Part shown: one piece after another, positions 1 through 64,000 of the stretch
Layout: each line of letters starts with the position of its first letter
How positions within the stretch are numbered: the first letter of the stretch is position 1
Assembly: GCA_012934845.2 (NCBI GenBank)
Contig: WNNJ02002221.1
Location: 1 to 64,000 of the forward strand
DNA from: Pomphorhynchus laevis
Lineage: Eukaryota > Acanthocephala > Palaeacanthocephala > Echinorhynchida > Pomphorhynchidae
Reading direction: 5' to 3'
Length of the DNA stretch: 64,000 bases
The notes under the pieces: generated by a model
Told to the model about the DNA's origin: nothing
The model's database searches: none
What the model saw: the letters and a program-made list of their open reading frames with translations, nothing else
Position numbers and translations under genes: made by a program

Positions 1-58
1 ACACAGGCAACCGAAACGGCCAGTGAGTACTTCATTCTACTGATGAGTGTTGCTTGGA
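1..58 (+). ncRNA. Partial permuted hammerhead-like repeat (family 1)
   Basis: The window opens inside the repeat found as a tandem pair near 16.6-17.05 kb, in the opposite orientation. Seen in order: GGCAAC followed by CGAAAC (7-18), a stem III strand, the I' strand TTCTA, CTGATGAG (40-47), and GTTGC, which complements GCAAC. The copy stops near base 53, before the block with the cleavage triplet, where it joins LINE sequence. It is therefore a truncated copy. Confidence 0.6.
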
Positions 59-205
59 GTTTGAAGCACGGCAGGGATGTTGATTGTCGTATATGAATAG
101 TCAGATGATTCTACGAGAGATGAGCAGACATAATCAAGGAGTGAAAGCATAATGACAATAAGCAAGGAGCAGACAAAGGAGCGGAAGCCTCATGGTATCT
201 TATTG
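56..205 (-). mobile_element. CR1/Jockey-type LINE, 3' coding fragment
   Basis: This stretch aligns by eye with the 3' coding end of the LINE copies at 58.2 kb and 60.4 kb: a shared GATGTTGATTG stretch, then similar spacing and wording through GGAGCGGAAGCC. It encodes the C-terminal LINE segment after the RT, which reads AAPLSWN..PIHIRQS in better copies. It is a short, degenerate scrap joined directly to the ribozyme-like repeat at its left. Confidence 0.5.
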
Positions 206-559
206 TTTACGTAAGTACTTTATTACTCTATTATCGAACATTTTTTAAAAATAACCAGTATGGCACAATGCTGAAATGTTCAGAACAATAATCGAACGAA
301 AAGTTGTTTTTCATGACAAATACTAGCCGTGAAGTTGCTATATATAGCAACTTACGAGCGTTACTTATTACTATATTATAGTAGTGACATTGAATATGTA
401 GCTTTTATATATCATAAGGCGTTAAGATATATATTTAAAATTATTTTATTAAATACTAATTAGAATTTTACGTTATAAAATTCTAATTTTATTCTATTTA
501 TTCTAATAAATACTAATTATATTAATTCTTATTTTATTAAAAACACAAAATATCAAATC

Positions 560-1110
560 AAAATCAAATCAGCTAACTGAGTCTACGCATTATAGATATA
601 TTAAAGATCTATCAAATCTCTGATTGGAATACGCGTTTGATATTACAGAAATGGGTCGCTTTAATGTTGCGTCGGCAATTCGATCCAATTCTATGAATCA
701 AACCGGCTAACTGAGTCTATGTATTTAATATAATTATAAAATAAACAAAACATAATAATGCTAAATCAAAATTTAATAATTAAATAATACCGCAGGTATG
801 AATCACTCATGCCTGCTTTCAAAGAATTGTTATTCATTTTGTTCTTCAGACAAAGGCTAATCGCTTGACGTATTATCCATATAGAAAAATCTCTAGATTC
901 CAAAATTTCCGAAAATCGCTGGAATTGTCTATCCCTAATCATTGGTGTCGAGCTCGTCTAGAAACGATATCTCACCGTCCTTATTTTCTCGTACCACATA
1001 TTTTCTCGTATCCATTAAATCAACTAACTGAGTCTATGTATTTAATATAATTATAAAATAAACAAAACATAATAATGCTAAATCAAAATTTAATAATTAA
1101 ATAATAAAAT
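560..1110 (-). repeat. Penelope 3' flank with an 83-bp direct repeat around an insert
   Basis: The motif AACTGAGTCTA occurs near 577, 705 and 1023. A block of about 83 bp beginning CTAACTGAGTCTATGTATTT is present twice (about 703-787 and 1022-1105), bracketing roughly 235 bp of unrelated sequence. The same end motif closes the Penelope-like copy at 12.98 kb and recurs at 45.42 kb, so it marks the element terminus. No gene is seen here. The small plus-strand frame at 865-1050 lies in the insert and has no recognisable product. Confidence 0.5.
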
Positions 1111-1239
1111 TAATAATTGTTTTTAGATTTTCTATAATTTAAATCAAGTTAAAAAATAAAATAAAAAATAAAATTTAAAATAAACGTCATTTTTATGAAT
1201 TGACTAATAAATAACAGACGTTGTATCAGAATAAGAATT

Positions 1240-1325
1240 AGAGGTCATCAGGAGGAACTGCTATGCTATCAGGTTTCGGCCCCTAACTCCTCTACCCAAC
1301 ATAGCAGCGGGGCCAAATACATGCT
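1240..1325 (-). ncRNA. Hammerhead-like block 3' of the Penelope ORF
   Basis: This is the reverse complement of the block at 12,699-12,768. It has CTGATGA, CGAAAC and GGGTA, with flanking helices GGCCCC/GGGGCC, CTGCTATG/CATAGCAG and GAGGA/TCCTC. It lies about 60-140 bp past the RT stop codon. Its orientation matches the RT ORF. Penelope-like elements are known to carry hammerhead ribozymes near their ends, but here the strands are interleaved rather than in the usual order. Confidence 0.55.
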
Positions 1326-1381
1326 AATGATGTATTTCCTCTGAAATAACTATCTAGTATCTTATTCTAATGCAAAGTATA

Positions 1382-1969
1382 TTATTTATTATCCATCCAT
1401 AAAAATTTGCCACTTAAGAGTTTAAATTTATTCTTTATATTATTGTGTTGATTTATATATTTTACTATTTTCTGCTTGATGTTATTTTTATAGTAACCTA
1501 GTTTAAAATATGTATCTATTAAATTATTTAAATGATTTTGAAGAAAGCTAATATCGTTACATATTGTTGCAATTCTTAAAATTTCATTATTTAATGTATT
1601 ATATTTTATATTATATGGTATGCATGAATGCTCATGCAAAAATATGTTTCTTGTAAATTTAAATATGTCATCTTTACGATATAAATTAATAGTAGTTTTA
1701 GTTAATGTTAATTTAATGTTCATATCTAGATATACACCTTCTTTATCATTAATATTGGTTTTGTTAAGAATAAGGCTTTCTGGATAAATGTGCTCACTAA
1801 TTGAATAAAAATTATTAGAATTAAATACACATATATCATCAATGTATCGAAACATATATTTTATATATTTATATTGTTTAGATTTAGTTTTTACACAGTT
1901 ATGAACAAATTCATATTCTATAAAGCTTAAAAACAAGTCAGCTATAATTGGGCTACTATTACCTCCCAT
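1382..1969 (-). pseudogene. Penelope-like element reverse transcriptase, C-terminal half
   Basis: The 195-codon frame carries RT motif B, MGGNSSPIIADL, at residues 1-12. This is the Penelope-type version of a GxSxSPIIAD box. The catalytic YIDD lies in RYIDDICVFNSN at about residues 42-53. A lysine- and asparagine-rich thumb/linker follows, with the typical EHIYPESL and DMNI segments. The N-terminal RT half is present upstream (1970-2330) but frameshifted, for example ILKYFDKSKLFKG just before motif B. No GIY-YIG endonuclease is seen downstream. An inverted copy of the last two thirds is at 12.24-12.63 kb, and a related copy of the upstream part is at 51.7-52.3 kb. Penelope RTs are telomerase-related and copy RNA at nicked DNA. 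This copy is broken. Confidence 0.85.
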
Positions 1970-2340
1970 TGGAACCCATTTTGTTTGTCTAAAAATATAT
2001 CCGTTCCTTTAAATAATTTTGATTTATCAAAATATTTAAGGATTCTATTAATTCAATTTTATTTATATATATATTTACTTGATGGTTTAATTTTTGTAAG
2101 ATAGGCGTTATAGTTATTATAACATATATATAATATGTTTCGTTTGAATATGTATTCCTGGTATTTCTTCAAACTAATATATATATAGGTTGTATTGGAT
2201 TTTTATGTAATTTTGGATTCCAATATAATATAGGTATAGTTTTATTATCTAATTCAACCTTTATACCCTTTTTATCCATTATAGAACAGTGACTTGTAAT
2301 AATTGTTTCAAAACTCAACTCACTACGTTCATATGTTGAA
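1970..2340 (-). pseudogene. Penelope-like RT, frameshifted N-terminal part
   Basis: The minus strand continues the RT upstream of motif B in shifting frames, with many A/T runs and stops. Segments such as DKSKLFKG and YAYLTKIKPSSK match the equivalent region of the copy at 51.7-52.3 kb. From about 2340 to 2880 the sequence is AT-rich. The plus-strand frame at 2480-2782 has no recognisable product. Confidence 0.55.
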
Positions 2341-2889
2341 TTTACATTTAAATCATTAGAATTAACCTCTTCATTAGTACATCATAATAAAGCTTTTTGC
2401 ATATGAAGACAAAGTTATTACTAGCTTTATCAATAGTTGTTATTATATAACAACTATTGATATATTTTCGGCTATATTTATGTTATCTATACATTTATTA
2501 ATGAAGCTTATGGTTAATGTATATTTTCTATTGTTATTATTAACATTTATTGTTAGTATGCAGCCGTTTGGTATATCGGGAAAACAAAAGGAAGAACATA
2601 CCATAGATAAAATAAACAATTTTGTCGAAAAGTCTCCAAAAAGTTGGAAGACGGCGACATCCGAGGAACTGTTCAGACTGTGTGCAGCTACGCTACATTG
2701 TTACCTTACGATGATGCTAACCACTCAGAACTTTTACACCTTCACCCAATGCGATAGTCTAGCACTTAACTTTCGACACTAGCAATGAAACTTAACAGAC
2801 CTTTGCCGGTAGTTAGGACGAAATTGCTTTTCTCTTTAAATTATTTTCCACGATTATCGACAGGTTGACTCGATTGTTTGACACCAATG

Positions 2890-4950
2890 CACCTGCAAGA
2901 TTTACTCGGTTATAAAACCGAACCCTTCGCTGGCAGACTATTACTGTCACTAACTTAATTGTTATCTGTGATTATGAGTGAGAAGCTGCCCAATGAGATA
3001 GCGCAAACATTTTGCGAGGCCAGACGGCAGTGTCCGGCTGATAGCAGTGGGCTTCACAATCAGGCGCCTAGCGACAAAACATGTCTCGCAGTTTGCAATC
3101 GAGCGACGCGTAGATCGACATATGCCCGTGCAGCTTAGCGTGGGCGTTCCGAGTGGAATTGTGGCAACCGTTCACGCTACCAGAACTTTTCTGAACAGTA
3201 TGGTAGGGAGTGAAAGTGTCATATCAAATCTTGACTTCAGAATTACATTCAACTGTGTAAGCAGATATGTTGTATTGAGTGACACGACACGCGAGATCCC
3301 AGAGATATTTTCATTCGTCAAACTCTGTTACAACCCTCAAATAGACCTCTTGTTTGGCAACGCTTGTATCAAATCACAAGAAAGTGTACAGCAATAGATC
3401 CTTTTGGACCTCTGCTTTTTTGTCTAACAGTAAATGACCTAGCCCACAGGCTTAGGTCTGGTCCAAAAATTTGGTATCTAGACGACTTTGTCTTGAGATG
3501 AACCCACGATGAGGTTATGTCTGACACCCAAGCAATCAAGGAGTTAGGCGCAGAAATAGGCTAGTTCCTCAACCCGGGAAAGTGCAAAGTTGGCACCAAA
3601 AATGAACGCACATACCGACTAATTGCTAATCAACTATACTAATGCAAGAGAGTTGTCCCGACTGATACAACATTGATTGGAGCGCCACCGGGGGACAATG
3701 CGGTATCGACGGCTCACTTAATGACCTAGCTTTCGAACTCAACTGTACCGGGAACCGCTTGACGAGGCTCAGCGCACACGACGCAGTCATTCTATTGCGA
3801 AGCTGTATGAGTCTGCCACAGATCGGTTTCTTGTTAAGATGGGCCACTTGTTTCGAAGCGGTAGGTTGCAAGAATTCGACGAGGAAGTGCGGAAGCTGCT
3901 GTCAACTATTTTAAATTTACCTTTACAGGACGAAACATGGCGACAGGCAACCATGCCAATTCGACGAAAAATACTTGGAATTCGGCTTTCAAGCTAAACC
4001 GCAATACTGTCATTTGGATCGTCTATGTGGCACAGAAGAGTTGGTAAAGCTGTTATTGCCTAGTAGTCGACTTTATGACACCGGCACAAAACATCCAGAT
4101 ACCAATGACGCTATTAGGATTTGGAGCGCTGAATTAGGGTATGCTTTTCCATCGGGCCCTTCCTCGCAAAAATGATAGACAGTAAACCTTTAGGAGGCGC
4201 TGCATAAACACCTGATCGAATAAGATAAATATCAGAAGGTTGAGCACGGCTGCTTGCCGTATCCTCCAGATGGTCCGGTGCTTTTCTTGAAGCTATTCTA
4301 ATCGTCATTGCCGTCACCCGCCTCGACGATCTATCTTTGTCTCTGGCCGCTATGTTGAGTCTAGGTGTACACGGTGTCAACCTTAAGTGTGCGCATGTAA
4401 TGAAACTGTAATGAAAGGAAGCGAATATGCACTGGATTGCCAGCGTTCTAAAGCTCGTCATATATGTCACTCGGAAACAAACCTGCTCCTTATGATGACG
4501 CTCCAAACCGCGGGAGTTCTCTTAAGACAGAAGCCGACCGGCGCTTCGCAAAACGACGGCAAGAGACCGGACGGCGCCACGTTGTTACTCTGGGACTTCG
4601 GCTGTATCTTGGTATGAGATTTTAATGCCCAAATACCCTGACAGCCAGCTACCAGTCAGACGCCGTCCCTTTTCCAGAGGCCGTCGCCCAGCGCGCTGAA
4701 GAGAAGAAACGGGCAAAGTACAGTGATATCGACGAGCGCCTATACTCGTTCACGCTCTTTGCGGTTAAAACCCTCGGAGCGTTCGGTCCTGGCACAACAA
4801 AGCTCTTGGATGCGATCGTAAAGAAACTTATTCGGTCAATCGGAGGCGTCCGAGCCTGCTCATGGTTGATCCAACGACTATGCGCGGCGATACAACGCGG
4901 AAACGGCGCCTGTTTTATTGAATCTTATTTGTATATTATTATTCTGTACT
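2890..4950 (+). mobile_element. Decayed LINE, family A (RT to C-terminal domain)
   Basis: The plus strand, read across frameshifts, gives DPFGPLLFCLTVNDL, then WYLDDFVL (RT motifs B and C, about 3400-3500) and NPGKCKV. It continues with ETWRQATMP..ILGIR (thumb, about 3930-3990), TAGVLLRQKP..KRPDGATLLLW (about 4495-4590), and finally AEERKRAKYSDIDERLYSF, AVKTLGAFGPG and AIQRGNG (about 4690-4910). These are the landmarks of a non-LTR retrotransposon family whose C terminus ends in QR.S.AIQRGN. The same family recurs at 23.8, 36.8, 37.6-38.8 and 58.45-59.5 kb. The product would be a LINE RT with a C-terminal nuclease-like domain. Many stops make it inactive. Clade not assigned. Confidence 0.75.
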
Positions 4951-5084
4951 TTAAACTAACCTATGAGTAGCTGTTTTCTTGAAATGGTATAAAAATACAC
5001 AAAGTTTAACAGCTACTGATGCAATTCTTGATGATGAACACATATGTGCTTGAAAATTTTAATAAACCCCGTTTTTGATTTTGC

Positions 5085-5166
5085 TAAAAACAACTGAGTT
5101 TATGCAGCTGAGTTTACTGCTGAGTTTTTTAAACAACTGAGTTTTTAAACAACTGAGTTTAGTGTT
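5085..5166 (+). repeat. Short AACTGAGTTT microrepeat
   Basis: The unit CAACTGAGTTT or a near variant occurs four to five times with variable spacing. It sits between the family A LINE and the next LINE, and no coding role is evident. Confidence 0.5.
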
Positions 5167-5194
5167 AACATCGGAGGATCAAACAACTCATCAA

Positions 5195-8150
5195 ACATGG
5201 AAAAACGAGCTATTTTCTCGGGAACAAACAATGTAAGTGGAGTTTTTCTGGTAATCCAACTTTTTCGGATTAACTCTCTCCTATCAAGAAGGCTATGAAT
5301 CTAATAATAATCTTTCCAACGGTTCCAATGGACTCTAATTAATACTTCAATCGTTTGCTTAGATCATTTATTACGAAACACATACCCAATAGAATATTAA
5401 TTCATTTTGCAAAAATAGTTGGAAACACCTACCGGATCTCGTTCTCATCGCCCGACCTGAAGGAATTCCTATTATATGGAGAGAATTCGTTTAAAGGCCT
5501 GACATCCATATCGTATAAGCCAATACAGGCAACAGTAAAAATTACTAATCTTCTTACATCCTTTGAAAACAACGATTTAGAGGAGTTACAGAAATAGTAC
5601 AACCTTCACGACATTCGAATGATTAAGAGGAGGAATGATACCCCTTACCAATCGCATTAGCAAACACAGATTTAGACACCGCGAGAATCCTGGCTAATTC
5701 AAGTTGCAACCCCTTTATGGGGTACAACCTTAAATTCTCGCTGATCGATGAAGATAATATGACGTTCCCCGAATGCAATCAGTGCCATTACTGGTGACAC
5801 TGGGGTCTTCATGCAGAACGACAAAATATGCGGGTTTGATCATCGACGGATCCGGATCATCCCGATGTCTGCATAGCTGCTCATCGCTGCCTAAACAGCT
5901 CACTCGCCACCCCGCGTGCTCTAGAAAGTGCTTGTTTTTAAAGACTACCTGAAAAGATTCTCTTCCAACGCAGGCAAATATCCCAACTATCAACGAGGCG
6001 TGAACGCCGTTACAAGCAACGCACCTCCATCCACGGAGTATATTCTAAAGATTATCGAATTAAAAATTGCGGATCAAATGAAATCAATCCATGCTATGAT
6101 TGAACACTTGACCGACGACCTTTTTCAACCTCCAACGACTGATTCAGTGACGACAATCTCTTCAAACAAATGCTCCTCATCGAGCAGCACACCACCTAAG
6201 AAGCGAAAAAATAAAGGAGCAGCATGGACGATCGTGGGAAATGATGGTAATCCCATCATTTATATGGCTGGAGGCTGGAAGGGCAACCTTCCCCCTCTGG
6301 GCCTAACTATGGGGTTCGCTGTGCCTTCTAGTAACACTTGTGCATGGGAAGTAATTCTGATCCGTTTTCACTGAACATCATACAGTGGAATTCGGACAGT
6401 GTTTCTGCCTTTAGCTTTTATACGGTCGAGATGCAGATGTTATAGTCATTCAGAAAACTAGGTCTATCCGGTCTCCCCAGGACATTACTCGGTTTATTCC
6501 AAAGCACATAACCTTCACTTTACTCCGAACATAACCCCACCTCACTCCTCTTCTTCTCATGGTATTTAAGATAATCTCATGGTAAATGCCATTTAAGATC
6601 TTACCTACTTTTTAATTATTCTTGTCCACTCTGGAAGAACACTTTGGAAGAACGGTAAACGCATCAGTATAGCCAATATCTATATTAGGTCGAGAGAGAT
6701 TCACAAGAACAGCAATTCACATATCTAAGAACGTTTATCTTTTACATAAACCACTATCCCCTACCTTTAATTGCACAAAATTAAATTTACTCCTCAACAT
6801 ATCACTGATATACGCGAGGTGGCTGCTAAAGCTACCTGTATCGAGCATTCACACCTACAACTGTCCATCTCGCATGGCTTACTTCGCTGGCAAATAGAGT
6901 AATACGTTGCTGAGGAGGATGTTTCACTTTGATCCAAAACTCTTAGATCACATGTCCTAAAGATCTACGCCCTATCGCGATACAAAACTTTCTCATTTTT
7001 ATCTACGAAAAAGCGCTTAGGCGTAGTATCATCGACTATCTAAGTAGGCGTAACTTAATCCCACCAAGTTTCTATGGGTTTGTTAAAGGTCGCTCGGTTT
7101 ATTCGGCATTTTTGGAGGTTCTCCTGTTCTGTCAGGACAACAGTCATCAGCTCGCTGTAACTGTTTTCCTTGATGTTTCCGCTGCATTTGACCGTATTTT
7201 CATTCCCTTTGTTATCTATTCTCTTAGGTCCATCGGGTTGCCTGCGAGAATTGTTAACAGAGTGAAGATACTGCTGTACACCAGGCGGTTCATTTATAAA
7301 GATGACCCTGATGCTCGTCAGTTCTACCCTATTGCAGGTGTTCCTCAAGAATCCCCACTTTCTCCTATCTTATATCTTACTGCTTCTATCGTACTCTTTA
7401 AGATATTTGAACGCAGTCAACATATAGTAGTATACGCTGATGATACCACATCCTTGTTTTCTGGATGCAGATGCATAGATGTAGTCTCGAACATCAGCAG
7501 CTTATTTTCAAGATTAAAAGACCAGTTATCTAGTCCAATCTTATTATCAACTCCTCTAAATCGCAGGTGTTTGTGTTTAATGGTGCCCCTGCGACAAAGA
7601 AAAAACTAAAGAGACTAGCAATCTCAGCTCTATTCCATATTGAACAATAAAGCACTCCCTACCTTTACACATCGAGTAAAATACCTGGGGTGTACCATTA
7701 CAGTTAAATGGTCGACCGGTTCAGACTTGAATGAATTTAAAAATGTACTGAATAAAGCTAGATGAACCCTGATACGAGCTCAGCATCTTTCATTAGGTGG
7801 AAAAGCTCAGGTACGCCTCCGGTGTGATCTAGGGATTAGTCTTAATTTCTCGAGGACGTCCCCCAGAGCAAAGACCAAGGTCTCTTAAGCTCCTCGTCCC
7901 GAGATAACCTACCATAGTACGCCTGAACTGGACCCTCGGGTGTGTGAGATACCCTGAATGGTTCAGACGGAAGGCGGCACACTGGTGTAAGCTGGAGGGA
8001 TCTGATTTTCATTGTACCTCACTAATACGACATATAGGTAAGATTATTGACATTTTAAAACATTTTGTTCCATCTTTACCATATGTTATCCCAATATTTA
8101 TGCATGAAGTTTTTGTATTTAATAAAATCCTTTATTTATTTTGCTAAAAT
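5195..8150 (+). mobile_element. Degenerate I/R1/Jockey-like LINE (gag, endonuclease, RT)
   Basis: The order on the plus strand fits one two-ORF LINE. A gag-like stretch at 5355-5600 reads GNTYRISFSSPDLKEFLL. A zinc-knuckle-like segment with CLHSC, then TRHPACSRKC, runs into KDYLKRF near 5860-5955. A low-complexity gag tail ends near 6370. An APE-type endonuclease start, LNIIQWNSDS, is near 6373. The RT spans about 7040-7610 with GFVKGRSVYSAF, FLDVSAAFD, GVPQESPLSPILYL (consensus QG changed to QE) and VVYADDTTSLFSG. Stops and frameshifts are frequent between about 6450 and 7040 and after 7610, so it is a fossil. A fragment past the RT (about 7900-8050) is not identified. The 3' boundary near 8150 is set only by a change to simple AT-rich sequence. 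Confidence 0.75.
7055..7609 (+). pseudogene. LINE reverse transcriptase core
   Basis: This is the longest readable RT piece of the 5.2-8.15 kb element. It contains finger motif VKGRSVYSAF, palm motif A FLDVSAAFD (catalytic Asp), motif B GVPQESPLSPILY and motif C YADD (catalytic Asp pair). It lacks any thumb that can be read continuously. The QE in motif B departs from the nearly invariant QG. Confidence 0.8.
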
Positions 8151-8769
8151 AAAAATTTTTGATTGTCTAGCTAATTTTCAATCAATTTTTGGGATAATGA
8201 ACATCTTTGATACTAAATAATAATTATTAATTTAATTATTTCGTAAATACTGATTTTTGTCAATATTAATTTTATAAAAAAATAAATATTAATTTTATTA
8301 AATACTAATTTTGTAAATACTATTTTTATTAGTGCGAATAACTATTCTCGATTTATTTACAATATAAGTGATTACAATTCGAAAAAATTAAATCTATACT
8401 ACTGATTGGGAACAACAATCTGAATACAGCAACTGATTGCAATTAATTCAACAAGTCGCAAAACGACTTATAGAAACAAGCCTGGATGACGCTGGAATAA
8501 TTCAAGACTCAATATAGATCAACATAAGAAATCGTTAAAAAGTGTAAAAAAGTGCTATTCTTGTATAAAAACGTTTGCTCATATTGCCAAATCCGCGGTA
8601 TCATCTATTGTACACCATAAACTAACTAATTCCTTTCGAAATACATTAAACGCAGCCACAAAAAAAGGATGGTTCTCAGATAGCGCGAAATGTTATTGTT
8701 CGTTGTCTTCCATCTAAAAATGACGAAGTGCAATTTCCCGAACTTATTGGCGAATTATGACGTAGTGCA

Positions 8770-8910
8770 GAAGCACATAACATGACCGCCGACCCTGGTC
8801 TGCAAGGAAAAGACAAAGAATAAGAAGAAGCAGACGCACATAACGTGACCGCCGACCCTGGCCTGCAAGGAAAAGACAAAAAATAAGAAGAAGCAGAAGC
8901 ACATAACATC
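8770..8910 (+). repeat. 63-bp tandem repeat, two and a bit units
   Basis: CACATAAC begins at 8774, 8837 and 8900, giving a strict 63-bp (21-codon) period. The unit carries GACCGCCGACCCTGG, then AAGGAAAAGACAAA and AAGAAGAAGCAGA. It is more GC-rich than its surroundings. The frame before it (..VRCLPSKNDEVQFPELIGEL) continues after it as HNIKFIRI. The repeat therefore expanded inside a coding-like segment of unknown origin, perhaps a gag. No gene is assigned. Confidence 0.6.
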
Positions 8911-9216
8911 AAATTCATTCGAATTATTGGCAAAAACAAAATACGTATCCTTACATACACATCATGTTAATTTAATCCATCTATTGCACAAAAAGAAATT
9001 TTTGACTCACACAAATTTGATAATAAATTGTAATTTATTATCAAATAAATATTTTATTATTTATCAAATAATAAATAATTATCTATTTTAAAAATTAAAG
9101 ATTATTCGTTGAGATTTATTTACAATCATGTAGTACTTAAGTAATATCCGGAATAATAACTAAAATAAAAAAAATAAAATTATTTAAAATACATCTAAAT
9201 CAAACATCGGTAAAAA

Positions 9217-9222
9217 TTTATT
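9217..9222 (-). terminator. Polyadenylation signal of the pocket protein gene
   Basis: AATAAA on the minus strand lies about 76 bases past the stop codon of the retinoblastoma-like gene, a normal distance for a cleavage and polyadenylation signal. No genomic poly(A) tract follows it. Confidence 0.55.
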
Positions 9223-9297
9223 GCCGTACAAAAAAATAAACAAAACTTAAAAAGTACAAAAATCATCAACAATAGAGTAACAAATATGCAGGCAACA

Positions 9298-11733
9298 TTA
9301 ACGTCGTTTTCTTTTACTACCAGTAATCGAGGTTGGCATTTCAATGGATGGATTTTGAAAAGATGTACTTTCAATATCTTGCTGATTATCAGCGGATCGC
9401 TTACGTGTTCTCTGCCCCTGCTCGCTTACTCGTTGAGTGATATCATCATCTGTCCGGCATTCAGATTGGCGTAGCCTTTTCGACACACAAGGTTCATATT
9501 GCTGGTTTTTACTCGGCTCAGAAGTTTGCTCAGTACTACCTTCATCTGCGGCGGCAGCAGTTGGAAAAGCTCGTTTTCGAGCTAAGCGATTTGTCTCCAT
9601 AGCCGTGTTAATCTTTGAAAAATCTTTATTTGGATTTGTGTTGTATGTATAAGAAAACAAAGTACTCGATCGACATACTTGTTTACGCGGTGATAGATAA
9701 ACGGAATAGCGCGGCGACAATTTCAACGGACTATCCATAAGATGACGATCATATCTTCGACCAGGCAATTCAGGCAAATCGTGATCTTTTCCTGATGTAA
9801 CTTTTTCTCTTATGAAATTACAGATCACCGTCTTGTATTTGGTGACAAACACTTTATTATAGAATGAAATTATATCCGAAAATACAGCATTGTCGTTCAT
9901 TAAAACGATCTTACAAACTTGAGATTTTCCACCCATCTTTTTATAATGCTTAGTTATCTTTTGAAACGAAAGCGGTTGCCCGACAGCTTTAGCCATTGCA
10001 TATATTACACACATGATGATCTGATCAATATGTCGATCCTTGAGAAATGTTAAATCACTTTGTAAAATGTACTCGATTAGAAACCAGCATCTTCTGGCCA
10101 CAATTTCCCTTTGCTCAAGTTGTTCACAACACAGTTCATCTAAACGTTTCGCAGCCAGGTAATATATCTTAGACATTATAAGCGTAAGACTGTTTTGATT
10201 GACCTTCGTTGTGCTTTTATTGGCTCCGCCATGTTTAATACGACGGACTTTCTTAGCTGAACTAGAGACAGCATCTGCATTACTATGACCTCTACCACTA
10301 TTGCTAATGTGGCAACGTCGATAACACTCTCGATCATCTAGGTCTTCATCTTCTTTACATACATCAGTGCTAATCGGTATAGTTTGATTGGCAATTCGAT
10401 TCCAGAGTGGACTATCTCTGTTAAATATTTTACATTCGAGCATTGATTCCTCTACGGCTAACAGATGCCTTGCAGCATCACGGCAAAGACCAATGTTCAA
10501 TAGTGCTCTGATTACAGGCTGTATAACACTGTAAGCATAGAATGCTGGCACTGTTGAGCCGACCCAATGTACATCATCGCAGCGTCCTTGCCAATATCCT
10601 ATTAAACGAATACAGCATTCAAACAAGGCTCCTGTAAGTGAAGTTGAAAATAGTAAATGCTCAAGTTCACTGGAATTCGTTAATTCCTGAGAATTTAGTA
10701 ATTGACCTAGTGTAACAATTGTGAGTTTTCGGGCATCGTCATAATCAGCCATGTCACCGTACATTGGACGTAGAGTTTGATCTAACTTAAGCTTCCAATT
10801 GCCACTTACTAAACATGAGTTCAGTTTTTCTTCGGCTTGCGTGTAATTAACGAGAAAACGATTAAGTATAGATTTCGCTGGATTTGTTGACGTTGTAACG
10901 TCTTCTAGGCATGGCTCATCTATGTTTCGTTCATCAAGGTGATCAGCTTTTGATAATGAAATGTCGTAAAGGCGAGACAAAGATAATACATTTTCTTTTA
11001 TGTTATCTAGTAAGGGTAATTGTAAAAATCCTTTCTCATCAAGTTCCTTAATGGCTGGTTCCAGTCCATAAATCAGAAGAGAACGAGCCTCGTTAGAATT
11101 GACTTGAAAACGATCGCATAACATCAAAAGTACATCAACAGTTGAGCTAGATTCAAGCTCTGGATGAATTGCATCTATAAGTCCTGCGGTTAAGGCACTC
11201 TGAAATAGTAGCTCGTGACAAGCCAACATTAAATGAAATCCGTTTACAAGATCCGACGGGTTTGAAAACAGTTGGAAACGTGCCCAGCAAAATAGCAACC
11301 ATGCAAATTCATGAACGATTTCAAAATCTTCATAATTTTGATCAAATACAGCTTCGAATACAGAAGGGAATTTTACAGCCAGAATAATGCCAACTTGATA
11401 GGATAATTCTAATTTAATGATATCATCAGATCCGGATAGATGTCTTCGGCATAGTTCGAAAAATCGATGTGGTCGTAAACCTGATGATTGTAGTAAGCCA
11501 TTTAGCGAAGGTTTTTGTTCGTCAGCGATTTCACATTGTCTTGATTCTAAGTATAAAATACAGGAAAGCCAATGAAGCTGATCTCCTTCCAGTGTGTATC
11601 GTTCACTTAGATCAACATAATCAAGCCATGTTTGTTCTGCTATATCATCGTTAACATTTAACTGGAAGCAAACTGAGCGATATCGACTTTTTAAGCATCT
11701 CAAAGCTTCATCTTCAGCGGCCATAGACGTCAT
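9298..11733 (-). CDS. Retinoblastoma-like pocket protein (p107/p130/Rb family), intronless
   Basis: This is an uninterrupted 811-residue ORF. The N-terminal cyclin-like region (about 30-230) contains HEFAWLLFCWARF and DLVNGFHLMLACHELLF, as in p107/p130. Pocket A (about 285-455) has the LRPMYGD and LFECCIRLIGYW segments. The spacer has a basic cluster, KKVRRIK (about 494-500). Pocket B (about 512-642) has LIMSKIYYLAAKRLDELC and KDRHIDQIIMCVIYAMAKA, nearly the family consensus, then FYNKVFV. The tail has SP sites (SPLKLSPRYSVYLSPRK, about 668-684) expected for CDK phosphorylation, and ends KRKRR. Pocket proteins bind E2F/DP and LxCxE partners in the nucleus and restrain G1/S genes. The start is well set: an in-frame TGA lies two codons upstream and position -3 is A. 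At 811 residues it is shorter than vertebrate p107 (about 1070). The lack of introns is notable, and there is no poly(A) scar to prove a retrocopy. Confidence 0.9.
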   Translation of the reverse strand: MTSMAAEDEALRCLKSRYRSVCFQLNVNDDIAEQTWLDYVDLSERYTLEGDQLHWLSCILYLESRQCEIADEQKPSLNGLLQSSGLRPHRFFELCRRHLSGSDDIIKLELSYQVGIILAVKFPSVFEAVFDQNYEDFEIVHEFAWLLFCWARFQLFSNPSDLVNGFHLMLACHELLFQSALTAGLIDAIHPELESSSTVDVLLMLCDRFQVNSNEARSLLIYGLEPAIKELDEKGFLQLPLLDNIKENVLSLSRLYDISLSKADHLDERNIDEPCLEDVTTSTNPAKSILNRFLVNYTQAEEKLNSCLVSGNWKLKLDQTLRPMYGDMADYDDARKLTIVTLGQLLNSQELTNSSELEHLLFSTSLTGALFECCIRLIGYWQGRCDDVHWVGSTVPAFYAYSVIQPVIRALLNIGLCRDAARHLLAVEESMLECKIFNRDSPLWNRIANQTIPISTDVCKEDEDLDDRECYRRCHISNSGRGHSNADAVSSSAKKVRRIKHGGANKSTTKVNQNSLTLIMSKIYYLAAKRLDELCCEQLEQREIVARRCWFLIEYILQSDLTFLKDRHIDQIIMCVIYAMAKAVGQPLSFQKITKHYKKMGGKSQVCKIVLMNDNAVFSDIISFYNKVFVTKYKTVICNFIREKVTSGKDHDLPELPGRRYDRHLMDSPLKLSPRYSVYLSPRKQVCRSSTLFSYTYNTNPNKDFSKINTAMETNRLARKRAFPTAAAADEGSTEQTSEPSKNQQYEPCVSKRLRQSECRTDDDITQRVSEQGQRTRKRSADNQQDIESTSFQNPSIEMPTSITGSKRKRR

Positions 11734-12237
11734 TATTCATTCTACAAATACACATTATAAGATAACATGAATTATTAAACGTAAGTTACTATTTTAGCAT
11801 AAAACTAATAGCAATAATTAAGGAATAACTCAACGAGCTAGAGGGCATTTTAAAGCGATGGTGGTTATAAGTAAAGTATGCTTTAAATTATTTATGTGAA
11901 AATGACTTGTAAATTTACATAAGTTAAGCATTATTGAGCATTGACTGATCATTTAAAAACAAAAGTTAATTTTTATTCTGTGATGCAAAAACAATTATTT
12001 TAGCAATCGCTGAATGAAGCAAAAAACGGTGCCATAATGGGAAAATAGATGAGTCAGTATCTCTAAAAGTAACTGAAATTAATATCAATGAAGAGTAGTC
12101 AATTGTTCATATATATACCTGTTTTAAATGGTTATGATGAATTATATTTAAAAATTTAATATAATATTTTTCGTATTAATTATTTTACTGTGACATGTGG
12201 AAGTTTTTCTAGACGAATTAAATCTGCAATAAAGTTT
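11734..12237. other. Upstream flank of the pocket protein gene
   Basis: About 500 bp of AT-rich sequence lies between the start codon and the inverted Penelope copy. It presumably holds the promoter, but no TATA box, E2F site or 5' exon could be identified with confidence. Confidence 0.3.
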
Positions 12238-12990
12238 ACTTATTCTTAACAAAACCAATATTAATGATAAAGAAGGTGTATATCTAGATATGAACATTAA
12301 ATTAACATTAACTAAAACTACTATTAATTTATATCGTAAAGATGACATATTTAAATTTACAAGAAACATATTTTTGCATGAGCATTCATGCATACCATAT
12401 AATATAAAATATAATACATTAAATAATGAAATTTTAAGAATTGCAACAATATGTAATGATATTGGCTTTCTTAAAAATCATTTAAATAATTTAATAGATA
12501 CATATTTTAAACTAGGTTACTATAAAAATAACATCAAGCAGAAAATAGTAAAATATATAAATCAACACAATAATATAAAGAATAAATTTAAACTCTTAAG
12601 TGGCAAATTTTTATGGATGAATAATAAATAATATACTTTGCATTAGAATAAGATACTAGATAGTTTTTTCAGAGGAAATACATCATTAGCATGTATTTGG
12701 CCCCGCTGCTATGTTGGGTAGAGGAGTTAGGGGCCGAAACCTGATAGCATAGCAGTTCCTCCTGATGACCTCTAATTCTTATTCTGATACAACGTCTGTT
12801 ATTTATTAGTCAATTCATAAAAATGACGTTTATTTTAAATTTTATTTTTTATTTTTATTTTTTAACTTGATTAAAATTATAGAAAATCTAAAAACAATTA
12901 TTAATTTTATTATTTAATTATTAAATTTTGATTTAGCATTATTATGTTTTGTTTATTTTATAATTATATAACAATACGTAGACTCAGTTA
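12238..12990 (+). mobile_element. Penelope-like element 3' half, inverted near-identical copy
   Basis: This is the reverse complement of about 1017-1770 with only scattered differences. It encodes the last 113 RT residues, starting at MNIKLTLTKTT. The stop codon follows near 12,630, then the ribozyme-like block, and it ends in TAGACTCAGTTAGCT. It is 5'-truncated at the junction near 12,238. The high identity implies recent insertion or duplication compared with the surrounding LINE fossils. Confidence 0.8.
12694..12775 (+). ncRNA. Hammerhead-like block with three interleaved helices
   Basis: Order on the plus strand: GGCCCC 12,699-12,704; CTGCTATG 12,706-12,713; the NUH-like GTA 12,718-12,720; GAGGAG 12,721-12,726; GGGGCC 12,730-12,735; CGAAAC 12,735-12,740; CATAGCAG 12,748-12,755; TTCCTC 12,756-12,761; CTGATGA 12,762-12,768. 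The helices are a-b-c-a'-b'-c', so each crosses the others. Hammerhead core boxes sit at the ends of the right helices, except that helix II does not follow CTGATGA directly. Confidence 0.5.
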
Positions 12991-14606
12991 GCTGATTTAA
13001 AGTTATTACTCATTAAACTCTAACTAAGATTGATTATTCTAAAATCCAATGAGGAAAGGGTCCACATATAACCCAGATACCAAAGTAGTATGCAAAATAT
13101 GAAGTGAATCTAATAAAAAGCCTTTGAGAATTTACGCTACATTAATTTTGTACTCATGCTAGTTAAAGCAAAATTCGTGTAATAAGGGGATGTGTACAAG
13201 ATAATTAAAAGTTGCAGTGCTCGCATGAGTAAAAATCGATTACGATAATATTGCATGGATGAATTAAAACCGATTGATCTACTCAAAACATATATCTAGG
13301 CAAAGTCGATTGAACCGACAGTCATGGCAGTTGAATCACCTACGTAATGTTAATTATTAAAAATGCATTTGTTCTGTGAAATTTTACTGATTAATGATTG
13401 ATCGCTAATCAATCAATGACCGTGTCGTTAATCAAGCAACGGGAGTTAGATAATTTTATAAAGATTGAAAAGCAACAGAACAGTGGACATTCAAATAAGC
13501 AGACTCACAAATGTAATGTTTTAAAATATGAACGTTGCACAAGTAGAAGGCATATGTAACAACACACAAATTACCTCGCTGTGTGTGCTCAGATGAGCGC
13601 AGTACAGCTTATTTGTGGGAATAATCAACTAGCAATATAGTTTCTATTTTTCAAAGAAAATAAAAAATATCAAAAATTTAGATTAACAAAACATTTATAA
13701 TTGAGCGTATTACTACAATATAACAAATAAGTAACTTATCACATCGGAAATAATTTGATTAAAAAGAATTTTTGTAATTTTGATTTAAAAAATATTATTA
13801 AAAAAATTCATTGTGCTTCAGAACTATTCATACTGGATGGCACAGATATTACATCGACTACAACATTTACATTTGTGAAAATACAATTTTAATTTACTTT
13901 CCAAAACTAACTGCAATATTTTAGCAGAAAATGGCGTACATTTCATATAACTATGATTAACAAAACATATTCAACGATCACGTCATTTTGATTTATAATT
14001 TGTTTCGTAATTAAAATTTACAGAAAGGAATTTCATTATCAGTAAAAATTCGTAAAAAATAAAAGGGCAGCATTATCAAAGGTGGAAGTTGTACGCCTAT
14101 TGTCTTAGAAATAGAGAATATATCCTTTAGATTTATAAAATGATAAATTAAATGCCTTATATATACAGATTGCAGACATAACCGTCTTCTGTGGTCCATC
14201 TTTATTGGGACTCGATTATTTAGATAAAATGAAATAAATAGTAATGAGATTCTGAAATCTAAATTTATTTAAAACGTTACATTCATAAAATAAAACACTT
14301 ACAATGGATTAAATTGTAATGATTTTGTTTATGTTTTTATTGCTTTTATTGAATTGTATAAATTATGTGGAACTTTACGCGTGTAATGTAACTAAAGAAG
14401 AATGTCATACAGTCGAATAGTTTGAAATAAATTTTAGATTTCAAAATCTTTTTTTTTGTTATAACTATTTATTTTATTTTATCTATATTATATATAATGT
14501 GAACCGTCTGTTGTTATCATTTTTTTTACTAGGATTCTATGTAATAATTTTAGATATTAATTATTTAAACGACAAAGGTTTGTGTTGGTATATATACATT
14601 ATATAT
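12991..14606. other. AT-rich spacer without recognisable genes
   Basis: I find no coding similarity, RNA gene or clear repeat unit in this 1.6 kb. Short frames such as 14,011-14,199 on the minus strand look like chance openings. Confidence 0.5.
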
Positions 14607-15134
14607 AATGAATAGTTGCTAGGTCACACGAGGTGACTTTCGCATTGAAAACCAGCTACAGAATCCTTCCTTCATGATATCCAATTCCATACACCCTGAC
14701 TACTAACGGCCACATTGCCACAGCCGTTTTCGTTTCGCCCGCTTTTTGCCACATGTTGGTAGCCCCGGGCTTATCAGAAGGCTAACTACCAACGCTTCGC
14801 CTTTTGAAATTTGACTTATCCGAGATTCGAGCTGTCGCTCTCCGTACTTGGCTTGCGCTCTTGACTGCTAGGCTACGAATCCAGGATTACCAGATTTCAC
14901 ACAGTATATGAAACCTTCCATCATGACATCCAGAAACTGCATTGTCCGAGATGCTTCTCTTGCATGCTTATTATAGATTTTAGCTTATGAGATCATGAAG
15001 ATCGATTGAAATCGGGACTGGTGATCTTTTGATGGATGCTTATTTATGTAATGAATAGTTGCTAGGTCACACGAGGTGACTTTCGCATTGAAAACTAGCT
15101 ACAGAATCCTTCCTTCATGATATCCAATTCCATA

Positions 15135-15226
15135 CACCCTGACTACTAACGGCCACATTGCCACAGCCGTTTTCGTTTCGCCCGCTTTTTGCCACATGTT
15201 GGTAGCCCCGGGCTCATCAGAAGGCT
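15135..15226 (-). ncRNA. Type I hammerhead-like ribozyme, second intact copy
   Basis: Same motif as at 15,622-15,713 in the inverted arm. The CTGATGAG complement is at 15,213-15,220 and the CGAAAC complement at 15,175-15,180. The outer units are damaged in the catalytic box: CTGATAAG near 14,770-14,777 (minus) and CTAATGAG at 16,071-16,078 (plus). Confidence 0.6.
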
Positions 15227-15621
15227 GACTACCAACTCTTCGCCTTTTGAAATTTGACTTATCCGAGATTCGAGCTGTCGCTCTCCGTACTTGGCTTGCG
15301 CTCTTGACTGCTAGGCTACGAATCCAGGATTACCAGATTTCACACAGTATATGAAACCTTCCATCATGATATCCAGAAACTGCATTGTCCGAGATGCTGC
15401 TCTGGTATGATTATTATAGATTTTATCGTATGAGATCATGAAGATCGATTGAAATCGGGACTGGTGATCCTTTGATGGATGCTTATTTATGTAATGAATA
15501 GTTGCTAGGTCACACGAGGTGACTTTCCGGACTCTCCGTACTTGGCTTGCAAGCCAAGTACGGAGAGTGACAGCTCGAATCTCGGATAAGTCAAATTTCA
15601 AAAGGCGAAGAGTTGGTAGTC

Positions 15622-15713
15622 AGCCTTCTGATGAGCCCGGGGCTACCAACATGTGGCAAAAAGCGGGCGAAACGAAAACGGCTGTGGCAATGTGGCCGTT
15701 AGTAGTCAGGGTG
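15622..15713 (+). ncRNA. Type I hammerhead-like ribozyme, 443-bp family, canonical order
   Basis: Stem I' AGCCTT (15,622-15,627) is followed by CTGATGA (15,628-15,634). Stem II is GCCCG (15,635-15,639) with CGGGC (15,664-15,668). Next comes GAAAC (ending 15,673), then stem III AACGGC (15,677-15,682) with GCCGTT (15,695-15,700). The cleavage triplet GTC is at 15,705-15,707, and stem I is AGGGTG (15,708-15,713), partly wobble-paired. All core boxes are intact here and in the minus-strand copy at 15,135-15,226. Stem III has an internal loop next to the core, which weakens the call. Confidence 0.6.
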
Positions 15714-16610
15714 TATGGAATTGGATATCATTAAGGAAGGATTCTGTAGCTGGTTTTCAATGCGAAAGTCACCTCGTGTGACCTAGCAACTATTCATTAC
15801 ATAAATAAGCATCCATCAAAGGATCACCAGTCCCGATTTCAATCGATCTTCATGATCTCATACGATAAAATCTATAATAATCATACCAGAGCAGCATCTC
15901 GGACAATGCAGTTTCTGGATATCATGATGGAAGGTTTCATATACTGTGTGAAATCTGGTAATCCTGGATTCGTAGCCTAGCAGTCAAGAGCGCAAGCCAA
16001 GTACGGAGAGCGACAGCTCGAATCTCGGATAAGTCAAATTTCAAAAGGCGAAGAGTTGGTAGTCAGCCTTCTAATGAGCCCGGGGCTACCAACATATGGC
16101 AAAAAGCGGGCGAAGCGAAAACGACTGTGGCAATGTGGCCGTTAGTAGTCAGGGTGTATGGAATTGGATATCATGAAGGAAGGATTCTGTAGCTGGTTTT
16201 CAATGCGAAAGTCACCTCGTGTGACCTAGCAACTATTCATTACATAAATAAGCATCCATCAAAGGATCACCAGTCCCGATTTCAATCGATCTTCATGATC
16301 TCATACGATTATATATATGTATATATATAATTTTAAATACGATTTTACAGGCAACAACTACAACTCAACTACAACCCTTTTAAAGGCAACAACTCAAAAA
16401 AGACAGGCGGTTTAACTCAATTACAATATTTACAAAAAGGATCTCATAATGAACGATCCCGTCAACAGCCGGTTTAACGATCATTACCTATATATAATAG
16501 TGCACGGATGTGCTGAGTAAACAACGGTTCAGGATTTCTTTGGAAATACGGCATTTATACAAAATGGTGTTGATTTTTAGACTGGACTTTGATTCACGAC
16601 TTTCGGTCAC

Positions 16611-16700
16611 CATGTTACTTCTAGACGACCAATAAGTACCTGGCAACACTCATCAGTAGAATGAAGTACACACTGGTCGTTTCGGTTGCCTGTGTGACAT
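16611..16700 (-). ncRNA. Permuted hammerhead-like motif, family 1
   Basis: Minus-strand order: II' GGCAAC (16,685-16,690), CGAAAC, III CGACCA (16,674-16,679) plus GTAC, I' TTCTA (16,657-16,661), CTGATGAG (16,649-16,656), II GTTGCC (16,642-16,647), GTAC, III' TGGTCG (16,626-16,631), the GTC triplet (16,624-16,626), I TAGAA (16,619-16,623). All three helices abut the right core boxes, but they interleave. The apical loop of helix III is 26 nt and contains the CTGATGAG strand. Confidence 0.65.
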
Positions 16701-16971
16701 TGTGAATGAAGGCATTTCCGACACTGCTTAATTGTCTGAGGCTTACGCTCTTTACCAGATCGAATTGCTGTGCGGACCATCCTTAAACACTAGGCAGAGG
16801 TTGTTGCTGAATTTTGGCTTCACCGGTTGGATCATTAATGGATACGACAAGTATAATAGTAGTGCACGGGTGTACTGAGTAACAACGGTCCAGGATTTCT
16901 TTCGAAATACGGCATTTATACAAAATGGTGTTGCTTGTTAGACTGGACTTTGATTCGCGACTTTCAATCAA

Positions 16972-17062
16972 CATGTCACTTCTAGACGACCAATGAGTAC
17001 CTGACAATACTCATCAGTAGAATGAAGTACACACTGGTCGTTTCGGTTGCCTGTGTGACATC
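16972..17062 (-). ncRNA. Permuted hammerhead-like motif, family 1, second unit
   Basis: Same layout as in the neighbouring unit, with the CTGATGAG box at 17,010-17,017 and CGAAAC at 17,040-17,045. Its helix II strand reads ATTGTC instead of GTTGCC, which weakens pairing with GGCAAC. Confidence 0.55.
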
Positions 17063-17159
17063 GTGAATCAAAGTCCAGTCTAAAAATCAACACCATTTTG
17101 TATAAATGCCGTATTTCGAAAGAAATCATGGACCGTTATCTACTCAGAGAATGATTTGT

Positions 17160-18980
17160 AAACCGTCGTCCTTGATCCATATTTCAAACGGATTCAAATT
17201 GATAATAAATTTATGAATGATTATTAGGGATTAAATGATATCTATAATTATTTAAATTGTAATATTGATTAAAAACCAAAACTTTCACGTAGTAATACGT
17301 AAATTGACAATAATATGAATTGAATATAAATTTATATAAAAATATAATCTATAGGCAATAGATTCATTCAAGCAGACAATGTATATCTAAACTTATAGTT
17401 AGTTCTTAGATTGTAAAATATAATCAGGATAGTTTTGAAATAATTTTCTATTACAAACAACAGAAAAATCAAGTTTAATAGCATATCCAGATTTAGTTTT
17501 CCATTATGAAGATGATAGCAGAAGCTACTCGAGACAAGACAGAACAATAAATTTGTGGCTTTTAAATAAAAATTTCGCTTTAGTTAAATATTAAATTAAA
17601 TATTTTAATTGATTTAACAATTTTAAGTAATTAAACAATTGTATGAAGTTACCTGCAAGACTGCTATAACTGTCGTAAGCAATTAAGGCATTGTCACAAA
17701 CAATAATTTTGCGATTAAGATGGAAGCAAATTTAAAAGCTGAGTATACATTTCCTATTAACTGCTGTTCAACAATGCTTCTTCATTTACAAGAGACCAAA
17801 TTTATTATCGAAGGCAAATGGACAATTGTCATTGCCATTCGTGCTGGTCAGGCAATTAATATAATATATTGGTAATTGTACGTGCTTGCCAACCGATGAT
17901 GTGTCATACCGAATACTGATTAATTATAAATAAAGTCAAGTCAACTATAACGAAAGAATACGTTTAATTAGTTTCTTCGTGAACTAAATACAATGACCAT
18001 TATTTTTCAATGGTAATGGGACAACGTCTGCCACATATGCAGAACTGTGAATCCATAATTCTTCTTAATGGTGACATGCCAGCAGTGAGCGTAAATGCCA
18101 AACAACTAAAAGTCGAAATTAAATTAGCGCATTCAAAAAGAGTTATCACTGCATGTGTGATATTTATAACATATTCAATGGGTAAGGCGTTTACAAAAGC
18201 ACCATTAAATTGAATAGAAACAATTTTTCTAATTGTTAGTATGGAAGAGGGTCTAAAAATGAACTGCTCAGTTATTTCTTACACATTGACGTATCGACTA
18301 CATTAAGAAAAGAGTACATAAATACCATGGCAGTGATGTGAGTAACTATGGATGGCTGAAAGACTAAAGAAAATTAAAGCATTAGCTGCTTCGATGGATT
18401 TATTCACAACGTATTAACAAAAGCAAGATGTTCCATCTGTTTTTAAATACAAATTTGAAGGCAATGATGTTTCAAGATAATTAAAACTTTAAAGCGAAAT
18501 CATGGAAGTGAAATTTTTGCATAATGCAAATGTACCAGAGGTGCAAATGATCCAATCGAAGCGAATGTGCAATGAGCATCGAAATCAAAGTGGAAATGGC
18601 AAAAATGTTAGAATTTAGTTATTGTCCGTGATTGCTAACTTGTTATAAAGATTATATATGCATCTTATCTCAATATAATTTACAATTACAAAGTGGAAAT
18701 TCATAAAGCAAAAATGAGATCGGATTTTCTTTAATTCTTAAAAAGAAATTCCAAATTATTTCAATATTGTGGTTGAGTTTTCAACAAACGGATTGCGAAA
18801 ATAAAAAAATTGAATTTTAAATTATTTTGTGAAAAAAATACAGAAAATTTTATTTATTTTCATTTTAGAACCATATATTAATATTATTATATAAATATAT
18901 TATGTTTATATTATGTTTATATAAAATGTTAAATATTGTATGTTTATTTGGTAAACATATTAATACACACAAATATATTA
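17160..18980. other. AT-rich spacer without recognisable genes
   Basis: No family or RNA gene is recognised. The plus-strand frame 18,010-18,213 (67 codons) has slightly richer composition but no detectable domain, so I do not call it. Confidence 0.45.
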
Positions 18981-18984
18981 ATAA

Positions 18985-19625
18985 ACATAACGCTTCTTCT
19001 TGGAGATCGCTCTTTTAGATTTATCTTTTATAACTAATAAATTCTGCTTCAGAGTAATGCAGTACGCTGATGATATACTTCTTTATTCTCACACGTCTCC
19101 TCATTACCTAAGCCAACTTTTCATATCCTCGTCGAATTGTCTTTGACAATTCGACGAGGATATCACTATGGCTTCTCTTCGTCCACCTTGGCTTGGTTCT
19201 CTTCGTATCTCTCAGACCGATCATTTTCCGTCCATTCTAATTAAATATGTTCTCCTCTATCTTCTCTCTCTTGTGGTGTACCTTAAGGTTCTGTACTTGG
19301 CCCTATTCTATTTACTCTTATTCTTGGAGATTTATCTTGTATAACTAATAAATTATGCTTTAGAGTATTGCAGTACGCTGATGATATACTTCTTTATTCT
19401 CAATCGTCTCCTCATTACCTAAGCCAACTTTTCATATCTTCGTCGAATTGACTCCGTGCTCTATCTTCGTGCACGTCCCTCAATTCTACCAAATCTTAAA
19501 TGTTATGCATTTTACCAGCCTCCGTTTATGTATATCACCTCTATATTTTCAGACCCCAATGCTGTAGATAAACTAGTATTTCTAGGTGTTCACTTCGACA
19601 AGACGCTATCTTATTAGCCAATTTT
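18985..19625 (+). mobile_element. CR1/Jockey-type LINE RT fragment with internal rearrangement
   Basis: The plus strand reads GSVLGPILFTLILGDL (motif B, about 19,288-19,335) and LQYADDILLYSQSSPH (motif C, about 19,367-19,414), then NAVDKLVFLGVHFDKTLS. A first partial copy of motif C, MQYADDILLYSHTSPHYLSQ, lies upstream at about 19,058-19,115. Between them is a small inversion: GTCAAAGACAATTCGACGAG-type sequence faces its complement near 19,125-19,155. It is the same clade as the elements at 48-50 and 60-61 kb, with one stop in motif B. Confidence 0.75.
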
Positions 19626-20950
19626 CCTGAATATCATCTGATTTATTCACCCATAGTAATATATTCGTTATTTATCGCACTGATTATTCGAGTATTACCA
19701 TCTCTTAACTCCGTTATTATAATCAGGCCTTTGGCTTAAAATAATAGACGCAAACTTCTCGAAAAGTCAGCTGTTATTTCATTAGTATAAATTTAGCTCG
19801 TATTTTGATTGTATTGATCATCTACTGATATTATTTTGTATAAAAAAATCTCGATAAATTTCATTTTATTTAAAAATTTGCAAACTATCTGCATTCAATG
19901 ACTAGCGGACATTGCATTGTTCTCAATAGCAAAACACAAATGTTGTTCATTAGACAGTAATATTATAGACTAAAACTTTATTTAATAGCTGGGCGTGAAA
20001 ATTTAATGGGTACTGTACAATTGTTTACGAACTGTGAGATCAATTTTGAACTAAGTGTTTTGTCAGGTTTGAAATGGGCATTTTAATGTTGGGCAATAAA
20101 TACCCATAAATGGTCAGAATTAAGATCTGATCTTAATTTTATTATACTCTCTTAAGTACTTATTATTAGCTGTTTTAGGCCCTCAGGTCCTAACTAAAAG
20201 ACATTAAAAATGCAATTTAATGTAAAGTAAGAATGCGAATCAAAAAGGTTATATGTTAAGGACAAAATAATGTAATCAATTTCCATTTTGAACCTAAAAT
20301 TTGCATATATTGCTTTCGCGATAGTCTTAGACTATCTTGTGATTTAAGATATAGCAATTAGTTCATCAATGAAGAACCCACTGAACGAACTGAGATTGAT
20401 GTTTGGTCTAAACAAGTAATAGTCTAAACTTTAAAATATACTTATGAGGCCAGCAACTGCGAACGAAAATTCAGAATTATATTTTTAATATAATAAAAAT
20501 ATTATATTGCGTCAAATTATTTATAATTTAAATGTGTAGACATTTAAACTTGTAAATATGTTTTGATTAAGGGCTTGATGGACGTTATATTCGATTCGAA
20601 TATATATACTTCAAATTATATGTTCTCAAATATTGAGAGTTCAACTTTAAAGTATTTTCTTTGTTGTACATGCGTTTATTACATATGTATATACTTTAGA
20701 TAATTAGAAAATCCATATGGATTAATCCGATATGTTGCTAAAAGTAGCGCATCTACTTTTTAACAAAAAATAGAAAATAAAGAGATATTTTTAATATTTG
20801 CTTAAAAATTAGGTTTAATTAATGCTATCAGCCTACCTTGAACATCGAAATTGAATTTCTATGTAAACTTTGTATTGAGTGCATCAACAACAATCTGCCC
20901 ACGCAATCTATTCTACATTAAATTTTATTACCAAAAATCATTTTATTTCT
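19626..20950. other. AT-rich spacer without recognisable genes
   Basis: Nothing coding or structured was recognised. Confidence 0.4.
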
Positions 20951-20954
20951 TACA

Positions 20955-21590
20955 GATAAGAATATTTATATTTTATAAAATAAATTTTATAGATGTAGAT
21001 GCTAACATTATCAGTATTTATCATAAATATTTCATATACGTAATCTTATCTATTTTATCTTTAATAAATTGTGTTCACACAGTAACTGTTTTTGTAATAT
21101 CAGTAAAAATTGAATTTGTAAGTTTACAGATAAGAATATCACCAAGTTTACATATAAGAATATTTATATTTTATAGATATTATCTAACATTATCAGTATT
21201 TATCATAAATGTTTCATATGAGTAATCTTATCTATTTTATCTTTAATAAATTGTATTAAAGCGATAATAAAGTGTTATAAATTGTATTATATTGAGAAGT
21301 GTAAATTCTCACATTGTGAGAATTTCCATTCTCACATTCTCTTATTAAGTTAACACATTAACTTTTTTGTAATGCCAATAATATTTGAAATAATCAAAAG
21401 CAAAATATTAAAGCATTATCTAATCAAAATATCAAAATATTAATATAAATTAATAAGATAACATTTTATTATTAGACATCATAAAATATTTATAATTTAT
21501 AAAATATATTTTATATAATATATATGCTGACATTATCAGTATTTATCCTAAATGTTCCATATAGGTAATCTTATATATTTAAAGTAATCT
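20955..21590 (+). repeat. Degenerate tandem repeat, about 200 bp, AT-rich
   Basis: ATAAGAATATTTATATTTTAT followed by CATTATCAGTATTTATCATAAAT and GTAATCTTATCTATTTTATC occurs at about 20,957-21,070 and again at about 21,158-21,255. A looser third copy lies near 21,485-21,585. The plus-strand frame 20,851-21,225 runs across it and is not considered a gene. Confidence 0.6.
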
Positions 21591-22239
21591 TATCATTATT
21601 GAAAGGATTTAAATAAGTGACATTATTATATATTGTATAGGATTTACTTTTTTATGCTAGTTTTAACCTATGCATAATTAAGAGCGTAATATTTTAAAAA
21701 TAATGCAGCCCATTACTAAACTGGATATCTATGCTCTCTCTCCACAGATACAATAATCATATCCTAAAAAGACTATCTTCCAGAAAGAAGATTATAGATT
21801 TATCTTATTGTTTTTATCTTATCTTAAAATAATCTTCAATTTTTATTACATTTATCTACTCTTATAAACTTAATTATGAACAAATAACAAAGTTTAACAA
21901 TTTAAACAATGTATTTTGTAACACTTTCCCTCCAATAAATAATAATATTTAATACTATTTTATATTAAATGGAAAGTGTTAGTACATACATTAATCTAAG
22001 ATAAAGATAAGACTTATTTTATTTAAAGTTGCTAACGACGATTTTTATATTTAAATATTTATTATAAAAATAATATTTTTATAACAACTATTTTTATTTA
22101 CTTTATAAAAATATTATTTTTAATATATTATATTTGAATAAAAATTGCGACATGGATGTTATTTTCATAGAGATGTTCTTTAAAAAAATCGTCGTTGGCA
22201 TTTATAAATAAAATAAATCATATCTTAAATAGTTGATAA

Positions 22240-22690
22240 TGATCCATTATTGATAAAAAATTATTCAAGCTGGATCAAAGAAAAGAGGATTTTTTGATAT
22301 TTCGCTGACTTCTGTTAGCATCTTCATAAAATTACATTTCTCCCGCATTCCTTCTCCGTTTCTATTATACATAAATCGCCCTTATTTATTAGCCAATTCA
22401 TAAAAATTGGCATTTTTAAATTTCAATTTGAAATTTTAACTTTATATAGATTATTTAACTTGATTAAATAAAGGACAATTATGTTTAATAGTTGATAATG
22501 ATCCATTATTGATAAATAATTATTGGAGCTAGATCAAAGAAAAGAGGATTTTTTTGATATTTCGCTAACTTCTGTTAGCATATTCCGAAAATTACATCTG
22601 AAGATGCTAACAGAAGTTAGCGAAATATCAAAAAAATCATATTTTCTTTGATCCAACTCCAATAATTTTTATAAATCAAATCTTTATCTT
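22240..22690. repeat. Foldback (MITE-like) element
   Basis: AATAGTTGATAATGATCCAT opens a unit that runs through TGGATCAAAGAAAAGAGGAT and GATATTTCGCTAACTTCTGT (about 22,490-22,580). Its reverse complement follows immediately (about 22,598-22,670). A related single arm lies at 22,225-22,330. The same element with longer arms is at 34,225-34,432. Confidence 0.75.
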
Positions 22691-23836
22691 AGATTAATGT
22701 CTTTTGTAACACTTTCCCTTAATAATATACGATAAAAGATATGAGATATCTTAGATAAAATATATCTCTATCTAAGATAATGATAAATGATAAAATGTAA
22801 ACGAAGCTGTTTAAATGCAGTTCACAGTTCAATTATGACAAGTTAGCTGCCAAGTTTTATAGAAATCTATATATTGCAATTCCTGAATTTGATTTTCATA
22901 TAACAAATAATATCTGCTTAAAACCATAAAGTTAACACAAAATACAAGCAACAGTTTAAACTATACATTAAAACTTACCTTCATATTGTTGTAATTAATG
23001 TGGTTAGTTCAAAAAAACAGTTTCAATATATGAACAGTTTAAAATATAAATAACGTTCACATTAAAACTTACCTTCATATTGTATTTCAAAATACAGTAA
23101 GCTATACAGATTTTGTCATTTCAATATATGAACAGTTTACTTTTTTAATGAACAGTTTACAATATAAATAACGTTTCTCGAATGAATTGTGATTGGTCAA
23201 CTGATATCGAATAATTGCACAATGCACTAAGCATTTCCTAATTGATTGTAAAATTGAGATAAAATAAAAGAGCAAAAACACAAAGCTATGCAAAATTGTT
23301 TGCTCATACATTAAGAATATTTGCTAAGTTCAAAAGATGAGGTTGCGCTAATTAATTATTATAAGCAAATCATAAAAACAAACGAATTGAAAATCCATAA
23401 TTTAAGATAAAGGAAAGTAAACAAATATTTGCCAAGTTTTTTAACGAAAAAAAAATTTTTATGAACTTAATTCTGTTCATTTTTGTGACGCTCATAATGT
23501 TATATTCAAATAATAACACGATCTAGTACGAAAACAGTAATTTTTCTTTTAAATATGATTTTTAAACCAACACGACCTGCGATAGAAGACAAAGTATTAC
23601 AGATCATTTCAAATGATATGTAATATTTCAATATTTCAATATCTACAATTGCGGTTTCAAATGAAACAGAAATTGTAGATAAAACAGAGAATATTTAAAT
23701 TATTCCACAAATTGTATTAAATTGTAAATAATGATTACGGAAAAATTAACTTTCTTCGAAGATTGTTTTGAATTTTGATAAGTATACATTAGTTAAAGAT
23801 ATATTTATGAATATAAAAGAAACATTTCAAGGGAGA

Positions 23837-24110
23837 TCAATGAAGTTTATTTCTTGATCGCATTAACGTGTCTCGAATTGTGCAAATGCCAATTCCACCA
23901 TGTTTAACAGAAAGAAATGCTTGTTCCAATGCGCTATCGCGCACTGGCATGTTGATGAACGATTGAAAAGTATCGGGCAACGTTTCATCGTATGTATTTG
24001 AGGAGTTAGCTAAGAAACACGGAGCAGATCGTAAAAGATACGTAAGCTTAGGAATATTGCAACAGTTTCTTAAAACAAAAGTAGCATCCTGCATGGAGAG
24101 GTATGTCAGA
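23837..24110 (-). pseudogene. LINE family A thumb fragment, copy A
   Basis: The minus strand reads ATFVLRNCCNIPKLTYLLRS, APCF, YDETLPDTFQSFINMPV, then LEQAFLSVKHGGIGI. This is the segment between RT motif C and the C-terminal domain in family A LINEs (consensus PVR.GGLGIR). Compared with the copy at 37.3-38.8 kb, about 0.9 kb covering the whole C-terminal domain has been deleted just downstream of GGIGIC. Confidence 0.7.
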
Positions 24111-25479
24111 CGCGAACGGACTAATTTTAATCTGGAGATTAGATTATTCAGATTCTCATTAGTTAAAGTGAACTGTACAACAATTATTTACTTCAAAAGT
24201 AAAAAAAGTAAACTTTGAAGATTAAATTCAAAGCGCATCTAAATGATAATATTGTAAATTATAAAAGCTACTTCTCTAATTCCATACTTATTGTCTCGAT
24301 TTACATTCGGAAATCAAATTACTGTAATGCTTTATATAAATGCAAATGAATATCGAAGAATACACATAAACACAACATGTATTTTCGGACTAATAATTTA
24401 ATAAATTAACAATCAAAAGATAAAACGCAACAATTTGACTGCAATTTGATTTATACAATTAAAATAGAACAAAATTTAACGTCAAAAATTAGAAATTAAT
24501 GAAATATTAGTTTAAAACCGACTTTCGTTCAAATAAAATATTATTCCGAATTAACATAAAAGCTGTACAAACCAAAATAGTTTTAATAATCTACACCAAA
24601 TAGAAGTTAAAATCAATTTGATTATAATCAATTGAATACATTAATTCTAAAATATCAAATATTCACAGTATATCATTGCAATTGGAAGCTAGTTTTCAGA
24701 TTTTATATGTTTAGATTATTGAATTAGATATATACATTGTGTAACAATATTTGTGATTATAACTTAGTTTTACTTATGGTTCGAGTTATAGCTGCATGAA
24801 CTGCAGTAACAACATAATTATTTATTATGCATTGCAACATCAATGTACTTTGCCAAAAAAAATAGAGAGGGTGCAATGACGTAATAATCATCTTACAGTT
24901 TTAATTTAATTTACACTAGGCTTGAATTATTAAATTATCGGTTTTCAAACACTTGTATATACATTGAATGCTTGACAAATAGGGAAATATATCATTTATT
25001 TACGTATCTTATAAATTATAAATGGTCAGCAAACATATTTCAAATATAAGATTAAATAATTATCGTATAAATGTTTTCACCCCAATTTATTTATGGTAGC
25101 AAGATAATTGCTTTTTTAAGAATATAAATCATTTTTCGCCGATACGTTTTAAAAGATCAAACAACACAATTTGCTTTGCCACACTCTTTATAAATAAACT
25201 TACCATTTTAAAATTATGTAAAAAATTATATGCATAAATAATACATTAGATGAAATATTTCTTAAGACACTAACTTTTAACTCAAAATATTAAATAAAAA
25301 AGTTTCTTTGTATTCAACAATAGTTTCACAAAATTGAAATGTCGATGCTAGTCATATATTTACAACGTCAAAGGAAATCTGCTTCTACAATATTTCATTG
25401 AAAACTTGCAAACCCAAAAATGTCGGTAATTTTAATTCACTGAATAAATCTTTCTTGAGAAAATAGAAAACATATATGT

Positions 25480-25957
25480 AGCATAAAGAACAGAAAGGCC
25501 CCTGGCCTGATTTTATTTGTATTGAGAATTTAATGACTAATTTTAACGTCTTTGCGAATTATTGAACTTTTCTAGGTCTACATGCTCCACGGTCATCCAA
25601 TTTTTGTCTTTTGAAATCTAGAGACTAAAGTTTTGTGCTATAATGGTAAATGGGTCACAGGTGACCCAAACGCTTTGTGTGCTTTCGTCTTAGTGAATTA
25701 ATTACACTTAGAAACTCTTAGCACATTGCATTGTTTATCGAATGGTGTAGCGCCGATGATCATTACTACTTGATGATCAATTTGGATTTCGCCGAAACCG
25801 ATTTACTATTGACGCACTTAAGTTGGGAACAAAGTAGTTATTCAGTGTATTGCTAATAAAGAATAGCTATATGCCATTTTCATTGATTTTGAAAAGCCAT
25901 TTGACGCTGATCGGGATATACTCTTCATAAAGCTTGCTTCGAAAACTAATATCGCAG
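25480..25957 (+). pseudogene. LINE RT N-terminal fragment (fingers to motif A), copy A
   Basis: The plus strand gives RKAPGPDFICIENLM near 25,494, then QFGFRRNRFTIDALK near 25,778-25,825, then FIDFEKPFDADRDILFIKLA near 25,881-25,940. In LINE RTs these are the KAPGPD box, the QFGFR..RSTIDA box and motif A. Stops interrupt it. The family differs from CR1 and family A; clade not assigned. The same piece is present at 42.2-42.67 kb. Confidence 0.65.
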
Positions 25958-27885
25958 GGCACATTCACCATAGCATAGATTTTCGCCATATTTTGAAACT
26001 GATAAAGGAGGGCTATAGTACTATCATGAAGACTATTATAAAGACTATTAATTTACTATTATGAAGAGGAATGCCAAACTAAGTTCGAGTTTTAATTGTT
26101 TTTTATGATATCTGATAACGTAGCTGATTTTCTAATATGTACACAAATTCTCTAAATTGCAAATCAACATTTTTAGCTAATATGCGGTGAATAATGGTGA
26201 CCGTTGATAAAGTGTGCATATACAAGTAATAGATAGTGTTAATATAAATAATATTGATGTATTTGAATGTTAAAATTTAAAGAAGACAAAATCAGAACAG
26301 TTTTAAGAAGAATTTAAGAAATTATTTTACAAAACTCGTTTTTATTTTAATCATAATTTGTGCTCAAACTTAAATATTATATGTGCCTGATTTCAAATAA
26401 CTAGCAAATTATAAAATACAAAAGTGCAATTTGCAGAGATTAATCCACAATCTTGATTTTTTACCATGTCGCAAATAAGTACTCTTTCTAAATGAGAGCG
26501 GACAAGTTCTTACGGCATGTTTGCTTTTCAATTTATTTTAATGGGCAATTCAATGGATGATTGTGAAGTTAAATGTAAAATTGCGGCACACTTGAAAGCG
26601 AGTTGTGTTTAGTAAAGTACTTGAAAGAATTTCCGTAAATGCAGAAATGCTCATTAGTGAAATTTCAATTGTCGTTAGTTATTAAATAATGAACCTCCAT
26701 AATGAGCATAGGAAAACACTAACCGTGCAATCCATTGAATTCATGATCATTGGGAAAATAATTTAAATCGAGCATGAAAATAATTTTTTAAAATGACACT
26801 ATTCCGATAGCCTAAGGTAATGTAAGCAATAGATTTGATAAATACGTGTCATCGTGAATACCAGTCAAGAAAAAGCATAAGGTATCTTAATAAGAAAATA
26901 TAGCATTCAAACTTCCGACTATTGTGCTATTATTGCATTCGAAAATACACCGAGATTAAAATCTGAACTAAAATTAGTTTTTAAAAGAGAAAAATAAAAT
27001 TTCATATATAAAAAGCACTATTGACCCTTCATATAAAATAGATTGTGTGTAAGCTATTTCTATGTGCGATAGTGCTTCTCAAACCTGCAAATCGAGTAAA
27101 AATTGCATTAAATATTTTAATATTGCAAAAGAAATAGAAATTAATTAGTTTGTAAAGGAAACAATTTTCATCTATAAATGAAAATTCTTTAAATCATTCA
27201 CATTCTTAATTCCATACGAAAATCATTGGTTTAACTTTAAAATTTATAAATCATTTTATTTTATAATTTATATTTTCATTGAAAAGATATAAATCATAAG
27301 CCAAATGATGCGAAATTTGAGAGTATTTCATTTCAATGATAAGTTCTAAATTTTAAGACTGACTTCGACAAGGAACAAACACCCAAAGCGATAGTAAGAA
27401 AATTGTTATAGGGAAAATTCACTGGCGAAGAAATTATTTCTTGATACAATTGCTTATATGCATAGTTGACATTGATAAATATTATAAAAGCAATATTTAG
27501 AGGATCAAAACTCAAGTTTTGATGTCAAAAGTATATTTAAAATAAATCATTTGATTAAAGGTCAAATTTTTATAAACTATATATAAAATATGTATTATGA
27601 ACTAAACATAATTTTGTTCTATACATATTTATGTAAAAAATATGTAATTGCTATTTGAAAACTATGAAAATCGTCAATTGTCGTAATAATTGTCGGAATA
27701 AAATTCAGTTTCATTAGCAATTAGTAGCTTTTGAAAAATGTTTTTCACTCTTGCAAATCGTATTATAGATATCGTTATTTGATTTCATTTCAAAGTTTAT
27801 TTTTATAAATAAACTTTGAATAAAACCAGGAAAACTTTTTTAATTTTATTAATATCACTATTTTTAAAATTGTGATATTTTAATA
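25958..27885. other. AT-rich spacer without recognisable genes
   Basis: No coding similarity or structured repeat stands out in this stretch. Confidence 0.4.
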
Positions 27886-27889
27886 TATA

Positions 27890-28062
27890 TAATACAAAAT
27901 GGTGTTGCTTGTTAGACGGTATTCACGAATTCAGTCGTCATGTCATTTCTAGACGACTAATGAGTACCTGGAAACACTCATCAGTAGAATGAAGTACACA
28001 TTGGTCGTTTCGGTTGCCTGTGTGACATTGTGAATGAAGATGTTTCCGACACATTGCTTAAT
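27890..28062 (-). ncRNA. Permuted hammerhead-like motif, solo family 1 copy
   Basis: A single, partial family 1 unit. The CTGATGAG box is at 27,977-27,984 and CGAAAC at 28,007-28,012 (both as complements). GTC-TAGAA is at the far end near 27,945-27,955. Helix II has one mismatch (GTTTCC against GGCAAC). It is flanked by TA-rich microsatellites. Confidence 0.55.
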
Positions 28063-28184
28063 AATTTTATATACTATATATTATATATAAGATATATTAT
28101 TATTTAAGACATATATAATGTATATATATGATGTATATACGTTAGGGGGTCCAAAAATGCAACTTCGATTTTGACAGTGTCAAA

Positions 28185-28790
28185 TAAATGAATAATTCGG
28201 TTCTATTTCTTAGTCTGATGAGGATATATAGAATGCTGCCTGGTGTTTATGCCTCCTCATGAGGAAAAGTGATCTATTAACGAGTACATCATTTGGTGTC
28301 CCAGGCAGGTGTAACAACAAATTATATTTTATATATTTGTACACTTTAAAGTTTCCCTGTAAAACGCATTTCTATTAAAAAGAATTTAGTGCCTGATGCA
28401 TGGTTAAACCGCAATAAGTACTGCCATGCACAGAGCTTATGCTAAATTCCCTCCGATGATTCAGATTCAAGGGTAGTTCTGTTTTTCAAGCTTTAGACAT
28501 TGTTTAAGCGTTTGTTAAAGTGCCTATGGATGATTATGGAAGTCACGGTACTGATGAGCTACGTTAGAGCGAAACGCATTTAACGTTGTTGAATTTTGTC
28601 ATCACACATAGAATGACTGGGCATACGTAGCGACTTTGAATATTGCGAGAATAATTCGGTTCTATTTCTTTGTCTGATGAGGATATATAGGATGCTGCCT
28701 AGTGTTTACGTCTCATCATGAGAAAACATAGTGATTTATTAACGAGTACACCATTGGATGTTCAAGGGCAGGTGTAACAACAAATTATAT
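28185..28790 (+). repeat. Family 3 ribozyme-like repeat, copy 1
   Basis: AATAATTCGGTTCTATTTCT begins at about 28,191 and 28,650 (period 459). The unit includes TGCCTGATGCATGG, GGCATACGTAGCGAC and a TGATGAG/CTCATCA hairpin. A second copy at 31,715-32,266 lies exactly 3,500 bp downstream at the level of the CTGATGAG box. Confidence 0.75.
28540..28610 (+). ncRNA. Hammerhead-like core in family 3, copy 1
   Basis: CTGATGA (28,551-28,557) is followed by stem II GCU/AGC closing a 7-nt loop, then GAAAC (ending 28,575). A possible GTC triplet lies at about 28,599-28,601. Spacing between CTGATGAG and CGAAAC is that of a normal hammerhead. Stems I and III are not convincing within this copy. The identical core is at 32,051-32,075. 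Confidence 0.5.
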
Positions 28791-28839
28791 ATATAATTTT
28801 ATATCTGATTGTGATAAACTGTGCTCCGGGTGTTAATAA

Positions 28840-29460
28840 CCTTCGTTTCATAATTGTAGATGTTGCCAAACACGGGAGTTCGATTACAAGTAGATCAGAC
28901 TTCCTTATCACTCCTAGACGAGCTGATGGTTGCCGGCATCACTCATCAGTAGGGTAAACTACCATCAGTCATTTCGGCTGCATAGTGATATATTAAATAG
29001 GCATTTCCGAGAATTTGCAAACGTGGTAGCATGGGTCTAGCCTCTTTAAACCAACCATGTGCTTTCCGGACTATCCTAATTATATTCGCAGGAATTTTAC
29101 TTGCTGTCGTTGCTTGCTTTCTCACAGGATCCTTTAAAGGATACAATTGTATAATTTTATATCTGATTGTGTTACTGTGCTCCGGGAGCTAATAAGCTTC
29201 CGTTTCATAATTGTAGATGTTGCCAAACACCGGAGTTCGATTACGAGTAGATCAGACTTTATTATCACTCCTAGACGAGCTGATGGTAGCCGGCAGCACT
29301 CATCAGTAGGGTGAACTACCATCAGTCGTTTCGGCTGCCTTGTGATATATTAAATAGGCATTTCCGAGAATTTGCTAACGTGGTAGCATGGGCCTAGCCT
29401 CTTTAAACCAATCATGTGCTTTCCAAACCATCCTAATTTTATTCGGCAGGAATTATATAT
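28840..29460 (-). repeat. Family 2 tandem repeat, period about 357 bp
   Basis: Two units: TATATCTGATTGTG at about 28,801 and 29,158, and the CTCATCAG box at 28,942 and 29,299. The wording around the box parallels family 1 (CTAGACGA, then ACTCATCAGTAG, then TTTCGG.TGC, then GGCATTTCCGA), so the families are distant relatives. A further fragment in the other orientation is at 55.8-55.93 kb. Confidence 0.85.
29265..29345 (-). ncRNA. Permuted hammerhead-like motif, family 2 (best copy)
   Basis: Minus-strand order: II' GGCAGC (29,334-29,339), CGAAAC (complement of 29,328-29,333), III ACGA plus CTGATGGTAG (29,316-29,325), I' CCTA (29,307-29,310), CTGATGAG (29,299-29,306), II GCTGCC (29,292-29,297), III' CTACCATCAG (29,280-29,289) plus TCGT (29,275-29,278), GTC (29,274-29,276), I TAGG (29,270-29,273). 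Helix III has 14 pairs and a 26-nt loop, the same loop length as in family 1. The copy at 28,914-28,985 has GAAAT in place of GAAAC. Confidence 0.7.
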
Positions 29461-29497
29461 ATTATATATAATCTGTTTAATTATCAGTTAATTAATC

Positions 29498-29775
29498 CAG
29501 ATGACAAAAACTTCTAATTTATTGAAACAACACGTTTCGAAAAATTTCTTTTTAGAAAGAATAAATTATTCGAAACGCGCTGTTTCAATAAATTAGAAGT
29601 TTTTGATTTATGGATTTATTAACTGATATTATAGCGTCTTTAAATCGAATTCCGGAGGCTGTTTATGAATAATTGTATGTTAATTATATATATTTATATA
29701 TAATTGACATTATATACAATTTATATAAACAATTTATATATTATTTAATTACAATTATTCATAAACAGCCTCTAG
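29498..29775. repeat. Two successive inverted repeats
   Basis: CAAAAACTTCTAATTTATTG (about 29,506-29,526) pairs with CAATAAATTAGAAGTTTTTG (about 29,586-29,606), with TTTCGAA-rich sequence in the loop. Next, GGCTGTTTATGAATAATTGT (about 29,657) pairs with its complement near 29,752-29,772 across a TA-rich spacer. Both look like foldback elements. Confidence 0.65.
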
Positions 29776-29784
29776 AGAACAAAA

Positions 29785-29832
29785 AGCATCACCATTTTGT
29801 AAAAAAATGCTGTATTTCGAAAGACATTTATT
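29785..29832 (+). repeat. Scrap of family 1 repeat
   Basis: CACCATTTTGT, then ATGC(T/C)GTATTTCGAAAGA, is the end of family 1 as seen near 17,090-17,125. Confidence 0.5.
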
Positions 29833-29834
29833 AA

Positions 29835-31625
29835 AACAAAGCAAACCAAAGCAAGCTTATTAGTTTATTTTAGCAAACGTTTCCAGCTCTCACTATTCTT
29901 CAGTGCAAACAGTCACATACAAAAATTTAAATGTTCATAATGAATAATAATAAATATAATAATATATATGAATCTTTACATAAATAATATATATAATCGA
30001 TATCGTGTCAACTAAATTGAAATACAATTTAACAGTTTAATTTCAAATAACAAGAGTAATACATACAATCAAAGGTTTAACTGTATCATTAAACATTTTT
30101 AAAAAGCATTTGTAATTCATAAAGGGATTCGAAAGATCACCTTGATCGAAAAACGCACTTACTTTCTCTGTCCATCCTCCGATTGAAATCAAATTACAAG
30201 CTGTGCTAGTCTATTGTAAACTGGATTAAAATAACACTGACCACATATGTTGAAAGGCTCAATTAGTGAGCTCAAGTGCACATTACTCGCTCATTGTTAA
30301 AGAGTAACGCATTCTTTTGACTACAATTTCATCAATTGTTATCGCGTGACATACTTATTCATCTCGTGATCAACCAGTAACGAAAAAACCAACCCCGAGA
30401 GGCATTGAGACAATATTCACATCATAAATTAACCTAGTAGCAATTCTATCTGCGAATTGTACCATCACATCGACAATACATCACAAAACAGCAATCAATC
30501 ACTGCATATATTTAGCGGGAGCTTTTATATTTTCAATCATTGCCCTGTAGCAATTTCGGCCTTGTTTCTTTCTGCCGATAAAACCTACCGATACGCGATA
30601 TTTACTGAAGCGCAATGTCGGTTTTCTTGAAACTGATTTCGAGTACTTAATATCACCTTATCATTTTCTATTTTACGATTATTTACTATTGAAACGTAAA
30701 TTAATGCCCTTTTATAATTATCGTAAGGTGTAAAACAAGCAATAAAATCCAGTAAAAATAATATACAATCTCTAAAGCGTTATAACTTCAAAGAATAAAA
30801 AATTTTAATGCTTAGTTTTACTGCCAAAATTTTGTGGAGTATTCATCCGATAAAAGTTTAACGGAATTTAACCTTTACAAAGCACGTAAAATATCATGTG
30901 AAACAAGCGAAATAATACAAATAAAGGCGACTAATTTATGCTTTTACAATTCACGAACGGATTATGAGCGAAAACTGTAAATGTTAAAAATTGCAAAAAT
31001 TTAAGGAAGCTTGTAAAAAGCCAAATTGATTTATAAATCGATAATTAACTCATTGATTTAGTAGTTATAGATTAATGGAGTGATAAAGTTATTCAACTTT
31101 ATAACACAGTTGAATTTTAAACAGTTGATCGATTAAATCATCTGAACCTGGCCATATGGATCTAATGATAAAACATCTAAACATGCTTTTTTCTTTAATT
31201 TGATTTCTTTATTATTTTATCGGCATGCAAATGTTGGTGTGAGATTTTATTGTTTTACCAGGAATGCAAATGCTGTTCTTTGACTTTTTTTATCGTATCA
31301 TCAATAAAGAAGATAATACAAATTATCAAACCACATGTTCACCTTTTTTACATCATAATGTGGCTTAAATTAGAAATTCATGTAATATAATGCGTTGTAA
31401 TAGCCACTTTATGTGCTGGAATTAAATACGGCAAATTTAAATCTAAATTTTGCAAGAGATCTAACAATTAACAATTCTAATAATACTGAATTATAAGTCA
31501 AACACATTTATGTCAAAGCCTAAACAAGATAATATTGATATTTCTAATTAAGTGATAAATATTGTTAATTACTTAAAAATTATATTATTAATATATTATA
31601 ATACTTATATAATTATATACTATAA
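29835..31625. other. AT-rich spacer without recognisable genes
   Basis: No coding or RNA signal was identified in these 1.8 kb. Confidence 0.4.
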
Positions 31626-31627
31626 TT

Positions 31628-31715
31628 GTCGCTACGTATGCCCAGTCATCCTATGTGTGACGACAAACTTCTGTATCGTTGTTGTCGTCACCTATAGGAT
31701 GAATGGGCATACGTA
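31628..31715. repeat. Inverted repeat ending in the family 3 terminus
   Basis: GTCGCTACGTATGCCCA (31,628 onward) and its complement TGGGCATACGTAGCGAC (ending near 31,720) flank GTCATCCTATG/ATAGGATGA and TGACGACAA/TTGTCGTCA pairs. They form one hairpin of about 38 bp with a short loop. The outer sequence is the normal interior of family 3. Confidence 0.75.
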
Positions 31716-32266
31716 GCGACTTTGAATATTGCGCGAATAATTTCATTCTATTTCTTTCGATAACATAGTGATTTATTTACGAGTACACCATTGGGTGTCC
31801 CAGGGCAGGTGTAACAACAAATTATATTTTATATATTTTGTACACTTTAAAGTATACCGTTAAACAGCATTTCTATTAAAAAGAATTTAGTGCCTGATGC
31901 ATGGTTAAACCGCAATACGTACTGCCATGCACAGAGCTTATGCTAAATTCCCTCAGATGATTCAGATTCAGGGTAGTTCTGTTTTTCAAGCTTTAGACAT
32001 TGTTTAAGCGTTTGTTAAAGTGCCTATTGATGATTATGGAAGACACGGTACTGATGAGCTACGTTAGAGCGAAACGCATTTAACGTTGTTGAATTTTGTC
32101 ATCACACATAGAATGACTGGGCATACGTAGCGACTTTGAATATTGCGAGAATAATTCGGTTCTATTTCTTTGTCTGATGAGGATATATAGGATGCTGCCT
32201 AGTGTTTACGTCTCATCATGAGAAAACATAGTGATTTATTAACGAGTACACCATTGGATGTTCAAA
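31715..32266 (+). repeat. Family 3 ribozyme-like repeat, copy 2
   Basis: It parallels 28,191-28,740, with a shorter first unit that lacks the TGATGAGGATATATAG hairpin segment (period 413). The ribozyme-like core CTGATGAG-CTACGTTAGAG-CGAAAC is unchanged at 32,051-32,075. It ends at ATTGGATGTTCAA, the same words as copy 1 at 28,760. Confidence 0.75.
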
Positions 32267-32269
32267 ACT

Positions 32270-33410
32270 TGTTTATTTTCAGAAATTTACTTTAAAAGAC
32301 GCAATTAATTTATCTAAAATTTTGCATCAATTTTACAGAATGATCCACGTAATCAGTGATCAACTGAACACAAAATGCTTGTTGGCACTAACATTATGAG
32401 TTTAATTTAAGTAGATGTTATCGATTAAATTCGGCTACGCCTAGCGGTCTTCAAGACACTTGCCGATAAAACATTAATTGATAATGAATCCCAAAGATCA
32501 GTGATAACTAAAATCAGGTTTCGGTATTCCTTTTAAAATACAGCGGCGTATTAATATAGTAGATGTGTATTAACAAAAGACGTTTGTTAATAAATGCGTC
32601 AATATTGAGTGTTAATGCACTTAAGAAAGCTTATTCAAATGTTAAATAATCAAAACTACAAAATTGTTCAATAGTTATACATTATTTTACATATAAGTAA
32701 AACAATGCATTAAGTTTTGAATGAGCTAAATGAATTCAAACAAAAATATTGCATAACCACCTCATAATGTTTATAAACGTAAAAGCTTTAAGAATAATAA
32801 GCTTTAAAAGCTAAGGGTATAACAATTAATTTTGAAATACAGTTGTATCCATAATCAATAAGAAACGTTGAAAAACGCTTATGCAAAAAAATTAAGAGGG
32901 TTTCTTTGTCAAACGAATATATTCTATAAAATGATATCAAAATTTGAGAATATACATAAGATTATATAATCATAAGGTTATAGAATTATGATTAAGATTA
33001 TTTTGAAGATAAGGAAAGTATGTCACATGTAAAATAATCTTAAAAGCTTTTCACGATTTTATAATTTTAAATTAAAATTTTTACTGTGCCAAGAAAATAA
33101 ATCCATCCTTCCATAATTGTTATCATCAATTCTGGAAATTATTTTCAATTTAAAAATGTATTGACAACAATCAATGAGTAAATATTTCTCATGTGCACAT
33201 GATTCTGCGGCAAAATAACAGCAAAGGAGAATTTAAAACTATAAAAAATTGAAATATATTTAATAAATATCTTTCATTAAAATTTAATAATTAATTAAAA
33301 AAATAATTAATAAATTTCAATTTAAAAAATGATTACTAAAATTTACTTATTAATAGTATTTCAATCATTTCAAAGTTTTACATTTTCCTCTATTATAATT
33401 ATCTTGTGGT
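32270..33410. other. AT-rich spacer without recognisable genes
   Basis: Nothing was recognised. Confidence 0.4.
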
Positions 33411-33414
33411 GGAG

Positions 33415-34160
33415 GCACTGCTTCGTCTCAATCACAAATGAATTCACAAATGAATTCACAAATGAATTCTGTGAAATCACAAGGTGATTTCACAGCAGAA
33501 ACCAGTTACAGTATCATTTTTCTTCATTACACCTTACTGACTAGGCTAACCATTCAGTACAATCAGAAATTCTTTACTATATGAGACCTTCAATGTAATG
33601 AATTTCTGAAACCGCATTTTCCGAAATGCATTCAAAGCATTCTTTCTTTATATCTGACACTCATTTGATCAAAAGATAATAGTATCGATGCTGATGATCT
33701 TTTGATAAATTCTTTCATTTGTTTTATCAATTTTGCTGGATCACACAAGGTGATTTCACAGAAGAAACCAGTTACGGTATCATTTTTTTTTCATTACTTC
33801 CAACTCCATAATAATACTCCATATAAATTAAATCATATCTAATTGAATTAAATTATTATATAATAATTTACTATTATATATAAACAATGCTTGGACACTG
33901 TTCCCATCACTCGTTTTCATTACTTCCAACTTCATACACTAAGGTGACTTGGAAGTAATGAAGAAAATGCAACCTTAGCGGGTTTCCAATGCGAAATCAC
34001 CTTGTATGATCCAGCTTGATTTATAAAATAAATGAAAGAATCCATCAAAATATCATTAGTGCCGATTATATGATCTCCTGATCACATCAGTGTTGAATTT
34101 AAAGTAAGAATGCTTTGAATGCAATAGAGGACGAAACAGTACCATTATGTCAGCTTTAAA
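33415..34160. repeat. Diverged relative of the 443-bp family, with inverted pieces
   Basis: GGATCACACAAGGTGATTTC, then GAAACCAGTTAC, then TTTTCATTACTTCCAACTCC parallels TAGGTCACACGAGGTGACTTTC, AAAACCAGCTAC and the later part of the 443-bp unit. GATCTTTTGAT.AATTC corresponds to its GATCTTTTGATGGATGC. Copies lie at about 33,478-33,720 and 33,745-33,830, with an inverted one at 33,935-34,110. The ribozyme section of the unit is missing here. Confidence 0.65.
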
Positions 34161-34224
34161 TTGTCAGCCTTGTATGAAAGCTTATTAAAACGGTTTTCAT
34201 ATTCCAATTAAATAATCCTATAAT

Positions 34225-34432
34225 TTTAAATAGTTGATAATGATTCATTATTGATAAATAATTATTGGAGCTGGATCAAAGAAAATAGGAAATTATTTTT
34301 GATATTTCGCTAACTTCTGTTAGTATCTTCTAAAAATTACCTAATTTTAGTAATTTTTAGAAGATGCTAACAGTAGTTAGCGAAATATCAAAAATAATTT
34401 CCTATTTTCTTTGATCCAGCTCCAATAATTAT
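34225..34432. repeat. Foldback element with arms of about 90 bp
   Basis: AATAATTATTGGAGCTGGATC (about 34,257) through TTAGTATCTTCTAAAAATTAC is followed by its near-perfect reverse complement, ending GATCCAGCTCCAATAATTATT (about 34,432). It has the same family wording as 22.24-22.69 kb. No coding capacity. It resembles a MITE or foldback transposon. Confidence 0.8.
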
Positions 34433-34434
34433 TA

Positions 34435-36455
34435 ATCCTGTAATTGCAATAAACTAAAATATTAAATTTGTGTTACCTTGACTAATATGTTATCGATTAT
34501 TTTTTGTTTCTAAACACGAGAGAACAACACATACTCTTTCAATGCAAATGTACTGGATTAATAAAATAGCTAAAATGGTTATGATAAATTTCTATTCACT
34601 CAATCAGTTAATAGCATTTAAATTGTAGGTACAGATGCCAGTAGCTCTATAGGACAACATAAGAAAGCTCGGACTTAGTTAATCCATATATTGGCTTCCA
34701 TATATAGAAGACGATATAATTTTGTTTTATTATATTCTAATGTTAGAATTAAAATTCTGTAAAATTTTGTGGACATGATTATACCATCATAGTACAAATT
34801 CAAGCACAAACGAAGTTTGGTTCTCTTATTACACTATATAAATTAGTCGATAGAAGAAAGCGTTTTCACCCCATATTCCCGAATGCCGTTTTGCTGCTTA
34901 TATTTTTAAATATTTTAATTTAATACACATAAGAAATAAAATACGTTTTGCAATAACATTTTTAAGTTAAATCAAAACATTACTAAAACGTTTAATTTAA
35001 TAGCTAATTCAAAGTGAGCATTTTAATTTTGAATAGCTATTGAAATGCCTAATGTGAATTAAATTTAACCAATTTTATTAAACTACATAATTAGGTGACT
35101 TGCTATTTTCTTTACACAAAGTAGCTACAATAGAATACCTTCTTTCAGAGTATGTAAATTAGGCAGTACTCACCAGAAGAGCAGAATGCGTACTCGAGAT
35201 CCTGTAAGCATTCTCAGAGTATTTAAATTTCTCGCTATTTAAGTAATGATTATAAAAAACATGCACTATGTTCAGTCATATTTTTGATTTGTCGCAATTT
35301 CTTGTAACTTGAAAATGTCTTTCAGTCAAATACTCATTATAAAAGATAATTAAAGAAAATTTTGCATTTGCAATTTTATTTAACAATAACAGGACAATTA
35401 AATGACATACTATTAAGTGGTTAAGTGAATTTCGAGTACTTTCCTAAGATGCTCCCAAATACTTATCGATTAAACCATCACTATAGTCCTTCAGTTTTAC
35501 AGAGAAGATTCCAAAACTGTCGACAATTAACTAAATGTACCAAACTTAAATGTGCAATTTACTAATTAAGGCAACAATAGTTCGGGACTTGATAATTAAA
35601 ATATTTTTGATAAACCATTTAAATGTTTTTTTCGATTAAAAATACTGCCAAATATATTTTTATATGTCGTCACAGTTTTCACTGCTTAACAGTCTTCTCA
35701 GTGACAGATTTGAAAATATTAATTTCGGATGTATAATACGAAATAAACGGTGATTGAATTAGTAGTTCATAATTATAAATCGAAAAACAATCAATGTGCC
35801 ATTTATGTAGATAATTCAGTTTACGAACTCTATTTTTTGTATGTCATTATTTAGCCTAATTTGTCTAAATAAGACTAATTTGTTAGTTATAATAATAAGC
35901 AAGATGAGTTCGTAAATTGCATCGAAGGGATATATCGATTGATTGATAAACGATTAAATGAACATATGCGAGTATCACTAACTCAACCACTCAATCGTAC
36001 CGAGAACAAACATGGGCAAAACACTACGCGGGTAAACATCACCTACATGGTGAGATGAACGATAGAATACTTATCAAGTCTACGATAATGTCTATTCTTG
36101 ATTTCAAACAATATATCCGCAATAAAACTAAACAACAAGATAAGATGATTGGCGTTAGATTATAAAATAGGTGTCGTGATTCGTATTTTAAAGTTTAAGG
36201 TTTATAGACGTTCTACAATTTGTGCATTTCTAGATCTGTCATTGAATAGGCTGTTAAACACAATAAATGATAGCTAATATTAATATTTAAAATTAATGTC
36301 TTCGTTTGAAAATTTAAATTAGAGACACCGAGTATATAATTTAAAAATTTTAATGAAAATTGCATCAACAGGTTATAAATGTAAAAATATTTTAAATTTG
36401 AGATTATTTCATTAAATAATAAGAACTAAATATTTGCGAAAAATATCTAAAACAT
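34435..36455. other. AT-rich spacer without recognisable genes
   Basis: No coding or RNA gene was identified. Confidence 0.4.
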
Positions 36456-36459
36456 TGAA

Positions 36460-37320
36460 TGAACTTAATTCTGTTCATTTTTGTGACACTCATAATGTTA
36501 TATTTAAATAATAACATGATTTAGTACGGAAACATTAATTTTGTTTTTTTAATATGATTTTTATACCAACACGACCTGCGATAGAAGACAAAGTATTACA
36601 GATCATTTCAAATGATCTGTAATATTTCAATATTTCAATATCTACAATTGCGGTTTCAAATAAAACAGAAATTGTAGATAAAACAGAGAATATTTAAATT
36701 ATTCCACAAATTGTATTAAATTGTAAATAATGATTACAATAAAAAATTAACTTTCTTCGAAGATTGTTTTGAATTTTGATAAGTATACATTAGTTAAAGA
36801 TATATTTATGAATATAAAAGAAACATTTCAAGGGAGATTAATGAAGTTTATTTCCTGATCGCATTAACGTGTCTCGAATTGTGCAAATGCCAATTCCACC
36901 ATGTTTAACAGAAAGAAATGCTTGTTCCAATGCGCTATCGCGCACTGGCATGTTGATGAACGATTGAAAAGTATCGGGCAACGTTTCATCGTATGTATTT
37001 GAGGAGTTAGCTAAGAAACACGGAGCAGATCGTAAAAGATACGTAAGCTTAGGAATATTGCAACAGTTTCTTAAAACAAAAGTAGCATCCTGCATGGAGA
37101 GGTATGTCAGACGCGAACGGACTAATTTTAATCTGGAGATTAGATTATTCAGATTCTCATTAGTTAAAGTGAACTGTACAACAATTATTTACTTCAAAAG
37201 TAAAAAAAGTAAACTTTGAAGATTAAATTCAAAGCGCATCTAAATGTTAATATTGTAAATTATAAAAGCTACTTCTCTAATTCCATACTTATTGTCTCGA
37301 TTTACATTCGGAAATCAAAT
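36460..37320. repeat. Segmental duplication copy B
   Basis: Matches 23,459-24,319 nearly base for base. It includes the minus-strand LINE family A fragment (36,838-37,110), which shows the same 0.9-kb deletion as copy A. It ends abruptly at TCGGAAATCAAAT, where copy C begins at a position inside the same unit (GTTCATTTTTGTGACGC). Copies B and C are therefore a direct tandem. Confidence 0.85.
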
Positions 37321-40057
37321 GTTCATTTTTGTGACGCTCATAATGTTATATTTAAATAATAACATGATTTAATACAGAAACATTAATTTTGTTTTTTAAA
37401 TATGATTTTTATACCAACACGACCTGCGATAGAAGATGAAATATTACAGATCATTTCGAAATAAAAATGAAACCGCAATTGTAGATAAAACAGAGAATAT
37501 GCAAATTATTCCACAAATTGTATAAAGTATATTCCACACACGAAACAGTAGACATTAGTTAAATATATATATTTATAAATATAAAAGAAACATTTCAAGA
37601 GAGATCAATGAAGTTTATTTCTTGATCGCAATCTTGCATGCTCTCCTCGATTAATGTTGCGTTACCTTGTTGAACTGCCACACTTAGTCTTTGGAATAGA
37701 AAATACGACCAATGTTGATCGTCGATATTCCCGTTAAATCGACTGCCAAAGTTCATCCAGAAATTTGGTGGTGTAATGACAGATCACACCTAATGACTCT
37801 ATTACAACCGGTTCGAAAACATGAGTTCTTTCGCCGAGACATGCATATTTCCTTAATTTTTTAACTTCAGCTGAGGCTGCCGCAATGTCTGCGTTGTGTG
37901 TGACCATGTGTTAGTAACTCTTAGTCAAAGTGTTTACCAGCCATTAGCCTACATACTAGGGAACCAATGTGCACCCGTCGGGCCGCTTTCCATCATTTCG
38001 ACAAATACCGCTCGGTTGCACCGACTTGGGAAACCTGCTGTCACTAGAGCCATGTTAATAATTCGGTTCACATCGCTGTGATGGCTATTGCGAGATATGT
38101 CGCTTAGGTCGTCAAGGCATTTGTGTCAGAACAGTAGTCGTTACGCTGCATTTACAAGTGTAGGGCTGAAGGAAACAAATTACAAGCATCAGCGCAATTG
38201 ATATTGAGAAGCTATGGTCGTTCATTCTTGTTCCAGCTGGGGGTAATGGGTAGAGCGTTGAGGAAATCTTAGGAATATTGTGAAGCAGAAGCTAAGATAT
38301 GGGATCGGCTTTCAGAAGAGAGCGAACTCGATAGAATGTCAGGTTGCCGTTTTCATAAACAGGGTGATACCATCGTATTTGGGATAGATTTTCCAATGGC
38401 ATCTCACCCGACGCTAAAGTCGATCAGCTGTAAATATCCTTAGCGAGCAGTTCTTCATGTGTTTCTCCAATTGAGAAGGAAGAGTATCCTAAAATCGCTC
38501 AAGATAGTTTGTTGGTATACATTCGCGAGGAAATGTACGAAGGATGTGAAGTGTCTCGAATTGTGCAAATGCCGATTCCACCATGTTTAACAGAAAGAAA
38601 TGCTTGTTACCATGCGCTATCGCGCACTGGCATGTTGATGAACGATTGAAAAGTATCGGGCAACGTTTCATCGTATGTATTTGAGGAGTTAGCTAAGAAA
38701 CACGGAGCAGATCGTAAAAGATACGTAAGCTTAGGAATATTGCAACAGTTTCTTAAAACAAAAGTAGCATCCTGCATGGAGAGGTATGTCAGACGCGAAC
38801 TGACTAATTTTAATCTGGAGATTAGACTATCCAGATTCTCATTAGTTAAAGTGATCTATATAACAATTATTTACTTCAAAAGTATAAAAAAGTAAACTTT
38901 GAAGATTAAATTCAGCGCACATCAAAAGAATAATATTGTAAATTATAAAAGCTACTTCTCTAATTCCATACTTATTGTCTCGATTTACATTCGGAAATCA
39001 AATTACTGTAATGCTTTATATAAATGCAAATGAATATCGAAGAATACACATAAACACAACATGTATTTTCGGACTAATAATTTAATAAATTAACAATCAA
39101 AAGATAAAACGCAACAATTTGACTGCAATTTGATTTATACAATTAAAATAGAACAAAATTTAACGTCAAAAATTAGAAATTAATGAAATATTAGTTTAAA
39201 ACCGACTTTCGTTCAAATAAAATATTATTCCGAATTAACATAAAAGCTGTACAAACCAAAATAGTTTTAATAATCTACACCAAATAGAAGTTAAAATCAA
39301 TTTGATTATAATCAATTGAATACATTAATTCTAAAATATCAAATATTCACAGTATATCATTGCAATTGGAAGCTAGTTTTCAGATTTTATATGTTTAGAT
39401 TATTGAATTAGATATATACATTGTGTAACAATATTTGTGATTATAACTTAGTTTTACTTATGATTCGAGTTATAGCTGCATGAACTGCAGTAACAACATA
39501 ATTATTTATTATGCATTGCAACATCAATGTACTTTGCCAAAAAAATAGAGAGGGTGCAATGACGTAATAATCATCTTACAGTTTTAATTTAATTTACACT
39601 AGGCTTGAATTATTAAATTATCGGTTTTCAAACACTTGTATATACATTGAATGCTTGACAAATAGGGAAATATATCATTTATTTACGTATCTTATAAATT
39701 ATAAATGGTCAGCAAACATATTTCAAATATAAGATTAAATAATTATCGTATAAATGTTTTCACCCCAATTTATTTATGGTAGCAAGATAATTGCTTTTTT
39801 AAGAATATAAATCATTTTTCGCCGATACGTTTTAAAAGATCAAACAACACAATTTGCTTTGCCACACTCTTTATAAATAAACTTACCATTTTAAAATTAT
39901 GTAAAAAATTATATGCATAAATAATACATTAGATGAAATATTTCTTAAGACACTAACTTTTAACTCAAAATATTAAATAAAAAAGTTTCTTTGTATTCAA
40001 CAATAGTTTCACAAAATTGAAATGTCGATGCTAGTCATATATTTACAACGTCAAAGT
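37320..40057. repeat. Segmental duplication copy C, holding a longer LINE segment
   Basis: Starts like copy A, but retains about 0.9 kb (37,631-38,540) that A and B lack. It then continues in register with copy A through to 25,373-equivalent sequence. The retained part restores the LINE family A C-terminal domain, so C shows the undeleted state. Confidence 0.8.
37600..38810 (-). pseudogene. LINE family A, thumb to C terminus
   Basis: The minus strand reads YLLRSAPCF, the TFQSFINMPV block and GIGI (38,810-38,540). Further on it reads DIAAASAEVKKLRKYACLG, HVFEPVVIESLGVI, then HWSYFLFQRLSVAVQQGNAT (about 37,900-37,640). The last phrase is the family hallmark (QR.S.A.QRGNA). Frameshifts separate the pieces. 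It corresponds to 3.75-4.93 kb of the family A copy at the left of the window. Confidence 0.75.
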
Positions 40058-40877
40058 ATATTTTATGATACTCTCTATTATATGAAACAAAATTTATATA
40101 ATACTATATAATTCATCATTCTTTCAATTGGAAACATACCTTAATATTTTGGCAAAAGACAAATGTTTTACTTTCATAAAAGTAAAATATTTTTACTAAA
40201 ACATTTTTATACTTACATATTAAAAATCTATTATTTATTAGTGGAGAGAGTGAAATAGAATTAAAAAAATTTAAAATAAATTTATATTTCACTCTCTCCC
40301 CTAATAAATAATAAAAACCAATGAGTGAATAGTCAATTTATGATATTAAAAATCTGTGATTAAAATTTTTGTTTTGAAATTTTCGAATCCAAGAGTTTTA
40401 ATTCTTGGATTATAGTTATTTGATACTTTCATATACTAATAACAGATCGTATATTGTACTGCTATCGTATATTGTACATGTTATTAGTAAATACGCTTTA
40501 TAATAAAGTAATATTATAAATATTATTATAATATTATATTATTAATTATTATAATATAATATTATAATTATTTAAAGCAGATAACGTTTTCACTGTAAAT
40601 GGACCTATTTGCGAGTAACCATTCAAAAGTTTTTACACTAATTTTGTGTGGATAAAAATAATAAAAAATATTTAAAGTAATATTATAATTATAGTAATAT
40701 AATAATTGTATCATTATTATTAGTACACACCATACAAATGCGACGAGGACGTAGGTTTGAGGAATTTCTTGCACATACAGCTCACTGTAAAAATAGCTTT
40801 TTGATTAGAGCAATACGTCAATTGAACAAAGAATCCAAATAACAAAGGCAAATCGAAGAAAAAGAAAACCTCTAAAA

Positions 40878-40975
40878 AATGTAAGTGTGGCACCCCACAG
40901 TCCAAAAAAAAATATTGTAAGGGTGGCACCCTACAGCCGAAAATATTGTAAGGGTGGCTCCCTATAGCCTCAGGT
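40878..40975 (+). repeat. Short tandem repeat GTAAGGGTGGCACCCTA
   Basis: Three imperfect units of 31-38 bp. In one plus-strand frame the preceding bases encode a lysine-rich stretch and the repeat a KCKCGTP/YCKGGT pattern. Nothing shows it is translated. Confidence 0.5.
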
Positions 40976-41456
40976 AGTAGAAGCTAAGATAGCTGCTTCG
41001 AAGTTATTAATAAAGGCATTTTCATTCATATTTGTTTTTGAAATTATAATTAAAAGTTGTAATTTGATTCTTATCAGTAACACAATTATATATTTTTATA
41101 TAAAAATGAAAAATAATTATTAATTATTATAATTAAAGACTTATTAAATTCTTTATTTTATGTTAAATTCTTCTGGGAATATAAAATTGTATAATTTAAA
41201 ATACATATTATAGGTACTAACCTGTATCTTGTCTCTTTGGGTCTAATATGCAAATTAAATTAGATCTGTCATCGAGAGCAACCTAGTCAATTTGTTCAAT
41301 TAATTATTGACATTAAGTATACAGCGGTTCGACATGTCGGTATTCAGCATATTTTCAGCACTTTAGAAATGAGCGAAATACGCAATAATTGAGATAGGAT
41401 CCCGTTTATTGTATTAAGCTGAACCATATAATTGGAAACATGCAAAGTCAAGAACG

Positions 41457-41930
41457 TTGGATTCTTAAAAATTCCATTAGATGTGTTTGTAACACATTTC
41501 AGCAAAATTATCCGTCATTTAATCACAAGAGATACAGTTTTGTATCGTTCATCTGTTTCTTCTATAGGCTTTAATTTAATCCACTGAATAAAGAATTTAA
41601 TCCACTGAATAAGAATCCACATTGGATTCTTAAAAATTCCATTAGATGTGTTTGTAACACATTTCAGCAAAATTATCCGTCATTTAATCACAAGAGATAC
41701 AGTTTTGTATCGTTCATCTGTTTCTTCTATGGGCTTTAATTTAATCCACTGAATAAAGAATTTAATCCACTGAATAAGAATCCACATTGGATTCTTAAAA
41801 ATTCCATTTGATGTGTTTGTAACACATTTCAGCAAAATTATTCGTCATTCAACTGCCAGAGATACAGTTTTGTATCGTTCATCTGTTTCTTCTATAAGCT
41901 TTAATTTAATCTACTGAATAAATCTTTCTT
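41457..41930 (+). repeat. 165-bp satellite, almost three units
   Basis: TTGGATTCTTAAAAATTCC starts at 41,457, 41,622 and 41,787, so the period is exactly 165. Units 1 and 2 are almost identical. Unit 3 has more changes and ends in ACTGAATAAATCTTTCTT, words that also occur in the duplicated block (25,437 and 42,145). This suggests how the array joined it. Confidence 0.85.
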
Positions 41931-41933
41931 ATA

Positions 41934-42665
41934 TGCATAAATAATACATTAGATGAAATATTTCTTAAGACACTAACTTTTAACTCAAAATAATAAATAA
42001 AAAAGTCTCTTTGTATTCAACAATAGTTTCACAAAATTGAAACGTCGATGCTAGTCATATATTTACAACGTCAAAGGAAATCTGCTTCTACAATATTTCA
42101 TTGAAAACTTGCAAACCCAAAAATGTCGGTAATTTTAATTCACTGAATAAATCTTTCTTGAGAAAATAGAAAACATATATGTAGCATAAAGAACAGAAAG
42201 GCCCCTGGCCTGATTTTATTTGTATTGAGAATTTAATGACTAATTTTAACGTCTTTGCGAATTATTGAACTTTTCTAGGTCTACATGCTCCACGGTCATC
42301 CAATTTTTATCTTTTGAAATCTAGAGACTAAAGTTTTGTGCTATAATGGTAAATGGGTCACAGGTGACCCAAACGCTTTGTGTGCTTTCGTCTTAGTGAA
42401 TTAATTACACTTAGAAACTCTTAGCACATTGCATTGTTTATCGAATGGTGTAGCGCCGATGATCATTACTACTTGATGATCAATTTGGATTTCGCCGAAA
42501 CCGATTTACTATTGACGCACTTAAGTTGGGAACAAAGTAGTTATTCAGTGTATTGCTAATAAAGAATAGCTATATGCCATTTTCATTGATTTTGAAAAGC
42601 CATTTGACGCTGATCGGGATATACTCTTCATAAAGCTTGCTTCGAAAACTAATATCGCAGGTCAC
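41934..42665. repeat. Segmental duplication copy D
   Basis: Matches 25,228-25,957 with few changes, including the plus-strand LINE RT pieces (KAPGPD, QFGFRRNRFTIDALK, FIDFEKPFDADRDILF). It breaks from copy A at GATCGGGATATACTC..ATATCGCAGG. Confidence 0.85.
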
Positions 42666-42669
42666 ATGA

Positions 42670-44860
42670 TTTGATTTCTGAACTGCTTAAGCCAAGTTCA
42701 CCCTTGTATATTTGATGAACTCAGATTTCCTCCAATATTATAAACTGATAAAAGAGTTCTGCAGATATATCCATATAGTTCATTGCTCTTTTTATTTTAT
42801 CTAATGGAACGGATATCCTTTAAAATAAGGCCCATGTTCTACTGAACTTTTGATGACAATTTTTGATGTAAAATTATAGGAGTTATTTCCTAATTTACGA
42901 CTAATTAAGAATTCTAATAAAGAATTCTAAGCACTATGTTCTTAAATTAAGAACATAGTGCTTAGAATAAAAGTAATAAATATTATTAATATTTATTAAT
43001 AAATAAAATACATATTATATTTATTAAATATTTATTAATATTTAAATATTTATTAATATAATATTTATTAATATTTACCTTAATATTTATAAATATTTAT
43101 ATTTGCCAATGTTTTCTTTTAATTGAAATGATTTGATACATGCCGTTCTCCATTTGAACATGGAAAATATCCGCATTGTTTATTACTAGCTAACACCGCT
43201 TTTTATGTTATTTACTGAAATATTTTTTTTGATCGTTAACATCTTGCTAAGATTTTAAGAAATTCAAGAATACCTCTCTTCTAGTCATTCCTCGCAATTT
43301 GTTTCATCTCTACATGTTCCATCACCAGTCGCCTAATATTCTAACTTGTAGTAATCTACGTAGGTTAACTATTATACGAAAATATATAAGCTAAATATAG
43401 TCAGAAAATTCAAACTCCACTTTAGATTAACATGGCCTTGTTTACTGCATATCAATTTCATCTTGTAGTGTTTAGAATAACAGGGGTGTTAGAAGAATCT
43501 TGGATGTACAAATAATATTTTTCTAATATATTTTCTAATGTGCAATTATATTCAAATCAAATTTAATTTTAATTATTAAAATTTAAATATTTTTCAATGC
43601 CAATATAATTTTGGTATTTTAGTATGTACTTTACCACTATATTATCGTACCTTTTAACAAAAAAATCAATATGGCACAATGTAAAATTTTTGAAAAAAAA
43701 ATAATAATTTTAATTAAATTATTATTTTCCATGACAGTTTTTAGTTGTGAAGATATGAAATGCATATGATGACATCTATACAAATTATGCTACAATATAT
43801 GAAAGCATCTACTCTCCTGTTGCTAAATTCGAATTTTCGATTCAGTATAGAAGCTTTCTAAGTAAAAATGCATTTAATGTGAAATAACATTCACATTTTG
43901 CATAAACCTTTTTATCCAATATGTCTTAGTCGCTGGGCCATAATCTAAAGTTCAGCCTAGTGGACCTTACATATACACTACATAAAGAATATAGTGATTT
44001 AAATTCGGTTTTTATGAGGATGATTTAGTCGTTAGGCAAAGGAATGTGTTCTCACACAAATAGTATCATACAAATTAATTATGTATGCTAGTTGAAAGCG
44101 GTAACTGTTAAAGTTTCAAAGTTGAATATAGTAAAATTTCGAAAGGTTGATGTAAACTTTGCGTGGCGATAACTTTACTCTCAACTAGAATGACCAATAA
44201 TTTGTCTCAGGGTACATTTACTTGGGATCACATTTATTCAATATTTAAATCAAAAGGCAGCAGATTTGCGATAGTAATAGCGCGTGCATGATATTCAGGC
44301 TCGTGATCTTCATATATGGCTCACATATTTTAAGAGGATGTTGCTCCTAATTAAAACATATGTTCTTTAAACCATATAAAATAATCTAAGTTAAGAAAAT
44401 TTTAAGCGACTTGATACATGTAAATTGCGACTTATTCAGCACATAACATCAGTATCACCAAATACTTCTTTAAGATTATTGGATTCCGCGGACAGCTTGG
44501 TTTACGTTCTGAGCAAATCCAATAGTATTATCTGCCTGTACAACATAATATAGTCGTAATCTTAAAGTTTTAAAAAATAAACAGTCAATATTGGGTACGT
44601 GATAGTCTTACTGCTCTTTACACGTAAATTTCTCATAGAGGCACAATTCATGGATATCATGATAATATATGCATTTATCGCGTATATTTACATGTAAATA
44701 TATGCATCCGATAACGTACAGTTTTGTTACGATCTCAAGTGGAATATATTACATATTTACATATATAGTGTAAAGGAAGTATAGATGAAGAAATTTAAAG
44801 TAATGTTAATCTGTAATTAGAACGATTCAATGGCAAGCAACAATACACGTGAAAGTGTTA
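42670..44860. other. AT-rich spacer without recognisable genes
   Basis: Contains a palindrome centred near 42,937 (CACTATGTTCTTAA/TTAAGAACATAGTG) and an AATATTTATT-rich run near 43,000. No genes were recognised. Confidence 0.4.
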
Positions 44861-44879
44861 TGTTTAATAGTTTTTATAA

Positions 44880-45835
44880 AAAAGATATGATGACCAATTA
44901 TCCTTATTCATATACATCGTATATTATTTATTAGTCAATTCATTAAAATTGATTTTTATTTAAAATTTTAACTTTATGAAAATATCGATTGCATAAACTC
45001 ATATAATTATTTATTATTTATAATCATTTATCTTCATTTTTAATTTATATAATGTATAAAATAAATATATAAACTCTTTTAGCTGTTTTGATAAATTCTT
45101 GCAAACATTTGATGAAATTCTGTTTTTAAACAAAATTATTAATCAAAATTAAAAATTATTCATGCCGTAGGTCATGTATTACAAAGTCAACATGTGAAAA
45201 ATGTATAAGACGTAAGATGACATCTAATCCTTATTCTGATACATAGTTTATTATCTATTAGTCAATTCATAAAAATTGATTTTTATTTTTAATTTCAGTT
45301 TATAATTTATCTTGATATAAATTATATAAAATCTTATAACAATTATTTATTATTAATTATTTTCTTTATTATTTAACTATTTAACTTTTATTTTGCATTA
45401 TTTTTAATTTGCAATATAAAATACGTAGACTCAGTTAGCTTATTTATTTTTTTCTAATGACTCAAGCGAAATCTACCAAATGGATAATAAACAATATGCT
45501 TTGTATTAGAATAAGTTACACTAAATAATCAAATTTCACCAGAAAAATACGGCATTAGCACGTGTTTGGCCCCACTACTATGTTGGTCCAGAAATGTGGG
45601 CATATAGCTGATAGGAGAGCAGTTCCTCCTGATGATCTTTACTCCTTAGTAGAATACATCGTATATTATTTATTAGTCAATTCATAATAATTAATCTTCA
45701 TTTTACATTTTAGTAACAAATTTTATCGTTATATAAATATAAATTGTATAAAATATTATACTATTTATTACTTACAATTATTTATTTTTAATTTGTATAT
45801 AGTATAAAATATATAGACTTTTTTAGCTGATAAAT
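44880..45835 (+). mobile_element. Penelope-like 3' ends, three decayed copies
   Basis: ATTTATTAGTCAATTCAT..AAATTGA occurs near 44,928, 45,250 and 45,670, as it does at 12,803. TAGACTCAGTTAGCT is at 45,424. A degenerate version of the ribozyme-like block is at about 45,540-45,640 (TTTGGCCCCACTACTATGTTGG through CAGTTCCTCCTGATGA). No RT coding remains. Confidence 0.6.
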
Positions 45836-45839
45836 TACT

Positions 45840-46200
45840 TTAAATTTTTGCAAACATTTGATGGATGAATTCTATCTTTCTCACGACTCGATAAGGGACT
45901 TGGATCAAAGCTGTACCTTGAACTATTCGGGAATTACCAACGGAAAACGGCAGCAGGCGGGTGTAGTGATACTTACAAGTACCCCGTTGTCGTATGTGGT
46001 AAAAAGGTTTAATCAAGTGAACCAAAGGCTGGCGTCTCTGAGACTTTATGTCAAAGAGAGAAAGGGGATAACTGTTACGTGTGCGTATACTACAAACATT
46101 ATCTCGGAATACGCAGTTTTTGTTGGACATCTTCAGGCTCTGCTTGATAGTACTTACTAATACCTTCCATTATGCAAAATTCGAGAACATGAAAAAGGTT
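45840..46200 (+). pseudogene. LINE APE-type endonuclease fragment
   Basis: The plus-strand frame at 45,858-46,160 reads YSGITNGKRQQAGVVILTS, then VNQRLASLRLYVKERK, VTCAYTTN and YAVFVGHLQALL. This is the central part of the apurinic-endonuclease-like domain of LINEs, where a GV.ILTS box precedes the RLASLRL strand and a CAYAP box. Its N terminus (catalytic Glu) and the His-containing C terminus are missing. The family is not assigned. Confidence 0.65.
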
Positions 46201-46689
46201 GTATTTAACTAATTATTCCCCTAAATGGATTACCTGCAAATGGGTTCCGTCACTTAGAATTGGTTAATGGTCATTCATGTCCACAAATAACAGTGGGCAT
46301 GCACTTTCATGCTCCTTGTAAGAACATATTTTATGTACTTTGAAGCTCATAGATTTGCGGGAGATTCACTATCGTAACCTCGGAGGATGTGCATTCACTG
46401 ATACAGATCACACTGAATGCCCTCTTGACTGCCTCAAGACATATGCTTTAGCAATGAGGTGTTTATGCTATTTAAACATCAATTACGGAAAATTTTCGTG
46501 TTGATTATAATAATTGTTGCTCGCCAGAAGATCTTTGGGGCATTGTATTTTTAATATTTGTATAAAACATGTATATTATATTAAAAAATTTAATAACATT
46601 AATCTGAGCAATTTTATTATCACCTTCTGACACTTTTCAGGGATAAGGCATCAAAAGTAGAAAATTTCTGTACAAAAAATCATAAAAGG

Positions 46690-47840
46690 TTCCATTGTAT
46701 GCTTTCCCTAAGTATGCGTTCCTTATCTGGGCTCAAATACCAAAGCCTCGTATCAGGAAGTAAAATTAAAAGTCTATCCATATTATGAGTTAACATCATC
46801 TTACCGAAGTAGTAAATCGACCCATTTTAAGGAATGCCTTGTCGCAACTTCATACGAGAAAACGTGGTAGATGTCTTCACAAGATTCACCACACCGTTGA
46901 CAGCGACAGTATTCCGGTATCGTATGACAATGGATTTGGACAAGACAAAACTTGTCGTGATATCCGTAAGTCGACGCTCTCACAATATACGCTTAATCTT
47001 TAGAATAGGGATTCTTCCATGCAATTTGTACTAACGTCGGTGATGCTAATAAACACGAATCTACATTATCAATTTTAAATTTATTAATTATTGGCATAAG
47101 TCGCAATGCTGTTGTAATCTGGAATTTTAATTTTGCCTGAATTTAGAAAGATAAAGGTTCAATATTAGTAATCACTGAAATTAAAAAAATCCGTGTTTTC
47201 AGAGAAAGACCACAAATTCGTTTGAGAAAGCCCCGTTATCAATTACACTAAATTTATCCGGCCGCAGGCCGGATAATGTTTTCCCTATCTGGGCTCAGAT
47301 ACCAAAGCCTCGTATCATGAGGTAAAATTAAAAGTCTATCCATATTATGAGTTAACATCATCTCACCAAAGTAGTAAATCGACCCATTTTAAGGAATGCC
47401 TTGTCGCAACTTCATACGAGAAAACGTGGTAGATGTCTTCACAAGATTCACCACACCGTTGACAGCGAGAGTATTCCGGTATCGTATGACAATGGATTTG
47501 GACAAGACAAAACTTGTCGTGATATCCGTAAGTCGACGCTCTCACAATATACGCTCAATCTTTAGAATAGGGATACTTCCATGCAATTTGTACTAACGTT
47601 GGTGATGCTAATAAACCCGAATCTACATTATCAATTTTAAATTTATTAATTATTGGCATAAGTCGTAATGCTGTTGTAATCTGGAATTTTAATTTTGCCT
47701 GAATTTAGAAAGATAACGGTTCAATATTAGTAATCACTGAAATTGAAAAAATCCGTGTTTTCGGAGAAAGACCACAAATTCGTTTGAGAGAGCCCCGTTA
47801 TCAATTAGACTAAAGTTATCCAGTCGCAGGCCCTGTCAAA
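46690..47840 (-). repeat. Tandem 562-bp duplication of a LINE C-terminal fragment
   Basis: The minus-strand frames at 46,801-46,983 and 47,363-47,545 start exactly 562 bp apart and differ by two residues. They contain CQRCGESCEDIYHVFSYEV, close to the C..C....E...H....C zinc motif after the RT of many LINEs. The last Cys is replaced. The non-coding remainder (for example ATTATCAATTTTAAATTTAT) is repeated too. The second unit ends near GGCCGCAGGCC/CAGTCGCAGGCC. Confidence 0.75.
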
Positions 47841-48046
47841 TAAGAAATTCCGTGAATGATCATAGGTGACAGCATTATCGAAAAATATCGTAAGGCGCCA
47901 TCAAACAAAAGCCTACATAACTGTGGAATACTGCATCGCCATTAATATCTTGATTACTTTGGCTTGCAAATGTTCCCCTAAACACCAAGAAATTGATAAT
48001 AGTACGCCCAAATATTTGGAAGATTTACAGAATTTAATAAAACAAC

Positions 48047-50060
48047 AACAATAATTTATTTAAAGTGGCAAATGCGTGCCAACTGTACGCTTATAAGTCC
48101 ACTAAACTAAAAAAACACAGTAAAAGTCATACAGATAAATTTAGTAAATTGTTTAAATGTAATCGGATTTGGCGTTTGAAACACACCATTGAGGTTGATT
48201 GGCGTATATGAATGGGCAGATGATTCCACGAGAGAAAAGCAGCCACATCAAATGAGCGGAAGCCAAAAGAGGGAGATTAGTTTGAGACATGTAAAAGAAG
48301 GGAATTACGAGAACGCAAGGAACAGTAAACAGGACGAGAAATGTCGAGAAAAGGAAGGTTGAGAAATGAAGGGGTATGTGAAGTTATAAGGCGCAAAGTA
48401 ATGATAAGAAGACGAATTTGAACACGGCATAAAATGGTAGGCCAATTGAGAGAAACAAGATGGTGGGATGTATGATCAAAACGACGAAGACGGAGGAGAA
48501 CTCGGACGACTGCGTTGATGATGTGTTGTAAAGGAAGACTAGTGGATTTAGGTGAATTGGAAAATAGACTAAGACAGTAATCAAGTCTTTAGAAAACGAG
48601 AGAAGATATGAGAGTCATACATGAAGGGAAATCGATCAATCTACGAATTTGACGGAAGTTGCGGAGAATCAAGGTATATGAGCGTACTTTATCTCTAAAG
48701 AACGGTTTAAGTGAAGTCGGTTGTCAAAATGAAAACCTAGGAAAACGAGATTGTTAACGATAGGGAGAATCGTTGAATTTAATGATACGGAGGGAAGTTC
48801 TACGCCGAAGCGTCGAGGAAGGATCCACATTATTTTGGATTTATTAGGATTCAGTGTAAGACGAATAGAAGAAAGCTGATTGAAAATTTATGCAAGACGG
48901 TTGGAAGCAGAAACACTAAGATCATGAATTAGTATAAGCAGGTGCGTGAGCATAGATGAGAATGTCATCAGCATATTACATAACATGGAAGTTAAATATA
49001 TGAGAAATAGAAGACAAATCACCGAGAAGAGAGAAAAGGAAAGTGCCTAATATAGAGCCTTGTGGAACACCGGACGGGATGAAAGAATGATAGGAAAGAG
49101 AAGACTTAGAACAACCGCGAAAAGTACGGTTTGATAGATATGAATGAAACCAAGCTATAGTGGGTAAAGAGAGGCCATAATCATGACGAAAACGATGGAG
49201 AAAAATCGATTGATCGACGATGTCAAAAGCAGATGAGAAATCAAGAGAAACTATAACACTACATAATTTTTGATCGCGAGAGATAAGTAAGTCGTTATAA
49301 ACTTTAAGACAGACAATTTCAGTAGAGTGATTAGAGCGAAAAGCAGCTTAGAAGGGCTGAAACAAGTTGGAAGAAAATAGATATGCATTAATTTGCTTGA
49401 AAACAAGACGCTCAAGGAGTTTGGAGAGGGTTGGGAGAAGTGAGATATGACGATACGAAGATGGTAGTGAGGGGTCGAGAGATAGCTTGTTTAGGAGATT
49501 ACGAACAGTGGCGCATTTCCAGTTGGAAGGAAATGTGTGGCTACGAATAGACAAGTTGAACAATGTGGTTAGTAAGGGTGAGATATATGAACAGATATTT
49601 TTAAGCAAGTGAGTGGGAATTGGGTCAGAAGGAGATGTTTTATTAGGTCATAACAGAAGAACCGAAGAAACTTCATCAGGCGAAACGGGAATATGGTGGA
49701 ATAGCTCTGAGATAGAAGTATTCCGAGATAAGAGAGGATACAATGGGCATATGGGTAGAATAGAAAGTAAATTAGATAGCTTAGATTGTAGATAAGAAGA
49801 AAATTCATCAGGGGTAGAAAATTCATCATGTTACAAGGGGTAGATGATTTTGAAAGAATTGAGTTTAAGATTTTTTAATGAGATTTAGAGTTGGAAGAGG
49901 ACTCGAGTTGATTTCGCTAAAAGAAAGTACGCTTAGTACGCATAAGAATGAGATGGGAACAGCGAAGAGAAAGATAGGAAGCACGGAGATTTGGAGTGAG
50001 TGAATTTGGAGAATGTTTTGGAGACGTTTTAGACGTTTTGGAGAACGTTTTAGCGAACGT
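48047..50060 (-). mobile_element. CR1/Jockey-type LINE, most complete copy (RT to 3' end)
   Basis: Minus strand, 5' to 3': LMRTKRTFFSEINSS (endonuclease-RT linker); SHTFPSNWKCATVRNLL with SYRHISLLPTLSKLLERLV (49,480-49,400); VSLDFSSAFDIVDQSIF (motif A, about 49,250-49,200); SGVPQGSILGTFLFS (motif B, about 49,080-49,035); MYYADDILIYAHAP (motif C, about 48,985-48,940); LVFLGFHFDNR; and a C-terminal domain to AAPLSWN. Most of this is readable with a few stops, and the catalytic Asp residues are present. The 3' UTR has a GCGTAC/GTGCGC-type hairpin and a TAATAAT-like tail at 48,047-48,070. The endonuclease is absent (5' truncation). Confidence 0.85.
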
Positions 50061-50625
50061 TTGGAGAACTGTTTGGAGAATAGGCGCTTCATTGTAAAAT
50101 AATCGATCTCTATTGCATAGTTTGCCTGCTCGTCTAAACTTGACCACTGTTGTTTCCCACATTCACTTTAAGAAAATTTTTCTCGCAGTACGATGATAAT
50201 TCTTTTGAAGATTTCTGAGCTTCATCGATTGATGTCGTAATAATGAGCAAATCATCTGCGAATAAAATAGTTTTGTTAGATGGAACAAGTATTTCTATTG
50301 CGTATATTTCTATTGTGGTTCAAGTATTTCTATTTGCAAAGGACTCAAAGGATCATCTTGAAGAGCTCCTTTATTTTGGGTGAGCGTTAACGAGTAAATT
50401 AACCTGTCAAATATTTTAAAATTATTTAGTTCTAAAATTCTTTGCAAAGTTCTTAAAAAGTTCCAAGTAATTGAATAATGCGAGTTCAACAGACACAACA
50501 GACAAGTCCAAGCACCATATTATTTGTAAATAATTTAAAGGAGTGATTGAGAATTGTAATGTCTCTGTAATTATCAGGACTAATATAATCCCCAGACTAT
50601 GTAAGTCCTGATAATTACATAGCAT
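50060..50625 (-). pseudogene. RT fragment of another LINE family
   Basis: Minus strand: LTQNKGALQDDPLSPL (motif B, GVLQGDPLSP in active RTs; about 50,390-50,345), TILFADDLLIITTSIDEAQ (motif C, about 50,275-50,215), then YCEKNFLKVN and VVKFRRAGKLCNRD..FYNEAPI (thumb start, about 50,150-50,080). FADD and the KxVxFRRxG phrase separate it from the CR1 element it abuts at about 50,060. Stops and frameshifts show that it is dead. Confidence 0.7.
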
Positions 50626-50779
50626 TTAGAAGAAATTTCAAACGTTTCACATGATGTAATAAGAAATTGAATTGACAACTGTAAAAATAAGTATATTGTA
50701 CTATCGATAAAAGGTTAGATTCAATCTTCAAGTTAGATAGAATATTGTCAGGACGTATACATTAAATCTACAAACATTT

Positions 50780-51310
50780 TTGTACTCGGTTGAAACATCA
50801 TCATCTCAAGCATTGGGCAAAGTGTGCGTTTCGACAAAGAGAAACACCATCCATACCTGTGCTTAACAGAGTTGAAATAATGCGATCACCACGAATAAAG
50901 TAAAGTTTCGTACCATCTAAAGCTTTCTCTTCTTAATTGCCTAAGTTTATATTGTTTGGTTCTATCCTCTTTGGATAGATCACGTTGTATGTAATACCCG
51001 AGTAACAGTCAATTTTCTTAAGTCCCTGAGATAAGATAAGTATATTTGCTACAATGCGGTAGTCAAAGATTAAGCGGAGCAGAGGCAGGGCATCTGAATT
51101 CTTTGTTTTCAATCTTCTTAAAATATCATGTTTCGATTCAGATTTAGTAAGCCAAATATCTTGTAAAAGGGTAGGCACAACTGACATGTCGTCGGAAGAT
51201 TAAGGAAGTCCCTTAATAATAATGTTCCGATCCCTCGATGATTTATCTTTTATCACTTTTAACATGACAGACGCATTGAGTGTATTACGTTTTTAGAGCA
51301 TAATCAATCT
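50780..51310 (-). pseudogene. DNA polymerase theta/nu-like (family A) gene fragment
   Basis: The minus-strand frame 50,933-51,187 reads ESKHDILRRLKTKN..LPLLRLIFDYRIVANIL, which matches the S..DVL..L...HPLP..IL..R...K segment at the start of the polymerase domain in POLQ/POLN and bacterial Pol I. It then runs into IYPKRIEPNNINLGN, resembling IYP..TATGRI..TEPN.QN with the TATG part missing. A stop follows, then GDRIISTLLSTG and GVSLCRNAHFA, which may correspond to the S.R.AF box. It is not a transposon RT. It is best explained as a broken exon or pseudogene of a repair polymerase. No other exons were recognised nearby. Confidence 0.55.
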
Positions 51311-51699
51311 CGTACTTAGTGTTGAAGATGATAGTCGGCATATATGACGGACTACTATTGTTAACTGGCAATTAAGAATGCTATATGCTATGTTGATTAA
51401 ACACATATGTTTCTATAAGAGACGTTCAACTTCTGTTTATAAAAACCATTGCTCATGCATTTCCTTCAAATTTCTTACCGTACTCAAATCACTCGCTTAT
51501 AAAATACCAAGATCCCTATACTCATTGACTATATATATCAAACTGTAAAGAAGATATGTAAGGTTTAAGCAAGTTTAAAATCAAATTGTAAAGCTTTAAT
51601 TTATGATTGACTTTTTGAAAATGAAAATACTATTTTAATTGATTTAAAATTGGTTGGAACACATATTTGGAATAATTATGAGTTTGAACACATAATTAT

Positions 51700-52330
51700 A
51701 AGTCGAACACTTAAAATTGGAACCCATTTTATTTGTCTAAAAATAGATCCCTTCCTTTAAATAATTTTGATTTATTAAAATATTTACGGATTCTAATAAT
51801 TCAATTTTATCCATATATCTATATTTACTTGCTGGTTTAATTTTTATTAGATAGGCGTTAAAATTATTATAGCATATATATGTATATTTTTCCGAATATA
51901 AGATTAATTAATTTCTCTAATGCATCTTTAATATCTGCTAAATCTAGATTTGTATAAAGCGTACTAAAATCGTATTTATTTTTTAAAAATTTATTCCTTT
52001 TGTGTTTTTTGAAGATTCTTGTGTAGAATTAATACTGAAATACTGTTTTATACCAGTATTAATTTCAATTACCTTACAATATTTCTTGAAGTGTGTTTTA
52101 ATTACTTTAAGTATTTTATTCATTTAGACCGAAAGCGGTTTTAGTGTATATTTAAAAGCACTACATTGGAATTTTATGTAATTTTGGATTCCAATATAAT
52201 ATAGGTATAGTTTTATTATATGATTCAACCTTTATATCCTTTGTATTCAATTAAGAACAATGATTTGTAATAATTGTTTCTAAACTTAAATCACTACGTT
52301 TATGTGCAGAACGCTATAACATCACAACAG
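51700..52330 (-). pseudogene. Penelope-like RT, N-terminal half
   Basis: Minus strand: YDFSTLYTNLDLADIKDAL (about 51,985-51,930) is Penelope RT motif A, with the catalytic Asp in FDFSTLYTN. Downstream, WIKLNY and LFKGRDLF-like words match the frameshifted region at 1.97-2.1 kb. It breaks off just before motif B. The 52,080-52,330 part matches 2,170-2,340. It is 3'-truncated relative to the left copy. Confidence 0.7.
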
Positions 52331-52399
52331 GCACAAACAGTCATCTGTTGACGACTGATGAAACTCAGTCATTAAGTTATGTACTTAATTTTTTGTGGA

Positions 52400-53940
52400 A
52401 AACGTGAATTTAATAGACAGTAGATGTTTAAGTTGTTTAAATCGTTTAGTTACGACTTTTTCAGAGATGTAGACAACGAACATTTAGACGACACGTCTAG
52501 AAAGTTATCCCAAAGTCAATAGAACTACTAGGTTATTTTGATAATAAACCTAATAAATTCTAACGATAATAATATGTCAATTAAAAAAAGCTCAGAATCC
52601 ACACATCGTCATAAAACAAGCGGACAAAGGTGTAAGATCTGTTGTCTAGTTAAGGACGATCACATTAAGAAAGCTAATCGCCAAACAGCAGATCGAACTA
52701 CTTACCAACGCATAATTAAACTACAAGTGGATATTATTACATCTAATTTCAATCAAACACTGGCTCGCACAGTTTAACTGTGAGGTCGTAACAAAAGGCT
52801 TTCATGTATCTACATTATATCCTTCAACCTTTGTTATGGAACATGGTATATATCTTTCCATCACGGATGATATGTTGAGAAAACGCGAGGAGTTGAAAGT
52901 AACCATACCACTATCGTATATAATAAGGAGTTTGGATGCTACATCCTTATATACATCAATAGAAAATTTAGATAATGCGTTATCCATGAGAAATGAGTCG
53001 AATGCTTTCAACTAGGACAACGTCATATTGATCGTGTATGTTAAACGTTTTTGAGTTCAATGACAGGTTACACGTACAATGTAAAAGAATCGCAATGAGT
53101 ACTCTAGTAGCTCCAACTTGTAAAATAAGAGATTATATTGAGAATCAACCAATTAAACAGTCTGTCTTGTTAAGATATATTGACGGCATTTTAATAGTAT
53201 GGCCGGATAATTTAGAATCTATGTATATGTTTGTAATGGAATGAATCATTTGGTTTATTTTGGTACTGAAATATTCTAAGATTAAAATGGAATGATCCAA
53301 ACAGCGGTACATCGCATAGACGATAATCAAAGTAGGATACTCCATTCGAGTAGCATCCATCCTGCTAAAGTGAAGTGTAACTTGAAATGTAATGAATTTC
53401 TATGAATACAGAAAATATGTAGCAGTCCAAATGATTATTTCGCAAAAGAAAAGTTAAACTTCAAGGTTTATTAATGCTACGGTGCTGAATAACAACACAA
53501 TTAAATAGAATACCTAAGCTTTAAATGAAGGATTTGTTATCCTTAAAATGTAAAAACCTTTGATATAAAGATAGAATACAATCCGACGTTGTCATTAATA
53601 CATCATGATGTAACAAATGTTAAGGATAAAGTAACAAAACGAAAGATCTTAACATTGTGTTTCAGAAAACATAAAAATGCTATAGTTACATCAAAATTAA
53701 AAACAGCAAACAAAGCAGATATCTTTGAAATAGGAAAAATGCATTTGACCAACCTCGCAGTTTATCTTGTTGGTTGACGAAGAAGGCACAACACTTAAAT
53801 AATCCCAAGACTGCATTACGATTTAATGTCTAAGGCGTAAACAATTGTGATGTTTCAGACTGCATTTTGGAATGTGAAGATGATAACAACATGTTGGACA
53901 TACTAGCCTCTCAACATTTTTCGTATTAACCGGACTGTAG
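52400..53940 (+). mobile_element. Second, divergent Penelope-like element
   Basis: Plus strand across frameshifts: HRHKTSGQRCKICCLVKDD (about 52,595-52,660), SLDATSLYTSIENLDNAL (motif A, about 52,930-52,985), SVLLRYIDGILIVWPDN (motif C, about 53,160-53,215; YIDD changed to YIDG), SRILHSSSIHPAKVKCNL, then KIEYNPTLSLIHHDVTNVKD (about 53,570-53,630). The motif wording follows Penelope RTs rather than LINEs, yet differs from the 1.4-kb family. The altered catalytic Asp and the stops make it inactive. Confidence 0.65.
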
Positions 53941-54139
53941 TGGAGCTGTTTCACATTCGTGATAAAGCTCACTTCACGCTAACGCTTTTCGATATACTGT
54001 GCTAAAACAAGGATTTCGTTCCACAGCGCACATAAAGCAACGCGAGCAATATTGGATCGGGCAATTGGTGACTAACTAACAACTAAATAACGATCGCTAT
54101 CAATATCATTCATCGCAGAATAATTACTGGGAAAGACAC

Positions 54140-54845
54140 ATTATGCTAATTGTCAACAACTTGGCTTCAATTTTGACAACAAACTTTCACTTAAACCTTT
54201 CGTTAGAGATAAAGTACGCTCATATACCTTGATTCTCCGCAACTTCCGTCAAATTCGTAGATTGATCGATTTCCCTTCTTGTATGACTCTAATATCTTCT
54301 CTCCTTTTTTCTAGACTCGATTATTGTCTTAGTCTATTTTCCAACTCACCTAAATCTACTCTTCTTCCCCTACAACGCATTGTCAACGCAGCCGTCCGAA
54401 TTATCCTCCGTCTTCGTCGTTTTGATCATACATCCTACCATCTTGCTTCTCTCGATTTGCCTACAATTTATTGTCGTGTTCAAATTCGTCTTCTTATCGT
54501 TGCTTTCCGCCTTGTAACTTTTCATACCCCTTCATTTCTCAACCTTCCTTTTCTTGATAATTCTCGTCCTGTTTACTGTTCTTTGCGTTCCTGTAATTCC
54601 CTTCTTTTACATGTCCCAAACTACTCTACCTCCTTTGGACTCCGCTCCTTCCTGGTGGCTGCTCCTCTATCATGGAATCATCTGCCCATTCATATACGCC
54701 AATCAACTTCCCTGCAGTGCTTCAAACGACAAATCCGATCCCATTTTAACAATTTATCCGCTTGACTTTTTCATTTTTGTTTGTGGACTTGTAAGCGTAC
54801 AGCTTGTACGCATTTGCCACATTAAATAAATTTGTATTATTATTA
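54140..54845 (+). mobile_element. CR1/Jockey-type LINE, 3' end
   Basis: The plus-strand frame 54,229-54,765 encodes the post-RT domain: SRLDYCLSLFSNSPKST, LQRIVNAAVRIILRLRRFDH, RSFLVAAPLSWNHLPIHIRQ, FKRQIRSHF. It is followed by a 3' UTR with the hairpin GCGTAC-AGCTT-GTACGC (about 54,793-54,810) and a TATTATTATTA-type tail ending near 54,845. Upstream it reaches only LSIVNNLASIL..NF. It is severely 5'-truncated, as is usual for LINE insertions. Confidence 0.8.
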
Positions 54846-54849
54846 AGTA

Positions 54850-55640
54850 ATTGTTTATTTCTCCGTAACTCCTTCAATGAATTTAGTACCTTGATATCGA
54901 CATTTGACGCAGTTGTATTACAAGTCGTCATGTAGTTATCGTAACTGTTAATTATGCGATTTGAAATGATAGTCGTGTAAGATAAGTGCACACGAGTAAT
55001 TCTATTACGAATAAAGATCTGTATGGTATAAAAGTCATGAGATCAACTGTCGAGTGCATCCGAATTATTGAACCCGATTACAGATATTAAATATATATGT
55101 ATTTACTGGGATTTAATCATACTATTGAGCATTTTTTGAAATGGTTAATTCATTTCTCATTGAAAACTTAAGCGCTTCTCTATTACTCACCTATTGGTTT
55201 GTTACCCAAATACGATCAGCGATTATAGACATTTGTATTATTATTTATTATTAACTAGGTGAATTATTATATGAATAATTTAAAATGTTTGTTTATATCG
55301 AAACAAACATTTACGCAAAAGCTTTGTTTACAAATATGGAAATGTGTAAATAAAAAATGAACAAACTATAAATAAAGAAATCTAATGATTTTGCTTCACG
55401 GAAAGCCAACAACGAATTTTAAAATAAAGCCGTTCAATCAAATTAACAACTGATTTTACTCAAACAAAGAATTTTATCAAATGGTATTTTATTATTTTTG
55501 AGATCTGCAGATATTTTATTTTCAATTTTAGAACGTTTCGAATGTCCGAAACGTTTGTAATAAAAGACAAATTTTGTTTTCTTTGGTCTGATTTTATATT
55601 ATATATTATATTGTATTATATATTGTATATTGTATTATAT
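54850..55640. other. AT-rich spacer without recognisable genes
   Basis: A TATAAAAG stretch near 55,026 could be a promoter or LTR remnant, but nothing else supports it. Confidence 0.35.
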
Positions 55641-55752
55641 ATTGTGTCTTGCCACTATAATTCATTAATCTCTGACCAAATATTAATGATTTTCGCGATA
55701 CACCTAATTCTTTTCATTAACAAATGTCAACACATTCAATTATTTTTTAATA
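55641..55752 (+). repeat. 110-bp dispersed repeat, copy 1 (copy 2 at 57,047-57,158)
   Basis: GTGTCTTGCCACTATAATTC through ACATTCAATTATTTTTTAAT is present here and, with few changes, at 57,047-57,158. Neither copy has coding features. Confidence 0.75.
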
Positions 55753-55789
55753 TATAACAAATATAAATAAATATATATAAGCTATGTAA

Positions 55790-55935
55790 TTCAGACGAGC
55801 TGAATTACACAGCTCGTCTAGGAGTGATAAGGAAGTCTGCTCTGCATGTAATCGAACTCCGGTTTTTGGCAACATTTACAATTATGAAACTGAAGCTTAT
55901 TAGCTCCCGAATCACAGTTTAACACATTATGCGAT
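55790..55935 (+). repeat. Family 2 ribozyme-repeat fragment
   Basis: CAGCTCGTCTAGGAGTGATA is the III'-GTC-I block of family 2, followed by its downstream words (GGAAGTCTGCTC, ATCGAACTCCGG, GCAACATTTACAATTATGAA). The CGAAAC and CTGATGAG blocks are missing. A small hairpin, ACGAGCTG/CAGCTCGT, has formed at the break. Confidence 0.65.
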
Positions 55936-56819
55936 TAAATTATATATAATATCAATTACTAAATATATACATTACTTCGACTACACTTATAAAATTCTAG
56001 AGGAAGTTACGCCAGCATTTGATCTTCGTTATGAACTTTTTAACAAATCGAGAATCACCAGCATGTGTAATCCGTTATGCCTAATATTAAGATGTACACT
56101 AAGTTGAATTTGATAGTCGTTAATTTGACTAATCAAATGTCCAACGAAATCTAATATTTTTATTAACGAAATCTAATATTTTTATTTATATAGGGATAAA
56201 TACTCATATCTGTTTTTCCCGATAATAAAAATCTTTGTGTATAAAAATACACTATTTAATATCTTTTTTATATTTGGCTCTTTCCCATGTACGTTAAACG
56301 CCTATTTTTGGACCTTACATATCAGAGTGAACTTTTGAGACAGCCATGATGATTTGTCGTTTATGCTTGCGTTCGTAATTAAATTTTTTATCCCTTTAAA
56401 GAACTTGTAAACTAATGCTGCTTTGATAAGTTTTGACTTCAAATACTGTTAGCCAATGCCTTAGGATTTCACTGATTATAAAAAGATGTTTTTAAAACAT
56501 TTATTTATTAACGCAGAAACACGTTAATTAACATGGATATTTGGGTTATATTAATGGTAAATAGAAACTGTTGATTTAAAAAATATATACTGTCTTTTAT
56601 TTATTTTGACTATTAAGAAATAGGATATTCAAGGCATTATAATCATTTTGCATGACCATTTAATTACAGCTAAGTATTAGTAGCTTACCCTTTCAAATTT
56701 CTATAAACTATACCTAATCTGTATTGAATGACACATAATCATATATAATATACTTGCCTATATATGCATATGATAGCCGATCGGATCATTTCAAGTATTT
56801 GACGGACATCTGAAGGCAA

Positions 56820-57005
56820 AAGTATTTGATCCCATAAAAGTTTACATTAAGCCTTTTAATACTTAATACTTAATAATTAAGTATTTGATCCCATCTGAAG
56901 CCACTGGGATCAAAAGAGGTTGACTGAAAATACTTAATATTAAATAATTAAGTATATGATCCCATCTGAAGCTACTGGGATCAAAAAAGGTTGACTGAAA
57001 ATTTC
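56820..57005 (+). repeat. 71-bp tandem repeat with GATCCCA/TGGGATC hairpins
   Basis: GATCCCATCTGAAG begins at about 56,887 and 56,958. Each unit closes a hairpin with TGGGATCAAAA and then GGTTGACTGAAAAT. A third, partial unit is near 56,828. No coding role is seen. Confidence 0.65.
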
Positions 57006-57158
57006 AAATAAGGCTATGTAATAGAACAGACTGAATCTGGAGTAGCGTGGTGTCTTGCCACTATAATTCACTAATCTCTGACCAAATATTAATGATTTTC
57101 CTGATACATACCTAATTTTTTCATAAACAAATGTCAACACATTCAATTATTTTTTAAT

Positions 57159-57705
57159 ATAATGTAGTATGTATAATAATCGGATAAGTTATCTTTATAT
57201 TCTCCAACCGGTCATAATTGTTCATAATAAAACTCAATTGAACTTTATGTAGGCAAATGGGTATCAGATTATACACTCATGTATAATTATAGCAAATTCA
57301 TTTCTCTCTCTTTATTTCTCAGTATTGAACGTATTATATCTTTTATCAAGACATCTTTCCACTAATTTCAAAATCTTAAAAATTGTGTTGAATTCAAGCG
57401 TATTATACAACAATTATAATGATTTTCACAATTTAAATTATATATTTATTTAATTATTGTCCATTTTTTGAATATTTTGTAAATTTTAATAAAAATGTAG
57501 TGAAGAGTATAAACGTTTTTTTACAAAAATCTGATTTACGACAATTCAATGATTGTCATGTAAATTCTGGTGTTCATAATATTGTTCAATATTAAAAATA
57601 TGCTATACTTGCATTTAAATTCATATGAAAATGTCCATCTGATTTAAACAAATTATATATCTTGATAATGTTAAATCCGGTAAACAATACCGATTAGATC
57701 AAAAT
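57159..57705. other. AT-rich spacer without recognisable genes
   Basis: Nothing was recognised. Confidence 0.4.
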
Positions 57706-57711
57706 AATCTA

Positions 57712-57957
57712 ATGATCTGCACTTGTATTCTTCAACTCACATCATTTGGCGGTGGCGGGCAGAACGCGGACCACGGATGCACATCGAGATGCGTCGTTCA
57801 AGCTGCAGTCCAATTGTTGCCAGGAGCCTCGATATTTCATTTGCATATGGCAGCTCTTTCTTTGCTGCAAGTTTGTGTGCTATTTGCTCATGATACCTCG
57901 AAAGAGGCTAAAGTAGATTTCGAAAGGTTGGACGGAGTGAAAACGTTGAACACGTAA
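57712..57957 (+). other. Possible exon of unknown gene
   Basis: A GC-richer island in AT-rich DNA. The plus-strand frame encodes 81 residues with TSFGGGGQNADHGCTSRC and a hydrophobic stretch, LHMAALSLLQVCVLF. The frame runs straight into AACAC-GTAAGTA, a good consensus 5' splice site, at about 57,953. I do not recognise the product. A branch/acceptor at the left was not clear. It could be a true exon or an unidentified transposon fragment. Confidence 0.3.
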
Positions 57958-58084
57958 GTATCGAATAAAGCTCGCTCCGAGCGACCCCCATAAAATCCAC
58001 AACACGAAATATCCAGACGAGCCTCAGAATCGGTAGTGGTTGTAGCTCTTTAGAAAATGATACTGTCATGAACATGCCTTAGCA

Positions 58085-58445
58085 TTAATAATAATACAAT
58101 AATTTATTTAACGTGGCAAATGCGTGCAAAATACACGCTTACATGACCACAAACAAACAAAAAAAAGAACTTCAAAGGTCACAGGTAATTAGTTAATTGT
58201 TGAAATAAAATTTGCATTTGGCGTTTAAAGTACGGCATAGATGTTGATTGGCGGATATGAATAGGCAGTTGATTCCACGATAGAGGAGCAGCCACAATGA
58301 AGGAGCGGAGTCCAAAGGAGGTAGAGTAGTTTGGGACATGTAAAAGAAGGGAATTACGGGAACGCAGAGCACAATACACAGTACGAGAATTGTCGAGAAA
58401 AGGAAGGTTGAAAAATGAAGGGGTATGAGAAGTTATAAGGCGAAA
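58085..58445 (-). mobile_element. CR1/Jockey-type LINE 3' end, fused to family A LINE
   Basis: Minus strand: CALRSRNSLLLHVPNYSTSF, then RSFIVAAPLSWNQLPIHIRQ, then the 3' UTR with GCGTGTATTTTGCACGC-like bases and a TTATTATTA tail near 58,090. Upstream it becomes family A sequence at about 58,445-58,460 within one continuous frame. Confidence 0.75.
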
Positions 58446-59490
58446 AGCAATGATAAGAAAATCAATGGTGTACAGATTGGCTCAATCTGTACATCATTGC
58501 ATATTTCTGTTAGTTCATCTGCCAAAATGTCACGTATTGAGTCATGTCTGATTAAAGGGTGCCCTCCGTTGGCACATGAGAGTGAGTGAGCAAGCGAAGC
58601 GGGTTCTTTGCATGGGCAGTGAGTGGGCGCATCACTCGACATACTATTATATCTAGCTCCTATCGCATCACGAAATGCTGCGTTATCGATACGAGTGTGA
58701 GGTTCATATGTAGGGTATACCGATAACCACGATAAAGCACCCTTGATCGAAGAATGTTCAACCATTCTTGCTGTTGTGTCATCAAATTCTGAGAGGACAT
58801 TCGATCTTAGTGATTTCTGAATTTCAGATTTCAGTAAACGGATGCGAGCAGAGCAAATATTTTGCTCAGTCCTTAGATCGCATCCATATAGACATTTAAA
58901 AATGGTTCACTTAAGATTTGGGAGAATTTGTACTCCTCTTGGGCGCTCACACAGGGATCGACAATGCCGAGGCCCCCCGCAGTTCAATGGAAGAGAGAAT
59001 AGTGTCCACTGCGAAAATCTCATTAAAAATGTTGTAAATAACATGCTGTAGTTCATCAAACCAGTTGCATTGACAGTCGGTCTTGCGCTGCGTGTGAATT
59101 CATTTTATTGTAGGCCCGAATCATGCTCGTATATGTTACTTGAGCGTCTAGTATGCCGATCTCGGCCGAGCGACTAACGAGTGTGCACAATTTCGATACT
59201 TTTGCAGTGATTGGACTATGGACGTTGTCATTTCTTCCAACTAGAGCACCAAGAACTACGGTACCATTAACACGAATTTTAACTCCGGTATCGCTGAATA
59301 GACTGTGCATGTCGGATTCTCTTCCTTGAGAAGTTAGCACGACACACTTTTTGGAATTGACATTGAACCCAAAAGCTGGATCGATTTGGCATAAAATCAT
59401 GAACGCGTCTTTAATTTGATTAGGAGTTCCCACCAGGCTACCATCATCCGCATACCAGAATTAATGAATGTTAGGAAACTTTGTTGCTAA
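58445..59490 (-). pseudogene. LINE family A RT (motif C to C-terminal domain)
   Basis: Minus strand: LSHLATKFPNIH then WYADDGSLVGTPNQIKDAF (motif C, about 59,490-59,400); FGFNVNSKKCVVLTS; VLGALVGR; then frameshifted NCGG..CRSLCERP; DDTTARMVEHSSIKGALSWL; NAAFRDAIGARYN; CPCKEPASLAHSLSCANGGH (Cys/His cluster); and RHDSIRDILADEL..ICNDVQIEP (about 58,545-58,470). Compared with the copies at 2.9 and 37 kb this one keeps the zinc-binding segment and the RHN..RD...EP block. It is joined to the CR1 3' end just after VQIEP. Confidence 0.75.
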
Positions 59491-59589
59491 GTGCGACAGC
59501 CCTTACACACCGCTGCCGGTCCGTTGCAGGTGCAACACATGATTTCATTCGACGGGTGACCCCGGACCATTGTTTTGCTTGTTGCTAGA

Positions 59590-59770
59590 CTCGTTGTCAG
59601 AGCCCTTGTATCCGGGGATGACTTTGTAAATCGTAAGTTTATTGTAAGTACGATTGTAATAGTTATAATGTATGTACGATTGTAAGAATTGACTCGTTGT
59701 CAGAGCCCTTGTATCCGGGGATGACTTTGTAAGTTGTAAGTTTTATTGTAAGTATGCACGATTGTATGTT
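59590..59770 (+). repeat. 103-bp tandem duplication
   Basis: CTCGTTGTCAGAGCCCTTGT begins at about 59,590 and 59,693, followed by ATCCGGGGATGACTTTGTAA. Between are GTAAG/ATTGTA microrepeats. No coding feature is seen. The block abuts the 5' end of the family A fragment. Confidence 0.65.
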
Positions 59771-59774
59771 ATTT

Positions 59775-60280
59775 ATCGGAATATTTATAATCAGTTAATC
59801 GATACTTATAGCTTTCAATTGTATGTTATTTATTGTGAGTAGTTTTAATCAAGAATTTTTTTAACCCAAGTAATAGATTTAATTTTTTTAAAGCATTTAT
59901 TGTAAATCAAATAAACACAAGACTTTCAAAGTCCCCTAATGGGCAACAGTCGAACAATCCCTAACGAATCGCAATTGAAATAAAAAATAAGATATCAAAT
60001 TTGAGCATCCTGGCACGACATTGTATCTTGAATTTTAAGATCATCTATCGTATCACCAATACAATTTTCCATTGCAATTCATGCAAACCTTCCAGTACTA
60101 TTACCTTTCAGTAATAGATTACCTTTCAGTAATAGATTTATTAAATCTATAATAATAAATAGATTCTATAATATATCTATTAATAGATTTATTAATAATA
60201 AATAGATTCTATAATAAATCTATTACAATCAGTAATAGATTTATTAAATCTATTACCTTTGAGTAATATATTTAATAATA
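59775..60280. other. AT-rich spacer with TAATAGATTTATTAAATCTA repeats
   Basis: AATAGATTTATT and AATAGATTCTATAAT recur from about 60,105 to 60,275. They are partly self-complementary. No genes were recognised. Confidence 0.5.
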
Positions 60281-61366
60281 ATTTATTTAACGAGGCAAAT
60301 GCGTGCCGACTGCACGCTTATAAGTCCACTAAACTAAAAAAACAGTAAAAGTAACACAGATAAATTTAGTAAATTGTTTAAATGTGATCGGATTTGGCGT
60401 TTGAAACACAACATTGAGGTTGATTGGCGTATATGAATGGGCAGATGCTTCCACGTGAGAAAAGCAGCCACAACAAATGAGCGGAAGCCAAAAGAGGTAG
60501 ATTAGTTTGGGACATGTAAAAGAAGGGAATTACGAGAACGCAAGGAACAGTAAACAGGACGAGAATTTTCGAGAAAAGGAAGGTTGAGTAATGAAGGGGT
60601 ATGTGAAGTTATAAGGCGCAAAGTAATGATAAGAAGACGAATTTGAACACGGCATAAAATGGTAGGCCAATTGAGAGAAACAAGATGGTGGGATGTATGA
60701 TCAAAACGACGAAGACGGAGGAGAACTCGGACGACTGCGTTGATGATGTGTTGTAAAGGAAGACGAGTGGATTTAGGTGAGTTGGAAAATAGACTAAGAC
60801 AGTAATCAAGTGTTGAGAACATGAGAGAGATATGAGAGTCATACATGAAGGGAAATCGATCAATCTACGAATTTGACGGAAGTTGAGGAGAATCAAGGTA
60901 TATGAGCGTACTTTATCTCTAAAGAACGGTTTAAGTGAAAGTCGGTTGTCAAAATGAAAACCTAGGAAAACGAGATTGTTAACGATAGGTAGAATCGTTA
61001 AATTTAATGATACGGAGGGAAGTTCTACGCCGAAGCGTCGAGGAAGGATCCACATTATTTTGGATTTATTAGGATTCAGTGTAAGACGAATAGAAGAAAG
61101 CTGATTGAAAATTTATGCAAGACGGTTGGAAGCAGAAACACTAAGATCATGAATTAGTATAAGCAGGTGCGTGAGCATAGATGAGAATGTCATCAGCATA
61201 TTACATAACATGGAAGTTAAATATATGAGAAATAGAAGACAAATCACCGAGAAGAGAGAAAAGGAAAGTGCCTAATATAGAGCCTTGTGGAACACCGGAC
61301 GGGATGGACGAAGGATGGGAAAGAGAAGACTTAGAATAATCGCGAAAAGTAAGGTTTGATAGAAAT
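60280..61366 (-). mobile_element. CR1/Jockey-type LINE, RT motif C to 3' end
   Basis: Near-identical to 48,047-49,130. The minus strand encodes the RT end (YADDILIYAHAP, about 61,210-61,170), then LPRRFGVELPSVSLNL, LVFLGFHFDNRLSLKPFFRD, NFRQIRRLIDFPSCMTL and the C-terminal domain. It ends in the same 3' hairpin and tail. The ORF has a small deletion/frameshift near 60,810-60,830 (LISLSCSQHLITVLVYF). It is 5'-truncated at about 61,366, inside the palm region. Confidence 0.85.
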
Positions 61367-61735
61367 GAAGATTTCATGAGAAAGCATACCCAAAATGCTT
61401 AAGATTTATATTTATGATCTAAAATTTATTAATCGATTGGCTATGTAATCGTGAAAAGCGAAATAATCGAAGTTGCAGTTTTTCCCTGTTTAAAAATAAA
61501 AAATAGTCTCTTTTATACTGCTTTTGTGTACGAACAATTACAACAATAGCGAGAGATGTTGACAATCGGTGGTAGTAAACGAAAAGGATCATTCAAACAG
61601 CAGAGGTAACTAATTGTCGCCCGTTAACCAAATACCACCCCATGATCTTAACTCAGTCAACTAGTATTCTAGTACATAGTAGCGAAGATATCCAGGAAGA
61701 CATCAGATTTTATCTGATCTTGCAAGATCACTGTA
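61367..61735. other. Spacer between LINE and Ty3/gypsy remnant
   Basis: Nothing was recognised. Confidence 0.4.
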
Positions 61736-61800
61736 ATGCTGCTTTTCGTCTGATTCTTGTGTGTTACTAGTTTTCATTCCTGAGTCACTGTCAAATTCGA

Positions 61801-62420
61801 TTAATTTTCCCGAACAGCTTTTGAAATTGATTCATTTTCATTAAAATGAGGTTCTACCACATAGCGAATATCGTTTACGTGTTTTGGGACGCCATTTACT
61901 CCCACTGTTATCTCAGAAAGTATTTCAGTAACAAGGCCTTTGTTCCAACTAGAGGTACATCTTGCTTCAACAGGTTTAACCCATACTTCTTGACCAAGTT
62001 GATATCCCGAAATTAACGAGCGACCACTAACAAACTTGTTTTTTTTTGGTGCCTTCAAGAATACTTGAAAATCGCTCCAGCTGGACTTTGACGCAAATTG
62101 CTTCCGATGCGGCAACTCAATTTATACCGGAACGTGGCTTCGATGGGATGAACAACCGCATTGCTCTGCTGTTCTCTTAATCGTACAATGGTTTCGTTTA
62201 ACTCGACGTTTCCTTTGAGTCGATAAGCAGCTCGGAAAATAATAGAAACATCCCAATTCATGCTCATAATTTTAAGCTGTCTAGAGCGAAATATCTTCCC
62301 ATTGTCCACTAACAATTCCGCATGACGAATTGGAGAGAAAAATCCCTTGCAGCTATGCACATACAACTTCTGCACTTTAATCCCGTAAATCTTTCCAGAT
62401 GGCGAATCTACTCGGCCCAC
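61801..62420 (-). pseudogene. Ty3/gypsy integrase, two overlapping frames
   Basis: The upstream frame (62,055-62,420) includes VGRVDSPSGKIYGIKV (start of the catalytic core), DNGKIF with the second catalytic Asp, and SIIFRAAYR. After GN the expected catalytic-Glu region is garbled by a frameshift (VELNETIVRLREQQ). The downstream frame (61,801-62,115) has the chromatin-targeting-side GPY/F-like module (VWVKPVEARCTSSWNKGLV..V.GVPKHVNDIR). The first HHCC zinc finger is not readable. Confidence 0.75.
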
Positions 62421-63058
62421 TGTCTACAACTGTCAAAAACGGTTTTCGTCAGTAGTGGATTATGTCTACGGCTAGCCTCAACAAGTTTTCAGGTACCCTG
62501 CATTACCCGTGTGGAGCTGAATTTGCTGCAGGATCTATGGATTGACAAGGTTGGCAAATGCTCACTATCTGCTCGATTTCTCTTTTCTGAACATTTGGTC
62601 TTACTAATTTCGCTAGAAAATACGACTTCTCCGCTCAGAAATGATCTAAATTGTGTAGTTTTTGCAGGGATGGTAGTGTTAATGGATCTGAACTAGTACA
62701 TAACGCGCTATGCTGTGATCGCCGTTTTAAGTCAACTCTGGTAAGACTGTCAGCCTTATTCTTACACGGCTCTACATAAGTCCATTAAACATTCAATCCA
62801 ATTTCACGCATAATCGACTCGAGAACACAAAGGCGTCGGCGAATTAAAATTTCCGCTGCTCCGCTAGTTCCCAATATTTTCAACTTCGACATTGTGATGT
62901 TCAACCTTAATTACTGTTTTCGAATCTGTTTTTACTCAAACATCTATCAAGCCCCATTTGAATGCAAGATTCACACGTCGGATAACTGCTTTCAACTCTG
63001 CCACGTTTAAATGCAGAAAGTCAGATTTTCGTAATTAATTATAATTACCTTACAAGAA

Positions 63059-63535
63059 GGCGAGGAAACAGGAATATTTATTTGATTATAAAAATCCAAT
63101 ATTTCGACGGCACTACGGCACGCCATCTTCAGTGTTGTATGTTATTTATCTCAAACTTGTTTAACCTTAAAAAAGTTTGAGATAAATAACATACAACCCT
63201 GAAGATGACGTGCCGTAGTGCCGTCGAAATATGCTGCTCTTCGTCTGATTCTTGTGTGTCACTAGTTTCCATTCCTAAGTCACTGTCAAATTCGATTAAT
63301 TTTCCCGAACAGTTTTTTGAAATTGATTCATTTTCACTAATATGCGGTTCTACTACATAACGAATATCGTTAAAATGATATTCGCTATGTGGTAGCGAAT
63401 ATCGTCATAGCGAATATCTCAAACTTTAAAAAAGTTTGAGATAAATAACATACAACCCTGAAGATGGCGTGCCGTAGTGCCGTCGAAATATTGGATTTTT
63501 CTAATCAAATAAATATTCCTGTTTCCTCGCCTTCT
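63059..63535. repeat. Inverted repeats plus a second copy of the gypsy 3' region
   Basis: CGACGGCACTACGGCACGCC..CATCTTCAG..GTTGTATGTTATTTATCTCA (about 63,110-63,160) is followed by its reverse complement (63,175-63,230), and again at 63,425-63,490. Between, 63,235-63,375 repeats the integrase tail bases of 61,737-61,880. The flank CGAGGAAACAGGAATATTTA (63,061) pairs with 63,513-63,533. This scrambled block replaced the RT region. Confidence 0.7.
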
Positions 63536-64000
63536 TGTAATAATTCGGATTGGAAACGAATTTTCTCTATACTTACCTTAACTGGCGACGCCAATTTTCC
63601 TACCACTAATTACATCCACATTCACATAGATATCATTAATTTATATTTTGACGTTACAATATTCCAAGCATTGTATCGGCATGCCTATAAAATCGTAAAT
63701 TCTTACCTTACCATGCCATTCACGCATATTGTCTGAACATACGATATTATGATTGCATCCTGTATCTGTTAATGCCTGGCAGTATTGTTTATTTACTTTA
63801 GCATTCATAATCTAAAGGGTGCCGGTGGCGATTATTGAGGTGGAGCCTGTTTCGGCATTGCATCTCCACCTTGATCGTTCCCGATTGCCAGCAAATCCTT
63901 GAAATGTGTCCGGGCTATTCACAATTCCAACAACGAATGGCTCATTTTCTCCCACGATCATCTATATATTTATTTGTTGGAATATATGATGCTCGGTACA

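Follow-up and report, generated by a model that had tools for sequence, protein, structure and literature searches.

Retrozyme-like repeats of Pomphorhynchus laevis probably carry hammerhead ribozymes in the non-circularly permuted block order GCS

Results

Features of the locus

The window, that is the whole 64,000-nucleotide stretch of Pomphorhynchus laevis DNA that was analysed, contains on its minus strand (9298-11733) an 811-aa open frame that belongs to the retinoblastoma family, has its RB_A and RB_B domains in one stretch and is 24-35% identical to the listed animal relatives. It also encodes a piece of reverse transcriptase that has no Pfam match and is presumably Penelope-like. Long inverted repeats lie at 29505-29610, 29660-29775, 34295-34395 and 63101-63230 and are perhaps small palindromic transposons; Rfam gives sub-threshold miRNA matches at 29518-29593, 34295-34395 and 63101-63230. 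Besides these features, the window holds tandem repeats with the boxes of the hammerhead ribozyme, hereafter block C (CUGANGA), block G (GAAA) and block S (GUC, at the predicted cleavage site).

An earlier note on this DNA had described these boxes in the order GAAA, CUGAUGA, GUC, each beside the correct helix strands, in two families with a 26-nt loop in the helix III hairpin and tandem units of about 357-361 nt. All the boxes, helices and coordinates hold, the loop is indeed 26 nt in both families, and the spacings measured are 361 nt in f1 (16656 to 17017) and 357 nt in f2 (28949 to 29306). The best copy in the window belongs to f2 (29348-29262, minus strand; Table 1) and reads IV ATATCAC, AA, II GGCAGC, CGAA, III ACGACTGATGGTAG, TTCA, I (C)CCTA in its 5' half and CTGATGAG, T, II GCTGCC, GG, III CTACCATCAG-C-TCGT, C, I TAGGA, IV GTGATAA in its 3' half. 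Judged by its sequence, the motif is a hammerhead core with the block order G-C-S, a non-circular permutation (type GCS); hammerhead types I, II and III were rejected as descriptions of it, their cyclic order being C-G-S. The core, namely CUGANGA, GAAA and NUH with the A15.1-U16.1 pair, is invariant except at N7 in 22/22 chosen copies and likewise in intact copies of f6 and f9, while f8 has GUA and decayed copies with core changes exist. Position 7 is U, C or A across families, and the same position is written n in the CUGAnGA of PMC10085705. Helices I, II and III adjoin the correct boxes, and a further helix IV (ATGTCAC/GTGACAT in f1, TATCAC/GTGATA in f2) encloses the motif.

Table 1. Coordinates of the best type-GCS motif and of the other motif copies in the window
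Feature	Position	Strand	Evidence or remark
Intact type-GCS motif, family f2, best window copy	29262..29348	-	All helices pair; recovered by any-order scan
Helix IV 5' strand ATATCAC	29342..29348	-	Partner 29262-29268; column 3-87 A-U in 12/22, G-C in 10/22
Helix II 5' strand GGCAGC	29334..29339	-	Partner 29292-29297; both sides change in 4/6 pairs, 22 copies
Block G: CGAA + A15.1 (first residue of helix III)	29329..29333	-	GAAA invariant in 22/22 aligned
Helix III 5' strand ACGACTGATGGTAG	29316..29329	-	Alignment, covariation, predicted folds
TTCA linker, far end of helix III	29312..29315	-	Near-constant in aligned f1, f2, f4, f5
Helix I 5' strand CCTA	29307..29310	-	Partner 29270-29273; alignment, covariation
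Block C: CTGATGA	29300..29306	-	Variation at position 7 alone (T or C) in 22 aligned copies
Helix II 3' strand GCTGCC	29292..29297	-	Alignment, covariation
Helix III 3' strand CTACCATCAG, bulged C at 29279 (proposed hinge), TCGT	29275..29289	-	Alignment, predicted folds
Block S: GTC; predicted cleavage between 29274 and 29273	29274..29276	-	Hammerhead analogy
Helix I 3' strand TAGG	29270..29273	-	Alignment, covariation
Helix IV 3' strand GTGATAA	29262..29268	-	Alignment, covariation
Second f2 copy, tandem, 357 nt away, mismatches	28905..28991	-	Alignment
f1 copy, helices I and II intact	16612..16700	-	Alignment, core scan
f1 copy, tandem, 361 nt away, helix II mismatches	16973..17061	-	Alignment
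Lone f1 copy, helix II mismatch	27940..28028	-	Alignment
Cut-off f1 copy at window start (5' part up to helix II only)	1..53	+	
5'-truncated f2 fragment, begins inside helix III, runs into TATATA tract	55810..55948	+	

The motif had been ascribed to all the copies listed in the window; their boxes are present, but not every copy is intact. Helix II is perfect at 16656 and 29306 and mismatched at 17017 (ATTGTC), 27984 (GTTTCC) and 28949 (GATGCC), and the copy at the window start has no 3' half beyond CTGATGAGTGTTGC. Two further repeats carry parts of the motif. The first, at 14602-15720, is a 443-bp tandem repeat that also has an inverted copy; in it, CTGATGAGCCCG ... CGGGCGAAAC lies inside and beside a GTTGGTAG/CTACCAAC hairpin. 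It offers block C, block G and a helix II that matches them, and no fitting block S was found. The second (28160-28770 and 31740-32320) resembles a stretch of locus L024, contains CTGATGAGCTACGTTAGAGCGAAACGC and has CTGATGAG at 28215, 28551, 28674, 32051 and 32174; no complete hammerhead could be fitted to it in any order. At these sites and at the other CTGATGAG sites 15213 and 15628, no core was found in the window by hand or by scan.

Controls for chance and abundance in the genome

Within the window, CTGATGAG occurs 13 times against 1.14 expected (13 was reached in 0/100 shuffles), and the pattern CGAAACGN{11,13}TTCAN{4,6}CTGANGA matches 5 times against 0.00 expected. CGAAAC is less striking, with 36 occurrences against 23.8 expected (36 was reached in 1/100 shuffles); as this box is common in itself, hammerhead boxes might have been read into an A+T-rich repeat by chance or as an artefact. 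We scanned for complete cores in all six block orders, with CUGANGA, GAAA or GAAN, the A15.1-U16.1 pair (a swap being allowed in the relaxed version) and helices I-III adjoining the boxes. The input was the window with 20 regions (L009-L028) picked for holding an exact 15-mer. The strict scan gave 29 GCS, 1 SCG and 1 CGS matches, and none in 10 shuffles. The relaxed scan gave 37 GCS, 2 CGS, 1 GSC and 1 SCG; six shuffles returned 0 GCS, whereas CSG, CGS and SGC each averaged 0.17 per shuffle. The shuffles of both scans moved two-base blocks and so kept composition and dinucleotides only roughly. Five altered boxes yielded 6 matches in all, with 0 GCS. The GSC match in the window (17864, minus-strand coordinates) has long loops and was taken as chance. 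With GCS absent from shuffles and altered-box controls and several families using other stems, we find it scarcely credible that the motif is an accident.

The families of the window belong to a genome-wide set. A search of 249,390,268 bases in 3,242 contigs found the 15-base piece CTGATGAGTGNTGCC in 1928 + 1884 = 3,812 exact matches, and the control, the same piece read backwards, in 0. An open pattern with box position 7 other than T matched 66 + 73 = 139 times in the genome against 45 + 41 = 86 in the control, a modest surplus in which clear GCS copies are mixed with many chance places. Over L009-L099 (91 loci, 237 kb, partly overlapping) the relaxed scan returned 141 GCS and 4 other matches; some regions of L029-L099 overlap, so that certain copies are counted twice, and since L009-L028 were picked by the 15-mer and later loci by motif similarity, such counts are uninformative on density in the genome. 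Letter for letter, the motif sequence of a family (67-75 nt) is found in 1 of the fetched loci for f1, 4 for f2, 16 for f4, 4 for f5, 13 for f6 and 1 for f9. Other DNA, viral and prokaryotic, was put through the same relaxed scan: 205 loci totalling 1.58 Mb, selected with an anchor pattern (87 stretches in one collection, at least 118 in the other). Among the matches listed there were 11 hits (3 CGS, 3 SGC, 2 GCS, 2 SCG and 1 CSG), the GCS blocks being 79-130 nt apart, and no convincing GCS core was found among these anchor-pattern matches. Rfam gave no match over any GCS copy in the window, L016, L026, L029, L043, L049 or L060, its models assuming other orders; in the window nothing reached the gathering score, and sub-threshold miRNA, sRNA and snoRNA matches lie off the motif.

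Families and covariation

On sequence, seven intact families in three groups differ in their stems and share one design (Table 2). They are not independent within group A, as these families share some flanking similarity: outside the motif, every group A pair except f4-f5 scores above all 30 shuffles. The flanks of f6 exceed the shuffles with f5 only, by a small margin (49, highest shuffle 43).

Table 2. Families of the type-GCS motif and their stems
Family	Group	Helix II	Helix I	Other features
f1	A	GGCAAC/GTTGCC	TTCTA/TAGAA	
f2	A	GGCAGC/GCTGCC	CCTA/TAGG	
f3	A	As f1	As f1	16-nt insert in III 3' strand, forming with its neighbours a hairpin CAYTTC-6 nt-GAAGTG
f4	A	GGCAGCC/GGCTGCC	TCTTA/TAGGA	
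f5	A	AGCAGTC/GACTGCT	TCCGA/TCGGA	
f6	B	GGGTC/GACCC	CAGCAG/CTGCTG	III ACGT/GCGT, 10 x 10 nt loop, GTCTGGGT/ACCCAGAC
f7, f8	B			One mismatch each in I or II
f9	C	GGGAC/GTCCC	GTCCA/TGGAC	IV GCATGCT/AGCATGC; III ACAAC/GTTGT, 6 x 3 nt loop, ACAGAG/CTCTGT

BLAST gave 78 places, 67 of which passed the template score (11 were dropped), and an alignment (A1) was made of 22 hand-picked, mostly intact copies (6 f1, 6 f2, 4 f4 and 6 f5); f3, with its inserted hairpin, and f6, f7, f8 and f9 were omitted because their helix III is not alignable column by column. The covariation score was 0.411 against 0.188 when shuffled, a value reached in 0/500 shuffles, and slid versions scored at most 0.116. Over helices I-IV, 94.2% of 572 cells were paired (82.7% in shuffles) and 77 cells had both sides changed (26.7 in shuffles), both reached in 0/500. 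Two of the five measures do not stand out, namely the number of pairs with double-sided change (12, shuffles 10.4, with 48/500 reaching it) and that of further pair types (25, shuffles 27.1, with 479/500 reaching it). Double-sided changes fall on 2/7 pairs of helix IV, 4/6 of II, 1/4 of proximal III, 3/4 of distal III and 2/5 of I, numbers that stand for a handful of independent events since related copies share changes, and the shuffle control ignores relatedness. Covariation had been proposed for helices I and II between two families; each of the helices I-III shows double-sided pair changes in the 22 copies chosen from four families, and the outer helix IV covaries as well. Moreover, groups B and C, outside the A1 count, repeat the design with other stems.

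These changes bear on the possibility that the repeats are structured satellites or retroelement hairpins, with III and IV kept for binding or for the priming of reverse transcription and the boxes left as relics lacking ribozyme activity. Helices III and IV do form the core of the predicted minimum-energy fold in six of the six families folded (f1-f6), and the ribozyme activity is a prediction. A nested single fold that would account better for the conserved boxes, as contemplated in the earlier note, was also sought, and the predictions gave this same hairpin of III plus IV, with the complementarity of I and II unused. However, such a hairpin explains neither the compensatory changes that keep I and II complementary nor the three sets of stems around the same CUGANGA, GAAA and GUH, in which position 7 alone is free in intact copies, and we consider it improbable. 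In the predicted folds of f1, f4 and f5, the UUCA linker and its neighbours pair with the end of CUGANGA or just after it, inside the loop of III; according to these models, this pairing could mask the box while the ribozyme is unfolded.

Folding within one copy or between copies

In a type-GCS ribozyme, helix III would join the GAAA and GUC blocks. CUGANGA, in the loop of III, would reach back to the base, building helix I with the strand that follows GUC and helix II with the one that precedes GAAA. Since block C is placed within that loop, each of the three helices crosses the other two. The outer ends of stems I and II would be held together by helix IV on one side and by distal III on the other; both covary and, as far as sequence can tell, fit the role of the stem I-II contact in other hammerheads.

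The earlier note had held that one copy cannot fold because its helices cross. This is not established: natural hammerheads of the crossing types SGC and CSG cleave according to the text of PMC10085705, and a coarse model permits a single-copy fold if helix III bends at a bulge or internal loop. Most intact families have an interruption of helix III at 4-7 pairs from the core, so that III can bend back and a single copy can probably fold. Such a hinge is present in 6/7 intact families, all but f1, as a bulge (f2, f4, f5) or internal loop (f6, f9) 4-5 pairs from the core or as a hairpin at about 7 pairs (f3).

The model treats helices as rigid A-form, leaves out electrostatics and assumes the place of helix I. 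With zero open pairs, a straight III of 14-15 pairs fails for f1, f2, f4 and f5, its far end being too distant from stem II, and with helix I included it fits at 0/8 azimuths for f1, f2 and f5 in both settings. Opening pairs at the bulge position frees the fold, 1-3 pairs being enough for most azimuths and up to 4 for all. In the loose setting, 6/8 azimuths are reached with one open pair (f2, f5) or two (f1); the strict setting takes two open pairs for f2 (6/8) and f5 (5/8) and three for f1 (5/8). For f9, 7/8 and 5/8 azimuths are feasible with no pair opened, and f6 fits poorly (3/8 loose, 0/8 strict) because its stems join without linkers. With electrostatics missing and helix I assumed, what the model can show is that a single-copy fold stays possible; we give that fold about an even chance.

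The dimer-dependent ribozyme proposed in the earlier note would keep III straight, and its loop would lend CUGANGA to the base of the unit that follows, or of another RNA, and vice versa. That the ribozyme depends on a dimer was not established, a single-copy fold being feasible in the coarse model; a dimer as such is compatible with our results. Its dependence is a real possibility, albeit one that we would not favour. With III straight, the model allows f1, f2 and f5 no single-copy fold, the units lie in tandem, and between units all helices are kept. The f1 sequence folds into a 15-pair helix III, and III (predicted at -19.0 to -24.3 kcal/mol in f1, f2, f4 and f5) is far more stable than I (-1.3 to -7.7) plus II (-7.1 to -13.5), which also favours the dimer; so stable a hairpin could outcompete the ribozyme fold. 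Amphibian hammerheads are described as efficient in dimeric form and weak when they stand as a single motif (PMC7229834). Nevertheless, with a few hinge pairs opened, f1, f2 and f5 can fold as single copies in the model, f9 needs none, the hinge recurs in nearly all intact families, and one GCS RNA cleaved in the assay of Eckert et al., whose text, in the part available, describes no dimer test (PMC10085705). If the ribozyme were dimer-dependent, monomer circles would be stable and multimers alone would cut. A more specific and rather doubtful version is a domain-swapped, dimer-locked hammerhead, in which neighbouring III hairpins exchange their CUGANGA loops, so that concatemers would cut and one-unit circles would not cut themselves; the permuted order would then be a built-in switch protecting the circular RNA of a retroelement.

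Tandem units could also pair in an ordinary way, as a hammerhead of type I or II order formed across two neighbours with one III opened and no helices crossing: C1, G2 and S2 follow each other in type I order, and G1, S1 and C2 in type II order. Covariation cannot distinguish this arrangement from the other folds, but it must open a very stable hairpin and pair across most of a unit, and we judge its chances slim.

Repeat units and insertion pattern

The tandem period is 351-381 nt in f1-f3 and mostly 254-258 nt in f9; among the best 40 genome candidates it is 354 nt in f4, 390-394 nt in f5 and 396-398 nt in f6. Six sample units measure 351-398 nt and have 41-44% G+C, within the range used to recognise retrozymes (a hammerhead in a unit of about 150-450 nt, with less than 50% G+C). 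A type I hammerhead, as expected of animal retrozymes, is not what these units carry, their order being GCS; type I repeats form a separate family here. Canonical type I hammerheads occur in the same genome in tandem repeats of about 296 nt, and 62 of the 65 listed exceed the Rfam cut-off. Minimal type I hammerheads of this genome include that of L060 (RF00163 at 38-42 bits, period about 296 nt) and those in L026 (minus strand, 6786 and 7136) and L020 (minus strand, 4136; script coordinates). At about 130-350 of L089 (C2085:46.3-46.5 kb) a 24-nt tandem array of CTGAAGAGTCCCGTAAGGACGAAA repeats blocks C and G with the helix II of type I and ends in GAAACACGTGTCTAGC like the type I motif. Copies of f6 and f9 (L029-L040, L092-L097), among the best 40 candidates, often form inverted head-to-head pairs.

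Of the 30 listed 3' sides of f1-f3 type, 19 have TATATA within 200 nt, and none of the six sample units contains this word. Direct joins were seen by eye in 17/30, the remainder continuing into another unit or ending otherwise, and join positions recur in the f1-f3 unit at 120-122 (six), 58-64 (five) and 130 (two). Among 3' ends of f6 judged by eye, 4/6 (L062, L063, L065, L066) exit within AAGTTAAATTAAA or directly behind it, about 95-110 nt past the predicted cleavage site, and 2/6 (L064, L068) at 62-64; L067 continues into another unit. A pile-up of 5' ends at the predicted cleavage site, sought as a footprint of cleavage, is absent: 2 of 46 block starts lie within 2 nt of it and the starts are scattered, the count using 46/70 blocks, once blocks shorter than 60 nt and those that begin in the f2b query had been set aside. 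Thus 3' ends recur at TA- or AT-rich sites and 5' ends are variable, a combination that would fit target-primed reverse transcription.

Discussion

The P. laevis repeats are best read as retrozyme-like elements carrying type-GCS hammerheads, a reading that we consider probable on the evidence of their sequences. By cleaving after GUC, the ribozymes would release unit-length RNAs from multimeric transcripts, and these RNAs would be circularised and then reverse transcribed. Multimers would fit a reading round such a circle, and tandem units of about 250-400 nt look retrotransposed.

Eckert et al. 2023 defined the orders SGC, CSG and GCS as non-circular permutations and reported that SGC and CSG RNAs cleave in vitro (PMC10085705). 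Six block orders are possible; according to the text of that study, five have natural support (CSG from two sequences), and GCS was represented by one unsupported sequence, which cleaved at 0.014 per min and was without covariation. Its stem III was proposed to bring stems I and II together (PMC10085705). A search of the open-access literature, subscription papers and preprints being outside its scope, found no other work on type-GCS, non-circularly permuted or permuted retrozyme ribozymes. The non-circular permutation itself is thus already published; what is new is the GCS order in an animal genome, in many copies that covary. Many covarying genomic families would complete the set of six block orders and would bring non-circular permutations into an animal genome and into apparently mobile elements. 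Moreover, they would be natural material for testing ribozymes alone and in pairs, and the repeats could demonstrate real use of the GCS arrangement by living genomes.

Among known systems, the type I repeats of P. laevis itself (RF00163, about 296 nt) share the genome and the kind of tandem unit, but have a nested three-way junction and match Rfam, whereas the scanned GCS copies do not. Animal retrozymes, as described by Cervera and de la Pena 2020, have the type I order C-G-S, unlike the GCS of P. laevis, and their circles and cleavage were measured (PMC7229834), whereas the P. laevis elements are known as sequence. The type SGC and CSG hammerheads are also non-circular permutations with a helix bridging stems I and II; they differ in their orders and, by the account given, come from metatranscriptomes (SGC) or metagenomes (CSG) and from no known organism's genome, and their self-cleavage was demonstrated, that of P. 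laevis being predicted (PMC10085705). To conclude, a close counterpart in design, compared by description, is GCS-1, which has the same G-C-S order with crossing helices I to III; as reported, it is one bacterial sequence (Caballeronia peredens) with covariation absent and an unclear function (PMC10085705). In contrast, P. laevis, an animal, has thousands of copies arranged in tandem in its genome, several covarying families and an added helix IV, and its GCS arrangement is far better supported than that earlier single candidate.
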